Origin: a bacterium BMS3Abin11
GTDB lineage: Bacteria; Pseudomonadota; Gammaproteobacteria; BMS3Bbin11
Assembly (NCBI GenBank): GCA_002897635.1
Contig: BDTD01000025.1
Coordinates: 62,001-126,000, forward strand
Length of the DNA stretch: 64,000 nt
Direction: 5' to 3'
Shown here: piece after piece, positions 1 through 64,000 of the stretch
How the letters are laid out: every line of letters starts with the position of its first letter
How positions within the stretch are numbered: position 1 is the first letter of the stretch
Notes under the pieces: model-generated
What the model was told of the DNA's origin: nothing
Seen by the model: only the letters and a program-made list of their open reading frames with translations
Database searches by the model: none
Position numbers and translations under genes: made by a program

Positions 1-1
1 T

Positions 2-133
2 CTACACGTCGGAATGGCGCACCTGGATGTCAAAATGATCCCTCTTTCCATAGTTAGGCTATCAAGCTCAGTGCTTATCATTTGCTCTTTTATTGCACTC
101 ATCGGCTTATGGTACATAACACCCATCATGTGA
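2..133 (+). CDS. C-terminal tail of an unknown membrane protein (partial)
   Basis: The second reading frame is open from the window edge to a TGA at 131-133. It gives about 43 residues, ending in a hydrophobic stretch (SSVLIICSFIALIGLWYITPIM) that would form one membrane segment. The start lies outside the window, so the family cannot be named. An ATG at 35 could also start a tiny free-standing ORF. Confidence is low because the open stretch is short. Confidence 0.3.
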   Translation, partial: LHVGMAHLDVKMIPLSIVRLSSSVLIICSFIALIGLWYITPIM

Positions 134-195
134 AGATGTAATCTACATATCATGAACACACATAAACCGATTGCGCCAAGTACGAGGATGAGAAA

Positions 196-831
196 GTGTC
201 CGAGATCGCACAATCCATCCTGACAGCAGTGCAAAGTTATGAGCCAGTGCTCACAGAATATGGCCTGCTCATCATTTTTGCCGCCATCACGCTAGAGGGC
301 CTCGGAATACCTGCTCCTGGTCAAAGCCTGCTTATCGCAGGTGCGTTATTGAGCACACGTGGGCAGTTCAATATCAGCCTGGTACTGATATCGGCCTTGC
401 TTGCAGCATTTACCGGAAGTACGCTGGGTTATATTATCGGCAGAGTCGGCGGTAGAAAATTGCTTCTCCGTCTGCCGCTCAGCCCCTCCCGACTCAATCG
501 CATAGATACCCTCTGTCAACGCTACGGCACAGTACTCGTCATCCTATCACGCTTCATCGACGGCCCCCGTCAACTCACAGGTATTGTCGTCGGCAGCCTG
601 CAAATGCCCACTATTCCGTTTCTCCTGGCAACCAGTGCAGGAGCAGTGCTATGGGTTGGGTTTTGGGGACTCGGTAGTTACTACCTTGGTCAGAATATTC
701 GCATCATTGAACAGGTTTTAAAATCTGCTTCACCTTATACCTGGATCGCCACAGGTCTTTCAATCTTCGCATTATCCGCATACCTTTTCCGAAGGCACAT
801 CCGCAAAAAGCCCCCGCCTGAAAAACGCTAG
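196..831 (+). CDS. DedA-family membrane protein
   Basis: This 211-residue inner-membrane protein belongs to the DedA/SNARE-associated (VTT) superfamily, whose members act in lipid translocation and membrane homeostasis. The N-terminal re-entrant region with GLGIPAPGQSLLIAGALL (about residues 35-52), the glycine-rich segment GSTLGYIIGRVGGRK and the conserved SRFIDGPRQ motif near residue 117 are typical. The last hydrophobic helix is followed by a basic tail rich in R and K. The start is GTG at 196, with GAGG about 10 bases upstream. The gene stands alone, 222 bp ahead of the two-component pair. The substrate cannot be told from sequence. Confidence 0.85.
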   Translation: MSEIAQSILTAVQSYEPVLTEYGLLIIFAAITLEGLGIPAPGQSLLIAGALLSTRGQFNISLVLISALLAAFTGSTLGYIIGRVGGRKLLLRLPLSPSRLNRIDTLCQRYGTVLVILSRFIDGPRQLTGIVVGSLQMPTIPFLLATSAGAVLWVGFWGLGSYYLGQNIRIIEQVLKSASPYTWIATGLSIFALSAYLFRRHIRKKPPPEKR

Positions 832-1053
832 ACCTTACCAAACTATGTGTAGTTTCTGGGTGTGCCTGCTCCGACCTGTCAGTAAAACACTCTTACTCCG
901 TACCAACAATAGATACATTTGGCGAACAGCTGAGTTAAGGAACCTGATTAATTATGTTTAATGTTTTATCCATCCTCACTCCATCGACAAACAGGTATAC
1001 TGCTTTGCTGTCATTTCCGGTAAAAGAAGACGGGATCCCTTGAGACAAACACA

Positions 1054-1734
1054 ATGCACACCCTTGTCATCGAAGACGATATCGAAACAGCAAACTACAT
1101 TGCCAAAGGCCTGAAGGAACACGGTCATGTGGTCGATCAGGCTTCTGACGGTAAGGATGGCCTGTTTATGTCGCTGGAAAATGACTATGACATCATCATA
1201 CTCGATCGCATGCTACCTGCACTCGACGGGCTGTCCATCCTGAAAACCCTGCGCATTTCAGAGCGTCAGACACCAGTAATCATACTCAGCGCCCTGGGTG
1301 AAGTAGACGACAGGGTAGAAGGCCTGAAGGCCGGAGGTGATGACTACCTGGTAAAACCCTTTGCCTTCTCCGAACTGCTTGCACGCATCGAAGCACTGTT
1401 GCGACGCGGCGAAATAAAACCCGATACCAGCCTGATGAAAGTGGCCGATCTGGAGCTGGATCGTCTGACCCATACAGTTAAACGGGCCGGTAAAACTATC
1501 GACCTGCAACCGCGCGAATATATGATTCTCGAATTTTTCATGCAGCATGCCGGCCAGGTCGTTACCCGTACCATGCTACTGGAGAGTGTCTGGGATTATC
1601 ACTTCGATCCTCAAACCAACATCATCGATGTGCACATCAGTCGGCTGCGCAATAAGATAGACAAAGAATTCGATTCACCCCTGTTGCAGACCGTGCGCGG
1701 TGCCGGCTATTGCCTTCGCGAATCATCGGCGTAA
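1054..1734 (+). CDS. OmpR/PhoB-type response regulator
   Basis: This is a 226-residue two-component response regulator. The receiver domain (about 1-115) shows the acidic pair E7/D8-D9, the phospho-acceptor D51 in IIILDRMLP, and the K of LVKPFAFSEL. A winged-helix DNA-binding domain follows (about 130-222; HISRLRNKID recognition helix, RGAGYCL wing). It resembles the CopR/QseB branch, but the signal is unknown. Its 3' end overlaps or abuts the histidine kinase gene, so the pair is surely co-transcribed. A target could be the nearby yfdX/bat genes, which is inferred from position only. Confidence 0.93.
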   Translation: MHTLVIEDDIETANYIAKGLKEHGHVVDQASDGKDGLFMSLENDYDIIILDRMLPALDGLSILKTLRISERQTPVIILSALGEVDDRVEGLKAGGDDYLVKPFAFSELLARIEALLRRGEIKPDTSLMKVADLELDRLTHTVKRAGKTIDLQPREYMILEFFMQHAGQVVTRTMLLESVWDYHFDPQTNIIDVHISRLRNKIDKEFDSPLLQTVRGAGYCLRESSA

Positions 1735-1745
1735 TCGCCTGGTCC

Positions 1746-3140
1746 ATGCAGCACCGTCTATTACACAGTTTCAGCTTTCGTCTGGCCTTTGCCTATATGG
1801 TACTGTTTGGCATTTCGGTACTACTGCTGCTGGGCTTTATCTACTGGTCGACAGCGGCCTATATGTCCAGACAGGCTGATGCCACCATTGCTGCCGAGAT
1901 CACCGGCCTATCGGAACGTTATGATATAGATGGCCTCACCGGTTTGATAAATGTCATCAACGAACGGTTGTCACGCAAACCCACCGGCTCATCCATCTAC
2001 CTGCTGACCACAACGATAAACACGCCCATCGCCGGCAATCTCAATCGCTGGCCGGCGACCCAGGCGGACAAGGAAGGCTGGTTGAACTTCCAGCTGGAAA
2101 ACGCCGGCCGCGACAAGAATGAAATCCACCTGGCGCGGGCACGCAGCTTCACCCTGACTGGTGGTTTTCATCTGCTAGTTGGTCGCGACATCTACGAGCT
2201 GGAAGAAACCCAGCGGCGCATTATTCGTGCCCTGATCCTCGGCTTTGCCATCACTCTGGTACTGGGCAGCATCGGTGGGATCGTGCTGAGCCGTCGGGTC
2301 ATGAAACGTCTCGAAGCTATCAACACCACCAGCCGTGAAATCATCAATGGCGATTTGTCGCGCCGCATCACTCTACAGCACAGCGGTGACGAATTCGATT
2401 CGCTGGCAGGCAACCTCAATGCCATGCTCGACCAGATCGAGGAACTGATGGAAGGCGTGCGACGTGTCTCCGATAGCATCGCCCACGACCTGCGCACCCC
2501 GTTGGCACGGCTACGCAACCGCCTTGAGCTACTGCGTGCCGAACAGGAGAAGACCCACCAGGACCCAACCCTGGCCGAACAGGCCATAAGCGATGCCGAC
2601 GGCATGTTGCAAACCTTCAATGCTCTGCTGCGTATAGCCCGTATCGAAACCCTGCACCACAGGGAGGCATTCAAAAAGATAGACCTGGGCACTCTGCTGC
2701 ATGACGTGATTGAACTCTACGAACCACTAGCCGAAGAAAAGGGTCAGTCCCTTAGTCTGCAGGCAAATACTACCGTTTACATACAGGGCGACCGCGACCT
2801 GTTATTCCAGTCCATGGCCAACCTGCTGGACAACGCCATCAAGTACACCCCGCCGCAGGGACGCATTGAGATCACTCTCGGGAAACAGGCCGACAGCGGC
2901 TGGATCATTATTACTGACAGTGGACCCGGCATACCTGAAGCTGAGCGGTTGCAGGTATTTAAACGTTTTTACCGGCTTGAAAAAAGCCGCACCACCCCCG
3001 GCAGTGGGCTGGGCTTAAGCCTGGTGGCAGCCGTAGCAAGAATTCACGGCATGACGCTGAGGCTGGAAGATAACCAGCCCGGCCTTCGGGTACGTTGTGA
3101 GTTCCCGACCATCCACTCCACAAACATTAACGAATCTTAA
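1746..3140 (+). CDS. Sensor histidine kinase with HAMP domain
   Basis: This is the membrane sensor partner of the preceding response regulator, 464 residues from the ATG at 1746. An in-frame TTG at 1710 would overlap the regulator gene. Two transmembrane helices (about 8-35 and 160-185 from this start) flank a periplasmic sensor loop of about 130 residues. A HAMP linker follows, then the dimerisation H-box with the phospho-accepting His (SIAHDLRTPLARLR), the N-box (LLDNAIKYTP) and the G-boxes (DSGPGIP; GSGLGLSL). It has the layout of heavy-metal or envelope-stress kinases. The last 61 coding bases and the following bases are copied, with about six mismatches, at 3926-3991. Confidence 0.93.
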   Translation: MQHRLLHSFSFRLAFAYMVLFGISVLLLLGFIYWSTAAYMSRQADATIAAEITGLSERYDIDGLTGLINVINERLSRKPTGSSIYLLTTTINTPIAGNLNRWPATQADKEGWLNFQLENAGRDKNEIHLARARSFTLTGGFHLLVGRDIYELEETQRRIIRALILGFAITLVLGSIGGIVLSRRVMKRLEAINTTSREIINGDLSRRITLQHSGDEFDSLAGNLNAMLDQIEELMEGVRRVSDSIAHDLRTPLARLRNRLELLRAEQEKTHQDPTLAEQAISDADGMLQTFNALLRIARIETLHHREAFKKIDLGTLLHDVIELYEPLAEEKGQSLSLQANTTVYIQGDRDLLFQSMANLLDNAIKYTPPQGRIEITLGKQADSGWIIITDSGPGIPEAERLQVFKRFYRLEKSRTTPGSGLGLSLVAAVARIHGMTLRLEDNQPGLRVRCEFPTIHSTNINES

Positions 3141-3145
3141 TCCCC
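3080..3145 (+). repeat. Source copy of a 66-bp duplicated kinase 3' end
   Basis: This segment spans the last codons and stop of the histidine kinase and a few bases beyond. It recurs ungapped at 3926-3991 with about six substitutions, including the distinctive string CATTAACGAATCTTAATCCC. The match was read directly by aligning the two segments. Confidence 0.9.
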
Positions 3146-3182
3146 CCACAAACCCGAATGGCGTACCGACACTTATGTACAC

Positions 3183-3199
3183 CACAGGCTGGGCCTGTG
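3183..3199 (+). terminator. Hairpin after the two-component operon
   Basis: CACAGGC and GCCTGTG form a perfect 7-bp stem around a TGG loop, 43 bases past the kinase stop. There is no T-run after it, so intrinsic termination would be weak. It could equally stabilise the mRNA 3' end. Confidence 0.4.
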
Positions 3200-3230
3200 A
3201 CTATAGGGCACCCTATTAATCCATGAATAT

Positions 3231-3632
3231 TCAGCTTTCAGACCCCTGCCATTGATTCTTTATCCTCAGAATCAGAGTGACAAATAATCCGATAGCACCA
3301 AGACCTACTAAATCCTGCACTAGAACAGGCGAGAAGAAAAAAATAAATCCGTGCCCATTTACAAGTTCGGAAAAACTCGATACACAAAATGGAATAAAAA
3401 AAAGGCGGAAAGATTCCCAGAAACGGGTACGTATTCGGTGCCAGGTCATATCCCCGGTGCTTAACATGAGCGCCACACCTACAATTCCGCCAACCCCTGA
3501 TGCGGTAGCCCATAAATACAAACTGGGATCAAAGTAAAAACTCGACATCACCAGATACCATATCAGATAGCTCCACAGAATAATTTTACTTACGCTTAGT
3601 TGGGCCAAATACCTGACGATACGTGAGTTCAT
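3231..3632 (-). CDS. Small four-helix membrane protein, unknown
   Basis: This is a 133-residue hydrophobic protein of no family I recognise. About four transmembrane segments can be seen: LSVSKIILWSYLIWYLVMSS, LYLWATASGVGGIVGVALML, FRLFFIPFCVSSFSELV and LVGLGAIGLFVTLILRI, with short charged ends. It is transcribed towards the kinase gene (convergent). The region is A+T-richer than the neighbouring operons, and debris lies just upstream, so it may be part of an acquired insertion. Confidence 0.55.
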   Translation of the reverse strand: MNSRIVRYLAQLSVSKIILWSYLIWYLVMSSFYFDPSLYLWATASGVGGIVGVALMLSTGDMTWHRIRTRFWESFRLFFIPFCVSSFSELVNGHGFIFFFSPVLVQDLVGLGAIGLFVTLILRIKNQWQGSES

Positions 3633-3807
3633 TTACTTAACAGAATAGGTTAAGGACTTTCGGAAAACATTTTGGTGAGCACTCAGTCTTAAAATAACCA
3701 GTGAGAAATATGAAAGAACGTACATGAGTTATACGGCGGAATGGTACGCCTGTTGTCCTGCGTTGTACAAGTTTGCTCCATCCAGACGTCCCTCCGGTTA
3801 TGATCAG

Positions 3808-3925
3808 GAGTGAGGTAAAAACGTCTGCCATGTGTGTTCCGATCCGTTTAATCCCTGACAGTTCACGCACCTGACTCCACGAGCATTCAGGGAAACATCC
3901 GTCAAGCCGGAATGCTTTCCCACGC
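3808..3925 (-). pseudogene. Remnant of a histidine-phosphatase gene
   Basis: Read on the minus strand, one frame gives GKHSGLTDVSLNARG and the next gives VRELSGIKRIGTHMADVFTS. The intact phosphatase at 32953-33558 has GKHTGLTDVSLNAHGRSQAREL and IDRIGIHFAAVFTSPLA. DNA identity is clear in the stretch ending CAGGGAAACATCCGTCAAGCCGG. The reading frame is broken and both ends of the gene are missing, so this is dead sequence. It directly abuts the copied kinase tail at 3926. Confidence 0.85.
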
Positions 3926-3991
3926 CGGACTTCGGGTACGTTGTGAGTTCACGACAATCCACATCACGAACATTAACGAATCTTAATCCCC
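3926..3991 (+). repeat. Degraded copy of the histidine-kinase 3' end
   Basis: This is an ungapped 66-bp match (about six mismatches) to 3080-3145, in the same orientation as the kinase. It is fused to the phosphatase remnant on its left and lies 112 bp upstream of the YfdX gene. Together they form a mosaic of unrelated gene ends. Confidence 0.88.
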
Positions 3992-4103
3992 TCTCCACCT
4001 CCAGTTAAACCCGGACAGGTTAGTATTGTCACCAAAGTCGGTATTGCAATACATGTCAATTAAGCAAACCCGGCTAATTTTTAACTGACACGAGGAAAAT
4101 CAC

Positions 4104-4772
4104 ATGAACTCTACCGCAAAAATATCAGCGGCCACATTATTTCTGCTCGCAAACACGGCGTTCGGTGCCACAGCCGTGATGGCCGCTACGCCAACACCAT
4201 CACAGGCACCGGCAGCAATCACCACCGCCAACGTACCCACAGCGTTGAGTCTCGAGCAAGAGCAAATCCATCAGGCAGATGCCCTGGCGCAGAAAGGTCG
4301 TGAGGCCATGTCATACATTGTCGCAGCGCGCCAGCTACTTTCTCAGCAACACGGAGAGGAAGCCAATCAGTATCTTGAACAGGCCAAAGGCCTGCTTACG
4401 AAACTGAAATCTGAAGTCCCTGCAGGAGACGAAAACGGACCTGCACTGGTATCTATCTATTCACAAATGGGTATCAAAAAAGGCGTGGAAATCACCGACC
4501 AGCTAAAACAGCAGTTGGGAAAAACTCATCTGGATGTCCTCCGTGGGAATCATAAGAAAGTCGTCGAGGCGCTGAAGACTGTGGACGTCGAACTGCAGTA
4601 CAGTTTTGTCGACCTGCCCGTTGTAGCAACACTTGGGAAAGTAGAATCTGCCCTTAAGTTGCTTTCCACAAAAAACACCAAAGAGGCCAGTAAGATTCTG
4701 GCTGATGCAGAAGCAGGACTGATTCACGATAGCATTATCGTTAATTCCGTAAACGAAAACCCAGTCGGGTAG
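4104..4772 (+). CDS. YfdX-family periplasmic protein
   Basis: This 222-residue protein has a signal peptide (about residues 1-27, ending AVMAA) and a mostly helical mature part. The YfdX family features are visible: an Ala/Gln-rich N-terminal helix (REAMSYIVAARQLLSQQHGEEANQYLEQAKGLL, in part), then the C-terminal pattern ALKLLSTKNTKEASKILADA followed by a short hydrophobic end. In enterobacteria yfdX is linked to acid resistance and occurs in transmissible stress-tolerance loci; its biochemical function is uncertain. The ATG has a GAGG site about 10 bases upstream. It precedes the MoxR/Bat operon by 36 bp and may be co-transcribed. A larger homologue lies at 34364-35629. Confidence 0.85.
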   Translation: MNSTAKISAATLFLLANTAFGATAVMAATPTPSQAPAAITTANVPTALSLEQEQIHQADALAQKGREAMSYIVAARQLLSQQHGEEANQYLEQAKGLLTKLKSEVPAGDENGPALVSIYSQMGIKKGVEITDQLKQQLGKTHLDVLRGNHKKVVEALKTVDVELQYSFVDLPVVATLGKVESALKLLSTKNTKEASKILADAEAGLIHDSIIVNSVNENPVG

Positions 4773-4808
4773 ACGTGTCCTGCAACACAATCAAGGAGTC
4801 ATTCTAAA

Positions 4809-5819
4809 ATGAACGCAACCATCGCATCGGCAGACCTGGAAATCGCCAGCAGCACCCACTATCAGGCCTTCCACCAGATCCGCGAGCATCTACAACAACG
4901 CATCATCGGCCAGCAGGTGCTCATCGACCGCCTGCTCATTGCACTACTGGCCAACGGCCATCTGCTGGTAGAAGGTGCACCTGGGCTGGCCAAGACCACT
5001 GCCATCAAGGAGCTGGCGGCGATACTGGAAGGAGACTTTCACCGCTTGCAGTTTACACCTGATCTGCTGCCCAGTGATCTTACCGGCACCGACATCTACC
5101 GGCCGGATACCGGTGATTTTCATTTTCAGCAGGGACCGTTGTTTCATAACCTGATTCTGGCAGATGAAATCAACCGAGCTCCAGCCAAGGTACAGTCGGC
5201 GCTGCTCGAAGCCATGGGGGAAAAGCAGATCACCGTTGGTCGCCATACCTATCCCCTGCCACGTCCGTTTCTGGTTATGGCTACCCAGAACCCTATCGAA
5301 CATGAAGGCACCTACGCTCTGCCCGAGGCCCAGTTGGATCGTTTTCTGATGCACATTCGCATCGATTACCCAGACTCTGAATCGGAATACGCCATTCTAA
5401 GGCTGGCCCGCCAACAGGCTGAGCGTGAAGACACCACACCGGCGGCAACCGAACTGGTACTGAGTAAAAAGCAGATTTTTGCCGCCCGCCACGAGGTGCT
5501 GGCTATCCACATGGCTGAACCAGTGGAACAATATCTGGTACAACTTGTGCTGGCCAGCCGAGCCCCGGCGCCCTACAGTGAGCAGCTGGCCCGCTGGATA
5601 AATTATGGCGCTAGCCCGCGGGCTACTATTGCCCTCGACCGTTGTGCCCGCGCTCATGCCTGGCTGGAAGGCCGTGATTATGTCTCACCGGCCGACGTAC
5701 AGGCGGTGGCCTTCGACGTGTTGCGCCACCGGGTACTGATTTCCTTCGAGGCCGAAGCCGAAGGCATGGACTCTGACGATGTAATCCGCGAACTGTTGAA
5801 ACTGATCCCGGTTGCCTGA
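4809..5819 (+). CDS. MoxR-family AAA+ ATPase
   Basis: A 336-residue cytoplasmic AAA+ chaperone-like ATPase. Walker A is GAPGLAKTT near residues 56-64 and Walker B is LILADEINRAP near 114-124. The sensor region MATQNPIEHEGTYALPEAQLDRF is characteristic of MoxR proteins. MoxR ATPases assist maturation or activity of VWA-domain partners, and two such partners are encoded downstream (7343-10349). A GGAG site precedes the ATG. It is the first gene of the six-gene Bat-type operon; its stop is one base ahead of the next ATG. Confidence 0.95.
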   Translation: MNATIASADLEIASSTHYQAFHQIREHLQQRIIGQQVLIDRLLIALLANGHLLVEGAPGLAKTTAIKELAAILEGDFHRLQFTPDLLPSDLTGTDIYRPDTGDFHFQQGPLFHNLILADEINRAPAKVQSALLEAMGEKQITVGRHTYPLPRPFLVMATQNPIEHEGTYALPEAQLDRFLMHIRIDYPDSESEYAILRLARQQAEREDTTPAATELVLSKKQIFAARHEVLAIHMAEPVEQYLVQLVLASRAPAPYSEQLARWINYGASPRATIALDRCARAHAWLEGRDYVSPADVQAVAFDVLRHRVLISFEAEAEGMDSDDVIRELLKLIPVA

Positions 5820-5820
5820 C

Positions 5821-6858
5821 ATGAAACTCGCAAGCAGGTACTTTCAGGGTGCCAAAAAACACCGCCACGGACCCGGCGCCAGGATCGTTGATCGAGGACC
5901 CGATCCAGCGAACCCGGCCCTCAACCCGGCTACCCGGGTCAGTCTCGACGAACTCATTACCCTGGGCCAGCAGGCCCGTAAACTCAATCTAATCCGAAAG
6001 CGGGGAGCGCTAGCGCAACTGGCTGGAAACCATGCCTCGCGTTTTCGCGGTCGTGGTATGGATTATCAGGAATCGCGTATCTATCAGCCAGGCGACGACG
6101 TCCGCAGCATGGACTGGCGGGTCACCGCCCGCACCGGTCGGCCTCACACCAAACTCTATCAGGAAGAACGGGAACGTCCAGTGGTGGTGTGTGTGGACCT
6201 AAATCCGGGCATGTTTTTCGCCAGCCAGGGTGCTCTTAAATCGGTGGTCGCTGTCCGCGCCGCCAGTCTGATCGGCTGGGCGACTATCAACCACGGCGAC
6301 CGCATCGGTGCCCTGTTGTTTAACGGAGACCACCACGAGCTAGCCCCTCGCGGTGGTAAGCACGGTGTGCTGCGCCTGATCCGCCAGCTGGTGGCGCAGA
6401 GTGATCCGCTGGAAAATCTCAAACACCCGCCCCATCCACAAGGACTCAACGACGCACTGGCCCGACTACGCCGGGTCAGCCGACCCGGTAACCTGATCTT
6501 TCTGCTTAGCGATTTTTATGGCATAAATGACGAGACCGGTAACCATCTGATGCGGCTACGCCAGCATAACGATGTGGTTGCCATCCAGATAATCGATGCA
6601 CTGGAACTCACCCCACCACCCCCGGCACGCTATGGTGTCAGCGATGGCCGACAACAGGGGATTCTCGATACCCGCTCGGCTACGGCACGAAAAGCCTACA
6701 CTGATTTTTTTAGCCTGCACCACAAGGCAGTACAGGATCTTATGCGTAGCCGGGCCATCCCCCTGCTGCTATTGTCCACCGGGGATGATATCGCCAGCAC
6801 GCTACGGCGCGGCTTTACCCAGACACCGATCACTATTGCAGAGGAGGTGGTAGCTTGA
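5821..6858 (+). CDS. DUF58-domain protein of the MoxR/Bat operon
   Basis: About 345 residues from the ATG at 5821; a TTG at 5812 inside the MoxR end is an alternative. It carries the DUF58 signature (GMDYQESRIYQPGDDVRSMDWRVTARTGRPHTKLYQEERERPV, in part), followed by a VWA-like fold starting at VVVCVDLNPGMF. DUF58 proteins nearly always sit between moxR and VWA genes; their precise job is unknown. There is no signal peptide or clear membrane helix, so it is probably cytoplasmic or peripheral. The stop overlaps the next gene's TTG start. Confidence 0.92.
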   Translation: MKLASRYFQGAKKHRHGPGARIVDRGPDPANPALNPATRVSLDELITLGQQARKLNLIRKRGALAQLAGNHASRFRGRGMDYQESRIYQPGDDVRSMDWRVTARTGRPHTKLYQEERERPVVVCVDLNPGMFFASQGALKSVVAVRAASLIGWATINHGDRIGALLFNGDHHELAPRGGKHGVLRLIRQLVAQSDPLENLKHPPHPQGLNDALARLRRVSRPGNLIFLLSDFYGINDETGNHLMRLRQHNDVVAIQIIDALELTPPPPARYGVSDGRQQGILDTRSATARKAYTDFFSLHHKAVQDLMRSRAIPLLLLSTGDDIASTLRRGFTQTPITIAEEVVA

Positions 6859-7340
6859 ACCCGGCCACCCAATCAGTACTGCAACTACGTGACATTCACC
6901 TGCCGGTCGAACCCGGCTTTTGGCCACCGGCACCTGGCTGGTGGATCCTCACTGTGCTGTTACTTGCCCTGCTAGCCTGGGTGGGGTGGATCGCTGTGCG
7001 TCGCTACCGTCTGCATCGCTCGCGCCAACGCATCCTCGCCATGCTCAGCGAACTGGAACAGAAAGCCAACAACAACACCACGCCGGAAAGAATCGCTCAA
7101 ATTTCCATACTGCTACGTCGTCTGGCACTGATGCGCTATCCCCGCCAGCGAGTCGCTGCCCTTACCGGTACTGACTGGCTGAGCTTCCTGGATGAATCCG
7201 GTGGCCAGGGTAATTTTAGCCAGGGGCCCGGACAGGTGCTGGCCACCGGCCCCTATCAACCCACCCTGCCCAGCGATCTCGATACTCGGGCGCTGGGCAC
7301 TCTGGTGCGTAGCTGGGTAATAAAGAACACGGAACACTAG
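6855..7340 (+). CDS. DUF4381-domain membrane protein
   Basis: A 161-residue protein with one N-terminal membrane helix (PGWWILTVLLLALLAWVGWIAV) after the short conserved leader LRDIHLPVEPGFWPPAPGWW, then a cytoplasmic helical domain. That is the DUF4381 pattern found in Bat operons. The start is a TTG overlapping the previous stop (TTGA), supported by a strong GAGGAGG site a few bases upstream, so the unusual start codon is credible. It is presumed to be an accessory of the MoxR/VWA complex. Confidence 0.9.
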   Translation: MNPATQSVLQLRDIHLPVEPGFWPPAPGWWILTVLLLALLAWVGWIAVRRYRLHRSRQRILAMLSELEQKANNNTTPERIAQISILLRRLALMRYPRQRVAALTGTDWLSFLDESGGQGNFSQGPGQVLATGPYQPTLPSDLDTRALGTLVRSWVIKNTEH

Positions 7341-7342
7341 CT

Positions 7343-8356
7343 ATGAATATTGAATTTGCCTGGCCCTGGTTACTCGCCGCCCTGCCCTTGCCGCTACTGG
7401 CACTATTGCTGCCACGCGCGGCCAGCGCCACCCCGGCTGCGCTGCGTTTTCCCTTTTATGGCGCACTGCAGGCCAGTCTGCAAAGCCACGCCGGCCAGCG
7501 GTCACAGCTGCGATTAGTACTGGCATTACTGGCCTGGCTATTGCTGGTGCTGACAGCGGTGCGCCCGCAGCTGATCGGCGAGACCGTACACCTGCCGATC
7601 AGTGGCCGCAGCCTGATGCTAGCGGTGGACATTTCCGGCTCTATGCAGACCGAAGACATGCAGATCAAGGGTCGCCAGCTCAGCCGCCTCACCGCTGTCA
7701 AGCTGGTGGCCGGTGAGTTTATAAAACAGCGCAAGGGTGACCGTATCGGACTTATCCTGTTTGGTGACCAGGCCTATCTGCAGGCTCCACTGACCTTTGA
7801 CCGCAAAACAGTGCGTACCCTGCTGGACGAGGCACAGATCGGCCTGGCCGGCAAGCGCACTGCCATTGGCGATGCCATCGGCCTGGCGATCAAGCGTCTG
7901 CGCAAGGAACCCGCCAGTAACCGGGTACTAATCCTGCTCACCGACGGTACCAACACCGCCGGTAACGTCGATCCACTCAAGGCTGCCGATCTGGCTGCTC
8001 GGGAAGGTGTGCGTATCTACACTATCGGCATAGGCAGTGGTGAAATGCAGGTGCAGACACCATTCGGTGTTCGACGGGTGGCTACCGGCGACCTCGACGA
8101 GGCCAACCTCAAGGCCATCGCAAGCAAGACGGGCGGACGTTTTTTCCGTGCCCGCGATACCGCCCAACTGGCGAAAATCTACGCCCTGCTGGATCGCATC
8201 GAACCGGTCTCTAAAGACGAGCAGACCTGGCGACCGGTTGACGAACTCTATTTCTGGCCGTTGAGCGCCGCCTTGCTGCTCAGTGTGCTGATCGCCCTGT
8301 CCGCCGTCTTCGGCTGGCGGACGACACCGGCTCCTGTGGAGGTTCAACATGCCTGA
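7343..8356 (+). CDS. batA: VWA-domain membrane protein BatA
   Basis: A 337-residue inner-membrane protein. Two N-terminal helices (WPWLLAALPLPLLALLLP; LRLVLALLAWLLLVLTAV) lead into a von Willebrand A domain with the metal-binding MIDAS motif DISGSM (about 96-101) and the later T and D positions (LTFDRKTV; LLTDGTNTAG). A C-terminal helix (FWPLSAALLLSVLIALSAVFG) closes it. This is the BatA layout. Bat proteins are associated with oxygen and envelope stress tolerance, with direct activities poorly known. It overlaps batB by 8 bases. Confidence 0.92.
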   Translation: MNIEFAWPWLLAALPLPLLALLLPRAASATPAALRFPFYGALQASLQSHAGQRSQLRLVLALLAWLLLVLTAVRPQLIGETVHLPISGRSLMLAVDISGSMQTEDMQIKGRQLSRLTAVKLVAGEFIKQRKGDRIGLILFGDQAYLQAPLTFDRKTVRTLLDEAQIGLAGKRTAIGDAIGLAIKRLRKEPASNRVLILLTDGTNTAGNVDPLKAADLAAREGVRIYTIGIGSGEMQVQTPFGVRRVATGDLDEANLKAIASKTGGRFFRARDTAQLAKIYALLDRIEPVSKDEQTWRPVDELYFWPLSAALLLSVLIALSAVFGWRTTPAPVEVQHA

Positions 8357-10349
8357 GCAATTTCATTTTCTCCAGCCCCTGTGGCTACTCAGTCTAATCC
8401 CGCTGGCATTGCTGGTATGGCGACTGCGACGTGCCGCCACTGGCGATAACCCGTGGGTTCGTATAATCGACGCCCGTCTACAACCCCTGTTACTTACCGG
8501 TCAGGATCACAAGGTCAGCCGTTCACTGTTATGGCTGCTCGGCCTGGGGTGGCTGCTAGCCACCCTGGCGCTGGCCAATCCGGTATGGGAAAAACAACCT
8601 CAGCCACTTTACCAGACCAGTGCGGCACGGGTCATCGTGCTGGATCTTTCACGCTCCATGCTCGACAGGGACCTCAAACCCTCACGGCTAGCCAGAGCCC
8701 GTTTCAAGATCGAGGACATCCTCGCTCGCAACGATGAAGGCCAGACCGGACTGGTGGTGTTTGCCGGTGATGCCTTTACCGTTACACCGCTGACCCGTGA
8801 TGTGGATACCATTCGCGCTCTGCTCAAATCGCTCGACCCCGACCTCATGCCTGTGCAGGGCAGCCGTGCTGATCTGGGTCTGGAGAAAGCGGGTGAACTG
8901 CTGCAGCAGGCAGGACTGAGAAATGGCCAGATACTGCTGTTTGCCGATGGCGTAACCGGCAACAAAGCACGCAAGGCCGCCACAAAATTACGCAGAAAGG
9001 GCTACCGCGTATCAGTACTCGGCGTTGGCACTCAAACTGCTGATCCGTTGACCAATGCACAAGGCCAACTACTGCGCACCACTGCTGACGGTAAACTCAT
9101 CGTGCCACAGCTTGAAACTGCGGCCCTCCAGGCCGTTGCCAAGGCCGGTGGCGGCCGCTACCGCACCTTTAATAGCGGAGATAGCGATATCAGGAACCTG
9201 CTGGACACTAGCAATAGCACATCACTGAGTACAGAAAACAATCTGATCAATGGCGAGATGCAGGGACAGGACTGGAAAGATAGCGGCCCCTGGCTGGCAT
9301 TGTTGCTGCTGCCGCTGGCAGCACTGGCTTTTCGTCGCGGCTGGCTGTTGAGCCTGGTGTTGCTGGTCGGCGTACTGTCGCCACCACAGCAAGCCATGGC
9401 CGCCGACTGGGAAGACCTCTGGCAACGCCCCGATCAGCAGGCAGCAACAGCCCTGGCGGAAAAGGATTATGCACGTGCCAGCCAGGTGGCAAAGGATCCT
9501 TTACAGCGAGGCAGTGCCGAGTATAAGCGCAAGAATTATACGCAGGCGCTGAAGGACTTTTCACACGCGAGCGGCACCACAGCAGATTATAACCGGGGTA
9601 ATACCCTGGCAAAACTCGGTCGCTACAAAGATGCCATCACCGCCTACGATACTGCGCTGAAATCCGCACCAGGGATGAAAGATGCGCTGGCCAACAAGGC
9701 TGCGGTCGAAGCCCTGTTACGCCAGCAGAAGAAGCAAAATAAGAAGCAGCAGAAGGGGAAGCAGCAGAAGGGGAAGAACCAGCAAGGGAAGAACCAGCAG
9801 GGGAAGAACCAGCAAGGAAAGAACCAGCAGGGAAAAAACCAGCAGGGGAAGAACCAGCAGGGGAAGAACCAGCAAGGAAAGAACCAGCAGGGGAAGAACC
9901 AGCAAGGAAAGAACCAACAGGGAAAAAACCAGCAGGGGAAGAACCAGCAAGGAAAGAACCAACAGGGGAAAAACCAGCAAGGAAAGAACCAGCAGGGGAA
10001 AAACCAGCAAAATAACGGCAAGGCCGATAAAAATCAGTTTGCCAATGCAGCCAAAGCACTGGAAAAGAAACACGCAGCGGAAAAGTCCGCTGTAGAAAAG
10101 AAAGCCGACCAGAATCGAAATAAAGGCCTCAACAACAATGGTGGTAAATCACCGGCTGAACAGCAGCAGGCCCGGGCCAACGGCCAACCGGCTCGAGCAG
10201 AATCGCTCAGCACTGAGGAAGAAATAGCAGCCGAGCAATGGTTGCGACGTATCCCGGATGACCCCGGTGGTCTATTGCGACGCAAGTTCCTTTACCAGTA
10301 TCAACAGCGGGCAAAACGCGAGGGCACCGGCAGTCGGCAGCCATGGTAA
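8349..10349 (+). CDS. BatB/BatC fusion: VWA plus TPR protein with a GKNQQ repeat tract
   Basis: This 666-residue membrane protein combines a BatB-type VWA domain (MIDAS DLSRS near 99-103) with a second membrane pair near 318-352. A TPR section follows (about 360-460: EYKRKNYTQALKDFSHAS, YNRGNTLAKLGRYKDAITAY), as in BatC. Residues 475-554 are sixteen perfect GKNQQ pentapeptides encoded by a 15-bp tandem repeat. The C-terminal region is charged and helical, ending near WLRRIPDDPGGLLRRKF, a conserved Bat C-terminal motif. The VWA part probably contacts the MoxR partner. The basic repeat is likely disordered and should vary in length between strains. Confidence 0.92.
   Translation: MPEQFHFLQPLWLLSLIPLALLVWRLRRAATGDNPWVRIIDARLQPLLLTGQDHKVSRSLLWLLGLGWLLATLALANPVWEKQPQPLYQTSAARVIVLDLSRSMLDRDLKPSRLARARFKIEDILARNDEGQTGLVVFAGDAFTVTPLTRDVDTIRALLKSLDPDLMPVQGSRADLGLEKAGELLQQAGLRNGQILLFADGVTGNKARKAATKLRRKGYRVSVLGVGTQTADPLTNAQGQLLRTTADGKLIVPQLETAALQAVAKAGGGRYRTFNSGDSDIRNLLDTSNSTSLSTENNLINGEMQGQDWKDSGPWLALLLLPLAALAFRRGWLLSLVLLVGVLSPPQQAMAADWEDLWQRPDQQAATALAEKDYARASQVAKDPLQRGSAEYKRKNYTQALKDFSHASGTTADYNRGNTLAKLGRYKDAITAYDTALKSAPGMKDALANKAAVEALLRQQKKQNKKQQKGKQQKGKNQQGKNQQGKNQQGKNQQGKNQQGKNQQGKNQQGKNQQGKNQQGKNQQGKNQQGKNQQGKNQQGKNQQGKNQQGKNQQNNGKADKNQFANAAKALEKKHAAEKSAVEKKADQNRNKGLNNNGGKSPAEQQQARANGQPARAESLSTEEEIAAEQWLRRIPDDPGGLLRRKFLYQYQQRAKREGTGSRQPW
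9771..10010 (+). repeat. 15-bp tandem repeat, 16 units, coding GKNQQ
   Basis: Sixteen consecutive in-frame 15-bp units (GGRAARAACCARCAR pattern) fill exactly 240 bp inside the BatB/C gene. Variation is confined to third codon positions (GGG/GGA, AAG/AAA, CAG/CAA), so the protein repeat is perfect while the DNA has drifted slightly. Unit number can change without a frameshift. Confidence 0.98.
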
Positions 10350-10369
10350 TCAGAAAAGGAGAACATGAA

Positions 10370-12280
10370 ATGAAATCCATGTCATACACTTCAATGCAGG
10401 AGCATCACTTTCGGCCACTTTGGCAGGCCTTCCTGCTGACGCTGCTGCTGATGCTGGCGGTCGGCCCGGTCGAGGCAGCCGTGCGCGCTACACTCGACCG
10501 TGGTACGGTCTATGTGGGTAACACTTTTACCCTGACCATTGAAAGCGATGGCCTGCAATCGGGGCTGCAGCCGGATCTCACGCCACTGGAAAAAAACTTC
10601 GATGTGCTGGGTACCAGCACCAGTACCCAGGTGAGTATTATTAACGGCCGGCGCTCCGACAAAACCCTGTGGCAGGTGCAGCTTCAGCCGCGTCACACCG
10701 GTCAGCTACGTATCCCACCTCTCAGTGTTGGAGGGCAACAGACTGCATCACTTCAACTGAAAATCAGTAAGGCACCACAACAGGCAACAACGCAGGCCGG
10801 GCAGCACGTATTCGTCGAGGCTGAGATCAACTCTGCCGGCAAGCAAACCTATGTTCAGCAACAGATCCCCTACACCGTTCGCCTTTACTACGATGGGCGT
10901 CTGCAAGAGGGCGAACTCAGTGCACCGAAACTACAAAATGCCATCATTGAGCAGCTAGGTGAAGACAAAAGCTACACCACTGAGCGCAACGGTCGGGAGT
11001 ACAACGTTGTCGAACGCCAGTACGTTATCTCACCAGAAAAAAGTGGTTCCTTGCATATTGCACCAGCCACCTTTACTGGTAGCATTATGGTTCCACAGCC
11101 ACGCAAACAGAGCCGTCGACGTAGCAGCCTGATGGAAGAATTTCTTGGCAATAGCCCATTTGCCAACGATCCCTTTTTCCGCAACAGCCTGCTCAACGAT
11201 AGCTTTTTCAGCAACAGCCCGTTTGGCAGTTCCACCAAACCCATCACTGCCCGCAGCCGCTCTATCAATATGAATATCAAACCCCGGCCTGTGACGGTCG
11301 GTCGCAACTGGTTGCCAGCTGAAGCGGTGACCCTGGATGACAGCTGGACTCAAAAGCCACCACGGTTCAGAGCTGGCGAGCCGGTCTCACGCACCATTAC
11401 CATTGAGACCAAAGGGTTATCCGGCTCGCAGATCCCCGAACTGGCTATCGCAACCCCGGCCAATGCCCGGCTGTACCCGGAAACACCGAAACAGGAAAGC
11501 CGTACCGACGGCAAGACCATTTACGGTGTTCGCACGCAAACCCTGACCTACATTCCCGGCACGCAGGGTACGCTAAATGTACCGGCGATTACCATCGACT
11601 GGTGGGACACGCGCCGCAACAAGGCAGCCAGCACCATCCTGCCTGCTTTACAGTTCAAGGTACTGCCCGGTGCAGCAGGCACGGCGAACGAAGTGAAAGC
11701 TGCCCCTCGCAGTCCGGCAGCGCAGCAAAGCTCAGCGACCAGCCCGGCAAACAAAGCGACACAAGCTAACAATGAACGTGGGCTGCCCGAGACAATATTC
11801 GCAGCAATCAAAACGAATGAATCATGGTTGTTTACAGGCGGCGGGTTATTGCTCATCCTGGTTCTGTTGGGGTTGATGGTTCGACGTACAAAACAGCACC
11901 GCCAGGCCAGTGCACCAGGCACGGTAAAACAAACACCACAACCCACACAACAGATCAGGCCGAACCAGAAATCAGCCTTGCGTGCCCTGCAAAAAGCCTG
12001 CACCGCCAATGATCGGCATGCCGCCGCCAGAGACCTGCTGAGCCTCGGCCATGCGCACTGGCCCGACGCGCCGCCGCGCAGCCTCAATGCTCTGGCGGCA
12101 CGCATTGAAAATGGACAGACGCAACTCAGAGAACTGGATCGCAGCCTCTACGCTGCCGATACCAGCAACTGGAATGGCGCGGCGCTATGGGATGAATTCA
12201 GACATGGCCTACAGGAAAAAAAGATGACCAGGATAAACCAGGATGACGGTCTCAACCCGCTTTATCCACAACACCATTAG
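10370..12280 (+). CDS. batD: BatD-like protein
   Basis: A 636-residue protein from the ATG at 10370, chosen because AAAAGGAG lies about 9 bases upstream; an ATG at 10343 overlaps the previous gene. A signal peptide (FLLTLLLMLAVGPVEA) is followed by a large periplasmic region of beta-sandwich character (VRATLDRGTVYVGNTFTLTI, a BatD/oxygen-tolerance hallmark). A transmembrane helix (WLFTGGGLLLILVLLGLMV, near 490-510) leads to a cytoplasmic tail. A notable low-complexity Asn/Phe/Ser stretch (FANDPFFRNSLLNDSFFSNS) lies in the middle. It is the last gene of the operon and ends 20 bp before a perfect palindrome. Confidence 0.9.
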   Translation: MKSMSYTSMQEHHFRPLWQAFLLTLLLMLAVGPVEAAVRATLDRGTVYVGNTFTLTIESDGLQSGLQPDLTPLEKNFDVLGTSTSTQVSIINGRRSDKTLWQVQLQPRHTGQLRIPPLSVGGQQTASLQLKISKAPQQATTQAGQHVFVEAEINSAGKQTYVQQQIPYTVRLYYDGRLQEGELSAPKLQNAIIEQLGEDKSYTTERNGREYNVVERQYVISPEKSGSLHIAPATFTGSIMVPQPRKQSRRRSSLMEEFLGNSPFANDPFFRNSLLNDSFFSNSPFGSSTKPITARSRSINMNIKPRPVTVGRNWLPAEAVTLDDSWTQKPPRFRAGEPVSRTITIETKGLSGSQIPELAIATPANARLYPETPKQESRTDGKTIYGVRTQTLTYIPGTQGTLNVPAITIDWWDTRRNKAASTILPALQFKVLPGAAGTANEVKAAPRSPAAQQSSATSPANKATQANNERGLPETIFAAIKTNESWLFTGGGLLLILVLLGLMVRRTKQHRQASAPGTVKQTPQPTQQIRPNQKSALRALQKACTANDRHAAARDLLSLGHAHWPDAPPRSLNALAARIENGQTQLRELDRSLYAADTSNWNGAALWDEFRHGLQEKKMTRINQDDGLNPLYPQHH

Positions 12281-12300
12281 CCCATAAATGTGGAAAGTAT

Positions 12301-12326
12301 TGCGCGGGATCCATGGATCCCGCGCA
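12301..12326. terminator. 26-bp perfect palindrome between batD and sodB
   Basis: TGCGCGGGATCCA is followed immediately by its exact reverse complement. It sits between two convergent genes (batD ends at 12280, sodB ends at 12334), where a bidirectional terminator is expected. Neither side carries a good T-run, so it may act with Rho or as an mRNA end-stabiliser. Confidence 0.6.
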
Positions 12327-12333
12327 CAGTCAT

Positions 12334-12918
12334 TTAGCCAAGTTGCCTGGCGACGAAATCCCAGTTGATCAGGTTCCAGAAGGACTCGACATATTTGGGC
12401 CGGGCGTTGCGATAATCGATATAGTAGGCGTGTTCCCACACATCGCAGGTCATCAGCGGTATCACGCCGTCCACCATCGGGTTACCGGCATTACTAGTAT
12501 TGGCAATGTCGACGCTGCCGTCGGCCTTCTTCACCAGCCAGGTCCAGCCAGAACCGAAGTTGGTCACGGCGGAAGTGGAGAATTTTTCCTTGAAGGCGTC
12601 GAAGGAACCGAAGGCACTGTCGATGGCTGCAGCCAGGGTACCGGACGCTTCGCCACCACCACTGGGACTAAGACAGTTCCAGTAGAAGCTATGGTTCCAG
12701 ACCTGAGCGGCATTGTTGAACAGGCCGCCAGTCGGGGCCTTCCTGATAATACCCTCTAGCGTAGTATCCTCGAATTCGGTGCCGACAATCAGTTTGTTGA
12801 GATTGGCAACGTAAGTGGCGTGGTGCTTACCATAGTGATACTCCAGCGTCTCGGCGGAGATGTGCGGTTCAAGGGCATTTTTCGCATAGGGCAGTTCTGG
12901 CAGTTTATGTTCCATCAA
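12334..12918 (-). CDS. sodB: Iron superoxide dismutase
   Basis: This 194-residue cytosolic enzyme converts superoxide to peroxide and oxygen. The N-terminal motif FELPPLPYAKNALEPHIS-type sequence is present (ELPYAKNALEPHISAET). Metal ligands are visible in HYGKHHATYV, in VWNHSFYWNCL, and in DVWEHAYYIDYRN (Asp and His). GGLFNNAAQ and the tail WNLINWDFVARQL fit the Fe-type. The ATG is preceded by AAGGAAAGGAACC. The gene is monocistronic and convergent with the Bat operon. An oxygen-stress role matches its neighbours. Confidence 0.97.
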   Translation of the reverse strand: MMEHKLPELPYAKNALEPHISAETLEYHYGKHHATYVANLNKLIVGTEFEDTTLEGIIRKAPTGGLFNNAAQVWNHSFYWNCLSPSGGGEASGTLAAAIDSAFGSFDAFKEKFSTSAVTNFGSGWTWLVKKADGSVDIANTSNAGNPMVDGVIPLMTCDVWEHAYYIDYRNARPKYVESFWNLINWDFVARQLG

Positions 12919-13045
12919 GGTTCCTTTCCTTTACAGTTGGTATGAGGTTGGTCGGGTTTCGTCCGTGTTGTGTGCATCCAGATATCAGGCTGTCTACAAC
13001 GCCGGTATTCCAGGCCGGATCGAGGCACAGGAATAACCGTGTCGC

Positions 13046-13071
13046 CACGAAATATTAGCACGAAATATTAG
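13046..13071. repeat. 13-bp tandem duplication
   Basis: CACGAAATATTAG occurs twice in immediate succession in the gap between sodB and the DUF3096 gene. It is probably a simple duplication. No operator function is evident. Confidence 0.8.
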
Positions 13072-13118
13072 AACACCATGAGAACTCGACTTCAAGCCGA
13101 GTCGTCTATCGTTTCTCG

Positions 13119-13271
13119 TCAGACCAGTACCAGGGGCACGAGTCCCACCAACCCAAACAGGATCAGGTAAAAAGCGACAATATAATTCAACAACTTTGGC
13201 CATACCAGGATGGCGATACCTGAAAGCAGCGATATCAGTGGCGGGCCAACCAAAAAAAAGTTCATACTCAT
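13119..13271 (-). CDS. DUF3096-type membrane microprotein
   Basis: A 50-residue protein read directly from the minus strand. It starts at the ATG (CAT at 13269-13271) with an ACAGGAG site 8 bases upstream; a second in-frame ATG lies two codons later. It has two hydrophobic helices: GPPLISLLSGIAILVWP and LLNYIVAFYLILFGLVGLVP. The pattern of PLISLxxGIxILxxPxLLNYIVAxYLIxxGLxGL matches DUF3096 proteins, small membrane proteins of unknown role often found near stress genes. It sits just after (downstream of) the cardiolipin synthase gene by 16 bp, so co-transcription is likely. Confidence 0.8.
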   Translation of the reverse strand: MSMNFFLVGPPLISLLSGIAILVWPKLLNYIVAFYLILFGLVGLVPLVLV

Positions 13272-13287
13272 GGCAATACTCCTGTAG

Positions 13288-14733
13288 TTAAAGCAGTGGA
13301 CTCAACAACTTTATAATATTCTGCATAATTCTCTGGAGGCGGGGACGCTGTTGCCACCGTGTCAGCGTGAGTTGCTGTGAATGCGCACGATACCAGTCCT
13401 GTTGCTGGCGCAATGACTTTGCAAACCCGGCATCATAAAAAATCATATTGATTTCGAAATTAAGTGCAAACGAGCGGATATCGAAGTTACTCGAACCCAG
13501 AAAGGCCAGTGAATCATCAATTGTCATGCTCTTTGCATGCAATAGCCCTTTGTTAAACAGATAGATGGTGACACCACTTTTTAGCAGTCGCTCATAATAA
13601 CCCCGGGCGGCATTCCCCACCAGTATCTGGTCGGAATGCAATGGTACAATCAACTCGACAAGGACACCTCGCAGCGCGACGGTCTCCATGGCTTCCAGGA
13701 AGACTTCGTCCGGTACAAAATAGGGTGTTGTAATTGTGACCTTGCGTCGCGTTGCATACAACGCGGCTACCGCCAGGCGTTGGTAGTTTTCTGTAGGAAA
13801 CAACGGACCACTAGGGAGGGTTTGTGCGGCAACACCGCCCTTAACTGGGCTGTTGCCATCAGGAAATATGTCAGTCCCATCCAGCAGTTCATTGCTTTCT
13901 GCAAACCAGTCGCCTACAAACACAGCCTGTAATTCGAGCACTACCGGACCGCTTAAACACACCATCAGGTCGTGCCATTGCAAATTTCGGTGACCGTAAC
14001 CGGCGTCGACAATATTTTGTGACCCGGTATAGGCGATCCGGCCGTCGATAACAACAATCTTGCGATGATTACGCAGATCAATACGCGAAACCCAGGCACG
14101 TAACAAACTGACCGGCAATGCCGGGTATAGCTTGATACCCGATTTAATCAGCCGCTGTGACATCCTTCTCAAAAATTGTCTGGAACCCTGGGCATCTGCC
14201 AACAGGCGACACTCGACCCCGCGTGACACCGCACGCTCAAGCGCCACCATGATACGTTCCCCTGTCTCATCTACGGAAAATATATAGACCAGAATATGCA
14301 CATGATGTTGTGCGGCATTGATATTCTCGACCATCAGGTCGATCACCACATCCGTATCGGCCAGCAATGTTGCTTTGTTACCGGACATAATGGGCATGTA
14401 GCCCAACCGTTCAGCCAGCTTGACCGTCGGCAGAAATTCCTGATCCACAATCGAGGACACATTTCCCCTGTGGGACATGTACCGCTTGCGTACATATTCC
14501 AGTCTTGTCAGTAGCGCCTTGCGTTTCGTCAATCGTCGATGCGGTAACCGGTTCTCGCCAATAAACAGGTATAACAGTAGCCCCGGCCAGGGCAGGAAAA
14601 AGATGACCAGTAGCCAGGTCATCGCCGTGCGTGGTGGGTGACGTTCGATCACAAGGCCCAGCATGACCAGTCTTACCAGCCATTCGCTGATATAATACAG
14701 CAATGACCAGGATGGAATGAATTCGTCGCTCAT
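13288..14733 (-). CDS. cls: Cardiolipin synthase (phospholipase D family)
   Basis: This 481-residue membrane enzyme joins two phosphatidylglycerols into cardiolipin and glycerol. Two N-terminal helices (LLYYISEWLVRLVMLGLVI; AMTWLLVIFFLPWPGLLLYLFIG) precede two PLD domains. Their HKD motifs are NHRKIVVIDG (near 218) and LHAKSMTIDDSLAFLGSSNFD (near 394). The length matches ClsA-type enzymes. There is a 32-bp gap to the gene behind it and a short gap to the DUF3096 gene in front. Cardiolipin production fits the envelope-stress content of the window. Confidence 0.93.
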   Translation of the reverse strand: MSDEFIPSWSLLYYISEWLVRLVMLGLVIERHPPRTAMTWLLVIFFLPWPGLLLYLFIGENRLPHRRLTKRKALLTRLEYVRKRYMSHRGNVSSIVDQEFLPTVKLAERLGYMPIMSGNKATLLADTDVVIDLMVENINAAQHHVHILVYIFSVDETGERIMVALERAVSRGVECRLLADAQGSRQFLRRMSQRLIKSGIKLYPALPVSLLRAWVSRIDLRNHRKIVVIDGRIAYTGSQNIVDAGYGHRNLQWHDLMVCLSGPVVLELQAVFVGDWFAESNELLDGTDIFPDGNSPVKGGVAAQTLPSGPLFPTENYQRLAVAALYATRRKVTITTPYFVPDEVFLEAMETVALRGVLVELIVPLHSDQILVGNAARGYYERLLKSGVTIYLFNKGLLHAKSMTIDDSLAFLGSSNFDIRSFALNFEINMIFYDAGFAKSLRQQQDWYRAHSQQLTLTRWQQRPRLQRIMQNIIKLLSPLL

Positions 14734-14765
14734 AGTATCCTTGCGCTCATCGCCATGGTGGATAG

Positions 14766-15365
14766 CTATTCACTGCGAAGCTCTTTCCGCAACTGTCTCA
14801 GTTTCTCCTGGTACACCTCGACATCCCCATAATCAGCGAAGCTTTCGGTCCGGTAATGTGGATTGGGAGTACGACGCGCATGTTTAATCGGGCACCAGTA
14901 TTGCTCTGTTCTTGCAACAACCTCACGAACGTATTCGATAAGACCGTTACCATAACCACAGTACACACAATTGAATTTCTCAATTGCATTCAGATAGGCG
15001 AGATGTTGACGGTCTATCACCAGATAATCCGCACGCTTCACCAGAGGAATACCATAAATACGAAAACAGATCTGCTGATAGAGAAAAATCGCCAGATCCA
15101 GTAACAGAAGTGGAAACACAACACTGTAGATCACAGGTGCGGTCAATAGATGTACCAGCCTGGCATTGCGCAGATAAGTCCAGAGTCCGGTACGGTAACG
15201 TCGGTTAAATTTATGGACACCCTCATCAAAGATAACCCTGCCTTTTTTTAGTGTGTATTTAAATTGGGCACGCTTCTCGAACAGTAGCTGCTCAAACTCC
15301 TGTTCGAGTTGAAACTGGAGCTTGTGTATGTGATCGAGTATTTCATCAATTTTATATCGCGGCAT
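14766..15365 (-). CDS. Conserved protein with a CxYCGYGNG motif, unknown function
   Basis: About 199 residues from the ATG at 15365, which has AGAGGA about 9 bases upstream; a longer open frame to 15533 lacks coding character. It has an amphipathic, charged N-terminal region (HIHKLQFQLEQEFEQLLFEKRAQ), a hydrophobic stretch that may be one or two membrane helices (LLTAPVIYSVVFPLLLLDLAIFLYQQI), then the motif FNCVYCGYGNGLIEYVREV and a C-terminal CPIKHARR segment with a third Cys. The Cys pair and third Cys could bind metal. It probably shares a transcript with cardiolipin synthase 32 bp downstream. I do not know a function. Confidence 0.75.
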   Translation of the reverse strand: MPRYKIDEILDHIHKLQFQLEQEFEQLLFEKRAQFKYTLKKGRVIFDEGVHKFNRRYRTGLWTYLRNARLVHLLTAPVIYSVVFPLLLLDLAIFLYQQICFRIYGIPLVKRADYLVIDRQHLAYLNAIEKFNCVYCGYGNGLIEYVREVVARTEQYWCPIKHARRTPNPHYRTESFADYGDVEVYQEKLRQLRKELRSE

Positions 15366-15697
15366 GGTCAAGTCCTCTTGCCAGATTCTCTGTGTTAACG
15401 GATTCCACCACATCTCCATGCGAGTGGTTCTATGGACAGTGATAAAGTGACGCTTATATTCAGTGATAGATTTCCCAATCACTCCATCCGTTACAGAGAT
15501 GTGTCTGTTTAAATGGATTTGTGTGACAAGCACCTCACTATGGCATTATAGCTAGTGTAGTGTCCTATATTGTTTGGCGTTTTAGGTAAATGAAAACAGA
15601 CAACAAACAAAAGAGCAACTTTACTCTCTTGACAAGGGTCAGCCATTGCCTGCGAACCGCGTCTTGATCTGAATCATTTTGGGTCCTCTGAGTGTCA
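15366..15697. other. Gene-free interval
   Basis: 332 bp of A+T-rich sequence upstream of the unknown gene at 14766-15365. It contains a poor FNR-like match (15629-15642, second half-site imperfect) and no convincing ORF or terminator. The right edge is the start of a 30-bp sequence that recurs at 44130. Confidence 0.5.
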
Positions 15698-15727
15698 CCT
15701 AATTATGGCTCGGATTAGTAACAATGA
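15698..15727. repeat. 30-bp repeat, copy 1
   Basis: CCTAATTATGG-Y-TCGG-R-TTAGTAACAATG occurs here and at 44130-44159 with two to four differences. Here its final ATG is the apparent start of the APC-permease remnant. The other copy adjoins a different gene remnant. Confidence 0.8.
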
Positions 15728-15939
15728 CAGATAGCAAAAAAATCGGTCTGTGGTAAACCACAGCACTCGCAGTGGGCACCATGATCAGTGCCAGCATATT
15801 TTCTATATTCAGCCTCAGTACTCGCACCGCTAGCAGCATTCAAATAGAACAGATCACCCTGGTACTGGATGCAAAGAGAATTCATAGCATTCTCAATACC
15901 ACAGCAATCTTTTTCTCTCTTACATGGGAATTTGTCTGA
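15724..15939 (+). pseudogene. N-terminal remnant of an APC-family amino-acid permease
   Basis: The frame reads MTDSKKIGLW, a stop, then TTALAVGTMISASIFSIFSLSTRTA. This is the first-helix signature of amino acid/polyamine permeases (usually ALxxGxMIGxxIFxxxGxxA), with the Gly after MI changed to Ser. An internal TAA and loss of the remaining helices mark it as dead. A shorter relative occurs at 29670. Confidence 0.75.
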
Positions 15940-16108
15940 TGACCAATATCTCAGAGAATATGATAAAGTGATCGAAATTGTCTACCGTGGCATCGGTGAC
16001 TTTTGGTTCCTCAAACGAGCACTTCTGGAACTGGAAGAAGAAGCCGAAAAACTGAAAAATAAGGTGTTCCCCATTTATCACCGAGAACATAATATTTGGA
16101 ACCCCTGA
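15869..16108 (+). CDS. Unknown 79-residue ORF, possibly a gene end
   Basis: An open frame of 79 residues with a charged C-terminal helix (LELEEEAEKLKNKVFPIYH). The same end occurs, degraded, at 29770-29829 (VEDETEKLKRKVLPIQHRAQ), in the same order relative to the permease and secreted-protein pieces. It may be the surviving C-terminus of a larger gene, possibly the permease. No ribosome site was seen, and expression is doubtful. Confidence 0.35.
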   Translation: MQREFIAFSIPQQSFSLLHGNLSDDQYLREYDKVIEIVYRGIGDFWFLKRALLELEEEAEKLKNKVFPIYHREHNIWNP

Positions 16109-16145
16109 TTAGGCTATCAGTTCACACACAACCAGGAGATAAACT

Positions 16146-16835
16146 ATGCCACAACACATCCAGTCAACAAGCCGTTATCTATGCAGCCTGCTCATCCTGT
16201 TAATAGCTTCTTCACCATTACAGATGGTAAAAGCAGACTCCAGCCAGTCCTCACCGGGCAACTATTGCCCAGCTGCAGATATCCTTTTGATAACCGCCGA
16301 AGATCTGTCTTCCAGCCTGGAGCTTTTAATGCGATCCCGGGTAGCACAGAGCAGAGGTGCCTTCGCAGAAATGGCCAGCACACTTAATGCTGCAGGGGCC
16401 ACACTGCAACAGGCAGCAAGCCGCGGCGCTGGTGCTCGAACTGCATTACTAATACACAGCATTATCCTGGCCAAAGTCAATGATAACTATGAGCAAGTAT
16501 TGACCTGGTTTCCTCTACTTCACAGCGCCATACTTACCCTGCCAAATGACAGGGCCCAAAGTGCTGCCGAGGATGCCATTGGACGTGCCAAGGCAATTAT
16601 GCAGGGAGAAGGAAAGGGCGACCCGTTAGAAGAACTCAGAAAAGCACGTCATTTTCTTACCTGCGATGGACTATATTTACCTTTACAGACAGCACTCGAT
16701 GAACACACACGAATCGTTTCAAAAATTTATCAGAATCACAAACTATTAGTACCAAAAGACTATGACAAAATCATAAATTCGCTACGCAATGCTATGACCT
16801 TTATCTTGGAGAACAGTAATAATCCAATCCAGTAA
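16146..16835 (+). CDS. Secreted protein of an unknown family (intact paralogue)
   Basis: A 229-residue protein with a signal peptide (YLCSLLILLIASSPLQMVKA) and an all-helical mature part. I recognise no family. Key stretches are MASTLNAAGATLQQAASRGAGARTALLI, the WFPLLHSAILTLPND segment, a GxGKGDPLEELRKARHFLTCDG motif with one Cys, and a C-terminal helix. An AGGAG site precedes the ATG. Broken relatives lie at 29883-30094 and 33702-34308; those share the WFPLLH..LLTLP, QG-G-GDxL and HxLxCD motifs. It is the only intact copy. The helical repeats resemble YfdX in style, but I cannot show relationship. Confidence 0.7.
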   Translation: MPQHIQSTSRYLCSLLILLIASSPLQMVKADSSQSSPGNYCPAADILLITAEDLSSSLELLMRSRVAQSRGAFAEMASTLNAAGATLQQAASRGAGARTALLIHSIILAKVNDNYEQVLTWFPLLHSAILTLPNDRAQSAAEDAIGRAKAIMQGEGKGDPLEELRKARHFLTCDGLYLPLQTALDEHTRIVSKIYQNHKLLVPKDYDKIINSLRNAMTFILENSNNPIQ

Positions 16836-17042
16836 CCCCGATAGATCTTGTTTCATATACCAATAGAGGCGCCCTATAATTTCACAGCAAACATCAACTG
16901 GCTGTGTTCAGAACATATCCGGAATGCAATTTTTATCCCAGACATTCCTTCAGCCGCAGAAAATATGGAGCATAACCTATGTATAATACAGTTTATTTAG
17001 CAGGGCGGTAACAGTACTCACCACCCATCAAGGAGAACCCCC

Positions 17043-17144
17043 ATGACTACCCTGTCCGTCAACATTCTGCTGGTGAGCATCCCTGTTGGTACCCGCCCAA
17101 TCTTTGCTGGCTGGGCCATGGAAGAAGGTGGCCAGTATGGATGA
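17043..17144 (+). CDS. 33-codon ORF overlapping the enolase start
   Basis: The frame encodes MTTLSVNILLVSIPVGTRPI and 13 more residues. It has a textbook AAGGAG site 9 bases upstream of the ATG, and its TGA overlaps the enolase ATG by 8 bases. Enolase itself has only a poor site, so translation may be coupled through this leader. It may also be debris from a former gene end. No homology recognised. Confidence 0.4.
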   Translation: MTTLSVNILLVSIPVGTRPIFAGWAMEEGGQYG

Positions 17145-18435
17145 ATTATTCAAAATAAAACGGGTTCAAGCCCGCCAGATCCTCGACTCCCGGGGCAATC
17201 CGACCGTGGAGGTGGAATGCCGGCTTTCAGGCGGCGCGCACAGCCGGGCATCCGTACCCTCCGGTGCCTCCACTGGTAGCCGCGAAGCGGTCGAACTACG
17301 GGATGGTGATGCCCAACGATTTGGCGGCAAGGGGGTGTTGAAGGCGGTAGCCAACGTCAACGATAACATTGCACCGATCCTGTTGGATCAGGACGCCCGC
17401 CAGCAGGCGGTCATCGACCAGGCCATGATCACGCTGGACGGCACCCCCAACAAGGCCCGGCTCGGTGCCAATGCCATGCTCGGTGTGTCACTGGCCGTGG
17501 CCCGTGCTGCCGCCAGCGCGTGCAGCCTGCCTCTCTACCAGTATCTGGGGGGGCCGGGGGCTACCCGTCTGCCGGTACCACACATGAACATCCTCAATGG
17601 CGGCGTCCACGCCCATTGGCAGGGAGCGGACTTCCAGGAGTTCATGATCGCCCCTTTCGGAGCCGACAGCTTCCACCAGGCCCTGGAGTGGGGTAGCGAG
17701 ATCTACCATGCCTTGCAGGCGCAGCTGGAAAAGCGCGGACTCTCGGTCGGTGTGGGTGACGAAGGCGGTTTCGCGCCCCATGTCCGTTCCAACGAAGAAC
17801 CCTTTGAACTGATTGTCGAAGCAATTGGCCAGGTGGGACTGCGCCCGGGACAGGATGTCGGCATCGCCTGTGATCCCGCCTCCAGTGAATTCTTTGATGA
17901 CGCGCACTACCACCTGCGAACAGAAGACCGCCGTCTCGATTCGACCGAGATGGCCGCTTACTACCAGCAACTGGCAGACAAGTACCCGCTGGTGCTGCTG
18001 GAAGACGGTATGGCCGAGGATGACTGGACAGGCTGGCAGACTCTCAACCAGGCTTTGGGCGATCGGATCGAGCTGGTAGGAGACGACATCTTCTGCACCA
18101 ACCCGGCCATCATCGCCCGTGGCATTGAGCAGGATATCGCTAATGCGGTATTGATCAAGTTGAACCAGATCGGTACCCTGACCGAGACCATCGCTGCCAC
18201 CCGCCTGGCCCGCGATCACGGCTGGGGGGCTTTCGTCTCCCATCGATCAGGCGAAACCGTCGACAGCTTCATCGCCGATCTGACAGTGGCGCTGGATACC
18301 GGGCACCTGAAAACAGGCGCACCAGCACGGGGTGAACGGGTGGAAAAATATAATCAGCTGCTGCGCATCGAAGAACACCTGGGCGATGCGGCGCGCTATG
18401 CGGGGGTCGACGCCTACTGCCGAAAACTGCGGTGA
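17137..18435 (+). CDS. eno: Enolase (divergent copy)
   Basis: This 432-residue cytosolic enzyme interconverts 2-phosphoglycerate and PEP. Visible family features are ARQILDSRGNPTVEVE, the catalytic VGDEGGFAP, LLEDGMAEDDW, the GDDIFCTNP metal region and VSHRSGETVDSFIADL. The start at 17137 gives the usual enolase length; a TTG at 17086 would add 17 non-family residues. It differs from housekeeping enolases around GGVHAHWQGADFQEFMI, where most have an GGxHAxNNxDxQEFM pattern. It is therefore probably an accessory or acquired copy. A broken relative is at 32766-32945. Confidence 0.93.
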   Translation: MDELFKIKRVQARQILDSRGNPTVEVECRLSGGAHSRASVPSGASTGSREAVELRDGDAQRFGGKGVLKAVANVNDNIAPILLDQDARQQAVIDQAMITLDGTPNKARLGANAMLGVSLAVARAAASACSLPLYQYLGGPGATRLPVPHMNILNGGVHAHWQGADFQEFMIAPFGADSFHQALEWGSEIYHALQAQLEKRGLSVGVGDEGGFAPHVRSNEEPFELIVEAIGQVGLRPGQDVGIACDPASSEFFDDAHYHLRTEDRRLDSTEMAAYYQQLADKYPLVLLEDGMAEDDWTGWQTLNQALGDRIELVGDDIFCTNPAIIARGIEQDIANAVLIKLNQIGTLTETIAATRLARDHGWGAFVSHRSGETVDSFIADLTVALDTGHLKTGAPARGERVEKYNQLLRIEEHLGDAARYAGVDAYCRKLR

Positions 18436-18510
18436 TGACCAGACGTAGCCTGTTGATGCACACATTCCGGCCGATGCACCCCTGATACTCTGACACAAGG
18501 CGGATTTATA

Positions 18511-19020
18511 ATGACACACCGACACTTTTATGACCTGATAACGCTGTCAATATTACTGGGCTGTTCCTTTGTTGGTGTCGCAATCACCAACATATCGCCA
18601 GCCAGTAGCCGCACATACTGGCTGGCCATGGTACCGGTATTTTTTCTTGCCAGCCTTGTCACTGAGTGGCCACACGTCCGCAACGGCAAATACTCCTGGA
18701 AGACGGTAATCTGGAATCACAGCCTGCAGTGGCTGGCACTGCTGGCAGCTATACAAATGGTATTTATTATCCAGCAGATTGGTCGTTTGAACAATGAAAC
18801 GACCGGCCTGATACTGCTGTTGTTATTCGCGCTATCAACCTTTATAGCCGGCATCCGCATGGGCTGGGTATTCAGGCTGGCGGGGCTTTTTCTTGCCACC
18901 GGCCTTCTCGTACTGGCCTACCTCGAACGTTACCTGTGGGCGTTGGTACTCGTTGCTATTTTCATCCTGGTCATTCATCATTTCGTTAGACGGTACAATA
19001 AACAGGAGCAACCAGAATGA
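18511..19020 (+). CDS. Membrane protein, unknown
   Basis: A 169-residue protein with about five transmembrane helices (LITLSILLGCSFVGVAI; YWLAMVPVFFLASLVTEW; HSLQWLALLAAIQMVFII; TGLILLLLFALSTFIAGI; LWALVLVAIFILVIHHF) and a basic/glutamine-rich tail. I do not recognise the family. It overlaps the next gene by four bases (ATGA), so the two are translationally coupled. Confidence 0.7.
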   Translation: MTHRHFYDLITLSILLGCSFVGVAITNISPASSRTYWLAMVPVFFLASLVTEWPHVRNGKYSWKTVIWNHSLQWLALLAAIQMVFIIQQIGRLNNETTGLILLLLFALSTFIAGIRMGWVFRLAGLFLATGLLVLAYLERYLWALVLVAIFILVIHHFVRRYNKQEQPE

Positions 19021-19505
19021 GAAAAAACTCCGAGCCGGCAGATAAAAGTTCAGCCGAGAACCCTATGCTGAAAGATGAAAATAACCCTGATCCACTCATA
19101 AGCGTCGAGAATCTTCACCGTGAAGTGAAGGAATGGCACAATGAACACGACACCTGGCTGCAGGATGCAGACCAGTGGCAACGCGAACAGAAGCTTATCA
19201 GCCTGCTGCTTTACAAAATGGAACGCGCATTACCTGACCAGAACAACTCGATGGATGAACACATCAAAATCATCAGGAGCCACAAACAGCGTTTAAACGC
19301 TTATGAAAAGGACCTTCGGGTTCTCCTGGCTAGAGACAAACCGTATCCCGGGAAACACGATGCGCTTCTGGAAGAACACAAGTTGCAGAAAAATCTGCAC
19401 CGGCAGGAGCGAGCGCGGCATGCATTATTTCGACATACCCATCTGGCTGCGATGTCTGAACTGACCCGCCTTACCCAGATGCTGGAACAGACAGAAGAAG
19501 GATAG
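19017..19505 (+). CDS. Charged helical protein, unknown
   Basis: A 162-residue hydrophilic protein, rich in Glu, Lys, Gln and His, without signal or membrane helix. Helical stretches such as LHREVKEWHNEHDTWLQDADQW and HKLQ...HLAAMSELTRLTQMLEQ suggest a coiled coil. The ATG lies within the previous gene's stop (ATGA), so it is probably a cytoplasmic partner of that membrane protein. No known family recognised. Confidence 0.7.
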   Translation: MRKNSEPADKSSAENPMLKDENNPDPLISVENLHREVKEWHNEHDTWLQDADQWQREQKLISLLLYKMERALPDQNNSMDEHIKIIRSHKQRLNAYEKDLRVLLARDKPYPGKHDALLEEHKLQKNLHRQERARHALFRHTHLAAMSELTRLTQMLEQTEEG

Positions 19506-19538
19506 ACAGCCCACTCGGCAAACACTGCGCTGTTTTTT
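19506..19538 (+). terminator. Weak intrinsic terminator
   Basis: ACAGC pairs with GCTGT across an 18-base loop, followed by a six-T run (19533-19538), directly after the stop of the coiled-coil gene. The stem is only five pairs, so it is a modest candidate. Confidence 0.4.
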
Positions 19539-19740
19539 ATTTCAACACAATCTGTTATGTCTTATACAGTAGCGGCCAACTGTTGTTTCGAGGATTATAG
19601 GTGTTACCCTTATTCCCAGTGTGGGCAGAAACTTTCTGGAAATGATGGTATCGTATCCACTGTGATGGGGCCGTCACCCAGGTTGCAGACGGTTGTACGG
19701 GATAGAGACACAATCCTGCTATGAATAATTGGATTCCGCC

Positions 19741-20145
19741 ATGTTGATTGGACTACTGGTTATCTGGCTGGTCACCGCCCTCGGGTTGTGGCTGGTTACC
19801 CTGCTGCTATCCGGCGTGCGGGCGCGCTCTGTTGGTGATCTGCTGATTGCCGCCCTGGTGCTTGGCGCCATAAACGCCTTCATCCGTCCCCTGCTGTGGA
19901 TACTGACAATGCCGCTGACCGTGTTCACCTTCGGGCTGTTCGCATTGCTGATAAACGCCCTGATGATAAAAATAACTGCCGCCATGGTATCCGGGTTCGA
20001 AGTCGATCGCTTTAGTGACGCCCTACTGGCTGCGGTCGTGATGGCTCTGCTGGCCATTGCCGGGTTTATCTTTCTACAATGGTTTATGTTCGGCGCTGTC
20101 TTCTGGATGCAACCGGAGCCGGGGCATATGCGTGCGGGAATCTGA
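19741..20145 (+). CDS. Phage holin 4-type small membrane protein
   Basis: A 134-residue protein with four hydrophobic helices. It fits the Phage_holin_4_2 (YvlD-like) family: AALVLGAINAFIRPLLWILTMPLTVFTFGLFALLINALMI carries the characteristic NAxxRPxLxxLxxPLTxxTxGLFxLxxNA pattern. Despite the name, these are chromosomal membrane proteins of unclear role. The ATG at 19741 is chosen over a TTG four codons upstream. Confidence 0.85.
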   Translation: MLIGLLVIWLVTALGLWLVTLLLSGVRARSVGDLLIAALVLGAINAFIRPLLWILTMPLTVFTFGLFALLINALMIKITAAMVSGFEVDRFSDALLAAVVMALLAIAGFIFLQWFMFGAVFWMQPEPGHMRAGI

Positions 20146-20236
20146 AGCGTAATGCCCCCAGGCATATCCGATCAGCGAAGCTTGCGAATGGCGTGGCCTG
20201 GACCTGGACAGCGTGGCCAACAAACTCGGCCCCGGC

Positions 20237-20452
20237 AAGGAAGAAGGCACAACGAACACACCACTTGACATGATCGTACTCAATAAACCGGATCGTTTCC
20301 ACCTGCCCTGCGATGTCATAGACTGGGGCGATGACCTGGGGTCAAAGGCTGCCGCCTGTCTAAAGCAGCAAATGAGCGACAAGTTGATTGAACACCAGCA
20401 GAACATTACCGAACACGGTGAAGACATGCCGGAGATTCGTGACTGGCGCTGA
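20237..20452 (+). pseudogene. Copied 3' end of a phosphoketolase gene
   Basis: The frame reads [58 protein letters not shown]. This aligns throughout with the C-terminal 75 residues of the intact phosphoketolase (26768-27007), apart from one extra codon. The preceding about 80 bases are unrelated, so it is an orphan gene end. It sits 27 bp before the aldolase gene. Confidence 0.9.
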
Positions 20453-20479
20453 GCGTAAATTCGGAAAAGGAGAACGGCA

Positions 20480-21493
20480 GTGCACTATTCAACAGAGCTT
20501 GAAACCACCATCAGGGATATGGTGCAGAAAGGTCACGGCATACTCGCTGCCGACGAAAGTTCACCGACGATCGCAAAACGTTTCAAGGCGATCGATGTTA
20601 AATCCACCGAAGAGAACCGGCGCGCCTGGCGCAGTCTGCTGGTATCGACCGGAGGTCTGGGTGAATATATCAGCGGCATTATCCTGTTCGAGGAAACGCT
20701 CGCACAAAAAACCGACGTGGGAAAAACTATTCTCGAGGCCGCCTGGACGCAGAAGATCGTTCCCGGTATCAAGGTCGACAAGGGTAAGGTTCCACTGGCT
20801 CTGTCGTCCGGTGACCTGATCACCCAGGGTCTTGATGGACTCGCGGAGCGCCTGCGCACCTACAAACAACAGGGTGCCCGTTTCGCAAAATGGCGGGAGG
20901 TCTATAGTATCGACAAACATGCCCCTACCCTGCACGGGATCGAAGCCAATGCCGAAATGCTGGCCCGCTACGCAGCCGTCTGCCAGGCCGAGGGGCTGGT
21001 GCCGATCGTGGAGCCTGAGGTGCTGATGGATGGTGACCATGACATCGACCGCTGTGCCGAGGTGACCGAACATGTGCTGCATGGGGTGTTCCACGCCCTG
21101 CACCGGCACGGTATTTCCCTCGAATACATGATTCTAAAACCAAACATGGTGCTGCCGGGCAAGGACTGCCGCCGTGCAGAGCCAGCTGAAATCGCCGACG
21201 CAACCATCCGGGTGCTCCGCCGCACAGTACCAGCGGCGGTACCAGGTATTAACTTTCTTTCCGGTGGACAGGATCCGGAGGAAGCCACGGCCAACCTGAA
21301 TGCTATCAACGCCCAGCATCCAGACCAACCGTGGCTGTTGTCTTTCTCTTACGGGCGTGCCCTGCAACAACCGGTACTGCAGGCATGGCAGGGTAAACCA
21401 GAAAATATCGCCGCTGCACAACAGATCTTACTGAAAAGAGCGCGGCTTAACGCTGCTGCTCAATGTGGCGAATACGATGCAGACATGGAATAA
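20480..21493 (+). CDS. Class I fructose-bisphosphate aldolase
   Basis: A 337-residue Schiff-base aldolase that cleaves or forms fructose 1,6-bisphosphate. Family signs are GILAADESSPTIAKRF, the VEPEVLMDGDHDI strand, the ILKPNMVLPG segment with the Schiff-base lysine, and FLSGGQDPEEATANLNAIN plus SFSYGRALQ. It starts with GTG at 20480, supported by AAAAGGAG 8 bases upstream. The phosphoketolase remnant lies just before it. With enolase and PEP synthase in the same region it could serve gluconeogenesis. Confidence 0.95.
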   Translation: MHYSTELETTIRDMVQKGHGILAADESSPTIAKRFKAIDVKSTEENRRAWRSLLVSTGGLGEYISGIILFEETLAQKTDVGKTILEAAWTQKIVPGIKVDKGKVPLALSSGDLITQGLDGLAERLRTYKQQGARFAKWREVYSIDKHAPTLHGIEANAEMLARYAAVCQAEGLVPIVEPEVLMDGDHDIDRCAEVTEHVLHGVFHALHRHGISLEYMILKPNMVLPGKDCRRAEPAEIADATIRVLRRTVPAAVPGINFLSGGQDPEEATANLNAINAQHPDQPWLLSFSYGRALQQPVLQAWQGKPENIAAAQQILLKRARLNAAAQCGEYDADME

Positions 21494-21571
21494 CCCGCAA
21501 ACTGTCACCTGGCCGGACTGCAACAATTCTATCCGATATTTATCCACAACAATCTTTAAAGGAGTATAACT

Positions 21572-21892
21572 ATGCGCGATTACAGAAACGTACCAAAACT
21601 GAACTGGCAGAACGACAAATCCACACTGGCCAGGATCAAGGCACAGGTGATACGCGAAGAGCCTCTGATCCTGCTGATGCCAGATGATTTCAAGCTCTCG
21701 ATTGACGCCGAAGACTGCGGCTGCAGGCCTGACTCGGGCATGCTGCTTGAATGCCAGCCGCAGGCAGTGATGGCAGCACTGGCCAGGGATAACGACATTC
21801 CGGACCTGAACGAGATCGGTGACACCATCAAAATGGCGGGACTGAAAGTCGATGTGGACAACGAGGGCAAGCGCCTGATCATTCATGACTGA
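21572..21892 (+). CDS. Small cytoplasmic protein, unknown
   Basis: A 106-residue protein with no signal or membrane helix. It has a good AAAGGAG site ahead of the ATG and starts 79 bp after the aldolase stop, so it may share that transcript. A cysteine-containing centre (DCGCRPDSGMLLEC) is the only striking motif and might bind metal or form disulfides. No family recognised. Confidence 0.65.
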   Translation: MRDYRNVPKLNWQNDKSTLARIKAQVIREEPLILLMPDDFKLSIDAEDCGCRPDSGMLLECQPQAVMAALARDNDIPDLNEIGDTIKMAGLKVDVDNEGKRLIIHD

Positions 21893-22129
21893 CCGAGCCG
21901 AAGCTCACGCCACCTTCAGCAAGCATGCTAAAGGTACAAAAGAGTATTTGCCACAGGACACAGAGATTTAAATGATGTTTTTTTCACTCCATACTTTTTC
22001 ACAAAGCCATTTCTTTTCTCTGTGTTCTCCATATACTCTGTAATGAACAGGTTCTGACTTTTCCATTTCCTGCGACCTTTTTACAACAGGCATGGTAGGA
22101 TAAAAAGCCACAGTACAATTACCAGGCTC

Positions 22130-23119
22130 ATGACCGATTACGATAACAGCAACACCAGGATTAGCGTGCACGAGATCATCGACGGGCGTCCGGTACCTGG
22201 CGACTGGGATGATTTTCTCGCACACCGAAATGATACAAAGCGTCTTTTCAGAGTCGACATATCCACCCAGGAGTCGGCATCTTTGAATAACATTATTAAT
22301 GTTATTCACAAAAACCCCCTGATTGTAGAGCGCTGCCTGGATCCAGATTCAGTTTCGGGCGTTTATGCCTATAATAATATGCTATCCCTGCAGCTACCGA
22401 TCCCAGAAGATTGGCAGGCCTCGGCGCATCCCAAACTGTCCATTCTCTGCCTTTCGAATGCTCTGATCACTATACGAACCAATACAATAACGGAATACTC
22501 CAGTGCTTTACTGAATAATCCAGCATCTATTCCCAATCAGCCGCTGGGCACGGAAGGTTTGTTATTCTCATTGCTGGATAACATCGTAGACCGGGCCAGT
22601 GAACTGACATTGAAGGCACGCCTTAGCGTCGAGCAACTGGAAACAGATATGCAACAGATTGTAGACGAAGAACGGCTTGGCCGGCACATTCTGTCTCTGA
22701 AACAGGCTGCAGCGCATTTCGAAATGGCCCTGGAAGCCAAGCACCGAACCTTGATGGCATTGCTGTCACTGGATACCGAACTCATCAATCTGCGTCGTAT
22801 TCGAGAACCACTGCATGACGTCGTGGCACATGTTGAACATAGCCTGCGTTACATCGAACGCGTGGAAGACCACCTGGGTGAACTGGATCGGCACTTCCTG
22901 CTTTTATTGCATGATAGAACCAACAACCGCCTACGCCTTCTGACTATCATCTCAGCGATTTTTATGCCCCTGACACTGATAGCAGGTATCTACGGAATGA
23001 ACTTCCGCTTCATGCCCGAACTGTCCTGGCACTATGGATACGGAACCGTGCTCCTCGTTATGCTATCGCTTGCACTGGGACTGCTTTGGTACTTCTACCG
23101 TAAAGGCTGGTTCCGCTAA
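22130..23119 (+). CDS. CorA-family metal cation transporter (ZntB-like)
   Basis: A 329-residue protein with a large cytoplasmic N-terminal domain with long helices (SVEQLETDMQQIVDEERL; YIERVEDHLGELDRHF) and two C-terminal membrane helices. The GMN signature follows the first (YGMNFRFMPELSWHYGY, GMN near 289-291). CorA proteins carry Mg2+, Co2+ or Ni2+, and ZntB carries Zn2+. The loop after GMN (MPELSWHYGY) is of the kind seen in ZntB-like members. The ion cannot be fixed from sequence. Confidence 0.9.
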   Translation: MTDYDNSNTRISVHEIIDGRPVPGDWDDFLAHRNDTKRLFRVDISTQESASLNNIINVIHKNPLIVERCLDPDSVSGVYAYNNMLSLQLPIPEDWQASAHPKLSILCLSNALITIRTNTITEYSSALLNNPASIPNQPLGTEGLLFSLLDNIVDRASELTLKARLSVEQLETDMQQIVDEERLGRHILSLKQAAAHFEMALEAKHRTLMALLSLDTELINLRRIREPLHDVVAHVEHSLRYIERVEDHLGELDRHFLLLLHDRTNNRLRLLTIISAIFMPLTLIAGIYGMNFRFMPELSWHYGYGTVLLVMLSLALGLLWYFYRKGWFR

Positions 23120-23374
23120 CCCCTGTCCGCCGTGAACACCGGAATGCTACCATGTCAGAACCACCGCGCTGTTCGATAAACAACAGAATCCCTTCTTCGC
23201 TGCCCGGTCTGTGCTTTACCCGTGAAAATGCAGGCGATCAATGCCCCCCCTTGAACTGTAACCCGGCTACGCACTAAGCCACATGAACAACAGACAACCA
23301 CTGATCAGAGATTCACTTTGCTTGCCTAACCTTCATCAAAGGATCGGCCAACCAGCCTGGGCCAGTGTTGAACA

Positions 23375-24598
23375 ATGCTCACACAGGACATGCCCGTGAG
23401 CATACCGACCCCTGCCATCCTGGTTATCAATGCCGGTTCATCCAGCCTCAAATTTGCTATTTATGCAATCAAAAAGAGGCCAACGACACTGCTCCGCCTT
23501 TACCTCGGTGCCATTGAAGATATGGACAGTGAAAATACAGCACGATTTAGCCTGCTCACGGGTAACGCCGAGCCGCTAGAGGATAAACAGATCGATGTAG
23601 TTGATCACCAACAGGCAATGACCTGGCTACTCGACTGGCTGGAGCAACATTCCAGGGAGTTACGCATCATCGCGGCCGGACACCGGCTGGTGCACGGTGG
23701 CCCCCGTTTTACCAAACCTGTGCGTCTTGATCGGCAGCAGCTTGAACAACTCCGTGATTATATTCCACTGGCACCGCTACATATGCCGCACAATCTCGCC
23801 GCCATCGAAGCACTCTGGCAATTACGACCAGCCCTGTCGCAAGTGGCCTGTTTCGACACCGCCTTTCACCGCACTATGCCGGAAGTGGAACAGATTTTTG
23901 CCCTGCCACGGCAATACTATGAACAGGGCATTCGCCGCTATGGCTTTCACGGCCTGTCCTATGAATACATCGCCAGTGTGCTACCTGAATACCTTGGTGA
24001 ACAACAGGCCCAGGGGCGAATTATCGTCGCCCACCTGGGCCACGGCGCCAGCCTCTGTGCCCTGCACAGGCGTAAGAGTATGGCCACCAGCATGAGCTTT
24101 ACGCCACTGGACGGCATTCCCATGGCGACCCGGCCCGGCGCACTCGATCCCGGAGTGCTGCTCTATCTGCTGCGGGAAAAAGGCCTGTCACTGAACGCGC
24201 TGGAGACGCTTCTGAATCATCAGTCGGGGCTGCTGGGGCTGTCGGGTTTTAGCGGCGACATGCGCCAGCTACTTGCCGATGAGCGACCCGCTGCAGCGCA
24301 GGCTATCACTTATTTTGTACACCATACCCAGCGCGCCATCGCTTCCCTGGCGGCCGCACTGGGTGGGCTGGACGCACTTGTCTTCACCGCCGGTATCGGC
24401 GAGAATGCACCTCTAATTCGTGCCCGTATCTGTCAGCAGGCTGCCTGGCTTGGCGTCGACATCAATGCCGAGGCCAATGCAAAAAACCGGCTACAAATCA
24501 GCCTGCCCGAGAGCCGCGTGTCGGTGTGGTGTATCGCCACCAATGAAGAATTGATCATCGCCCAGCATACCCATAAATTAATCACCGGGGATATCTGA
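23375..24598 (+). CDS. ackA: Acetate kinase
   Basis: A 407-residue cytosolic enzyme: acetyl-phosphate + ADP to acetate + ATP. Motifs seen: INAGSSSLKFAIY (N-terminal phosphate loop), GHRLVHGG, FDTAFHRTMP, YGFHGLSYEYI, HLGHGASLCAL, DGIPMATRPGALDPG, FTAGIGENAPLIR. The first ATG has no clear ribosome site, and the in-frame ATG at 23390 is possible. It lies 21 bp before phosphoketolase, whose product acetyl-phosphate it consumes. The pairing is the classic operon for the phosphoketolase pathway. Confidence 0.95.
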   Translation: MLTQDMPVSIPTPAILVINAGSSSLKFAIYAIKKRPTTLLRLYLGAIEDMDSENTARFSLLTGNAEPLEDKQIDVVDHQQAMTWLLDWLEQHSRELRIIAAGHRLVHGGPRFTKPVRLDRQQLEQLRDYIPLAPLHMPHNLAAIEALWQLRPALSQVACFDTAFHRTMPEVEQIFALPRQYYEQGIRRYGFHGLSYEYIASVLPEYLGEQQAQGRIIVAHLGHGASLCALHRRKSMATSMSFTPLDGIPMATRPGALDPGVLLYLLREKGLSLNALETLLNHQSGLLGLSGFSGDMRQLLADERPAAAQAITYFVHHTQRAIASLAAALGGLDALVFTAGIGENAPLIRARICQQAAWLGVDINAEANAKNRLQISLPESRVSVWCIATNEELIIAQHTHKLITGDI

Positions 24599-24619
24599 TC
24601 CTCGAAAGGAGAAAAGACA

Positions 24620-27007
24620 ATGAACGGCACAACCACCCACCCCTTGTCTGCCAGGGAACTGGAACTTATCCACGCCTGGTGGCGAGCCGCCAATTACCTT
24701 TCCGCCGGGCAGATTTTTCTCATGGACAACCCGCTGCTTGAGAAACCACTGGCCACCGAACATATCAAGCCACGCCGTCTCGGCCACTGGGGCACTACCC
24801 CCGGGCTTAACCTGCTTTATGCACACATGAACCGTCTCATCAAACGCGAGGATCTCAATGCCATTTTCATCACTGGTCCTGGCCACGGCGGCCCGGCGCT
24901 GGTAGCCAGCACCTGGATGGAAGGCAGCTACAGTGAGCACTACCCGAATGTTTCGCAGGACCGCGACGGTATGCGCCGTCTGTTCAAACAATTCTCCTTT
25001 CCCGGTGGTATTCCCAGTCATTGCGCACCGGAAACCCCCGGCTCCATCAATGAAGGCGGCGAGCTGGGTTACTCCCTGTCTCACGCCTTTGGTGCAGTGT
25101 TCGATAACCCGGACCTCATCGCCCTTTGCGTGGTCGGCGATGGCGAGGCGGAGACCGGCCCACTAGCCACCTCCTGGCAAAGCAACAAATTCCTCAATCC
25201 AGCCCACGATGGCGCTGTGCTACCGGTGTTGCATCTGAATGGTTATAAGATCGCCAACCCGACCGTGCTGGCGCGCATTCCTGAAGAGGATCTGCTTGAG
25301 TATTTTAGTGGGCTGGGATACCTGCCCTTTGTTGTTGAAGGCTCGGAACCGGAATACGTTCATCAACGCCTGGCGCAGGTCATGGATGACTGCCTGTTGG
25401 AGATCCGCATCATCCAGCAACGGGCAAGGCAGGAAAACAACCATCACCTGCCACGCTGGCCGATGATTATTCTGCGCACGCCCAAAGGCTGGACCGGACC
25501 AAAGGAAGTAGATGGCCTGCGGGTGGAAGGCTACTGGCGTGCTCATCAGGTTCCCATCCCCGATGTCAGCACCCCAGCACATTTGAAAATTCTGGAAAAC
25601 TGGATGAAGAGCTACAAACCTGAAGAACTGTTTGATGAAAAGGGCTGGCTGCGACCGGAAATCGCCGCACTGGCACCACAGGGCGAGCGACGCATGGGCA
25701 GCAACCCCCATGCCAATGGTGGCCAGCTGCTCAAGCCCCTGCGCCTGCCTGACTATCGTAACTATGCGCTGCCGCTCAAGCATCCCGGCGCTCATCTTGG
25801 TGAGGCCACGCGGCGTATGGGTGAATATCTGCGCGACGTAATGAAGCTCAATCTGGAGACGGCCAATTTTCGTGTCATGGGGCCGGATGAAACGGCCTCA
25901 AACCGCCTCGCTGCTCTGTTTGAAGTCACCGACCGGGCATGGATGGCCAAAACGTTTGACTATGACGATCACCTCAGTCCGGACGGGCGGGTCATGGAAA
26001 TTCTTTCTGAACACACCTGTCAGGGCTGGCTGGAAGGCTATCTGCTCAGCGGCCGCCATGGCTTTTTCTCCTGCTACGAGGCCTTTATTCATATCGTTGA
26101 TTCCATGTTCAACCAGCATGCCAAGTGGCTCAAGGTAAGTAAGCAGATCCCCTGGCGGCGACCGATAGCCTCGCTCAATATTCTACTTACCTCCCATGTC
26201 TGGCGTCAGGATCACAATGGCTTTTCTCATCAGGACCCCGGCTTTATCGATCACGTAGTTAACAAGAAAGCGGGCATCGTGCGCGTCTATTTACCCCCGG
26301 ATGCCAACACCACGCTGTGCATAACCGAACGCTGTCTCAGGAGCCGCGACCTGATCAATGTCATCATCGCTGGTAAACAGCCCGAACCACAGTGGCTGGA
26401 TATGGACGCCGCGATCAAACATTGTCACGCCGGTATCAGCATCTGGGAATGGGCCAGCAACGATAGCAATGGCGAGCCGGATGTAATCATGGCCTGCGCT
26501 GGTGATGTGCCGACCATTGAGACCCTCGCCGCTGTGAAGATATTGCGTGAACACCTGCCCCAACTGAAGGTTCGGGTCATCAATGTTGTCGACCTGATGA
26601 CCCTGCAACCAGAAGAAGAACATCCGAGCGGTCTGAATGATCACGATTTCGATACCCTGTTTAGCATCGATAAACCGATTGTATTTGCCTTTCACGGCTA
26701 TCCCTGGCTGATCCACCGGCTGACCTATCGGCGCAACAACCACGAGGGCATGCACGTGCGCGGCTACAAGGAAGAAGGCACCACCACTACCCCGTTCGAC
26801 ATGACCGTACTGAATGATCTGGATCGCTTTCATCTGGTCGACGATGTCATAGACCGGGTTGATGATCTGGGTTCAAAAGGCGCATATTTGAAACAGTTAA
26901 TGCGCGACAAACTGATTGAACATAAAGAGTACATTACCGAACACGGCGAAGACATGCCGGAGATCCGTAACTGGGAATGGCCCCCCCCTGAAAGGGCTAT
27001 CAAATAA
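24620..27007 (+). CDS. xfp: Xylulose-5-phosphate/fructose-6-phosphate phosphoketolase
   Basis: A 795-residue thiamine-diphosphate enzyme splitting xylulose-5-P or fructose-6-P to acetyl-phosphate plus a sugar phosphate. Seen: [53 protein letters not shown], the ThDP region [20 protein letters not shown], and [14 protein letters not shown] near the C-terminus. AAAGGAG precedes the ATG. It is operonic with acetate kinase and is followed after 60 bp by the H+-ATPase gene. Its last about 75 codons are copied at 20237-20452. Confidence 0.97.
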
Positions 27008-27067
27008 AACGACGCAGGAAACCGCCCTGCAGGGCCACCCCATCAGCAGCCTGAGGAGAAGCTAAAC

Positions 27068-29521
27068 ATGATCGAGTCAGCCACCGAAAACACCCCAGCA
27101 ACCGGGCTCACATCAACGGAAGCGGCCAAACGACTGCAGCAATATGGCCTTAACGCCCTGGAGGAGAAAAAGGTCTCCCCGCTGTTGAAGTTACTGGGTT
27201 ACTTCTGGGGCCCGATTCCATGGATGATCGAAGTGGCGGCCATCCTTTCCGCCCTGATCCAGCACTGGCCCGACTTCTGGATTATCATCACTTTGCTGGC
27301 CTTCAACGCCGGGGTCGGATTCTGGCAGGAATACACCGCCGGCAATGCAGTGGAAGCCCTCAGGAAACAGCTCGCCCTGCGGGCCCGGGTGCTGCGCGAT
27401 GGCCAGTGGCAGGCAATTGACGCCACCCAGCTGGTGCCCGGGGATGTGGTTCGCCTGCGCCTTGGCGACGTGATACCGGCCGATGTCAGGCTGCTGGGAG
27501 ACGCTTATCTAAGCGTCGATCAGTCGGCTCTTACCGGGGAATCCCTGCCGGTTGCCAAACAGCTGGGAGATGACGCCTTCTCTGGAACCATCATCAAACA
27601 GGGAGAGGCGGTGGCCGAGGTCACCTCTACCGGCAAGAATACCCGCTTCGGAAAAACTGCCAGCCTGGTAGAACAGGCAAAGACTGTCTCCCACTTCCAG
27701 AAGGCAGTACTGACCATCGGCGACTATCTGATCTACGTCAGTCTGGCTCTGGTCATCGCCCTGGTGCTGGTGCAACTGCACCGGCATGCCCCGTGGCTGG
27801 AACTGGTGCAGTTCGCCCTGATCCTGACCGTCGCTTCCATTCCCGTCGCCATGCCGGCGGTGCTGTCCATGACCATGGCTCTGGGCGCCATGGCACTGTC
27901 AAAACATAAGGCCATCGTCACCCGGCTGGAGTCGATTGAGGAAATGGCCAGTATGGACATACTCTGTTCCGACAAGACCGGCACCCTGACCCAGAACCAA
28001 CTCACCCTGGGCAACATCGAACTATTCAAGGCCCAGGATGAACAGGAAGTATTGCTGGCCGCCGCCCTGGCCTCGCGAGAAGAGGATCGGGACGCCATTG
28101 ACGAAGCGGTGCTCCACGGACTCAGGGACAGGCATCATCTTGATCACTTCAACCAGACTGTCTTCGTACCTTTTGATCCGGTGCACAAACGCACTGAGGC
28201 GAGCATACGCGATAGCGAAGGGAAATCGTTTCGGGTCGCCAAGGGGGCACCTCAGGTCATCATGCAACTGTCGGCTCTGGCGGACGCCGAGCTGGAGCGG
28301 GCACAGAAGGTGGTGGATGACTTCGCCACTCAGGGCTACCGCGCGCTGGCCGTCGCACGTCAGACGCAGGAGAATGCGCCATGGATCTTTCTCGGCATTC
28401 TGTCCCTGTTCGATCCGCCGCGTGAAGACTCCGCCGAGACCATTGCCAGCGCCCGCAGCCACGGGGTCCAGGTGAAAATGGTCACCGGTGACAACGTCGC
28501 CATCGCCCGCCAGATCGCTGGCAAACTGGGACTTGGCACCAATATCCTGAAAGCTGACAGCCTGCCAACCGAGCATACCGGGACAGAAACGCCGAGCGAC
28601 ATCACGGAACGCGTGGAGAACTCAGATGGCTTTGCCGAAGTGTTCCCAGAACACAAGTTTTCCATCGTTAAAATCCTGCAGGGGCACAACCATATCACCG
28701 GCATGACCGGAGACGGGGTCAACGATGCCCCGGCACTCAAACAGGCGGACGTGGGTATTGCAGTCAGCGGCGCCACCGATGCCGCCCGCGCCGCTGCTGA
28801 TCTGGTCCTTACCAATCCCGGCCTGTCAGTGATCATCAATGCAATAGAAGAATCGCGGCGTATTTTCGAACGTATGAACGCCTATGCCATCTACCGTATC
28901 AGCGAAACCATCCGCATCATGTTCTTTGTGGTGCTGGCGATGATCTTCTTCAATTTCTATCCGATCACTGCGGTGATGATCATTCTGCTTGCGTTCTTCA
29001 ATGATATTCCAATCATGACCATCGCATACGATCACACCAATCTGGAAAAAGCCCCGGTAAGGTGGGATATGCGGCAGGTAATTACCGTCGCCACCGCCAT
29101 GGGCATTACCGGTGTTATCGGCAGTTTCGGTATGTTGCTGATCGCCATGGACTGGTTGCACCTTGGCGTCGACCAGATCCAGACCTATGTGTTCCTGAAG
29201 ATGGCGGTTGCCGGACATCTGGTACTGTTCGTGGCCCGCAGTAAGGGACACTTCTGGAAACGGCCCTGGCCAGCACCCATTATGGTCTGGTCGGCAGTTA
29301 TCACCAAACTGGCGGCAACCTTGCTGGCAGCCTATGGTTTTGGCCTGATAACGCCCATCAGCTGGCCAGAGGTCGCCCTCATCTGGGGCTATTCCATCGG
29401 TTCCGCTTACCTAACCGACCTGGTCAAGGTCGCGGTCTATCAACGCTTTGGCCATCACACACCACGTCATCAAAACTTTCTCAATACGCTCAAGGACAGG
29501 TTTGTGCGCGGTTGGCATTGA
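27068..29521 (+). CDS. P-type (P3A) proton-exporting ATPase
   Basis: An 817-residue plasma-membrane H+-ATPase of the fungal/plant-type P3A class, found sporadically in bacteria. Seen: N-terminal cation ATPase domain (LTSTEAAKRLQQYGLNALEEKK), actuator TGES (ALTGESLPV), ion site PVAMPAVLS, phosphorylated D302 in CSDKTGTLTQNQLTL, and hinge GMTGDGVNDAPALKQADVGIAVSGATDAA. About ten helices are present. It has an AGGAG site and follows phosphoketolase in the same direction. It could use ATP from acetate kinase to expel acid, a functional inference from position. Confidence 0.94.
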   Translation: MIESATENTPATGLTSTEAAKRLQQYGLNALEEKKVSPLLKLLGYFWGPIPWMIEVAAILSALIQHWPDFWIIITLLAFNAGVGFWQEYTAGNAVEALRKQLALRARVLRDGQWQAIDATQLVPGDVVRLRLGDVIPADVRLLGDAYLSVDQSALTGESLPVAKQLGDDAFSGTIIKQGEAVAEVTSTGKNTRFGKTASLVEQAKTVSHFQKAVLTIGDYLIYVSLALVIALVLVQLHRHAPWLELVQFALILTVASIPVAMPAVLSMTMALGAMALSKHKAIVTRLESIEEMASMDILCSDKTGTLTQNQLTLGNIELFKAQDEQEVLLAAALASREEDRDAIDEAVLHGLRDRHHLDHFNQTVFVPFDPVHKRTEASIRDSEGKSFRVAKGAPQVIMQLSALADAELERAQKVVDDFATQGYRALAVARQTQENAPWIFLGILSLFDPPREDSAETIASARSHGVQVKMVTGDNVAIARQIAGKLGLGTNILKADSLPTEHTGTETPSDITERVENSDGFAEVFPEHKFSIVKILQGHNHITGMTGDGVNDAPALKQADVGIAVSGATDAARAAADLVLTNPGLSVIINAIEESRRIFERMNAYAIYRISETIRIMFFVVLAMIFFNFYPITAVMIILLAFFNDIPIMTIAYDHTNLEKAPVRWDMRQVITVATAMGITGVIGSFGMLLIAMDWLHLGVDQIQTYVFLKMAVAGHLVLFVARSKGHFWKRPWPAPIMVWSAVITKLAATLLAAYGFGLITPISWPEVALIWGYSIGSAYLTDLVKVAVYQRFGHHTPRHQNFLNTLKDRFVRGWH

Positions 29522-29549
29522 AGCCAAAGAAAATAAACAACACAGAAAT

Positions 29550-29565
29550 TGTCACCTGCATGACA
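29550..29565. promoter_or_regulatory. Shared 16-bp motif, copy 1
   Basis: TGTCACCTGCATGACA, an inverted TGTCA/TGACA pair, lies just past the H+-ATPase stop. The identical 16 bases occur at 35731-35746 upstream of the second YfdX gene. It may be a protein-binding site or part of duplicated intergenic sequence. Confidence 0.35.
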
Positions 29566-29669
29566 GCGTAGCCACAAGCATACCTCCTGGAATGGCTTAC
29601 CGCATTAAGGGTGGCGGGGCGTCTCGATAATAAGAGCATCCATGTCAGTTAATGAAACAGCCCGATAGG

Positions 29670-29829
29670 GTGGGCACCATGATCGGCACCAGCATATTTT
29701 CCATATTCGGTCTCGGTGCTCGAACCGCCGAGGCTGAATCATTTATCGTAACGGAAATTTTTGAAAGTGGAAGATGAAACTGAAAAACTGAAGCGCAAAG
29801 TGCTACCCATTCAGCACCGGGCTCAGTAA
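29670..29829 (+). pseudogene. Degraded copy of the permease/79-residue block
   Basis: The first part reads VGTMIGTSIFSIFGLGARTA, an APC-permease first helix with the usual MIG. After a frame change the next part reads LKVEDETEKLKRKVLPIQHRAQ, matching the end of the ORF at 15869-16108. The two pieces are closer together here than in the first copy. All frames are broken. Confidence 0.8.
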
Positions 29830-29882
29830 AGTTAGAACTGATTAAGTGATAAACCTGCAGCATTACACTAAGGAGATAAACT

Positions 29883-30094
29883 ATGCCGCAACATAAGCAT
29901 TCAACCAGTCTGTATTTTTACAGTCTGATCATGCGATCGCAGGCCGCCCTGGTCAGAGGGGATCTTTCGGAAATGGTGAACACACTGAATGCGACAGGCG
30001 CCATACTTCAACAGGCAACCAGCCGCGGTGCTGGCGCTCGGACTGCGCTGTTAATCGACAGTGTTATCATGGCCAGACCCAATGACGGCAACTG
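29883..30094 (+). pseudogene. Truncated copy of the unknown secreted-protein family
   Basis: MPQHKHSTSLYFYSLIMRSQAALVRGDLSEM, NTLNATGAILQQATSRGAGARTALLIDSV aligns with the intact gene at 16146. An internal deletion removes most of the signal peptide and following residues. Homology stops near codon 70 (PNDG), where a phosphate-binding-protein fragment begins in another frame. The open frame runs on to 30209, but that tail is nonsense. An AAGGAG site is retained, so a short peptide might still be made. Confidence 0.8.
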
Positions 30095-30097
30095 TTC

Positions 30098-30229
30098 ATT
30101 CTTTACAACTTACCGCCAGAACATTACATGTCCCCGCTGCTGCGAACCTTTCTCGACTTTGTTCTTTCAGAGGATGGCCAGAACATCGCAGCCGAGGCAG
30201 AATATGTAAGGCTGGCGGGCTCATTATAG
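30098..30229 (+). pseudogene. C-terminal remnant of a phosphate-binding-type protein
   Basis: The frame reads ILYNLPPEHYMSPLLRTFLD, FVLSEDGQNIAAEAEYVRL and ends at a TAG. This is the typical C-terminal segment of PstS-like periplasmic binding proteins (LY... P..FL.FVLSEDGQ). It does not match the intact PstS at 42780. The fragment at 44201 would fit as the preceding part of the same kind of protein. Confidence 0.78.
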
Positions 30230-30317
30230 GTATGCGCGCGGGCTTATGTTCCCCTCGCATCGACGAACATAGTCCTGCTACTGGTATTAATTTCACTATT
30301 TTCAAAGGACCGACATC

Positions 30318-32744
30318 ATGACCAACAAAACCACTTATATCCGCTGGTTTAGAGAACTAAACATAGATGATGTGTCGCTGGTAGGCGGCAAGAATGCCTC
30401 TCTGGGCGAAATGTATCAGGAGCTGAGTCCCAGGGGGGTACGCATTCCAAACGGTTTTGCCATCACTGCCCAGGCCTATCGCTACATACTGGAACAGGCC
30501 GGCGCATGGGACGCCCTGCGTGCAAGCATGGATGGATTAAACCCGGACGATATGGATGATCTGGCTCGGCGCGGGGCCAGGGCCCGGGATATCATCTACA
30601 GCGCCGGTCTGCCGAAGGATCTGCAGCAGGAAATTCTGCAGGCCGCTCAGCAGTTAAATGATGAATATGGCGAGGGGCTCAGTCTGGCAGTGCGCTCATC
30701 CGCCACCGCCGAAGATCTGCCCACCGCCAGCTTTGCTGGTCAGCAGGACACCTATCTCAATGTCTCAGGCGACGCCGTATTGCTGGATGCCTGCCGCCGT
30801 TGTTTCGCCAGCCTGTTTACTGATCGCGCGATTCACTACCGCATCGATCAGGGTTTTGATCATTTTAAAGTGGCGTTATCCATCGGCGTGATGAAAATGG
30901 TGCGTTCCGATCTGGCCGCCAGCGGCGTGATGTTCTCACTCGACACCGAGACCGGTTTCCGCGACGTGGTCTTCATTACCGGCAGTTACGGTCTGGGTGA
31001 AAACGTGGTTCAGGGTGCGGTGGAACCCGATGAATTCTATGTCCACAAACCCACTTTCGCACAGGGGCACCGGGCCGTACTGCGCCGCCATCGGGGCGGC
31101 AAGGCAATCAAAATGATCTACACCACCGGCCATACCCGGGCCGCGACCCTCAACGTCCCTACCCCTGAAACAGACCGGCTGCGTTTCTGCATCGACGACG
31201 AGGATGTGCTGCAACTGGCCGATTACGCCATCAAAATCGAACAGCATTACAGTGAACAGGCGGGACACACCAAGCCCATGGATATGGAGTGGGCCAAAGA
31301 TGGTCTCGACGGCAAGCTTTATCTGGTCCAGGCGCGGCCGGAAACAGTCGCCTCGCAGCAGAAAGGAACCATCCTTGAACAGTTTCATTTACAGGGTGGC
31401 GGCAAAATTCTGGCTCGGGGCTATGCCATCGGCACCCACATCGCCACTGGCAAGGCCCGTTATATTTCTGATGTTGCCCATCTGCACGAGTTCCAGCCTG
31501 GCGAGGTACTGGTGGCCAACACTACCACTCCGGACTGGGAGCCGGTAATGAAACAGGCTGCCGCCATTGTCACTAATCATGGCGGCCGCACCTGCCACGC
31601 CGCCATTGTTGCGCGAGAATTAAATATCCCCGCCGTGGTCGGCTGCGGCGACGCCACCGACAGCATTCCTGATAGCGAGATGATCACCATCTCCTGCGCA
31701 GGCGGTGACGAAGGTCGGATCTATCAGGGTGAAATTCCCTTTGAGGTAGAACGCACCGATCTGTCCGACCTGCCCCGTCCTCACACCAAAATTATGATCA
31801 ACCTGGGCAACCCGGATCTGGCCTTCTCCACCCGTTTTTTACCCAACGATGGCGTTGGCCTGGCGCGACTGGAATTTATCATCAATGAGTACATCAAGGC
31901 TCACCCGATGGCCCTGCTCCACCCCGATCGGGTAAAGGATAAAAATGAGCGCAGGGCGATTGAAACGCTAATCCATGGCTATCAGGACGGCGCGGAATTC
32001 TTTATCCAGAAACTCTCGGAAGGCGTAGCCACCATCGCCGCCGCCTTCTGGCCCAAACCAGTGGTAGTGCGTATGTCCGATTTTAAAACCAACGAATACG
32101 CTACCCTGCTGGGTGGTCGCGGCTTTGAACCAGAGGAAGACAACCCCATGATCGGCTTTCGCGGCGCCGCCCGATACACCCATCCCGCCTATGCCGAAGG
32201 CTTCGCACTGGAATCTGCGGCGATGAAACGAGTGCGTGACGACATGGGACTGATCAACGTGAAGCTGATGATCCCCTTCTGCCGCCGGGTGGGTGAAGGC
32301 GAACGGGTGCTTCAGGCAATGGCAGACAATGGATTAAAGCGTGGCGAGAATGGGCTGGAAATCTATGTGATGTGCGAAATCCCCAACAACGTGATCCTGA
32401 TCGATCGTTTCGCGCAACTGTTTGATGGCTTTTCCATTGGCTCCAACGATCTCACCCAGCTCACCCTGGGCGTGGATCGGGATTCGGAAATTGTCGCCTT
32501 CGATTTCGATGAACGCGACGAGGGCGTAAAAGAAATGATCCGCATGGCGGTGGAAGGCGCGCGGCGCAATCAGCGCCACTCTGGCCTCTGTGGCCAGGCC
32601 CCTTCCGACTATCCGGAAATGGCTGAATACCTGGTTGAGATTGGCATTGATTCCATGAGCCTGAATCCAGACACAGTGCTTGCCACTACCCGCCATGTGC
32701 TGGAGGTCGAGAAAAGCCTTGATGCCGGTAAAGGAAGGCGATAG
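30318..32744 (+). CDS. ppsA: Phosphoenolpyruvate synthase
   Basis: An 808-residue cytosolic enzyme making PEP from pyruvate and ATP (AMP and phosphate released). The N-terminal ATP-grasp domain has SLVGGKNASLGEMYQEL and AVRSSATAEDLPTASFAGQQDTYLN. The swivelling domain has the phospho-His H427 in GGRTCHAAIVARELNIPAVVG. The C-terminal barrel has RMSDFKTNEYA.LLGG, CEIPNNVILIDRFA.LFDGFSIGSNDLTQLTLG and the active-site Cys in SGLCGQAPSDYPE. Length matches family. AAAGGA lies ahead of the ATG. It is a gluconeogenic step that links to the nearby enolase and aldolase. Confidence 0.96.
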   Translation: MTNKTTYIRWFRELNIDDVSLVGGKNASLGEMYQELSPRGVRIPNGFAITAQAYRYILEQAGAWDALRASMDGLNPDDMDDLARRGARARDIIYSAGLPKDLQQEILQAAQQLNDEYGEGLSLAVRSSATAEDLPTASFAGQQDTYLNVSGDAVLLDACRRCFASLFTDRAIHYRIDQGFDHFKVALSIGVMKMVRSDLAASGVMFSLDTETGFRDVVFITGSYGLGENVVQGAVEPDEFYVHKPTFAQGHRAVLRRHRGGKAIKMIYTTGHTRAATLNVPTPETDRLRFCIDDEDVLQLADYAIKIEQHYSEQAGHTKPMDMEWAKDGLDGKLYLVQARPETVASQQKGTILEQFHLQGGGKILARGYAIGTHIATGKARYISDVAHLHEFQPGEVLVANTTTPDWEPVMKQAAAIVTNHGGRTCHAAIVARELNIPAVVGCGDATDSIPDSEMITISCAGGDEGRIYQGEIPFEVERTDLSDLPRPHTKIMINLGNPDLAFSTRFLPNDGVGLARLEFIINEYIKAHPMALLHPDRVKDKNERRAIETLIHGYQDGAEFFIQKLSEGVATIAAAFWPKPVVVRMSDFKTNEYATLLGGRGFEPEEDNPMIGFRGAARYTHPAYAEGFALESAAMKRVRDDMGLINVKLMIPFCRRVGEGERVLQAMADNGLKRGENGLEIYVMCEIPNNVILIDRFAQLFDGFSIGSNDLTQLTLGVDRDSEIVAFDFDERDEGVKEMIRMAVEGARRNQRHSGLCGQAPSDYPEMAEYLVEIGIDSMSLNPDTVLATTRHVLEVEKSLDAGKGRR

Positions 32745-32765
32745 ACAAACATCTGTAGGTTCGCC

Positions 32766-32945
32766 TACTATAAAAAACTCAGCGAAAGCTGTCCGCTGAT
32801 GTTGCTGGAAGATGGCATGGCCCAGGATGACTGTGATGGCTGGAAACAGTTGAACCAGGCAATCGGCTAGCGTATCGAACTGGTCGGTGATGATCTGTTC
32901 TGCACCAACCCGGCTATCATTACCCGCTGCATCAAAGGAATTTGA
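32766..32945 (+). pseudogene. Remnant of a second enolase gene
   Basis: The frame reads YYKKLSESCPLMLLEDGMAQ, DDCDGWKQLNQAIG, a TAG, then RIELVGDDLFCTNPAIITRC and stops. It aligns with residues around YYQQLADKYPLVLLEDGMAEDDWTGWQTLNQALG of the local enolase, including the shared FCTNPAII. It covers about 60 codons only, with an internal stop. Confidence 0.9.
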
Positions 32946-32952
32946 AAATACC

Positions 32953-33558
32953 TTAAGCTATATTGCCAGTGCTCCAGGTAATGGCGGCATTCCAGAAGGC
33001 GATAACGCGATATTCATGTTCATACCCAAGTTTTGAAATCGTGCCCGTGTCCAGGGCAAGACGTTGTCCGGCTTCGGCGGGAAAACCTGTCCAGCGCGAA
33101 GCGAGAATACGCAGAAAGTGCCCATGGGCGAACACCAGCACATCGCCATCGGTCTGGATAAGTTGTTCAATGGCATTATCTGCTCGTTGCCCGACATGAT
33201 GCAGTGTTTCGCCATGATGAATATTGGCGTTCCAGGTAACCCAGTCCCGACCCCACTGCCGGCGGATATCAGCAGTAGTGCGGCCTTCAAATTCACCGTA
33301 GTCCCACTCGCACAACTGCGGCATAATTCTCGCGTTCGGGAAACCCGCCAGGCCGGCGGTTTCCCTGGCACGGGCCAGGGGTGATGTAAAAACAGCCGCA
33401 AAATGGATTCCGATCCGGTCAATTCCCCGGCCCAGTTCACGCGCCTGACTCCGACCATGGGCATTCAGGGAAACATCCGTCAAGCCGGTATGCTTGCCTG
33501 CAGCACTCCAGTCAGTTTCGCCATGACGTGCAAGCCAGATCGTGGGAGGTCTTTTCAT
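32953..33558 (-). CDS. Histidine phosphatase (phosphoglycerate mutase-like)
   Basis: A 201-residue member of the histidine phosphatase superfamily. It has the N-terminal catalytic LARHGETDWS, the SPLARARETA loop, the acid CEWDYGEFEGRTTADI and the second catalytic His in VLVFAHGHFLRILASRW. It may be a phosphoglycerate mutase (which would connect aldolase and enolase) or a broad phosphatase; sequence does not decide. It is transcribed against the surrounding genes. A fragment of a close relative occurs at 3808-3925. Confidence 0.88.
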   Translation of the reverse strand: MKRPPTIWLARHGETDWSAAGKHTGLTDVSLNAHGRSQARELGRGIDRIGIHFAAVFTSPLARARETAGLAGFPNARIMPQLCEWDYGEFEGRTTADIRRQWGRDWVTWNANIHHGETLHHVGQRADNAIEQLIQTDGDVLVFAHGHFLRILASRWTGFPAEAGQRLALDTGTISKLGYEHEYRVIAFWNAAITWSTGNIA

Positions 33559-33701
33559 GCCACCAATTTGTTGAGTAGGGGTTTCATTAATTGTCAGATA
33601 AAAATAAGCCGGTGTTGGTTGGCGGCAATCCTCATCGCGCCTGGTTTACGGTACACTACTCGTCATGGAATTTTAATTCAATCCACCCGGAGATACAGCT
33701 G

Positions 33702-34308
33702 ATGAACCGTTTGTTTAACACAGTACGCCATTCTGTGCTGGCTATTATTCTGGTGCTACTCGTTCCTGCTGCCCGTGCCTACGATGAAGTAAATCCCCGG
33801 GCCTGGACACTATTGTCTACCCCTGAGGACTGATGACCGGGTTCTTGAACAATTGTCTATCACGTTGGATCAGGTCGCGAAAGCACAACATACCATGGAG
33901 AGTAAGGACGGCGGCACGTACAAGGTGGCTGATTGATGCGACACTTACTGCCAAAGACAGCGAGAACTACCAGCAACTGCTCGGCTGGTTCCCGCTCCTG
34001 CACTTGTCCCTGCTGACGCTGCCCGATGTTGCGGAAGTTCGCTCCGCAGGAACAGAACTGGGTCTTGCCGAGGATATCCTGCAAGGAGACGGCACGGGAG
34101 ATGCGCTGAAGCATTTGTGTATCTCAGCTCACTATCTGGGCTGCGATAAACAAACTCGACATTCCGCTCAAGCAGGCCAACGATGTCCTGACACCGCTGT
34201 ATATAAAGGTTGCACAGGGGGCCAGCCGCTTTTGATAAGGTTCTTAGCTTGTTACGCACTGCGTTAAATGCCGCGTTTGAACGAGCGGCTTCTGTAGGGA
34301 ATCCCTGA
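33702..34308 (+). pseudogene. Frameshifted copy of the unknown secreted-protein family
   Basis: The first frame gives a signal peptide (MNRLFNTVRHSVLAIILVLL, PAARA) and stops at 33831. The next gives DRVLEQLSITLDQVAKAQHTM. A third gives KDSENYQQLLGWFPLLHLSL, LTLPD and GDALKHLCISAHYLGCDK. The end DKVLSLLRTALNAAFERA lies in yet another frame. Each piece lines up in order with the intact protein at 16146-16835, so this is a full-length gene with at least three frameshifts. Confidence 0.85.
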
Positions 34309-34363
34309 TGCCCCCGGTGCAAAACCTGTATAGCTCAGGCTGTCATGCGAATGACAATACGAA

Positions 34364-35629
34364 TTAAAGGTCACGGATCAATCGACGCAGATCACTCCTG
34401 GCTTTCTCATAACTGGACTTCATATTTTTACCGGTGCTTGCTTCAATAGCGTTAACCTCACCAGCCACCGTCACGATTTTGCCTTTCAATGTACCGTTAG
34501 CAGCGTTGATGGCGCGGTTCAGGGAGTTCTTGACCAGCTTCAGGTTGTAGGCCAGCGCGGCATCATCATGATCGATCAATTGCGATATCTCGGCATAACC
34601 CAGCTCCAGCTTGGCGTCTATCAGGTTCTTTTTAACTTTGCTGGCGCCGTGCAGTTTTTGCCAGCCAGCACTGATGTTTTCGGCTTCATGTTCGGACAGG
34701 GCCACCGCTCTTTGCCAGAGACCGGCGAGCCTGGATTTGGCATGTTCAGTATTTGCCGATAGGTCTTTCGACAGTGTCCGGACAGTCTTCTCCATCTCAA
34801 CCAACTTCTTTTGCGTGCGCTTATCGGCATTACCTTTTGCCTGCGCCAACCAACCACTGGCAGCGGCCAGATCGGCCCTGGCAGCGTCATAGCGCCCGGC
34901 GGCATAATCGCGGATGGCTTGCGTGATGCTGTTGCGCGACTGGGTGAGCGGCGATTCGACCGCCAGGGATAGGAATTGCACGTTATCCTCTGCAACGGCC
35001 AGCATTTTATCAGCGGCTTCAGGCTTGTTGTTCGCCAGCAGTCCCTCGGCAGCAATAACAGCCTGAGTCGTACTCGACAACGGCAGGTCAATCTCCGTAT
35101 AGATCAATGTATCCTGCACTGCTTCCAGTTCCGTCCTGGCACCGGCTTTCTTGCCCTTCTTCAGATACTGCCGGGCTTTCCCCAGGTGTTTGCGGGCTTG
35201 TTCGACCGGTAATATATCTGCGATATCCACTAACTCGGCGTCGATGGGAACGAGGTCCAGACCCACTTCCTCGCTCGTCCTGTAATCCAGCTGTTTTTTT
35301 GCGGCCCATATATGGTCAATAATGCTGGCGGTTGGGCGTACAGACCTGATAATTTCGAGCAGCGTGCGGGCCTGCTCCAGATTTACCCTGGCCTGACCCA
35401 GGTCTTCAGCATGAATCGCGGCCCGCGCATTGGCAATATGCCGTAATACCCTGGCGGCAGAACGGGATATGATGCGCTCCTCGGCGCGGCTGACAGTGCG
35501 CCCCGGGACGACACTGACTTCTTCATGAAGGCCGACCGCCGGAACGGTTTGTGCGGTGACGGTGACGGTGGCGACCAGCATAGCGGCGACCAACAGGCTC
35601 AATAAACCAAATCGTGGTAGATTTTTCAT
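34364..35629 (-). CDS. Large YfdX-family secreted protein
   Basis: A 421-residue protein with a signal peptide (LLSLLVAAMLVATVTVTAQT). The first half carries the YfdX pattern (ARVLRHIANARAAIHAEDLGQARVNLEQARTLLEIIR; DILPVEQARKHLGKARQYLKKGKKAGARTELEAVQDTLIYTEIDLPL, in parts; LLANNKPEAADKMLAVAEDNV). The second half is a further helical extension without a known motif. It is about twice the size of usual YfdX proteins. GGAG precedes the ATG (35629). It lies alone between debris and an inverted-repeat element. Confidence 0.85.
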   Translation of the reverse strand: MKNLPRFGLLSLLVAAMLVATVTVTAQTVPAVGLHEEVSVVPGRTVSRAEERIISRSAARVLRHIANARAAIHAEDLGQARVNLEQARTLLEIIRSVRPTASIIDHIWAAKKQLDYRTSEEVGLDLVPIDAELVDIADILPVEQARKHLGKARQYLKKGKKAGARTELEAVQDTLIYTEIDLPLSSTTQAVIAAEGLLANNKPEAADKMLAVAEDNVQFLSLAVESPLTQSRNSITQAIRDYAAGRYDAARADLAAASGWLAQAKGNADKRTQKKLVEMEKTVRTLSKDLSANTEHAKSRLAGLWQRAVALSEHEAENISAGWQKLHGASKVKKNLIDAKLELGYAEISQLIDHDDAALAYNLKLVKNSLNRAINAANGTLKGKIVTVAGEVNAIEASTGKNMKSSYEKARSDLRRLIRDL

Positions 35630-35730
35630 AGGCTGTTCTCCTTTGTTGAAAAGTTTTGAAACAGCCCGTATGCCAGACTGAGACCTTACTCGTTACTAGT
35701 GTAATTTTAGCGATAACAAGCGTAGTTACC

Positions 35731-35746
35731 TGTCACCTGCATGACA
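35731..35746. promoter_or_regulatory. Shared 16-bp motif, copy 2
   Basis: TGTCACCTGCATGACA lies about 100 bp upstream of the large YfdX gene, followed by a further TGACAG half-site (CATCCCTGACAG). It is identical to the copy at 29550. The position would suit a regulatory site for the YfdX gene. The binding protein is unknown. Confidence 0.4.
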
Positions 35747-35800
35747 TCCCTGACAGTTCCATATTGGAGAGAAAAAGAGGAAAGAGGATCTTACTAAACA

Positions 35801-35918
35801 GTGCGTTGTTTATCCGACATGTTATTTACAGACCGTCGGCAGCAGGGATGCTGCCGCCGAGTGTACAGGGATGTATTTACAGCGTGTCTGTAAATAACAT
35901 GTCGGATAAACAACGCAC
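35801..35918. repeat. 118-bp element with perfect 33-bp inverted ends
   Basis: The arms 35801-35833 and 35886-35918 are exact reverse complements over 33 bases (each beginning or ending in GTGCGTTGTTTATCC). The 52-bp centre contains a second small hairpin (GGCAGC-AGGGAT-GCTGCC) and the string TACAGGGATGTATTTACAGC. No clear target-site duplication is seen. It resembles a REP-like or MITE-like element and, between the YfdX and Crp genes, could also end transcription. Confidence 0.9.
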
Positions 35919-35957
35919 ACCCTAGCAGGAATTGCAGACGGGTAGCGATTATACCCG

Positions 35958-36701
35958 CTACTCATGTGACAAAAAGACTTCCGCCTGCTCTTTCAGCGCC
36001 TCCAGTTTCGATACGGCCAAGTAGTTGGAATGACTGTTCAGCACTCCTTTGCCGCGGAACACCTGCAGATGTTTGTTGACCACTTGCCGGGTCGAACCAA
36101 TCATGCGTGCAAGAGAATCCTGATTCAGGTCATGGATCAGTCTGACGTCGTGAGATGCGTTTGCAGCAGAACGATCAGGCAGGGTGTGGCGCAGGATCAA
36201 CCTGGCCAGTCGGGTTACAGTATCTTTCATGGCCAGATCAGCAGCCAGATCCTCCATCCTGCGCATTTGCGCGCCCAGGTAAGGTAAAAAATTACGATTG
36301 AATTCAGGATGACAGCTTATCCACTCACGCACGAGCCGACTGGGGGCACTCAGCAAATACAAATCATCCAGGGCCGTTGTCATAGACTCGTGCGATTGAT
36401 CATCCAACAGGTTGATGATATCGAAACCATCCCCAGGGCCCAGCAGAAAAAGAATAATCCGATCACCCGATGCAACATCAATACGTTCCACCTTGACGCG
36501 CCCATTAATAATCAGGTAAAAACGCTGCAATAATGAAGGTGCATCTACTTCGACACCCTTACGCCACGTAATGTGAAGGAACCGTTCAAGCATGTAACTC
36601 AGGATTTCATCAGACAGGCCGCTGAACAGGGGCGATAGCGCAAGTTTGCTTTTGCAATGCAAGTAAAGAGGAGAACCTGTATTCATAGAGTTTCTGTCCA
36701 A
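35958..36701 (-). CDS. Crp/Fnr-family transcriptional regulator
   Basis: A 247-residue regulator. The N-terminal cyclic-nucleotide-type beta-barrel has no CRP-like phosphate cassette or Fnr cysteine cluster that I can see. A long dimer helix (FNRNFLPYLGAQMRRMEDL) and a C-terminal winged helix follow (DLNQDSLARMIGSTRQVVNKHLQVFRGKGVL). The recognition helix has TRQVVNK, not the E..SR of Fnr. It is encoded 38 bp behind the cytochrome c gene on the same strand, so it likely belongs to that operon and may control the divergent redox genes. Confidence 0.88.
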   Translation of the reverse strand: MDRNSMNTGSPLYLHCKSKLALSPLFSGLSDEILSYMLERFLHITWRKGVEVDAPSLLQRFYLIINGRVKVERIDVASGDRIILFLLGPGDGFDIINLLDDQSHESMTTALDDLYLLSAPSRLVREWISCHPEFNRNFLPYLGAQMRRMEDLAADLAMKDTVTRLARLILRHTLPDRSAANASHDVRLIHDLNQDSLARMIGSTRQVVNKHLQVFRGKGVLNSHSNYLAVSKLEALKEQAEVFLSHE

Positions 36702-36739
36702 TATATTTTTTTATCTGTGCTACTTCACAGCAAGCCGGT

Positions 36740-37975
36740 TTAATGAATATCAGATTTTTTATCAGAACCAAGTTTGATCATATAATCTACCGCTGCTTCC
36801 ACCCGCGCATCAGAGCAGATATCGCAACCGCCCTTGGGGGGCATGGGGCCATCGCCTTTGATGGCAACCTGGTAAAGGTGATCGCGCCCCTGATCACGCA
36901 GGATCTGGCGAACCCGGCGCTTATACACTTCGGGTGCACCTATAATTCCGGTCTCATGACAGGCGCCGCAGTTACTCTCGTAAAGTTTTCGACCGGCTTC
37001 CTTATTCAATGGTGTTTGCACCCCTTCCACCGGAGGCGACAGGCTCTTTACTGATTTCAGATAATCAGCAATGGCGAGCATGTCTGCGTGGCGCAGATAC
37101 CTCAGACTGTTATGCTCAACGTCGCTCATGGGACCCAGCAACTTTCCTCCTGTGGGTTTAATATCATGCATGAATATTTTTGCAACCGTGCCGGGCGACA
37201 GGCTTCGGAGTCCTTGTGCATTAATGCTTGGCGCGAAATAGTCTTCAACAAAGGCCCCCGCCAGGTAATACTTTGTTTTTGGAGTTCCCAGTATATTCAG
37301 CTTGGTATGACACAGGGCACAGTGACCCGGGCCTTCGACGATGAATGCTCCCCGGTTCCAGCTCTCAGACTTTTTTGGGTCGGGGATGTACTGTCCTTTA
37401 TTAAAATCAAAATACAGCAAGCGCCAGCCGAATTGCAGCCAGCGGTAGTTGAACGGCCATTCCATTTGCGACGGTTTGTTGATGTGTTTTTCGGCAGGAA
37501 TGCGGTCCAGATAGGCCTTGATCGCCAGCACATCCTCGCGACTCATACGATTAAAATAATTATAGGGGAAAACGGGATAATAATAGCTGCCATCCGGGCG
37601 GATACCCTCTCTCACGGCAGTGACAAAGTCCTCCTTACTCCAGTTACCAATGCCTGTGTCTTTATCCGGTGTGATATTCGGGACAAACAATGCACCAAAA
37701 GGTGTGTCGATACGCAAACCACCGGCGAAGGGAGTGCCCCCATTCCCGATATCCGTGTGGCAGGCCATGCAATCGCCCAGCTTCACCAGGTATTCGCCGC
37801 GTGCAATCTGCGCCTTATCGGCACCCGCTTCAATATGAGCTGAAGGATATTCCGGGTAGTGCAAGGATATGTTGTTTGCGATTGTGTCCGCGGATAATTC
37901 CAGGGGCAACAACACGACAATAAACAACGCCAGCAACCGTACCCACCATTTATTATTTCGCTTTTTATTTCTCAA
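36740..37975 (-). CDS. Triheme c-type cytochrome (dehydrogenase cytochrome-subunit type)
   Basis: A 411-residue exported protein. The signal peptide or anchor is WWVRLLALFIVVLLPLELSA. It has three CxxCH heme sites: CMACH (69-73), CALCH (about 219) and CGACH (about 336). The first domain (GTPFAGGLRIDTPFGALFVP, NITPDKDTGIGNWSKEDFVTA) is the pattern of cytochrome subunits of membrane alcohol or gluconate dehydrogenases. No flavin or quinoprotein partner is nearby. The regulator follows in the same operon. It faces the cytochrome-porin gene across a 196-bp shared control region. Confidence 0.9.
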   Translation of the reverse strand: MRNKKRNNKWWVRLLALFIVVLLPLELSADTIANNISLHYPEYPSAHIEAGADKAQIARGEYLVKLGDCMACHTDIGNGGTPFAGGLRIDTPFGALFVPNITPDKDTGIGNWSKEDFVTAVREGIRPDGSYYYPVFPYNYFNRMSREDVLAIKAYLDRIPAEKHINKPSQMEWPFNYRWLQFGWRLLYFDFNKGQYIPDPKKSESWNRGAFIVEGPGHCALCHTKLNILGTPKTKYYLAGAFVEDYFAPSINAQGLRSLSPGTVAKIFMHDIKPTGGKLLGPMSDVEHNSLRYLRHADMLAIADYLKSVKSLSPPVEGVQTPLNKEAGRKLYESNCGACHETGIIGAPEVYKRRVRQILRDQGRDHLYQVAIKGDGPMPPKGGCDICSDARVEAAVDYMIKLGSDKKSDIH

Positions 37976-38010
37976 TTAATGACACCTCTAAAAAACAACG
38001 GCTCTTCGCA

Positions 38011-38032
38011 GGTTTTGTTTCGGTTTTGTTTC
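38011..38032. repeat. 11-bp tandem repeat in the shared control region
   Basis: GGTTTTGTTTC occurs twice head-to-tail, one helical turn apart, 36 bp upstream of the cytochrome c start. It could be an operator or chance. Confidence 0.6.
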
Positions 38033-38076
38033 GGTCAAACTTATGGTTGAGTCATACAGATGACAGAACGAAAAGT

Positions 38077-38090
38077 TTGACCTCGATCAA
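38077..38090. promoter_or_regulatory. FNR/ANR-type box
   Basis: TTGACCTCGATCAA matches TTGAT-N4-ATCAA at nine of ten half-site positions. It lies between the divergent cytochrome c gene (102 bp away) and cytochrome-porin gene (82 bp away). An Fnr-type protein, or the local Crp-family regulator, could bind. Confidence 0.65.
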
Positions 38091-38094
38091 GGTA

Positions 38095-38123
38095 TTGACC
38101 CTGAAAATATTTTAGCATACATT
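38095..38123 (+). promoter_or_regulatory. Putative sigma-70 promoter of the cytochrome-porin gene
   Basis: TTGACC and TACATT are separated by 17 bp, about 50 bp ahead of the predicted start. The FNR-type box ends 4 bp before the -35 element, a position compatible with activation. Confidence 0.45.
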
Positions 38124-38171
38124 TACTTTGTCAGTTTGCGGTTGGTTCTGACAAACTGACATGACAGCCGG

Positions 38172-39560
38172 ATGCGCCATTGTTCTGCTGTGACCGGCAT
38201 CTTATCGCTATACAGTAGCCCCAGCGCCCAACCAGCGGGGACACAAACCACAGCTATACTTGCACTGGCTCTTTACCTGACGACCACAGCTGCGCTGGCA
38301 GTACCCAGTTTTGCGCGTCAGACCGGTATGGCATGCGGCGCATGCCATACGATATATCCGAAGCTGACCGCATTTGGACGTGATTTCAAGCTCAGCGGCT
38401 ATACCATGGCGAATACGAAGCAGATCGAGGGAACCGGAACCGATAAGCACCTGAAAATCAACGAGATCCCACCGCTTTCAGCGATGCTACAGGTCGGATT
38501 TACCCACCTGAACAAAGAGATTCCGGATCAGCAAAACAACAACGTGGAGTTCCCGCAGGCGCTGAGCCTCTACTATGCCGGAGAAATCAGTCCGCACATG
38601 GGTACCTTCCTGCAGGTTACCTACAGCCAGCCGGATGATAACTTCAGTTTCGACATGGCAGACATCCGCTACGCCAAACGCACAACGCTCGGCAGCCGCG
38701 ACATGCTCTATGGCGTGACCCTTAACAATGCGCCAGGTATGGAGGATGCGTGGAATACCACGCCGGCGTGGACGTTTCCTTATACGGCCTCCGATACAGC
38801 TCCTGGTCCCGCCGCAAGTCCTCTCGTCAATAATTTCATGAATGTTGCAGGTCTCGGTGGCTACGCCCTGTGGGATGACCACTGGTACGGTGCGGTGACC
38901 TTTTACCGCAGCGCCCCGTTGGGACAGGGCGCGCCATCCTCTGCCGGGTCGGTAAGCAACGTTGCACCTTACGCACGCTTCGCCTGGCAGGGATATTTTT
39001 CGAACCGGGCCTACCTGGAGATTGGCACTTACGCTTTATACGCCGATTTCTTGCAGGGTATGATGGCTGCTGGCACAGCGGGGCAGTACGATAAATACAC
39101 CGACCTGGCCCTGGATGCAACCTACCAGCTTCCGTTGAATAACAACCGTCTGCTTTCCATGCATGCCATCTACATCCACGAAAATCAGACACTCGATTCG
39201 AGCTTCGCAGCGGGTTTGTCAAGCAACCGTAACAATACCCTCGAACAGTTCCGCGCCGATGCTAACTACGAGTTCGGTCACGATGGCCAGATCACGCTGG
39301 GGTACTTCAAAACCTGGGGAGACAGCGATCCGATCCTGTATAGAGACAGCACCGAAGCGGTAAACAACAGTGCCAGCGGTAGCCCCAACAGCGCCGCCTT
39401 CCTCGCCGAGGTCGATTATCTGCCATGGGAGAACACCAAGTTCTCACTCCAGTACACGGCCTACACCAGGTTCAACGGCGGTAACAAAAACTATAACGGA
39501 GCAGGGCGTAACGCGTCGGATAACAACACACTGTACCTGAACAGCTGGTTCATGTGGTAG
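38172..39560 (+). CDS. Cytochrome-porin: monoheme c domain fused to an outer-membrane barrel
   Basis: A 462-residue exported protein. After a signal sequence (TTAILALALYLTTTAALA) comes one heme motif, CGACH (55-59), within ARQTGMACGACHTIYPKLTAFGRDFKLSGYT. About 400 residues of alternating amphipathic strands follow, with Tyr/Trp/Phe girdle residues (LSLYYAGEISPHMGTFLQVTY, FSLQYTAYTRFNGG), ending in the aromatic WFMW expected of outer-membrane barrels. This is the architecture of Cyc2-type fused cytochrome-porins, some of which oxidise extracellular iron. Substrate here is unknown. The ATG at 38172 lacks a good ribosome site, and the true start may be slightly downstream. A BamE-like gene follows after 5 bp. 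Confidence 0.82.
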   Translation: MRHCSAVTGILSLYSSPSAQPAGTQTTAILALALYLTTTAALAVPSFARQTGMACGACHTIYPKLTAFGRDFKLSGYTMANTKQIEGTGTDKHLKINEIPPLSAMLQVGFTHLNKEIPDQQNNNVEFPQALSLYYAGEISPHMGTFLQVTYSQPDDNFSFDMADIRYAKRTTLGSRDMLYGVTLNNAPGMEDAWNTTPAWTFPYTASDTAPGPAASPLVNNFMNVAGLGGYALWDDHWYGAVTFYRSAPLGQGAPSSAGSVSNVAPYARFAWQGYFSNRAYLEIGTYALYADFLQGMMAAGTAGQYDKYTDLALDATYQLPLNNNRLLSMHAIYIHENQTLDSSFAAGLSSNRNNTLEQFRADANYEFGHDGQITLGYFKTWGDSDPILYRDSTEAVNNSASGSPNSAAFLAEVDYLPWENTKFSLQYTAYTRFNGGNKNYNGAGRNASDNNTLYLNSWFMW

Positions 39561-39565
39561 GGAGC

Positions 39566-40045
39566 ATGTCTTGCCGCTGGGTCACGTGGTTGATGTTTGT
39601 GCCATTCGTGGCACTCGCGGACAAACCGCCAACTGATGTTGATGCACGGTTCGCTATCATCCAGGAGCAGCTCGATGCACTGAATAAACGCCTTGAGCAA
39701 CTGGAGCAGATGCCTCAGTCGCCCTTGCCACCACCAGGTGCAGCTACCGATACGACAGTTACCGATGTAGTTGACAGCCACCCACCCACAGTGCCTCCCC
39801 GCGTACAACCTGAACTGGCAGCCTACCAGGGAGTCGAGGCGCTGCGCACAAACTGGAAGCAGTTACAACGCGGCTTATCGCGTACTGAACTACGCCACCT
39901 TCTCGGCAAACCACGTTCGGAACTCACATTGGATCAACAAACACTGTGGTATTACCGCTATCCCGGTATCGGCGGTGGCTCGGTAATGCTGGATAGCAAG
40001 GGTAAAGTAACAGGCTGGCAGGAACCGCCGTTTCGTGGCTGGTAA
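39566..40045 (+). CDS. Exported coiled-coil protein with a BamE/SmpA-like domain
   Basis: About 159 residues from the ATG at 39566. A short signal sequence (VTWLMFVPFVALA, no lipobox Cys at the cleavage site) is followed by a coiled coil (RFAIIQEQLDALNKRLEQLEQM) and a Pro-rich linker. The C-terminal domain (WKQLQRGLSRTELRHLLGKP, WYYRYPGIGGGSVMLDSKGKV) has the G-x-xxxExxxLLGKP..-WYY pattern of BamE/OmlA-type proteins. It begins 5 bp after the cytochrome-porin stop, which suggests a role in assembling or stabilising that barrel. Confidence 0.75.
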   Translation: MSCRWVTWLMFVPFVALADKPPTDVDARFAIIQEQLDALNKRLEQLEQMPQSPLPPPGAATDTTVTDVVDSHPPTVPPRVQPELAAYQGVEALRTNWKQLQRGLSRTELRHLLGKPRSELTLDQQTLWYYRYPGIGGGSVMLDSKGKVTGWQEPPFRGW

Positions 40046-40061
40046 ATGATGCCGTGCGACA

Positions 40062-40901
40062 TCAGCCATAACGGCCTGTGATGTAATCCTCTGTCTGTTT
40101 CTTGCCTGGATTGGTGAACAAGGTATTCGTATCCGAATGCTCGATTAACTCGCCCAGATACATAAGGGCCGTATAGTCGGAAACCCGCGCCGCCTGTTGC
40201 ATGTTGTGCGTCACAATAACAATAGTATAGTCATCCTTTAGCTCACTGATCAGCTCTTCTATCTTGAGTGTGGAGATGGGATCCAGCTCCGAAGCGGGTT
40301 CATCGAATAAAAGAACCTCCGGTTTTACAGCAATTCCGCGAGCAATACACAGACGCTGCTGCTGACCGCCTGACAGCTGCGTGCCAATCTGGTGCAACTT
40401 ATCCTTGACCTCATCCCACAATGCCGCCTTTTTCAGCGCCCATTCAACGCGATCATCCAGATCAACGCGCGATAACCGTTCATAGAGCCTCAAACCAAAG
40501 GCGATATTGTTATACACTGACATCGGAAATGGGGTCGGCTTCTGAAACACCATTCCCACTTTTGCGCGCAGAGAATTCAGATCCTGATCCTTGCAGAGAA
40601 TATTGTTGCCATCCAGCATTACACGTCCACTGGGTCGCTGATCCGGATAAAGTTCATAGATACGGTTGAAAACCCGTAGCAAGGTGGATTTACCACATCC
40701 GGAAGGACCGATAAAGGCAGTAACCTTTCTCTCGGGAATGTCCATGCTGATACCATGCAAAGCCTGAAATTCCCCATAATAAAAATCCAGCGATTCAACT
40801 TGTAATTTGGGAGATTGAAAATTTATGACAGTGGCAGTATGCGCACTGTTATCCTGGTTAATTGTCATCGCATTTTCCACGAAAGTTGCGTCATTAAACA
40901 T
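40062..40901 (-). CDS. pstB: Phosphate ABC transporter ATPase PstB
   Basis: A 279-residue cytoplasmic ATPase of the high-affinity phosphate importer. Walker [13 protein letters not shown]-loop [11 protein letters not shown], signature [16 protein letters not shown], Walker [16 protein letters not shown] and the H-switch VTHNMQQA are all present. The D-loop has ASELDPI where many PstB proteins have TSALDPI. An internal ATG (MTINQDN) 12 codons in may be the real start. It is the last gene of pstSCAB; no phoU follows. It is convergent with the BamE-like gene, 16 bp apart. Confidence 0.97.
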
Positions 40902-40918
40902 ATCGATACTCTCTCTAT

Positions 40919-41785
40919 TTATGATGATGGGTGCCCTGATTTTTTAGTTCGTAAAAACAAACGGGCAAGAATATTCAAGCAGAGAATACTGAACGTAATC
41001 AGCAGTGCCCCCGCCCAGGCGAGATGTTGCCAATCGTCATACGGACTCATTGCAAACTGGAAAATCACAACCGGCAAGTTTGCAATCGGCTGGTTCAGGG
41101 ATAAACTCCAGAACTGGTTGTTCAGTGCGGTGAACAGCAACGGTGCCGTTTCTCCAGATATGCGCGCCACCGCCAACATGACGCCGGTCATGATGCCGGT
41201 TTTGGCAGCACGGTAGACAATGTGAGTCATAATCTTCCATTGAGGTGCTCCCAGGGCGGCAGCAGCCTCACGTAGTGAGTTCGGAACCATGCGCAACATA
41301 TCTTCCGTCGTGCGCACCACTACGGGTATTACGATCAGCGCCAGTGCAGCCGTCCCTGCCCAGCCTGAGAAATGTCCCATACTCACCACCATGACCTCAT
41401 AAATGAAAATACCGATAATGATAGACGGAGCACTGAGGAGAATGTCATTGACAAAACGTATCATCGACGCAAGAAACGAGGTGTGGCCGAATTCGTTGAG
41501 ATAGGTTCCGGCCAGAACACCGATGGGTGTACCAATCGCCATACCCATAACCGTCATGAGTAAACTGCCGACTATCGCGTTTGACAGCCCCCCTGCACTG
41601 CCTGGTGGAGGAGTAATCTGCGTGAAAACATCCATGCTGATCCACTGTAAACCATTGCTCAGCAGCGTCCACAACAACCAGATCAGCCAGAACAGACCAA
41701 ACACGGTCATCAGGATCGACACGGTGAGGTTAAAATAGTTGATAAAGAGACGTCGTCGATAGAGATTCATTACCTCAAACCTCAA
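40919..41785 (-). CDS. pstA: Phosphate ABC transporter permease PstA
   Basis: A 288-residue inner-membrane permease with six helices. The EAA loop is [22 protein letters not shown], and other PstA features are [15 protein letters not shown] and [19 protein letters not shown]. Its start overlaps the pstC stop by four bases. It forms the channel with PstC. Confidence 0.97.
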
Positions 41786-42783
41786 CTATGCTTGCCTTCA
41801 CGAGCTGTCAGATGCATCAACATAAGCCTGGCGAGCGCCAGGATGATGAAAGTGATAACAAACAGAATCAAACCCAGGGCAATCAATGAAGAACTGTAAA
41901 TTTTTTCCACGGCCTCAGTGAACTCATTGGCCAGTGTCGAGGAGATGGTACTGCCCGGCATAAACAGTGAGGCATTGATTTTATGGGCATTGCCTATCAC
42001 AAAGGTAACCGCCATGGTTTCGCCCAGAGCCCGCCCCAAACCCAGCATGATGCCACCGACTACACCGACTCTCGTATACGGCAAGACAATGTGCCACACC
42101 ACTTCCCAGGTAGTCGCACCCAATGCATAGGCCGACTCCTTGAGCGCCGCAGGTACAACTTCAAATACATCACGCATGATCGAAGCAATAAAGGGCAATA
42201 TCATAATGGCGAGAATCAGGCCGGCTGTAAACATGCCGATACCCATCGGTGGTCCCTGGAATAACAGTCCCACGACCGGCCAGTTACCGAGATGGCCACT
42301 GATCCAGGGTTGGATATGGTCAGCAAACAAGGGTACGAAAATGAACAAGCCCCACATACCATAGATGATACTGGGGATAGCTGCCAACAACTCAATCGCG
42401 ACCCCGACCGGGTGCTTGAGCCAGGCTGGCGCCAACTGAGTAATGAACAGCGCAATGCCAAAGCTCACCGGGATAGCAATTAACAGGGCGATAGCTGACG
42501 TTACCAGGGTGCCAAAAATCGCGACCAGCGCACCGAACTGTTGGGTAACCGGATTCCATTGCGAACTGGTCAGAAAACCGAAACCGAATTTCTGGAAGGC
42601 GGGCCAGGCGCCGATCATTAAAGATACGACAATTGCCACAACTATCATGAAAACTAACAGGGCCGAAAACAGTGTTGAGCCCCGAAATAAGGTATCGAGC
42701 CACCTGTCCCTGTGCAGGCTCGAAGCGGCAGTGACAGTGTGGCTGCTGGAAACTGATGTGTTTAAACTGGCCTCCCCTCTCAC
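41782..42783 (-). CDS. pstC: Phosphate ABC transporter permease PstC
   Basis: A 333-residue inner-membrane permease. It has the PstC patterns [37 protein letters not shown], the EAA loop [22 protein letters not shown] and [18 protein letters not shown]. It starts with a GTG overlapping the pstS stop (GTGA), so translation is coupled to pstS. Confidence 0.97.
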
Positions 42784-43850
42784 TGCGCCACGCTGGCACT
42801 CAGAATGGGTTCACCGGTTTCAGACTTGATTTCTTTCGCCCAGGTGCGCTCAACCAGGCTCACGACATCGGACGGAATCGGCACATAATCGAGCTTCTCG
42901 GCCATCTTCTGCCCGTGGTGGTAGGCCCAATCGAAGAATTTGAGTACCGCCGCAGCCGTCTTGGGCTTGGTCTGGGTCTTGTAGACCAGGATGAAAGAGG
43001 CGCCGGTTATCGGCCAGCTATTGGCACCCGGCTGGTCGGTCAAGACCATGTAGAAGCCGGGTGCGTGCTTCCAGTCAGCATTCGCCGCTGCGGTCTGAAA
43101 ATTCTTGCTGATGGGCGAAACAAAATTACCGTCCCGGTTACGCAGTTGAGCATAGGACATCTTGTTCTGAAGCGCATAAGCATATTCAACATAGCCGATT
43201 GAGTTCTTGATACGGCGTACATAGGAGGCGACACCTTCATTACCCTTACCACCCACCCCCACAGGCCAGGCTACGGCTTTGTTGTTACCGACCTTCTCCG
43301 CCCATTCCTTGCTGACCTTGCTCAGATAGTTGGTGAAAATCCAGGTGGTGCCGGAACCGTCAGAGCGGTGTACAACAGTGATGCCGCTATCAGGTAAATG
43401 TACACCCGGGTTGTTTGCCTTAAGACGGGCATCATTCCACTTATTGATTTTGCCCAGGAAAATATCAGCCATTTGTTCGGAAGTCAGCTTGAGCTCACCC
43501 GGCTTAACACCCGGGACGTTCACGACTGGCACAACACCCCCCATGATCATAGGGAATTGTATCAAACCGGACTTATTCAGATCCTGCAACTTGAGGGGCG
43601 CATCGGAGGCACCGAAATCCACGGTCCTGGCCTTGATCTGCTTGATGCCACCGCCAGAGCCGATGGACTGATAGTTCATTTTTACACCCGTCTCTTTGGC
43701 ATAGGCTTCTGCCCACTTGGCATAAACAGGGTATGGGAAGGTTGCACCGGCACCCGAGATAATGCCCTCGGCACTGGCCTGGCCGTTCAACAGGCCGACA
43801 GACAGCAAGGCTACTCCGATGAAGATATTTTTTGTGAGGCGTTTTGGCAT
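42780..43850 (-). CDS. pstS: Periplasmic phosphate-binding protein PstS
   Basis: A 356-residue exported binding protein from the ATG at 43850, which has GGAG 6 bases upstream; longer frames reach 43997. The signal peptide is [20 protein letters not shown]. Phosphate contacts can be seen in [34 protein letters not shown] and [18 protein letters not shown]. It is the first gene of the pst operon, with a double Pho box about 230 bp upstream. Confidence 0.97.
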
Positions 43851-44061
43851 TTTGTGCTCCATACAGACTGGGAAAATAAGTTTAATTAGTGAAGGCCTGA
43901 AACCCGTCACTGCTTTGATAAATCCAGGTGGTCTATGCGTTTTGTGTGGGTTGAAAACAACGGTATTTCCAGGTAGTGGCGGAAGGAATACCACCACAGT
44001 CTTCAGCTTCAGGATCCATCATAGACCTGATCTATGAGCTGGTTTCCATAGACCAGTGCTA

Positions 44062-44117
44062 AATATAACAACGCCAGATGACAACCATGTGACAGAAATA
44101 TGAAGAAAATATGACAG
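44062..44117 (-). promoter_or_regulatory. Double Pho box and -10 of the pst operon
   Basis: On the minus strand four 7-base repeats, CTGTCAT, TCTTCAT, CTGTCAC and TTGTCAT, are each separated by exactly four bases (44078-44117). This is two adjacent Pho boxes. Ten bases further on is TATATT (44062-44067), fitting a PhoB-dependent promoter where the box replaces the -35. Transcription would start about 205 bp ahead of pstS. Confidence 0.85.
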
Positions 44118-44129
44118 CTCTGAATATCG

Positions 44130-44159
44130 CCTAATTATGGTTCGGGTTAGTAACAATGG
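44130..44159. repeat. 30-bp repeat, copy 2
   Basis: Near-identical to 15698-15727 (CCTAATTATGG, then a variable base, TTAGTAACAATG). Here it adjoins the phosphate-binding-protein remnant and the Pho boxes. Confidence 0.8.
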
Positions 44160-44200
44160 TCTTCCAGCAGGCACATTGACGGCAAACAACAGCATCCGGC

Positions 44201-44395
44201 TTATCGGAAGCACTTGCTGCTGATCGTACCGATATCAGGTGTAACAACCTTCTGCGTATTCCCGCGCGCGACTGCCAGTGGACGAGTACCCGCCGAGCGC
44301 AGTGCGATACTGGAAAATCCGATAGCACCGGACTGGCTGACAATAGCCAACTCCACAGCGCCTGGAACGATACTTTTATAGAAGGTCGTCACCTG
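44201..44395 (-). pseudogene. Internal remnant of a phosphate-binding-type protein
   Basis: The frame reads TTFYKSIVPGAVELAIVSQS, GAIGFSSIALRSAGTRPLAV, and ends at a stop after SSKCFR. The SGAIGFSSIAL pattern is that of PstS-like binding proteins. The sequence is not from the intact PstS nearby. It begins right at the mprF stop, lacks both ends, and would fit just ahead of the C-terminal fragment at 30098-30229. Confidence 0.7.
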
Positions 44396-47046
44396 TCATG
44401 CATCAATCGACGATAGCCACCGCCAATAAGAGCGGCAATATCCAGCAACAGACCCGGCAACGGTGAATGCAGGCGATAAGCCAGATAAACCCCGTGCCAC
44501 TCTGGACCAAATTTTTCCTTGAAGCTGCGCAGACCCTTGTAACTATAAAAATGGTTACCGTGCTCGAATGCCAACCGTGCCACCTTCTCCGAGACACGGG
44601 CGTGGCGCGACTGACCAACACTGCTAAGAGGAGCAACACCCAGATCGAAATAACGGTAACCGCTGTTGCGCGCATATTCAATAAGCTGTACGAACAAAAA
44701 ATCCATGGTACCTTTTGGTGCCGTAGGCAAACTGCGCATCAGATCGATGGTTAGCTGTTCGTGCGATCCGTAGGCAGGCATCAGTGAGGCGAATGCCACC
44801 GCCTGCTGACCCTGTCTGACCAGTGCCAGCGGACTGCGTTGCAGGTAGTCACGATCAAAGCGGCCCAGCGAGAAACCTTTCTCGGCTGTGTGTTTACTGA
44901 CCAGCCAGGCATCGGACACGGCTCGCAATTCCCGCCACAAGGTCTCATTCAGAGGATGCTCCAGTATCTCGAAGCAGACCCCGGCACGTTCCGCCTGGCT
45001 GATACTGTGTCGTAGCGATGCGCGGTTTTTGCCTGCCAGCGAAAATGTCGTCACCGGCACTAGCGCCAGTTCGCCGAGTTTAAAAAGTTTGAAACCCAGG
45101 TCGTGATACAACCCGAGACTGGTTTCAGAAACCTCATAAAATACTGGCTCCAGATCGTATTGATCAGCGAAGCTGTAGAACTCCTCAATAGCATCACGGA
45201 ATACGGTGCTGTCACCATTGGGGTCACCGAGTGCCACCAGGCGATGGCGGATGCGTGCATAGGGGATCAGTACCCGGTCACCAGCGGCATAGAATAGCTG
45301 TTTGTCGCCAGCTAATACCAGGTGGGCGAACGAACCACCACCGTGACGGTTGAGAAACTCGCTCGCTGCCACCAGTGCGGCACTATCCGGCCTGCTGTCG
45401 TCGGGACGCGGCAGGCGAAAAAACAGCCACCCCTGGATACCCAGGGCAAACAACGGCAGTAGCAGCAATGAACGCAGAAAACGTTCCGCATGCGCCGTAT
45501 CCAATGTCGACCAGCGCAAAACATCCGCCAGCCAGACATTGTTGTCCACCAGAAACCCTAATGCCGCATACAGCCCCAGCGATACCAGCATCGCCAAAAG
45601 CCAGTGGGCAGTGCGCAGACTGACCACCGAGAAGGTCTGGCGGTAAAACCGGGCGCGCTGCATACGCAACAGCACGGCCAGGGCGACCAGGAAACTCGCC
45701 TGCACATAGTGAAAATCCTTCAACATGATCAGCAGGGCTCCGTACAGAAGCACAGGAATAACCAGCAGATAGACGCGTTCGACCTGGCGGACGATACCAC
45801 CGGCAAGAATAACCAGCATCACACCAATAAACACACTGCCAAGATGCAGGCCCTCAAGCAAAGCAACCGGCAACGACATATGCCAATCGGCCAGTTGCTC
45901 ATCAACCGGTCCTGGCAACGCCGCGTAAACCAACAACACGACACCGGCAGCAAACGTCAGGTAGGCCAGCGCTCGCACGGCAATCGCGGAAAACAACACT
46001 AGTGGCAGGCGTAGTGGTGCAAGCAGCGGGCTTACGCGCCAGTGGTGCAGCAACGAGTTTAGCGGGCCGTTTTCACTCGATGTCAGAACCGACCCCCCGA
46101 GATAGATGCCGATAAGCCAGGGGACAACGTAGTAGACGATACGAAACATCACGATACCGGCCACCAGTGCATCACTGTCCATGCCCTGTGTGCGCAACAA
46201 AAGGAACAATACCCCGTCAAAGACGCCGACCCCACCGGGCAACATACTGGCAATGCCGGCCAGGGCAGCCGTCACAAAAGCGACGCCCACCTGCACGATG
46301 GAGATATCGACACCCGCTGCTGTGATACACAGCCAGACCGTCAGAGCGGCAAGCAACCAGTCGAGGATACTGATCCCTACCAGACCCGCCTGCCGCCAGC
46401 GGGACAATACTGGCAGATTGCCGAGGAAGCGGTGATGTAGCCGGCCATCCCCGGTCAACAGCAGATACAGTGGCAGGTAGGCAGCCGCCACTGTTAATGC
46501 ACCAGCACTGACCCAGGTGGTATCGCGCAATGCGCCTGACAACCACAGCGGCCATGACAGCGCGGAAAGACCAACCGGGATAGTCAACATGACCAGTGCG
46601 GCATGGCTCGCGGCCTGGCGATGCGGCAGCTGAGCCCTGCCAAGCAGCAAGTATCTCAAACCGGATCCGGTCAGTCCGGCGAGACCCACCATATTATTGA
46701 AGGTATTTGCTATCCATGCATCGTGTACCCACGCGCGCCAGCTACGCTGAATACCCAGAGCGGGTGCAATCAGCAGGTCGTAGGGCGTCATTGCCAGGAT
46801 GGCCAATAGCGCCAGCAGCTGTATACCGAGTACCGGTCCAAGCGGTATGAGGTGCAAGGCATCACGCACCCGCAGCAGATCGATCGACGATACCTGCTGC
46901 CAACCAGCGGCCAGCATGGCGGCCAGGAGCAGAACAGGGATAACGAAACGCACTCTGCGGAAGCGATATGTGGTGACCACCTCATCGGATGATCCTGCTG
47001 CTTCCGGCTTTCGCTTAACAGAACCGGCAGGATCTGATCGACTCAT
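44389..47046 (-). CDS. mprF: MprF-type phosphatidylglycerol aminoacyltransferase/flippase
   Basis: About 885 residues from the ATG at 47046 (GGGGGA upstream; a longer frame reaches 47118). An N-terminal flippase region of about 14 helices (LTGSGLRYLLLGRAQLPHR; MLPGGVGVFDGVLFLLLR) is followed by a cytoplasmic aminoacyltransferase domain (DUF2156: LGDPNGDSTVFRDAIEEFY; KGTMDFLFVQLIEYA; YRYFDLGVAPLSSVG; SYKGLRSFKEKFGPEW). MprF attaches Lys or Ala to phosphatidylglycerol and moves it outward, making the surface less negative; the amino acid cannot be told. In Gram-negatives this supports acid and antimicrobial-peptide tolerance. Confidence 0.93.
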   Translation of the reverse strand: MSRSDPAGSVKRKPEAAGSSDEVVTTYRFRRVRFVIPVLLLAAMLAAGWQQVSSIDLLRVRDALHLIPLGPVLGIQLLALLAILAMTPYDLLIAPALGIQRSWRAWVHDAWIANTFNNMVGLAGLTGSGLRYLLLGRAQLPHRQAASHAALVMLTIPVGLSALSWPLWLSGALRDTTWVSAGALTVAAAYLPLYLLLTGDGRLHHRFLGNLPVLSRWRQAGLVGISILDWLLAALTVWLCITAAGVDISIVQVGVAFVTAALAGIASMLPGGVGVFDGVLFLLLRTQGMDSDALVAGIVMFRIVYYVVPWLIGIYLGGSVLTSSENGPLNSLLHHWRVSPLLAPLRLPLVLFSAIAVRALAYLTFAAGVVLLVYAALPGPVDEQLADWHMSLPVALLEGLHLGSVFIGVMLVILAGGIVRQVERVYLLVIPVLLYGALLIMLKDFHYVQASFLVALAVLLRMQRARFYRQTFSVVSLRTAHWLLAMLVSLGLYAALGFLVDNNVWLADVLRWSTLDTAHAERFLRSLLLLPLFALGIQGWLFFRLPRPDDSRPDSAALVAASEFLNRHGGGSFAHLVLAGDKQLFYAAGDRVLIPYARIRHRLVALGDPNGDSTVFRDAIEEFYSFADQYDLEPVFYEVSETSLGLYHDLGFKLFKLGELALVPVTTFSLAGKNRASLRHSISQAERAGVCFEILEHPLNETLWRELRAVSDAWLVSKHTAEKGFSLGRFDRDYLQRSPLALVRQGQQAVAFASLMPAYGSHEQLTIDLMRSLPTAPKGTMDFLFVQLIEYARNSGYRYFDLGVAPLSSVGQSRHARVSEKVARLAFEHGNHFYSYKGLRSFKEKFGPEWHGVYLAYRLHSPLPGLLLDIAALIGGGYRRLMHDR

Positions 47047-47205
47047 GATTAATCCCCCCAACCCGGTCGAACCGGAACCAAACGCGGGTTGGGTCGAGCC
47101 CAGCTGAATCCAGCCCATCCTGTCTATTATTTTTCAGAGGTAAGACATAGCGTAGTCTAAGACTTATAGATGGCCGTTTCTACGGTTTCAGCATGCTTGA
47201 TGGAT

Positions 47206-47400
47206 TTACCGTGCCTGTTCCATCTCCTCAGTGCCACCATGCACGATCAACAGGTATTTGTCCACACCCAGCGACCGTTCATGTTCGATAATACTGTACT
47301 TCAGCACAGCGAGATTCGCTAGCGCCGCACCCAACAGGCCAATTCCCCCGGTACCTGGAAGAAAGCGACCCCGAGCAACAGCCCCCTTAACGCTCCCCAA
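47206..47400 (-). pseudogene. Possible remnant of a DUF1269-like stress protein
   Basis: The frame ends in VLKYSIIEHERSLGVDKYLL, IVHGGTEEMEQAR. This resembles the end of membrane-glycine-rich stress proteins that finish GLVGALVGLGIPEDEAxxYExxVxxGxxLVxVHxxxxE, with the glycine-rich helix part (GTGGIGLLGAALANL) partly preserved. There is no start site or N-terminal half. The assignment is tentative. It fills most of the 470-bp gap between mprF and kup. Confidence 0.4.
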
Positions 47401-47516
47401 AATGCACCAACACTACCCCATTTTTCATATACAGCCGCCGAGCGTATAAAATCCCGCCGGGTGTTTCTCGGAATGGTAGTCTTTGCCGACACTGGCGGGG
47501 TATTTATAGCCTCGCG

Positions 47517-49403
47517 TCACAGACTCACCTGCAAACCGAGTTCCAGAACGCGATCCTCAGGTAAACGATAGTAAGCGGTAGCACGGGTAGCATTGCGCGC
47601 CAGCCAGACAAAAATCAGTTCCTGCCAGTAAGGCAATCCTGGTAGGTCACGTCTCGCAATCAGCGTTTCCCGACCAATGATATAAGTTGCCGCATCGGGA
47701 TCAATCGGAATGCCGATGTGTTCGCCAAGCTTCAACGCCAGCGGAATATTCGGTGGTTGCGAGAACCCATACCGCACACGTAAACGCATCACTCCCTGAC
47801 CGAGGTTTTCAAAATCCAGGCGCTCGCTGGCGGGCACATGGGGTCGGTCGGCGGTAGTCACCGTGAGGAATATAACCCGCTCATGCAGTGTAGTTGTACA
47901 TGCCATATGCTGTATCAGCGCAGCCGGTATAGACTGACCGTAATGCCCGGTCATCACCACCGCAGTGCCGGGTACGCGATACGGCGGATCGTCCTCGATT
48001 TTCTTCAGGAACGCATCCTGCTGGATGCCTCGCTCTGATAACCGTGCCGCCAGCAGGGCGCGACCGGCCCGCCAGCTCCACATCAGTGCAAAAATCAGCC
48101 CTGCAATTAACAATGCATACCAGCCACCGTCCAGTATCTTGGCCAGGTTGGCGCCGAGAAATGCACTATCAATGGTAATGAACAGGGCACCAGCCCAGAG
48201 TGCAAGCACCGGGCGCCAGTGATAGCGTAGCGCCACGGTTATAGCTAGCAGCGTGGTCACGACCATATCCATTGATACGGCAACGCCATAGGCCGAAGCC
48301 AGGGCGTCAGAAGTGCCAAAACCCACGACCAGCGCTATGCTGGCCGCCATCAACAGCCAGTTGACCAACGGCAGGTATACCTGCCCGGATTCATCGGCCT
48401 GAGTAAAAATAACCCGCATGCGCGGTAGCTGACCGAGATGGATCGCCTGACGGGTGAGCGAAAAGGTTCCGCTGATCACCGCTTGTGACGCGATAACCGC
48501 GGCGGCGGTAGCCAGTACCACCAGTGGGATGCTGGCCCAGTCCGGTGCGAGGTAAAAGAACGGTGCCTGGATGGCATCCGGATGCTGCATCAACATGGCA
48601 CCCTGACCAAGATAGTTCAGAAACAGAGCCGGGAAGACGATCAGGAACCAGGCACGACGGATTGGTGAGATGCCAAAATGCCCGAGGTCTGCATACAATG
48701 CCTCTCCTCCGGTCACTACCAGAAACACGGAACCCAGAGTGAGAAAGCCGGTCAGCCCGTTGTTGGCAAAGAACTGCACCGAATACACGGGGTTAAATGC
48801 CATCAGTACCGACGGATGCGATATAATCCCGCGTAATCCCAACACCGCCAGTACCAGAAACCAGACTAGCATGACCGGGCCGAACAGACGACCGATCTGT
48901 CCGCTACCACGCCGCTGTACCATAAACAGGAGCACCAGAATGATGACAGTGAGCGGTACAATGAACGGATCAAGCTGCGGCGCCGCTACGCGTAAGCCTT
49001 CAACTGCGCTGAGGACGGAAATGGCGGGGGTGATAGTACCGTCTCCATACAGCAGACAGGCACCGAACAGGCCCATCAGCATCAGAATGTAACGTGCCTG
49101 ACCGGGTTTGGTTTTCCAGGGATTTAACAGTGCAACCAGGGCGATGATACCGCCTTCTCCCTGGTTATCCGCACGCAACACGAAAACGAGGTATTTTATT
49201 GAGATCACCAGTACCAGTGACCACAGGATCAGCGACAGCACACCCAACAGATCAGGCAGGTCGAGTACCGGCGAATCGGCCCCACCGAAACTCTCGCGCA
49301 ATGCATATAGCGGACTGGTACCGATATCACCGAATACCACGCCCAGAGTGGACAGTACAACGGCGCGCTGCTTAGTCGGTTGCGGCGTCGTTGTATCTGT
49401 CAT
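47517..49403 (-). CDS. kup: Kup-type potassium uptake permease
   Basis: A 628-residue inner-membrane K+/H+ symporter. The start at 49403 gives the family N-terminus LSTLGVVFGDIGTSPLYALRE; the longer frame to 49517 overlaps the DUF202 gene. Other family markers are LSLILWSLVLVISIKYLVFVLRADNQGEGG, YGDGTITPAISVLSAVEGL and GTAVVMTG in the C-terminal soluble domain. Twelve helices are expected. K+ uptake supports pH and osmotic homeostasis. Confidence 0.96.
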   Translation of the reverse strand: MTDTTTPQPTKQRAVVLSTLGVVFGDIGTSPLYALRESFGGADSPVLDLPDLLGVLSLILWSLVLVISIKYLVFVLRADNQGEGGIIALVALLNPWKTKPGQARYILMLMGLFGACLLYGDGTITPAISVLSAVEGLRVAAPQLDPFIVPLTVIILVLLFMVQRRGSGQIGRLFGPVMLVWFLVLAVLGLRGIISHPSVLMAFNPVYSVQFFANNGLTGFLTLGSVFLVVTGGEALYADLGHFGISPIRRAWFLIVFPALFLNYLGQGAMLMQHPDAIQAPFFYLAPDWASIPLVVLATAAAVIASQAVISGTFSLTRQAIHLGQLPRMRVIFTQADESGQVYLPLVNWLLMAASIALVVGFGTSDALASAYGVAVSMDMVVTTLLAITVALRYHWRPVLALWAGALFITIDSAFLGANLAKILDGGWYALLIAGLIFALMWSWRAGRALLAARLSERGIQQDAFLKKIEDDPPYRVPGTAVVMTGHYGQSIPAALIQHMACTTTLHERVIFLTVTTADRPHVPASERLDFENLGQGVMRLRVRYGFSQPPNIPLALKLGEHIGIPIDPDAATYIIGRETLIARRDLPGLPYWQELIFVWLARNATRATAYYRLPEDRVLELGLQVSL

Positions 49404-49435
49404 CGAAAACAGGGGTAGTGTCGGTTTTCCAACGC

Positions 49436-49804
49436 TTAGCCAAAACCACGTACCAGATAGACAATAAGCAGGACACCCAGAATGGAGACTCCTATATTTA
49501 TGCTTGTGCCACACCACAGCATGTAGCCTTTCGGGATTTCATCCTCCGACAGATTTTTTAAAAAACGTCTGAACTGTATAACCGAAAACAGGCTCATTAT
49601 GGCAGCGAAAGCGATCAGCGCAAGACCAATGAAAAAAGACAGTTGTCGTTGCCCGGCAATGTTAGAAAGCTGCAGTATCTTTATAAACAGACCGAATCGT
49701 TCGATTACGAATCCCAGCGCTATCAGCGCCACGGCGGTACGGTTCCAGGACAGCAGGGTTCGCTCCGCCGCGAACAGAACTCGTGGATCGTCGAGGTATG
49801 ACAT
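49436..49804 (-). CDS. DUF202 (YidH-type) membrane protein
   Basis: A 122-residue protein with three helices. It carries the DUF202 pattern LDDPRVLFAAERTLLSWNRTAVALIALGFVIERFGLF. Function is unknown; these proteins often sit near transporters. AGAAGGAGAA precedes the ATG. The kup start is 32 bp downstream, so co-transcription is likely. Confidence 0.9.
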   Translation of the reverse strand: MSYLDDPRVLFAAERTLLSWNRTAVALIALGFVIERFGLFIKILQLSNIAGQRQLSFFIGLALIAFAAIMSLFSVIQFRRFLKNLSEDEIPKGYMLWCGTSINIGVSILGVLLIVYLVRGFG

Positions 49805-49977
49805 GGTTCTCCTTCTTTATAGTGTGTGGGTATATTATTAACCCACCATGACCGTCATTTTATCGCATGCGAATGATACACTATTTTAGCCAGTGCGCCG
49901 TTTCCATCTCGTTGATCAGTGACCCACCACCGTGATGAGTCACCGGGATAGTTTTGGTGCATAACCCTGCATCATCA

Positions 49978-51543
49978 TTACACCCCGCTGGTATCTGTGC
50001 GAATTTTTAATCTGGAATCCGCGCTGGTAAGCGACACATCTGGTTTGCGCCGAAGCAGTAATAGCAGCGGGGCGAGTAGCAGAAAACTCAAAGTTACAAA
50101 CCAGTAGGCATCGATAAAACCAATCATACTGGCCTGCCGCCCAAGTTCATGTGCAAGCAGTTGTGGTGCCAACGGATCGGCAATGGTGAGATGCTTTACT
50201 GCCAACCACTGCTGTAACGCCGGATTGTACGGGTTAATGTCACCGCCGAGGCGGTTCCAGTTGACCTGCGTCATACGGGTGAATATCGTCGCTACAATAG
50301 ATATTCCGACGGCACTACCGACGGTGCGCGCCAGATTGAAAATAGCCGAACCCTGATCAGTTGCGGAGCGCGGCAGGGTCTCGTAGACCAATGTAGACAA
50401 CGGTACGAATATCATCCCCATACCCAGCCCCTGTAAAACACTTGGCCAGATGAACCAGCCAATCGACAGGTCGAAGTTGTACCAGGTCATCGGCCAGGTC
50501 CCGGCGGCGGCCAACACCAGGCCGACCAGTACTAGCCGGGGTGCTCCCACCCGGGATATCAAGCCTGACACCACGAACATCCCGAGCGCCGATGCCAGAC
50601 CGCGGGGCGCCATCACCAGACCGGTGGTTTCTGCCGGGTAGCCGAATAGCCGCTCCAGCATGAGTGGCTGCAGGACGATCATACCAAATAGCGCCATACC
50701 GAATCCCGCCATCATCAACGACGCGAGTACCAGGTTACGATCCTTGAGTAAATGCAACTGCAGCACGCTGTCGGGGCGCGACCAGCTACGCAGGGCGAAG
50801 GTGACCAGCCCTGTTATGGAGATCATCGCCATCGCAATAATCATGCCTGAATGAAACCAGTTCTCCTGATTGCCCCGGTCAAGCAGTATCTGCAGACTAC
50901 CGATTCCTGCCGCCAGCAACAGTGCGCCGATCCAGTCGAACTTCTCCCAGCGGGGCGTTTCCGGCTTCATCAGCCGCGATATCATCAGCAGGTTGATGAT
51001 GCCGATCGGCACGTTGATATAGAACACCCAGCGCCAGTTAAGATACTGGGTGATATAGCCGCCCAGCGTCGGGCCGAGGATCGGCCCGAGCATGATCCCC
51101 ACACCCCACAATGCCATGGCCTTACCGCGCTCACCGCTGGGAAAATTGTCGACCATAATGGATTGCGACAAAGGGATCACTGCGGCACCAAATCCACCCT
51201 GCAAGAGACGAAACAGTACCATTTCTGCGAGTGAATCCGACTGCCCGGCCAACGCGGAAGCGACGACGAATCCGCTGATGCTAATCAACATTAGCCGGCG
51301 GCGGCCCAACCGGGCCGCCAGAAACCCACTCATCGGAATAAAGATTGCCTCCATGACGATGTAAGCCGTCAACACCCAGGTAATCTGGTTTGCGGTTGCA
51401 CCCAGTGAACCCATCATGTGCGGCAATGCTACGTTTACGATGGTCATGTCAAGAATAACCATCACGGTAGCCAGCATGACCGCTATACCAAGCAGCCAAC
51501 GTGGTGAGTCGGCAGATACGGGGGTGGCGCGCACCCCGGTCAC
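49978..51543 (-). CDS. emrB: DHA2-family drug efflux transporter (EmrB-like)
   Basis: A 521-residue major-facilitator permease with 14 helices. Motif LDMTIVNVALPHMMGSLGAT opens the protein, then FLAARLGRRRLMLI (motif A), RLLQGGFGAAVIPLSQSIM and GPTLGGYITQYLNWRWVFYINVPIG (motif C region) are all typical of EmrB. It pairs with the EmrA-like adaptor 30 bp upstream. An outer-membrane channel gene is not in the window. Confidence 0.95.
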   Translation of the reverse strand: MTGVRATPVSADSPRWLLGIAVMLATVMVILDMTIVNVALPHMMGSLGATANQITWVLTAYIVMEAIFIPMSGFLAARLGRRRLMLISISGFVVASALAGQSDSLAEMVLFRLLQGGFGAAVIPLSQSIMVDNFPSGERGKAMALWGVGIMLGPILGPTLGGYITQYLNWRWVFYINVPIGIINLLMISRLMKPETPRWEKFDWIGALLLAAGIGSLQILLDRGNQENWFHSGMIIAMAMISITGLVTFALRSWSRPDSVLQLHLLKDRNLVLASLMMAGFGMALFGMIVLQPLMLERLFGYPAETTGLVMAPRGLASALGMFVVSGLISRVGAPRLVLVGLVLAAAGTWPMTWYNFDLSIGWFIWPSVLQGLGMGMIFVPLSTLVYETLPRSATDQGSAIFNLARTVGSAVGISIVATIFTRMTQVNWNRLGGDINPYNPALQQWLAVKHLTIADPLAPQLLAHELGRQASMIGFIDAYWFVTLSFLLLAPLLLLLRRKPDVSLTSADSRLKIRTDTSGV

Positions 51544-51573
51544 TCCATCCCCTGGATCAGTAAAGGGAGCATG

Positions 51574-52596
51574 TTATTCCCCGCGCTGCACCTGACCATT
51601 GGCCGGATTGTCGGGTTCTGCGGGGCCGCTGGTATCTATCGTCACGGAACTACTGGCGCCGATACGTAATGGCGGGTCACCGTCACGGGTGATGACCCGT
51701 ACTCGCACCGGGAAACGTTGTGTCACCTTGACCCAGTTGCCAGTGGCATTTTCCGGTGGAAGCAGGGAAAATGCCGCACCACTCGCCGGACTCACTGACT
51801 CGACGACGCCCTTGAATGTCTTACCTCGATACATATCTACCTTAATCGTGACAGGCTGCCCTGGCCGGATACGTGCAAGATCGGTTTCTTTATAGTTGGC
51901 ATCGACCCAGAAGGTCCGATTCTCCACCAGTGGGAAAAGCGGCTGTCCGGCCTGCACGATGTCACCCGGACGTACCAAAATCTTGCCCAGAACACCCGAC
52001 GCCGGTGCATTGATAGTGGTATAGGACAGGTTCAGGCGCGCCTGATCACGTGCGGCTTCGGCAACACCGATGCGCGCACCGGCTTCATCCTTTTCACGCA
52101 AAGCCCGGTTATAAACAGCCTGCCCCGCTTTGAGAGCTGCCTCTGCCACGCGCAACTTGTCATAATCGGAATCGGTCTGTGCCTGCGACACGGCCTGCCG
52201 CGCAAGCATGCGGGTATCGCGCCCATAGCGGCGACGGGCATTGTCCAGCTGCGCCTGCCGTTGGGTGATCATTGCGTTAGAAGCCTCGACTGTAGCGTCG
52301 GCGGCCAACTTCTGCTGTTGAGCGAGTACCAACTCCGCCTGTGCCCGCCGCACGGCGATCCGATAGAGCCTGTCATCGATCGCTATCAACATCTGACCCT
52401 GACTCACTTTCTGGTGATTCTTGACCGATACCCTGACAACCCGCCCACCAATCTGTGGCTCAATACGTACGACGTGGGCGGTAGCATAGGCGTCTGATGT
52501 GCTGGGATAGATGGCTTCATACCTCCAGTACGCATACAACCCACCCCCCGCTACTGCCGTGGAGATCAGCAGCAACGCCCATCCATATTTCGTCAT
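51574..52596 (-). CDS. emrA: HlyD-family membrane fusion protein (EmrA-like)
   Basis: A 340-residue periplasmic adaptor anchored by one N-terminal helix (WALLLISTAVAGGGLYAYW). It has the biotinyl-lipoyl half motif HVVRIEPQIGGRVVRVSVKNHQKVSQGQML, a long alpha-hairpin and the second half motif INAPASGVLGKILVRPGDIVQAGQPLFPLVE. It links EmrB to an outer-membrane channel for efflux of hydrophobic compounds. First gene of the emrAB operon. Confidence 0.95.
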   Translation of the reverse strand: MTKYGWALLLISTAVAGGGLYAYWRYEAIYPSTSDAYATAHVVRIEPQIGGRVVRVSVKNHQKVSQGQMLIAIDDRLYRIAVRRAQAELVLAQQQKLAADATVEASNAMITQRQAQLDNARRRYGRDTRMLARQAVSQAQTDSDYDKLRVAEAALKAGQAVYNRALREKDEAGARIGVAEAARDQARLNLSYTTINAPASGVLGKILVRPGDIVQAGQPLFPLVENRTFWVDANYKETDLARIRPGQPVTIKVDMYRGKTFKGVVESVSPASGAAFSLLPPENATGNWVKVTQRFPVRVRVITRDGDPPLRIGASSSVTIDTSGPAEPDNPANGQVQRGE

Positions 52597-53054
52597 ACTT
52601 GTATTCCTTCAGTTCATTGGCCTGGCCGCATAAAGGAACAGCCTGCATGTATCGTACTCATCGCGCAGTGACACTGCAATAAAATAGTATACGCACGTAT
52701 AAAATAACGATACAAACAGTATTATTAACCTTCTCAGCGATCCAGAACTACTGGAAACCAGGCTTATATTGAGCATGTCTTGTCCTTCGCTAATGTCGTT
52801 CACCTCATATTGCAAAAAACTCGAGTCAGATTACGGGTTTTATTAACATACTCATTGCTACGTAACCGTTTATGCAAGTAGTCAGAATCGTTGACTCGGG
52901 TATCTGACATATTTTGTAAAAACTGGGGCCTGACCCAGGGTTTTTATCGTATACTTTTGAACTGGCAACCAGGAACCTGTGCCAACGCAACGGTGCCGGA
53001 ATTTCACTAAAAGGGGTCTGCGGATTCCCTTGAATGTCTCAGGAAAAAATAAAA
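52597..53054. other. Gene-free control interval between divergent genes
   Basis: 458 bp separate emrA (minus) and the thioredoxin gene (plus). No regulator gene is present. The A+T-rich left part (52680-52740) probably holds the emrAB promoter. A hairpin at 52923-52938 is described separately. No convincing ORF was found. Confidence 0.5.
52923..52945. terminator. Bidirectional hairpin with T-runs
   Basis: CTGGG and CCCAG form a short stem (inner bases GCCTGA), followed by GGTTTTT on the plus strand. The minus strand also has a T-run (CAGTTTTT). It would end transcription from either side, although no gene obviously needs it here. Confidence 0.4.
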
Positions 53055-53645
53055 ATGGGAATTCGAACCACAAAACGAATAATAATTTCTATGGTGATGA
53101 TAATTTTTGTCGCCGCCGGCATGGCGAGCAGAACTGCCCGGGCAGCAGAACTGAATGAGCTTATGAACAAGGTCGGAATGGCCATGCTCATAAACCGGGA
53201 TGAGGCACCCGATTTTGAGCTGAAAAACCTCAAGGGCGAGAAAGTCAAATTAAGCGACTATCGCAACAAGATTGTACTATTGAATTTTATGGCGACCTGG
53301 TGCCACTGGTGCCAGAAAGAAATGCCGCATTTACAAAAGTTGCATGAAAAATTCCGCGACAGGGATTTTGTTATTGTAGTTGTGTTTCAGGACCGGGAAG
53401 GTGCGAGTGCCGTCGTGCCTTTTATGAAAGAATCAGGTTACACGTTTGCAGTCAGTTCCGGCTTGCTGGATCCCACCGGAGAGGTGGGTAACCAGTATAG
53501 TGTAACCGGAACCCCGACGACATTACTTATCGACCGGACAGGTAAGATAATCGCCTGGGGGATGGGGTATCGAGACTGGTTCAGCCAGCCTGCCATTGAT
53601 TTGATAGAAAATCTTCTGGTTTCTTCGAAGGCCAGGAAAAAATAG
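53055..53645 (+). CDS. TlpA/ResA-like periplasmic thioredoxin
   Basis: About 196 residues from the ATG at 53055 (AGGA about 10 bases upstream); an in-frame ATG at 53034 is less likely. An N-terminal signal anchor (RIIISMVMIIFVAAGMASRTARA) precedes a thioredoxin fold with the redox pair C83-HW-C86 in MATWCHWCQKEMPHLQKLH and the cis-Pro loop SVTGTPTTLLIDRTG. Such proteins reduce apocytochrome c cysteines or other periplasmic thiols. It is convergent with ccdA, its natural electron donor. Confidence 0.92.
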   Translation: MGIRTTKRIIISMVMIIFVAAGMASRTARAAELNELMNKVGMAMLINRDEAPDFELKNLKGEKVKLSDYRNKIVLLNFMATWCHWCQKEMPHLQKLHEKFRDRDFVIVVVFQDREGASAVVPFMKESGYTFAVSSGLLDPTGEVGNQYSVTGTPTTLLIDRTGKIIAWGMGYRDWFSQPAIDLIENLLVSSKARKK

Positions 53646-53666
53646 CAGGCCTCTCTCCCTGTCCCC

Positions 53667-54512
53667 TTATTCTAGCTTAAGCAGTTTTGATTCCAGTTCG
53701 ATCAGCCATTCCGGGGTGGCGGAGAAGTACGTATTCAGGTCACTGATTGAGCCAATCAAAAGCAGCATGCCAATAATTAGCAGCAAAACACCACTGATAG
53801 TCTCAATGATATGTCCGTGGCGGTTGATCTTCTTTAAAAAGCCGGTAGCACGGCCCAATAACAGGGCCGTGAGCAGGAATGGAATCGCCAGTCCCAGGGA
53901 GTAGGCAGACAGCAGACCGGCCGACTTCATGACCGCCGCAACGGGGTCAGTACCATAGGTAGACCCGGCAGCGAGGGTAAGAATGGCGCCCAGCAGGGGG
54001 CCGATGCAGGGCGTCCAGCCCGCCGCGAAACTCACACCCACCACACCCGAGCGAATATACCCCGGTGTATTACTGTGTTTGGTCTGGACGCGACGCTCAG
54101 GAAGAATGATGGCATCCAGTTTGTTGTCGATGGTGACAAGCACCCGATACAGACGCGGCATCGCTGACAGCCAGACCTCTCCCTTTTTGATAATGCGGGA
54201 CATGTGTATCCCCAGGATAATGAGGACTACACCACCAACCTTTGTCAGTATGTCGGCAAAATCAGTACGCAGATAAGTGCCGAAAACCAGACCCATTGAG
54301 GCCCCGATCAGTATGAAGATAAAAGAGAAGCCGAGAACAAATACCAATGCATGCGCGAACATCCGAGAGCGCGATATATTGTCATCATCAGCGACCGAGA
54401 CGCCCGTGAGATAACTGAGGTACACCGGCATCAGCGGTAAAACGCACGGGGATAAGAATGATAACAGGCCAGCCAGTACAGCCAGCATGTAGGTAATGTC
54501 ACCAGCACCCAT
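53667..54512 (-). CDS. ccdA: CcdA-type cytochrome c biogenesis/thiol-transfer membrane protein
   Basis: A 281-residue, six-helix inner-membrane protein. Two redox-active Cys sit in the conserved sites LSFLSPCVLPLMPVYLSYLTG and SFAAGWTPCIGPLLGAILTLA. It moves electrons from cytoplasmic thioredoxin to periplasmic thiol proteins such as the neighbouring TlpA-like protein, and so supports cytochrome c maturation. Heme-protein genes elsewhere in the window would depend on this. Confidence 0.95.
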   Translation of the reverse strand: MGAGDITYMLAVLAGLLSFLSPCVLPLMPVYLSYLTGVSVADDDNISRSRMFAHALVFVLGFSFIFILIGASMGLVFGTYLRTDFADILTKVGGVVLIILGIHMSRIIKKGEVWLSAMPRLYRVLVTIDNKLDAIILPERRVQTKHSNTPGYIRSGVVGVSFAAGWTPCIGPLLGAILTLAAGSTYGTDPVAAVMKSAGLLSAYSLGLAIPFLLTALLLGRATGFLKKINRHGHIIETISGVLLLIIGMLLLIGSISDLNTYFSATPEWLIELESKLLKLE

Positions 54513-54778
54513 AGTTCAAGCTCTCAATCCTTGGTTGTGTTCATTTTTTGTGATATCCGGTTTTGCGTGAACAGCCCGGACAGAAGCAGGATTTGCGGGT
54601 GGAATAAAATTCGATCATCTACACGATCGCCATTTCTGCACGGCAGTTCTCAATCTTGCCGGAGTCTGTTATTGGCAGGAAAGACAAGTATGAACCTATC
54701 GTAAATATCAACGAATGGATATTAGCAGAATTGAGTATTAGAGAGAATTGTTCTGGCCCGGTTTTTTTACCATCTCAA

Positions 54779-55009
54779 CTAATAACCTGAACCTTGAATA
54801 GCCGACACTCTGCTTATCAGTGCCTGTTCGCGGTGAGAGTGCTGAGGGATGTATCTCTCGGGTTCCGCCTCGAATGCCCTCCGGCAGATCCCGGCACAGA
54901 AGTAGTAAGTCATACCCTGATATCTACATTCATCAATAGCAGTTGTGCGACTGACCTTCATGCCGCAAACCGGATCCTTGAAGCTGGGTTCATTGTTCTG
55001 TTGTTTCAT
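54779..55009 (-). CDS. YHS-domain protein
   Basis: A 76-residue soluble protein with the YHS motif: DPVCGMKVSRTTAIDECRYQGMTYYFCAGICRRAFEAEPERY (in part), with Cys at CGM and CAGIC likely to bind a metal such as copper. YHS domains occur alone or in metal-transport proteins. GGAG lies ahead of the ATG. The flanking gaps (about 266 and 279 bp) hold nothing I can identify. Confidence 0.85.
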   Translation of the reverse strand: MKQQNNEPSFKDPVCGMKVSRTTAIDECRYQGMTYYFCAGICRRAFEAEPERYIPQHSHREQALISRVSAIQGSGY

Positions 55010-55288
55010 TGATGGCTCCTGGATATTTTATTCATTACCATTTCCGGTCAGGTGGCCACTCCATCTGCTCACTATTACACGCATATCCTGCATGTTCATT
55101 ATCGACCTCATCCATCATATCCTGTTATTCACATGGGTATAGGGTTCCTCTATTAATTCATGAATACTCATGTTAAATCACAATCTGAGATATCCTGAAA
55201 TAACAGAGGGATTCTTAGTGTAAAAGCTGTGTGTAGGTGACAGGTCAAGCCATTCTGACCTCGACAAGGACACTATGACTGTAGTGAA

Positions 55289-55531
55289 GTGATTGGAAGG
55301 TTCCTAATCAAATTTCTTTTTTCAGTGGCGCTATCAGATATAGAAAACTTCACCAAGCTCAGTGCCGCCATCCGAAATCACGACGATTATGAAAAGTTTG
55401 TTGATCAGTATGGTGTTAGACGGACCAATCCAGAATTCTGGGAGCTGGCCGACTGGTTTCAGGATGAATTCAAGCAAAACAAACCAGTCCTGTCAGGGCT
55501 GTTTGACCTCAATCGTTTTCTAAACGATTGA
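55289..55531 (+). CDS. Small unknown ORF
   Basis: An 80-codon frame from a GTG with no good ribosome site. The sequence (DIENFTKLSAAIRNHDDYEK, FVDQYGVRRTNPEFWELADW, FQDEFKQNKPVLSGLFDLNR) looks like real helical protein, not shadow. It may be the surviving end of a longer gene. No family recognised. Confidence 0.4.
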   Translation: MIGRFLIKFLFSVALSDIENFTKLSAAIRNHDDYEKFVDQYGVRRTNPEFWELADWFQDEFKQNKPVLSGLFDLNRFLND

Positions 55532-55682
55532 TTGTATGATATGAAATTGCCACGCTTCTGTGCTCGTGACCGCAGGAAATGCCCGAAGGGTGCTGACGGG
55601 TCTTTTTGAATAAACCAGAGTTTCCTTACATTTTAAGGCCCCTTAAGGCTCCCTGGATATCAGACAAACAGGTTAGACTCAA

Positions 55683-57758
55683 TCAATCAATGTTCGGAGA
55701 GACTGTTCCCGTCTCCACCTGCAAAGGCTTTGTTTTCCTGGTGGTGGCCTTTTTCTCTGCTGTACCAGGCATCAACTCAAAAAAGGGATTAAAATCTGTC
55801 ATTGCCAGACGTATTTGATCAAAGATTTTTCTATCGCCTTTGAATTGTGCCTTGCCTGCTTTTAATTGCTCATCAAAGGTTTTGAGACCCATCATAATCG
55901 CGAGCAAGTCTTCACGATTTATGGTGATGGTTAGCCCCGCGTCTCTGGCAGAATAGCCTTCGATACTGTTTAAGGTTTCATTGCTCAGTTCAATTGCATA
56001 TTTTTCCTTATTATCGGGTGTGATCAAATTGATTTTGCCAGCCAGGCCTTCGACCTTGCTGCCATCAAGCCGGATTGCAAGATAATCCAGCCATAGTCCG
56101 GTACCCATGGCGCGAACCATGTCAGGTCCGGTACCATGCGGTATGGCACCTTTAGAAATACCATGACGTAATTCATACGCGGCGGCTAAAAAACTATTAC
56201 GCACACTCGCGCTTTCCCTCTGATAACCGATTTGCTCAAAGCTATCGGCCAATAGATCTTTTGCCTTCTGGTTATCTGGCTGTGCATAGACCAGTTTATT
56301 CAGGATCTCAGTGGCCAATCTATACTTGCCCTGGTCATACAGTGCCTGCCCTTTGCTTATGATCTTTTTCGAACCGCCCATCATCTCAACATAAAACGGG
56401 GCAGAATCCTCAGGCGATAGCGGTATTAGCGTTGTTGGATTCCCATCCCAGTATCCAAGATAGCGGTTTATAACCGCACGGCTGTTATGTGAGACAGAGC
56501 CATGATAGCTGCGCACATGCCATTTGTTCTGCAGGCTTTCAGGCACTTTATAGACATTGTGAATCTGGTTGATCGTCACACCTTCGTTAGCCAGGTGCAT
56601 CACTCCATTATTCAGGTTTGCATAGATATCGCGTTGATCTTTCATTACTTCCAAAACCCGGTCATTTCCCCACCTTGGCCAGCTATGTGAGGCGATCATC
56701 GCGTCGATGTCAGGACCGAACTTATATATGGCAGCATTGATTTCTTTGGACCACTCAAGCGCATCCCGAACCAGTGCCCCGCGCAGTGTATAAATGTTGT
56801 GAACAGTAGCGACGATATTTTCCGCTGCCCAAAACAGCTTTTTGTCCGGGAAAAAGGTATTCATCTCGGCAGGGGCTTCTGTGCCCGGCGTATTCTGGAA
56901 CACCATTTTTATGCCATCAACGGTCATGGTTTCAAAATCTTTTTTAATCACGACATTAGGCGGGATTAAGCCTAAATTACCCACGGCGGTACTTTTACCG
57001 ATGGCCTGATCCACATGACCATAAGGACTTGCCGGCAACAGAACACCATATTGATAGAACATGCGGCGTGCCATCGCTGTACCGGCATAGACATTTTCAG
57101 CAACGGCGTGCTGCATAAAGCCGACCGGTGCAATGACTTTTACTTTGCCACTTTTTACGTCTTTTTCATCAACAACGCCACGCACACCACCAAAATGATC
57201 GCCATGGGAGTGCGAGTAAACCACCGCAACAACAGGACGTTCGCCCAATTGCTCATTGATAAATTTCAATGCGGCCCTGGCGGTTTCTTTTGCTGTCAAA
57301 GGATCGAATATTATCCAGCCAGTTTTACCTTTTATGAAGGTAATGTTGGCAAGGTCAAAACCTCGAATCTGGTACACGCCATCCATGACCTCATACAGGC
57401 CATAATTCATATTAAGAATCGCCTGCCGCTGCAATGATGGGTTTATCGAATCATAGTTCTGGCCCTTCTTAAGAAGGAAATCATATTTACCCATATCCCA
57501 GGCCACATTACCCGCATCGGCCATTATCTTACGGTATTTCGGTGCAGCGATAAAACCCTTTTTCATTTCCTCGAAATCTTGTCTGTCTTCAAAAGGCAGA
57601 GACAACCGAAGATTTTTCTGGTATTCGATAGTGTACTTTGAAGGTAACTTGCCTTTCGAATCGAAATGGGTGGATGTAGAACTGTTAGCCACTGCTATTG
57701 AGGTGATGAATGCCAGAACAGTACACATACCAATGGCTATACTTGATGATATTTTCAT
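55683..57758 (-). CDS. Alkylsulfatase-type metallo-beta-lactamase (SdsA1/YjcS-like)
   Basis: A 691-residue exported protein. The ATG at 57758 has AGGAG upstream and starts a signal peptide (SSSIAIGMCTVLAFITSIAVA); a longer frame reaches 57845. The metallo-beta-lactamase domain has VAVVYSHSHGDHFGGVRGVV with the zinc-binding His/Asp residues (near 180) and ASHSWPRWGN further on. A helical dimerisation domain and a C-terminal SCP2-like domain (LDYLAIRLDGSKVEGLAGKI) follow, as in SdsA1. Such enzymes hydrolyse alkyl sulfate detergents. Confidence 0.92.
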   Translation of the reverse strand: MKISSSIAIGMCTVLAFITSIAVANSSTSTHFDSKGKLPSKYTIEYQKNLRLSLPFEDRQDFEEMKKGFIAAPKYRKIMADAGNVAWDMGKYDFLLKKGQNYDSINPSLQRQAILNMNYGLYEVMDGVYQIRGFDLANITFIKGKTGWIIFDPLTAKETARAALKFINEQLGERPVVAVVYSHSHGDHFGGVRGVVDEKDVKSGKVKVIAPVGFMQHAVAENVYAGTAMARRMFYQYGVLLPASPYGHVDQAIGKSTAVGNLGLIPPNVVIKKDFETMTVDGIKMVFQNTPGTEAPAEMNTFFPDKKLFWAAENIVATVHNIYTLRGALVRDALEWSKEINAAIYKFGPDIDAMIASHSWPRWGNDRVLEVMKDQRDIYANLNNGVMHLANEGVTINQIHNVYKVPESLQNKWHVRSYHGSVSHNSRAVINRYLGYWDGNPTTLIPLSPEDSAPFYVEMMGGSKKIISKGQALYDQGKYRLATEILNKLVYAQPDNQKAKDLLADSFEQIGYQRESASVRNSFLAAAYELRHGISKGAIPHGTGPDMVRAMGTGLWLDYLAIRLDGSKVEGLAGKINLITPDNKEKYAIELSNETLNSIEGYSARDAGLTITINREDLLAIMMGLKTFDEQLKAGKAQFKGDRKIFDQIRLAMTDFNPFFELMPGTAEKKATTRKTKPLQVETGTVSPNID

Positions 57759-57887
57759 GCCGCTTCTCCTTTTTTGCGCATTGTATAACAGTTTAGAACT
57801 CGTACCAATCAATACCCGTTTTAGTTCATTGTGGTTACTGACCATGGCAGTTTGGCTCAGTTTTAACTCATGAGCTTTGACTGTCGG

Positions 57888-59651
57888 TTAGTTCAACTGA
57901 GCTGGTTCTGCGAGGACCTTCACCCGATTAACCAGCGTAGCCAGCGCTTTCAGCCTCTCATTCAAACGTTTAGCTTCATCATCGGCTTCTGCGCTGCCTG
58001 CGGCAGCAAGTTCAAGGCCTTTTTTTACTGCCGACTCAATATGCGCTAGAGCCACTGTAAGCCGCTCGCACATGCCCTTGTTGAAATCCCGCATGCTCTT
58101 GTCGAGCCGCTGTGCAAAGTCATAACGTACCCGGCCTGCCTGGGTATCGGTCAGCTCCTGTGCATATTTCCTGGCATCCCTGAGAATCAACTGATCGCCC
58201 AGGAACTTGGGCAAGGCATGGAGAAATGAGGTAGTCATGAGGCGGATGCTACCCGGCACCTCCCAGAACTTGTAATAGAACCCCGACTGGATATCCCAGG
58301 CCGAGTCTGCGTCCACCGCGTCGAAAGGGATCGAAAAGAGATCCGAAGAGAAACGGTAGAGCTCATCAACCGTAGCATTAATTTTCTCGTTGAATCGGGC
58401 ACAAATTTGATGAAAGGCGGCTTCCAGCTTCTCATCCTCATCCCGTCGGAAATGATCCCAGCCAGTGCGTACTGCCTCCATCGCGTATTGCCGTAAGGAC
58501 TCATCCAGTTCGTGGGAAGAGAGATGGCGTACGCTGTCGTAGTGGTTCCGTATCTGGGCCTCAATTTCTTCGCTCAACCTGGCCATAAAGTCTTCCACAT
58601 CCGCCGTCACATCCTGATCCGCCAGATGTTTTACCTCTGCCTTCAGCAGAATACTGAAATCACGCCCTCCCTGCGCCATTTCGTCGCGCTTGCTTTCAAA
58701 TGCCTTCACTTTCTGGCGCAATTCATCCACCGGCACGGTTAGTGAAGAGAGTGTCAATTCCGCACTGAACCTGGTCTGGGAGAGGAGCCGCAGGAGTCCC
58801 TTGGCCAGGGAGGCGACCAGGGCATTACCCTTGTCTTCCGCGAGAAAAAGTTTCAACGCCTCCGTGAAGACAAGGAACCCACTTTTTGACAATTGTCCTG
58901 CGGAATCTTTCTTGCGCCCCTCCAGGGCCAACCTGGCGGAGAAAGGGAACAGTGTTGCGGGGAAACCCATAGCCTCCGTGATGACCTGCGAGGTGAAGGC
59001 CTGCGATTCAGCAAGATCGGTCGCCGTTAGCAGATCCGACTTATTGAGCAGGAAGAATATGCGGCCAGCGTAATCTCGCACCTGCTTAAGGAAGTCGTAT
59101 TCTACCTGGCCGATGGGCTGATCTACAGAAAGTACCAGCAATACAGCATCGGCACGCGGCAGCAGGCCGTAAGCTACATCACTGTTTTGCTGGTGCACCG
59201 ATCCGATTCCCGGTGTATCAATCAGCCGCACACCACTTTTCAACCAGGGCGAAGGCCAGCTGACGTGTACCTCGCTGACACCCTTTTCGTTGTCGGGATT
59301 GCCCTTTTCTGTCGCGAAGTCCCACAGTGCCTTTACATCGGCCTGCTTCTCAGTACCGTCCTGGAACAGAATCTGCACGGTCGGTGCCTTGCCGTATTCG
59401 AGGATCGTGGCAATAGCCGTCAGTGGCACCACCCCCACCGGCAGGACATCCTCGCCGATAAGTGCATTGATTACACTACTCTTGCCCCGCTTGAACTCCC
59501 CCATGACAACCAGGTTGAACACATTGGATTCGAACCGTTGCCGGAGCATTTGTATCTCGGCCGGTGGAATACACTCGAGAGTTTCGGCGTCGGTCAGATA
59601 TTGCTGAAAATAATCTGACTGAGAATTTTTAGGTTGAATGTGTGACGGCAC
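57888..59651 (-). CDS. Dynamin-family GTPase
   Basis: A 587-residue large GTPase. P-loop GEFKRGKSSVINALIG (51-66), switch region LTAIATI, G3 DTPGIGSVHQQNS, G4 LLNKSD. Long helical stalk segments follow, with a hydrophobic patch near VPGSIRLMTTSFLHALPKFL that may contact membrane. Bacterial dynamin-like proteins help reshape or protect membranes. It is monocistronic, between the alkylsulfatase gene and a MITE-like element. Confidence 0.9.
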   Translation of the reverse strand: MPSHIQPKNSQSDYFQQYLTDAETLECIPPAEIQMLRQRFESNVFNLVVMGEFKRGKSSVINALIGEDVLPVGVVPLTAIATILEYGKAPTVQILFQDGTEKQADVKALWDFATEKGNPDNEKGVSEVHVSWPSPWLKSGVRLIDTPGIGSVHQQNSDVAYGLLPRADAVLLVLSVDQPIGQVEYDFLKQVRDYAGRIFFLLNKSDLLTATDLAESQAFTSQVITEAMGFPATLFPFSARLALEGRKKDSAGQLSKSGFLVFTEALKLFLAEDKGNALVASLAKGLLRLLSQTRFSAELTLSSLTVPVDELRQKVKAFESKRDEMAQGGRDFSILLKAEVKHLADQDVTADVEDFMARLSEEIEAQIRNHYDSVRHLSSHELDESLRQYAMEAVRTGWDHFRRDEDEKLEAAFHQICARFNEKINATVDELYRFSSDLFSIPFDAVDADSAWDIQSGFYYKFWEVPGSIRLMTTSFLHALPKFLGDQLILRDARKYAQELTDTQAGRVRYDFAQRLDKSMRDFNKGMCERLTVALAHIESAVKKGLELAAAGSAEADDEAKRLNERLKALATLVNRVKVLAEPAQLN

Positions 59652-59709
59652 GGTGCCTCCTCATGTATGAGCAGCTCTTCTTCTGGTAGAAATGTGGTAT
59701 ATGACTAAG

Positions 59710-59838
59710 GAACCTCTGATTACATACCATGCCCCTGTGAGACCTGAAGCGTGCAGCTACAAAACGTGCTTCGCGGCGATGGCCCGGTCCTTTGCAGGAA
59801 GCACAATGCCATAAGATCTGGCATATAATCAGAGGTTC
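59710..59838. repeat. MITE-like element with 13-bp inverted ends
   Basis: GAACCTCTGATTA (59710-59722) and its exact reverse complement (59826-59838) bound 129 bp without an ORF, in the gap between the GTPase and gadB genes. Such an end sequence is of the kind seen at insertion-sequence termini. No clear target duplication was found. Confidence 0.6.
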
Positions 59839-59864
59839 TATTTTCACAAACCCCCGATTATTGA

Positions 59865-61238
59865 TCAACCATGATGGAACCCTTCGGTCGGCGCCTTGGG
59901 TCGCAATGGTGGCGCCGCTTTGAGTTCGTCCATGACCTTGACTATATCCGCAATCAACATATCGGCCATATCACGTGAAAACCCTTCACGCACGACGATG
60001 CGTAATACGGCAACCGTACTGGCATCAGGTGGCATTGTGTAAGCAGGCACCTGCCAGCCGCAGGTACGCAGACGTTCAGAGATGTCATATACCGAGTAGC
60101 GTGAGGTATCCCTGAGACGGAAGGCAAATACAGGGATGGTGCTGCCATCGCTCAGCAGTTCGAATTGATCGAGCTTTGCAATCCGCTCTGAGAGATTGGT
60201 AGCGGTATCACGCAAGGTAGATATGATGCGGGTGTAGCCGTCACGCCCAAGACGCAGAAAGTTGTAATACTGTCCAATGACCTGATTTCCGGGGCGGGAG
60301 AAGTTGAGGGTGAAGGTAGGCATGTCACCCCCCAGATAGTTGACGTGAAATACCAGTTCTTCAGGCAAGTGGCGGTGTTCGCGCCACACCGCCCAGCCAA
60401 CACCGGGGTAGACCAGACCATATTTGTGACCGGATACGTTGATGGAAACGACATTGGGCAGGCGAAAGTCCCAGCGCAGTTCTGGATGAATAAAGGGTGC
60501 GACAAAGCCACCGCTGGCCGCATCGATGTGCAGAGGCACGGCCAGGCCATGCGCGGTATTATGACGCACTACGGCATCATGGATAGCCTCGATGGGTTCG
60601 AACTCACCGGTGAAGGTGGTACCCAGAATGGCGACAACACCGATGGTATTTTCATCAATACGCGTGATGACCTCTTCGGGCTCAATGACGTAACGACCCT
60701 CATGCATCGGGATGTAGCGCGCTTCGATCTCCCAGTAGCGACAGAACTTTTCCCATACCACCTGCACATTGGCGCCAAGAATCAGGTTAGGTTGGCCGAC
60801 GGGCTGACCGGCGGCCTGCCTGCGCTTGCGCCAGTTCCATTTCAGCGCCATACCGGCGAGCATTACCGCCTCACTGGAACCCATCGTGGATACCCCTGCC
60901 ACCTCCACATCCTCAGGCGCGTGGAACAGACGTGCCACCATATTCACACAGCGTGTCTCAATCTCTGCCGTCTGCGGATATTCATCCTTATCGATCATGT
61001 TCTTGTCAAACGTTTCCGTCATAAGTTGCTCGGCTTCGGGCTCCATCCAGGTAGTAACGAAGGTAGCAAGGTTAAGCCGCGCATTGCCGTCGAGCATCAG
61101 CTCATCGTGGATCAGACGATAAGCTGTCTCAGGCGGCATCTCACCCTCTGGCAGAGTGTACTTGGGTACCGGCTCGGTCATAGCACGTGAACCATAGGCT
61201 GGACTGAGTAAAAGATCGGGAAGCAGTTTTTTGACCAT
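59865..61238 (-). CDS. gadB: Glutamate decarboxylase
   Basis: A 457-residue PLP enzyme turning glutamate and a proton into GABA and CO2. The ATG at 61238 is chosen for its GGAG site; the longer open frame to 61445 overlaps the antiporter gene. Seen: LLLSPAYGSRAM, NLATFVTTWMEPEA, GSSEAVMLAGMALKWNWRKRR, HIDAASGGFVAPF, and the PLP lysine in NVSGHKYGLVYPGVGW. Length matches E. coli GadA/B. It follows the antiporter by 5 bp. Together they form an acid-resistance pair. Confidence 0.96.
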   Translation of the reverse strand: MVKKLLPDLLLSPAYGSRAMTEPVPKYTLPEGEMPPETAYRLIHDELMLDGNARLNLATFVTTWMEPEAEQLMTETFDKNMIDKDEYPQTAEIETRCVNMVARLFHAPEDVEVAGVSTMGSSEAVMLAGMALKWNWRKRRQAAGQPVGQPNLILGANVQVVWEKFCRYWEIEARYIPMHEGRYVIEPEEVITRIDENTIGVVAILGTTFTGEFEPIEAIHDAVVRHNTAHGLAVPLHIDAASGGFVAPFIHPELRWDFRLPNVVSINVSGHKYGLVYPGVGWAVWREHRHLPEELVFHVNYLGGDMPTFTLNFSRPGNQVIGQYYNFLRLGRDGYTRIISTLRDTATNLSERIAKLDQFELLSDGSTIPVFAFRLRDTSRYSVYDISERLRTCGWQVPAYTMPPDASTVAVLRIVVREGFSRDMADMLIADIVKVMDELKAAPPLRPKAPTEGFHHG

Positions 61239-61243
61239 AGTGA

Positions 61244-62668
61244 TTACTCCGTGTCGATGACGGCCCATTCGGGGCGACGCCAGCGATATAGTAGCTGTGG
61301 CACCAACAACATCACCACCAGGGTGGCAAGCATGGTCAGCGCATAAGGAATGGCACCAATATCGGTACCCGGTGGCAAAAAGCCAATAAGGAAACAGGCA
61401 AAGGTTGTGACAAAACCGGTGCCGGCAACCAGCCACAACCCCCATGTACGTCCGCCGGGGACTCGATAAGGTCGTGCTGTATCGGCATGCGTATAACGCA
61501 GACGGATCGCAGTGGCAAATAGCACCAGATACATGACAGCATAGAGAATGACGGCCGCTGACGTGAGCAGCAGAAAAGCACTATCCACCGAGGGTACAAC
61601 AAGAAAAATCAGAGCCACAGTACTCATCAGACCTGCCTGTACCATTAACAGGTTTCGCGGCACGCCATTGACATTAGTCATCTGCAGCACTGGTGGCAGA
61701 TTGCCAGCACGCCCGGCTGCCCACAGGCCTTTGATTGGGCCTACCACCCAGGTACTCACCTGCCCCGCCGCACCCAGCGCGACCAACAGCGCAACGGGTG
61801 CTAACAACCAGCCAATATGCCAGGTGTTAAGCAACACCTGCAGTGCCTGCACGCTGCCAGAAACCAGGTTAAGTTGATCCACCGGTAGCACTGCCGCCAC
61901 TGCCAGTCCACCAAGCAGTGTCAACACGAAACCAAGTATTGCAGCGGAGAATATGGCAATAGGATAGTTGCGACGAACATTGCGCACTTCACGGGCATGA
62001 CTGGCTGAGACCTCAATACCGACTACACCGAAAATAAAACTCAGAAACAACACCAGGCTCTGTCTGGCATCATTCAGCGGCAACCAGTTGTCTACGGTCA
62101 TCGTCAGGTTCAGATGTAATGGATTCCCCTGCACAACATAAAGTAGTGCCAGGCCTACCAGCAACACCGTAGGCAGTAGCACGCCGAGACCCAGGCACAC
62201 ACTGGAGATTAAGCTGGAAGCGCGCATACCGCGTAGGTTCAGCAGTGTAGCAGTCCAGTACACTGCAAGAATCACAATAACGATAAAAGTTCGGGAACCG
62301 GCCAGTGCCGGGTTGATCGCATAAACCAGGCTCGCAGCCACATAGGAAAGAATCGAGGTGATACCGAACAGGCTTTGCACCCACTGTAACCACACAGCGG
62401 TAAGCCCCCAACGCGTACCAAATGCCTCTTCAACCCAATGAAAAACACCATTCTTTGGCCAGGCTGTGGAGAGTTCCGCCGACACCAGCGCAACAGGAAC
62501 GAGAAAAGCAAACACGGTGATGATATTGAAAAACACCATTCTCATACCAGTGTCTGCCATCATCGGCATGTTGCGCAATGTCAGAAACAACGCTGCCGTC
62601 ATTAGCGTCAGCGTAACCACGCTGATGTGAGTAGTCTGTTTGGTGTTATGTAATACTGGTTTACTCAT
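61244..62668 (-). CDS. gadC: Glutamate/GABA-type antiporter (GadC-like)
   Basis: A 474-residue APC-superfamily transporter with 12 helices. SVVTLTLMTAALFLTLRNMPMMADTGMRM near the N-terminus and STAWPKNGVFHWVEEAFG are characteristic of the GadC subfamily. It exchanges external glutamate for internal GABA. It lacks the long C-terminal plug of E. coli GadC, being shorter (474 against about 511). Its ATG overlaps the stop of the 67-residue ORF upstream. Confidence 0.88.
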   Translation of the reverse strand: MSKPVLHNTKQTTHISVVTLTLMTAALFLTLRNMPMMADTGMRMVFFNIITVFAFLVPVALVSAELSTAWPKNGVFHWVEEAFGTRWGLTAVWLQWVQSLFGITSILSYVAASLVYAINPALAGSRTFIVIVILAVYWTATLLNLRGMRASSLISSVCLGLGVLLPTVLLVGLALLYVVQGNPLHLNLTMTVDNWLPLNDARQSLVLFLSFIFGVVGIEVSASHAREVRNVRRNYPIAIFSAAILGFVLTLLGGLAVAAVLPVDQLNLVSGSVQALQVLLNTWHIGWLLAPVALLVALGAAGQVSTWVVGPIKGLWAAGRAGNLPPVLQMTNVNGVPRNLLMVQAGLMSTVALIFLVVPSVDSAFLLLTSAAVILYAVMYLVLFATAIRLRYTHADTARPYRVPGGRTWGLWLVAGTGFVTTFACFLIGFLPPGTDIGAIPYALTMLATLVVMLLVPQLLYRWRRPEWAVIDTE

Positions 62669-62868
62669 AGCTCAACAGGTTCTCTACCCACGGTATTGAA
62701 CCTGTAATCATCAGTTGACGCACTCTGTTTTGTAGCTTTTAAAATATCCACCCACGACAGCACGCCGGCAACAGTGCCGGGTGTTTCACCACCAGCACTG
62801 TTGTCCATAACCTGGGCAATCATTCTCAGCAGGCATAGCCACCGGTCGACTACATCGTTTTTTTCCAT
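62665..62868 (-). CDS. Small unknown protein coupled to gadC
   Basis: A 67-residue hydrophilic protein (MEKNDVVDRWLCLLRMIAQV and a following acidic/polar part), with no signal or membrane helix. Its TGA overlaps the gadC ATG (ATGA), so the two genes are translationally coupled. No family recognised. It heads the gadC-gadB operon and could be a regulator or chaperone; that is only inferred from position. Confidence 0.6.
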   Translation of the reverse strand: MEKNDVVDRWLCLLRMIAQVMDNSAGGETPGTVAGVLSWVDILKATKQSASTDDYRFNTVGREPVEL

Positions 62869-63213
62869 GTCTCATCTCAGGGTTACTTCGGTGATGGTGA
62901 CAGCCAGCAATCCTCCAAGTAGACCCCGGATTACACCATGTTCACCTCATTCGTATTGTTTAAACCAATGGACAGTATTAACCGTGCTTTCCAGGGAAAT
63001 GCTTCCAAAGTTCATATAGCGTTTCTTTTCTTTACGAAGGGACGTTAATTATACATTCTATCGTGCTCACCCACACCATAATGAACAAAGTTTAAGATAT
63101 TTCGGGTAAGCCAGGCTTGTCTGTTTTTTTTGGCAACGGTGGTTGGCAACGTACGCAAAAATCCTTTATCTGTACTTCGTCATCAAGCAGCTTCTGCTAA
63201 CATAGAACCTGTG
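62869..63213. other. Gene-free interval between divergent genes
   Basis: 345 bp between the gad operon (minus) and the cis/trans isomerase gene (plus). It probably carries both promoters, but I see no convincing operator. The right half is A+T-rich, with a poly-T stretch near 63124. Confidence 0.5.
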
Positions 63214-64000
63214 ATGGGATGGCGAAAAATTTTTTTAAACAAGTGGACACTGCTGATTTTGTCTATCACCCTGTTGTTATCAATTCTTATCTATAAAGAC
63301 TTCGAACCGCCGCTCACTATGGAGAGCGAACCAACAGGGATTACAACGGAGCTATCGTCGATCCTGCTGGATAGTTCTGTGACCTACGAGCAGGTTAGAC
63401 CGGTTCTGGAGCGACGCTGTGTGGTGTGCCATGGCTGTTACGATGCACCTTGCCAGCTGAAACTCTCCTCAAATGAAGGCCTACAAAGAGGTGGCACCGA
63501 AGAGCTGGTCTACGATTATAAGCGTATAACGCCCGTTCAACCGACACGTCTGTTTGTGGACGCCAGGAGTACGGCACAATGGCGTTCCCGCGGATTTACA
63601 TCGGTACTCAACGAAGGAGGGCAACAGACAGCAGAGGAAAACCTGAAAAACTCAGTATTATACCGCCTGCTGCGACTGAAGCAGCAGCACCCACAGCCCG
63701 ACTCTGACCAGTTGCCGGATAGCTTCACTCTGGAGCTAAACCGTAAACAGACCTGTCCAACTCTGGAATCGGTTGATAGATTCTCCCGCGAACATCCACT
63801 ATGGGGCATGCCCTATGCCATGCCTAACCTTCCACAACAGGAATACCGCACCCTCGTTTCCTGGCTGGCTCAGGGGGCGAAGGCACCAGCACCGGCAGGT
63901 CCCTCCATCACTGTACTGCCACAGATTAATCAATGGGAAAACTTTCTAAATCAGTCATCTAGCAAACAGCGATTGGTCAGCCGCTACCTCTATGAACACC
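63214..64000 (+). CDS. cti: Fatty acid cis/trans isomerase (5' part)
   Basis: The frame is open from the ATG at 63214 (GTG at 63211 also possible) through the window end, giving 262 residues. A signal anchor (WTLLILSITLLLSILIY) leads to a cytochrome-type heme motif C69-VV-C72-H in RRCVVCHGCYDAPCQLKLSS, followed by PTRLFVDARSTAQWRSRGF and SREHPLWGMPYAMP. These are diagnostic for Cti, a periplasmic heme enzyme that converts cis to trans unsaturated fatty acids in membrane lipids, making the membrane more rigid under solvent or heat stress. Family members are about 750-800 residues, so most of the gene lies beyond the window. Confidence 0.93.
   Translation, partial: MGWRKIFLNKWTLLILSITLLLSILIYKDFEPPLTMESEPTGITTELSSILLDSSVTYEQVRPVLERRCVVCHGCYDAPCQLKLSSNEGLQRGGTEELVYDYKRITPVQPTRLFVDARSTAQWRSRGFTSVLNEGGQQTAEENLKNSVLYRLLRLKQQHPQPDSDQLPDSFTLELNRKQTCPTLESVDRFSREHPLWGMPYAMPNLPQQEYRTLVSWLAQGAKAPAPAGPSITVLPQINQWENFLNQSSSKQRLVSRYLYEH

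Follow-up and report, generated by a model that had tools for sequence, protein, structure and literature searches.

Several described repeats and RNAs share features with the locus reported here. The TwoAYGGAY motif (RF01731) combines an outer stem with two hairpins that carry GGA in their loops, and it has already been proposed as a CsrA binder (PMC4333381). YPAL, also termed RU-2, is a unit of 168 bp in Yersinia whose copies have their arms in common; it has been described as mobile, with target duplications of 3–26 bp and with filled and empty sites (PMC2229807). Ysr224 (RF02770) is a small RNA. GGA in hairpin loops is also found in CsrB, CsrC and RsmX/Y/Z, and short dispersed palindromic DNA is known as REP or REPIN. 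The analysis of the present locus ties the separately named TwoAYGGAY motif, Ysr224 sRNA and YPAL repeat into one architecture and indicates which strand matters.

The window, a 64-kb stretch, belongs to a genome of 2.67 Mb in 38 contigs. It contains an element with arms of 33 nt each that are 100% complementary and enclose a spacer of 52 nt. A preliminary description had reported a perfect inverted repeat in a non-coding gap, and this repeat is real. An exhaustive scan of the 64-kb window revealed no second perfect inverted repeat of at least 12 bp (spacer 3–100), and the element is located in the interval between two minus-strand genes (34364–35629 and 35958–36701). An 89-aa ORF overlaps it mechanically. 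The following features were assigned:

34364–35629, minus strand: neighbouring gene for a YfdX-domain protein (PF10938), start about 170 bp from the element
35796–35923, plus strand: full-length, sub-threshold match to RF01731 TwoAYGGAY (40.6 bits, E 1.3e-5, gathering score 43)
35801–35833, plus strand: 5′ arm of the outer stem, 33 nt, taking in core bases 1–4 (AGAC)
35830–35889, plus strand: conserved core, 60 bp, common to copies in other genomes
35830–35935, minus strand: sub-threshold match to RF02770 Ysr224 (22.5 bits, gathering score 70), on the opposite strand of the element
35838–35855, plus strand: hairpin 1 of the fold, GGCAG-CAGGGATG-CTGCC, apex 35843–35850; stem covaries between copies
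35864–35875, plus strand: hairpin 2 of the fold, TACA-GGGA-TGTA; stem covaries, loop NGGA in 80/80 copies
35886–35918, plus strand: 3′ arm of the outer stem, pairing perfectly with the 5′ arm and taking in the last four core bases (GTCT)
35958–36701, minus strand: neighbouring gene for a Crp-like regulator (PF13545, PF00027), stop about 40 bp from the element

Folded as DNA, the element reaches −51 kcal/mol compared to −14.6 ± 2.4 kcal/mol for shuffles of a 131-nt stretch, none of 200 being as good, and the RNA of each strand also has a far better fold than shuffled sequences. The centre holds a hairpin of its own (35838–35855), as had been suggested. An RNA of the plus strand would form a three-way junction, in which the 33-bp arms build a long outer stem and two short hairpins present NGGA loops. 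Both loops of the window copy show NGGA and read AGGGAT. GGA is present in both loops of 80/80 de-duplicated copies, a count that is partly built in as the search pattern and the model contain GGA, and both hairpin stems vary in a compensatory manner between genomes. The earlier idea of a strong RNA structure is borne out by massive covariation between copies.

The element has the TwoAYGGAY architecture, with about 30 bp in the outer stem, a pair of GGA hairpins on the plus strand and a multicopy occurrence in genomes. It differs by a shorter hairpin 2 with an asymmetric TTTAC bulge and by its AGGGAT loops, so the literal AYGGAY is lacking in both of them. The match to RF01731 was obtained in a search of 171 bases, was absent from a 701-base search and does not reach the gathering threshold. 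Canonical TwoAYGGAY copies that were fetched have the architecture in common with the window variant, but not the sequence. Among 370 gammaproteobacterial genomes, RF01731 matches 23 and R1, a covariance model built for the window-type variant, matches 77, with 6 in common. Three genomes of one genus contain TwoAYGGAY pairs whose members face in opposite directions and lie within a span of about 350 bp (G249:C1:460963-461308 and 1853353-1853707; G152:C2:97225-97565; G324:C1:2051941-2052277).

None of 18 core-bearing loci that were scanned passes the TwoAYGGAY cut-off. On the opposite strand, four of the 18 score above the Ysr224 threshold (two from Y. similis, one each from Y. pekkanenii and Pectobacterium), and thus Ysr224 corresponds to the reverse strand of such copies. 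Furthermore, the printed 168-nt RU-2 (YPAL) sequence (PMC2759123) contains the core: 41 of 53 aligned columns are identical to the window core, with a score of 28, whereas none of 1000 shuffles scored above 15. This homology covers the core and not a 168-bp unit including the arms, since the arms of the window copy are unrelated by eye to those of YPAL. We classify the element as a lone copy of a repeat dispersed in Gammaproteobacteria, belonging as a variant to the TwoAYGGAY/YPAL-Ysr224 group.

In its own genome the element occurs once. All other matches were 14-base chance hits, a 51-base core pattern with three mismatches allowed gave a single match, and the 5′ arm sequence recurs nowhere besides the partner arm. 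An isolated chance palindrome or a bidirectional terminator of this genome was rejected as an explanation. Its single-copy state would agree with that; the core homologues in many genomes already refute it, and no terminator-like site was called at the element, which leaves this explanation next to no credibility. Region 35830–35889 recurs in several of 56 genomes (the own genome and related ones), e.g. G052 and G042. A pattern scan of GTDB representatives yielded at least 120 core-bearing stretches, 80 of which were fetched; the hosts among the matches listed include Marinobacter, Rheinheimera, Methylotuvimicrobium, Yersinia, Pectobacterium and many uncultured Gammaproteobacteria. The genomes of this class matched by R1 (77/370) often contain at least ten copies each, and all 33 matched among 397 genomes of the phylum belong to the same class. 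Copy numbers per genome are lower bounds, as 7 (RF01731), 11 (R1, class) or 10 (R1, phylum) candidates were scored in each.

The search for arm and centre proposed in the preliminary description gave one copy at home and a recurrent core elsewhere. Its impression that the centre resembles a dispersed gammaproteobacterial repeat proved right: the string TACAGGGATGTATTTACAGC (35864–35883) is part of such a repeat. Searches with the full element against E. coli genomes and with the 60-nt core of one copy (L094) against plasmids and phages gave no match beyond short ones at chance level, and a 14-mer of the core was not found in the literature searched. Five model matches on one strand of G531:C1:94424-95426 (at 94424, 94651, 94880, 95107 and 95334), about 228 bp apart, have the look of a tandem array. 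Genome G042 (54 matches) harbours a high-copy family with related arms and coordinated multi-base differences in both arms.

The core is conserved, in contrast to the arm sequences, which vary freely. Arm identity between copies amounts to 31% compared to 25% in a reversed control (1431 pairs), so a transposon with conserved terminal inverted repeats is not at hand and the identification as a MITE of this type was rejected. Within copies, the arms are paired. Three of 82 copies lie near contig ends and were left out; in the remaining 79, which were not selected for stems and therefore give the fair figure for arm pairing, the outer stem reaches at least 18 bp in 54. A pairing score above 7 was reached by 54/79 true arm partners, compared to 1/232 controls recombined from the 5′ flank of one copy and the 3′ flank of another. 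In alignment A1 (46 rows, the window copy and 45 of 55 references) 20/20 outer pairs change on both sides, mostly via all four Watson–Crick types, and 94.9% of the outer-arm cells are paired, a value biased upwards by picking all rows for stems of at least 14. The arms appear to travel as part of the unit, and their pairing is maintained. The perfect arms of the window copy had been read as a sign of recent insertion or strong selection; they are no proof of recency, because near-perfect arms also occur in copies whose arms and flanks have diverged.

The REP doublet considered earlier was also rejected, since a GTAG tag is lacking and the stem composition is unlike that of published CGTC REPs (by eye, compared to PMC3733652). 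CGTC does precede hairpin 1, but the stem is without the A–T start of CGTC REPs (PMC3733652), and the element differs from REP/REPIN sequences by its conserved asymmetric core and its free outer arms.

A G–T mismatch in the arms is a wobble pair in RNA of the plus strand, and an A–C mismatch is the same wobble in RNA of the minus strand. About 9% of the arm pairs are not Watson–Crick in the set in which GT and AC mismatches were counted as 57:16; after removal of related arms the ratio was 52:14. Further copies from other genomes gave 35:7 and 17:2, and a scripted set of 70 copies, left after 112 had been dropped (short stem, ORF overlap, contig edge, similar arms), gave 71:17; the sets overlap partly and are not independent, except for the 35:7 and 17:2 groups. 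G–A mismatches make up part of the remaining inner-stem mismatches, in agreement with the tandem G–A noted for TwoAYGGAY in PMC4333381. As judged from these sequence comparisons, the wobble bias is pointing to selection on RNA of the GGA strand. Strand-biased mutation, e.g. during transcription, could produce the same asymmetry. The bias showed no significant dependence on the direction of the left-hand gene in the scripted set (28:2 vs. 34:10, P = 0.11) and is thus no proof of transcription of any given copy; a dependence that seemed strong in a hand-typed subset (23:1 vs. 14:10) did not hold up in the larger scripted set. Copies have no orientation bias relative to genes (20 ++ vs. 17 −− of 79, based on crude ORFs).

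Evidence for movement comes from comparison of related genomes. In genus g93 three of six genomes have 12–18 copies and three have none. G204 and G098 share one orthologous copy (82.7% over 3 kb), and the site is filled in these two and empty in four of six congeners, the empty ones being 135, 154, 158 and 171 bp shorter. The four empty sites show neither arm, for which reason the arms seem to arrive together with the core; flanks of only 76–79% identity, i.e. intergenic divergence, limit this inference. Nine copies in G337 have near-identical arms and some outer flank in common and are a burst of whole units. Conserved ends outside the core were not found in most genomes, and the flanks of the window copy were matched only in its own genome among seven genomes of the genus. 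The non-autonomous mobile element of the preliminary description is partly supported, by dispersal, a mobile relative (YPAL, PMC2229807) and empty orthologous sites of one copy elsewhere, and not with regard to conserved terminal repeats.

Dispersal in many copies, empty sites, the lack of gene-orientation bias and the mobility of YPAL would also suit a purely DNA-level selfish element, in which a transposase mobilises a hairpin, the GGA loops belong to a DNA recognition hairpin and RNA is irrelevant. As to a cognate RAYT, a Y1 transposase is somewhat more frequent among high-copy genomes (17/20) than among genomes without copies (11/19, P = 0.08). Y1 transposases do not clearly track the family. 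Against a DNA-level element, three of the 20 high-copy genomes gave no Y1 match, the one-strand wobble bias and the inner-stem G–A mismatches fit RNA, and most genomes are without conserved ends outside the core. We regard this explanation as unlikely. The window's own genome (G000) contains ten Y1 transposase matches (on C9, C36, C5, C23 and others), four of which are strong, three of these in 147-aa open frames.

How the arms stay paired was followed in G368, whose 11 copies have arms that are graded variants of one another. Distances, from copy pairs that are not independent, amount to 0.026 in the core, 0.000 in the hairpin 1 stem, 0.33 in the arms and 0.61 in the outer flanks. Although about one third of the arm pairs differ, 328/332 arm pairs are Watson–Crick, and the hairpin 1 stem is unchanged. 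Between close copies, pair changes of the transversion type are as frequent as those of the transition type (55 and 57, again from non-independent copy pairs), single-base indels are mirrored between the arms (L240/L241), and L241 differs from L247 by one mirrored transversion. A model of compensatory change by sequential fixation (1% mismatch, S = 8, GU cost 4), which takes neutral time from the flank distance, assumes the flanks to be homologous and neutral and ignores simultaneous double mutants, predicts about 0.02–0.03 pair differences compared to 0.34 seen. This suggests that, in G368, a one-step mechanism in which one arm is copied from its partner agrees better with the data than sequential fixation. 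Near-perfect mirroring is not general: mirrored to unmirrored changes, from non-independent copy pairs, were 241:58 in G368 and 56:26 in G221, and most other genomes had as many or more unmirrored changes (G088 52:57, G361 45:98, G253 37:61, G083 8:24, G337 9:26).

It is conceivable, and we put it forward tentatively, that the repeat is a mobile RNA element in which an invariant putative pair of CsrA sites is combined with arms that diversify and are then rewritten: hairpin-primed or template-switch synthesis would use one arm as DNA template for the other, and every copy would thereby acquire a perfect stem of its own. Template-switch mutation keeps the hairpins of rRNA and microRNA paired, according to PMC8794818, and accounts for mirrored multi-base changes in stems; our proposal extends it to a dispersed repeat of bacteria. 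A family that has a frozen core, free arms and many copies in a genome also provides a natural experiment on the pairing of long hairpins, a long-standing puzzle.

Since the arms in G361 (core distance 0.054, arms 0.59) are unrelated and those in G193 mostly so, with nearly identical cores in both genomes, we weighed seriously whether palindromes serve as insertion sites of the core or whether the core makes an inverted duplicate of its flank, the arms being target DNA that is new at each insertion. Insertion into palindromes has been reported for other REP dimers (PMC3733652), and PMC2229807 places YPAL next to dyad symmetry. The graded arms of G368, the near-identical arms of the nine G337 copies and the orthologous pair in G204 and G098, which shows stepwise arm changes (compensated, wobble and some uncompensated), nevertheless rank this explanation low, and neither arm is present at the empty sites, though with the limited flank identity given above. 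We consider it quite improbable.

Paired GGA hairpins, a trait of CsrA-binding RNA, are present in the element, and positions 35863–35874 (GTACAGGGATGT, hairpin 2 with a flanking base) fit exactly the CsrA SELEX consensus RUACARGGAUGU as quoted in PMC7652899. Two csrA-like genes are present in the own genome (G000:C4:2194-2346 and C11:41650-41802). A CsrA/RsmA dimer would grip both hairpins of one RNA, and the element could act as a CsrA decoy or as a local CsrA site in whichever transcript holds it. Likeness to CsrB, CsrC and RsmX/Y/Z is given by the GGA loops and the SELEX-like site; unlike them, dedicated RNA genes with numerous sites, the element is a dispersed repeat with two candidate sites. 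Transcription, CsrA binding and any effect on the neighbouring genes are inferred, and we regard a variant TwoAYGGAY/YPAL-Ysr224 repeat with paired GGA hairpins as a probable, still putative, CsrA decoy or local site. A link between CsrA and YPAL was not found among the papers listed from the open-access literature searched. If CsrA binds, many gammaproteobacteria carry tens of mobile sites that could titrate a global regulator. The window copy itself may be inert, because no sigma-70-like promoter was found for it and both neighbours run the opposite way, their location on the minus strand making the GGA strand antisense to both.

A YPAL-like copy was observed in 5 of 5426 E. coli genomes, all from wastewater, with four of the five places on plasmids. 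On one of the E. coli plasmids (NZ_CP058751.1, L168:2430-2640) the copy sits between two GC-rich hairpins that resemble each other, caggggccatatgcccctga and caggggcaaaatgcccctg, an arrangement suggestive of a terminator duplicated during insertion.

Follow-up and report, generated by a model that had tools for sequence, protein, structure and literature searches.

In the MtrAB, MtoAB, and PioAB systems, the decaheme cytochrome is a protein of its own, which sits inside a barrel of 26 strands. BamE (SmpA/OmlA), for its part, is a lipoprotein of the Bam complex. Cyc2 proteins are built in another way, as fused cytochrome-porins in which a 16-stranded outer-membrane barrel is joined to a cytochrome domain; they are described in Acidithiobacillus ferrooxidans, in Mariprofundus ferrooxydans PV-1, and as Cyt572 in Leptospirillum (PMC8406198, PMC7029218). 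The minimum length used for them is 365 aa, and their CxxCH heme site is preceded by a motif stated as unique to Cyc2, AXPXFAR[Q/K][T/Y], and followed by PxL (PMC8406198). The family serves as outer-membrane 'wires' that draw electrons from extracellular iron; verified Cyc2 proteins oxidize Fe(II), and the Cyc2 homolog of 'Candidatus Tenderia electrophaga' responds to cathode potential. The literature grades the function of distant members, outside the known iron oxidizers, as uncertain. The present work concerns a member of this family found in a 64,000-nucleotide stretch of DNA from bacterium BMS3Abin11, hereafter the window. Through its linkage to a BamE-like gene and its exchanged periplasmic cytochrome, the locus seems to be an undescribed variant of Cyc2.

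The cyc2-family gene occupies 38172..39560 on the + strand, with an ambiguous start at either ATG 38172 or GTG 38190. Its 462-aa product, longer than the Cyc2 minimum, carries a signal peptide ending at about residue 43, an N-terminal monoheme c-type domain, and a predicted outer-membrane barrel ending in W. The ORF listing confirms what the initial annotation had reported: four genes at the places claimed, one CxxCH at residues 55-59, and a WFMW end (in full, NSWFMW). C55 and C58 are the sole cysteines beyond the signal peptide. The heme region reads AVPSFARQT-GMA-CGACH-TIY-PKL and thus contains the Cyc2-only motif, with PxL four residues downstream of the single CxxCH. In an alignment of 30 homologs, the full length is covered and the heme site and motif region are kept; some homologs differ at one or two positions from the motif in its strict form. 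No family matching the cytochrome-porin was found in Pfam or NCBIfam, and a PDB profile search with the 30 homologs gave no relevant match. Because of the motif, the signal peptide, the one heme, the aromatic end, and the full-length relatives, the protein is, on sequence criteria, a Cyc2-family cytochrome-porin and adds a member to a known family. The family-specific published motif and the full-length homologs thereby bear out the Cyc2-type identity first suggested for this gene. Elsewhere in the same genome, another, distantly related Cyc2-like gene (400 aa, AVPAFARSQG...CGGCH, G000:C37:73900-75100; L002, L067) adjoins a LysR-type regulator gene in an unrelated neighbourhood.

The outer-membrane barrel, also part of the initial annotation, is likely, with indirect support from beta-dyad periodicity and the aromatic C-terminal residue. 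Averaged over the family, the beta-dyad hydropathy signal of residues 100-462 reaches z=2.2 with 14 strand-like peaks, to be read beside z=5.3 for a true porin and z=0.1 to 0.9 for soluble controls, the latter being single sequences; taken as a single sequence, the window Cyc2 has a z of 0.9. In 26 of the 30 homologs, the sequence ends in F, W, or Y. AlphaFold, run on the cytochrome-porin with three sequences only, returned a pLDDT of 26.7 and no usable model, and alignment by hhalign of the Cyc2 profile with Porin_O_P porins was not significant.

Cyc2 homologs occur in 42/369 genomes of the class (Gammaproteobacteria), spread over many families, with full-length identities of 34-62%. Within the genus, the window copy is the sole close one: five of the six other genomes gave no match and the sixth a weak partial match (E 2e-7). 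Plasmid-borne homologs are found in Acidithiobacillus ferrooxidans, Acidiphilium, Caballeronia, Methylocystis, and others, those of the first two being 34-35% identical to the window protein. In the window, the neighbours of cyc2 are the triheme cytochrome, Crp, a YfdX protein, and pstBACS. An accessory pstSCAB copy (window 40062-43997) converges on the pair formed by cyc2 and the BamE-like gene and is only 53-57% identical to the copies of relatives; a second pst copy of the genome (G000:C12:37606-38358) matches at 54%. Of the two, the window copy is not the one similar to those of the genus. The near-absence of cyc2 in the genus and the accessory pst copy fit an accessory or laterally acquired region around cyc2.

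Elsewhere in the family, Cyc2-like genes lie directly beside RND-type efflux operons (L044 and L046 in G021 and G169, L038 in G239), an observation that hints at a possible second family role in metal handling. One alternative reading builds on such neighbours and gives the Cyc2 homolog another outer-membrane function, either metal detoxification or redox-controlled solute transport, for example of phosphate near pst. The RND-type operons of these three relatives, named from sequence appearance, and the convergent pstSCAB copy would suit it, as would the resemblance, drawn in the literature, of the modelled Cyc2 barrel to the phosphate porins OprP/OprO and the uncertain function of the family beyond known iron oxidizers. 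However, the RND and pst neighbours are not kept among relatives, the heme signature is strictly conserved across Cyc2 homologs, and it is c-type cytochromes that are enriched near cyc2. Indeed, CxxCH-containing ORFs account for 15/119 of those within 1.5 kb of genomic cyc2 genes vs. 5/171 beyond 3 kb (p=0.0016), and a c-type cytochrome is the next annotated gene after cyc2 in 3/3 plasmid records (Caballeronia, Acidithiobacillus, Methylocystis). We consider a non-respiratory role of this kind unlikely. In G314, an ORF with 57 CxxCH (L063:8873-14182) is located about 1 kb from a cyc2-like gene.

Downstream of cyc2, the BamE-like gene (39554..40045, + strand) encodes an exported protein of 163 aa with coiled-coil, proline-rich, and BamE-like parts. 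Its likely start, ATG 39566, lies 5 bp past the cyc2 stop, in agreement with the gap initially noted; the alternative GTG 39554 would overlap cyc2. The protein begins with a signal peptide and a predicted helix at 29-52, continues through a region rich in proline, and closes with a BamE-like part. Its BamE-likeness is carried by its relatives, 10/11 of which match the BamE family PF04355 (E up to 0.1, best E 1.1e-7), whereas the window protein itself (E 0.0028, 17.8 bits) falls below the Pfam gathering score of 23.2. Reading the translation by eye, no lipobox cysteine was seen at the end of the signal peptide. Its AlphaFold model is of low quality (pLDDT 46).

This gene is repeatedly linked to cyc2, at six loci that belong to distant families: those of five sampled class genomes and that of Thiogranum. 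The BamE-like gene is directly downstream of cyc2 on the same strand in the window, in Thiogranum (L003), in G007 and G055, and in G156, the cyc2 gene of this last genome being a paralog; in G133, it is found one gene downstream. Seven of the nine class genomes with the BamE-like gene also have cyc2, vs. 42/369 overall, a co-occurrence with a hypergeometric p=4.7e-6 that ignores phylogeny. In G250, two BamE-like copies and two cyc2 fragments are each found on a contig of their own, and three of these four lie at a contig end or close to one; the scattered copies may be broken repeats. All six BamE-linked copies in the Cyc2 tree belong to a single supported clade (96/88), which has 16 rows. The BamE-like labels are no more clustered on the tree than in shuffles (131/500 as low); therefore, losses or mobility must be assumed, and the tree did not show that the linkage arose once. 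A search of the accessible literature for Cyc2 together with BamE or SmpA returned no relevant pairing.

The idea that a general envelope protein unrelated to Cyc2 became its neighbour by chance draws on BamE-like relatives without a detected cyc2 beside them (G071, G201, G752, G453) and on the many cyc2 genes that have no BamE-like neighbour. Set against the repeated same-strand adjacency and the co-occurrence just described, this explanation appears improbable. Judged by its linkage, the BamE-like protein is a true partner of cyc2, and the suggestion of a dedicated factor, made initially from the window alone, is strengthened by the six loci.

The other half of the arrangement behaves differently. 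The triheme cytochrome c gene (36740..37975, - strand) is divergent from cyc2 and encodes an exported protein of 411 aa with three CxxCH in class I / cbb3-subunit-III-like domains. The Crp-family regulator gene (35958..36701, - strand, 247 aa) lies downstream of it in the same direction, and its product matches HTH_Crp_2 and cNMP_binding above cut-off. The three-heme exported cytochrome and the Crp gene facing cyc2 are thus present as initially annotated. A conserved module of cyc2, triheme, and Crp genes was nonetheless rejected, and with it the view of the four genes as one conserved unit. Neither of the two genomes with the nearest named Cyc2 homologs (L003 and L004) gave a match to the triheme cytochrome, its gene was not seen in nearly all other cyc2 neighbourhoods examined, and no counterpart of the Crp gene adjoined the other cyc2 genes examined. 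A relative of the Crp protein (40%) exists in G156, on a contig other than that of its cyc2 genes. The triheme cytochrome and the Crp regulator beside cyc2 are therefore a local arrangement.

What stands in the place of the triheme protein varies. In Thiogranum, whose Cyc2 is 78% identical, a c4-type diheme cytochrome is encoded on the opposite side, and a relative of this cytochrome is encoded in G133 between cyc2 and the BamE-like gene; in related cyc2 loci, the periplasmic cytochrome is a c4-type diheme or a monoheme. Since the window has a triheme where Thiogranum has a diheme with its relative in G133, the periplasmic partner appears exchangeable. The closest relatives found for the triheme protein have four hemes and adjoin cytochrome c oxidase genes, one locus checked by Pfam reading coxB-coxA-ctaG-coxC, and this proximity to oxidase operons suggests that the triheme protein delivers electrons to an oxidase.

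These observations also lend themselves to a reading in which the triheme and Crp genes form an independent unit that came to lie opposite cyc2 by chance, the electrons of Cyc2 going to another periplasmic cytochrome. It would account for the missing triheme gene in both nearest homologs, for the occurrence of its relatives beside oxidase operons in genomes without detected cyc2, and for the lack of co-conservation of the Crp gene. Yet a distant triheme relative is found four genes downstream of cyc2 in G116, the clear exception among the neighbourhoods, and in the window the triheme and cyc2 genes share a divergent promoter region, part of which is kept in Thiogranum, and there too the gene opposite cyc2 encodes a multiheme cytochrome. 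We regard chance placement as a serious contender, if somewhat less than an even one.

The shared part is a 56-bp element (38022..38077) common to the window and the Thiogranum cyc2 promoter, with a local alignment score of 50 vs. at most 25 among 500 dinucleotide shuffles. Partly self-complementary, it could be an operator. In the remoter loci carrying the BamE-like gene, the region upstream of cyc2 gave no convincing match to the element, and no conserved regulon emerged, the pattern having 5 matches in the genome vs. 6 for the reversed control. Just upstream of the cyc2 start, a perfect 10-bp inverted repeat, TGTCAGTTTG-13-CAAACTGACA (38129..38161), shows no obvious conservation in L003.

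Taken together, the locus is probably an electron-uptake device made of cyc2 and the BamE-like gene, which passes electrons through a periplasmic cytochrome to a cbb3 oxidase with the BamE-like protein as helper; we favour this reading with some reserve. The Cyc2 motif and family membership, the cyc2-bamE linkage, the conservation of the promoter element, and the presence of a cbb3 locus were observed directly. We infer a topology in which the N-terminal c-heme of Cyc2 would plug the periplasmic mouth of the barrel and be reduced from outside the cell, most likely by dissolved Fe(II), some other reduced metal, or a surface. Fe(II) or a comparable donor is the best guess by analogy, because of the activity of verified Cyc2 proteins and the cathode response of the Tenderia homolog. 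A periplasmic multiheme c cytochrome, in the window the divergent triheme protein, would accept the electrons and hand them on to a cbb3-type oxidase, cbb3 being the only heme-copper oxidase found in the organism's own genome. Its CcoN is split in two frames (G000:C5 about 17146-18446; L157:5003-6480), through either an assembly error or a real break. The BamE-like protein would act as a dedicated periplasmic helper that inserts the heme-loaded barrel or braces Cyc2 near the cytochrome, and both promoters may be under Crp-type control exerted at the 56-bp element.

A more specific version, which we put forward tentatively, would make this Cyc2 branch a two-part outer-membrane complex of a heme-barrel and a BamE-like subunit, the latter inserting the barrel or locking the heme to the cytochrome; if true, diheme and triheme cytochromes would be swappable behind the same gate. 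The locus thus bears on the question of which periplasmic protein takes the electron of Cyc2. As a gene that travels with cyc2 and encodes a barrel-assembly-type domain, the BamE-like gene offers a genetic handle on the maturation of Cyc2 and its insertion in the outer membrane.

Compared with described systems, the locus shares with MtrAB, MtoAB, and PioAB electron transfer through an outer-membrane barrel, but here one heme is fused to a predicted barrel within a single protein. The BamE-like protein is related to BamE through the C-terminal domain found by PF04355 in 10/11 of its relatives; it differs by its missing lipobox, its score below the Pfam cut-off, its extra coiled coil and proline-rich linker, and its linkage to cyc2. 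Unlike in a rus-type operon, the immediate neighbours in the window include no cyc1, cup, cox, or rus genes. At L003 and L039, the partner of Cyc2 is a diheme of the c4 type, as Cyc1 is, a likeness to the cyc2-cyc1 pair. The window also resembles that pair, as known from the rus operon (PMC10654088), in having Cyc2 near a periplasmic multiheme c cytochrome, but its partner is a divergent triheme from a different family, followed by a Crp gene. 'Candidatus Tenderia electrophaga' has a gammaproteobacterial Cyc2 homolog proposed for electron uptake from outside, together with highly expressed triheme cytochromes; in contrast to the window, the triheme genes lie at another place in the genome, apparently in one transcript with a TPR gene (PMC5371394). 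With the Cyc2 fused cytochrome-porins, finally, the window protein has in common the signal peptide, the N-terminal CxxCH, both motifs, a length above 365 aa, a C-terminal part predicted to be barrel-like, and the aromatic end, a likeness that is measured by the published motif rather than by alignment to verified sequences, and it is set apart by the BamE-like gene that follows its own.
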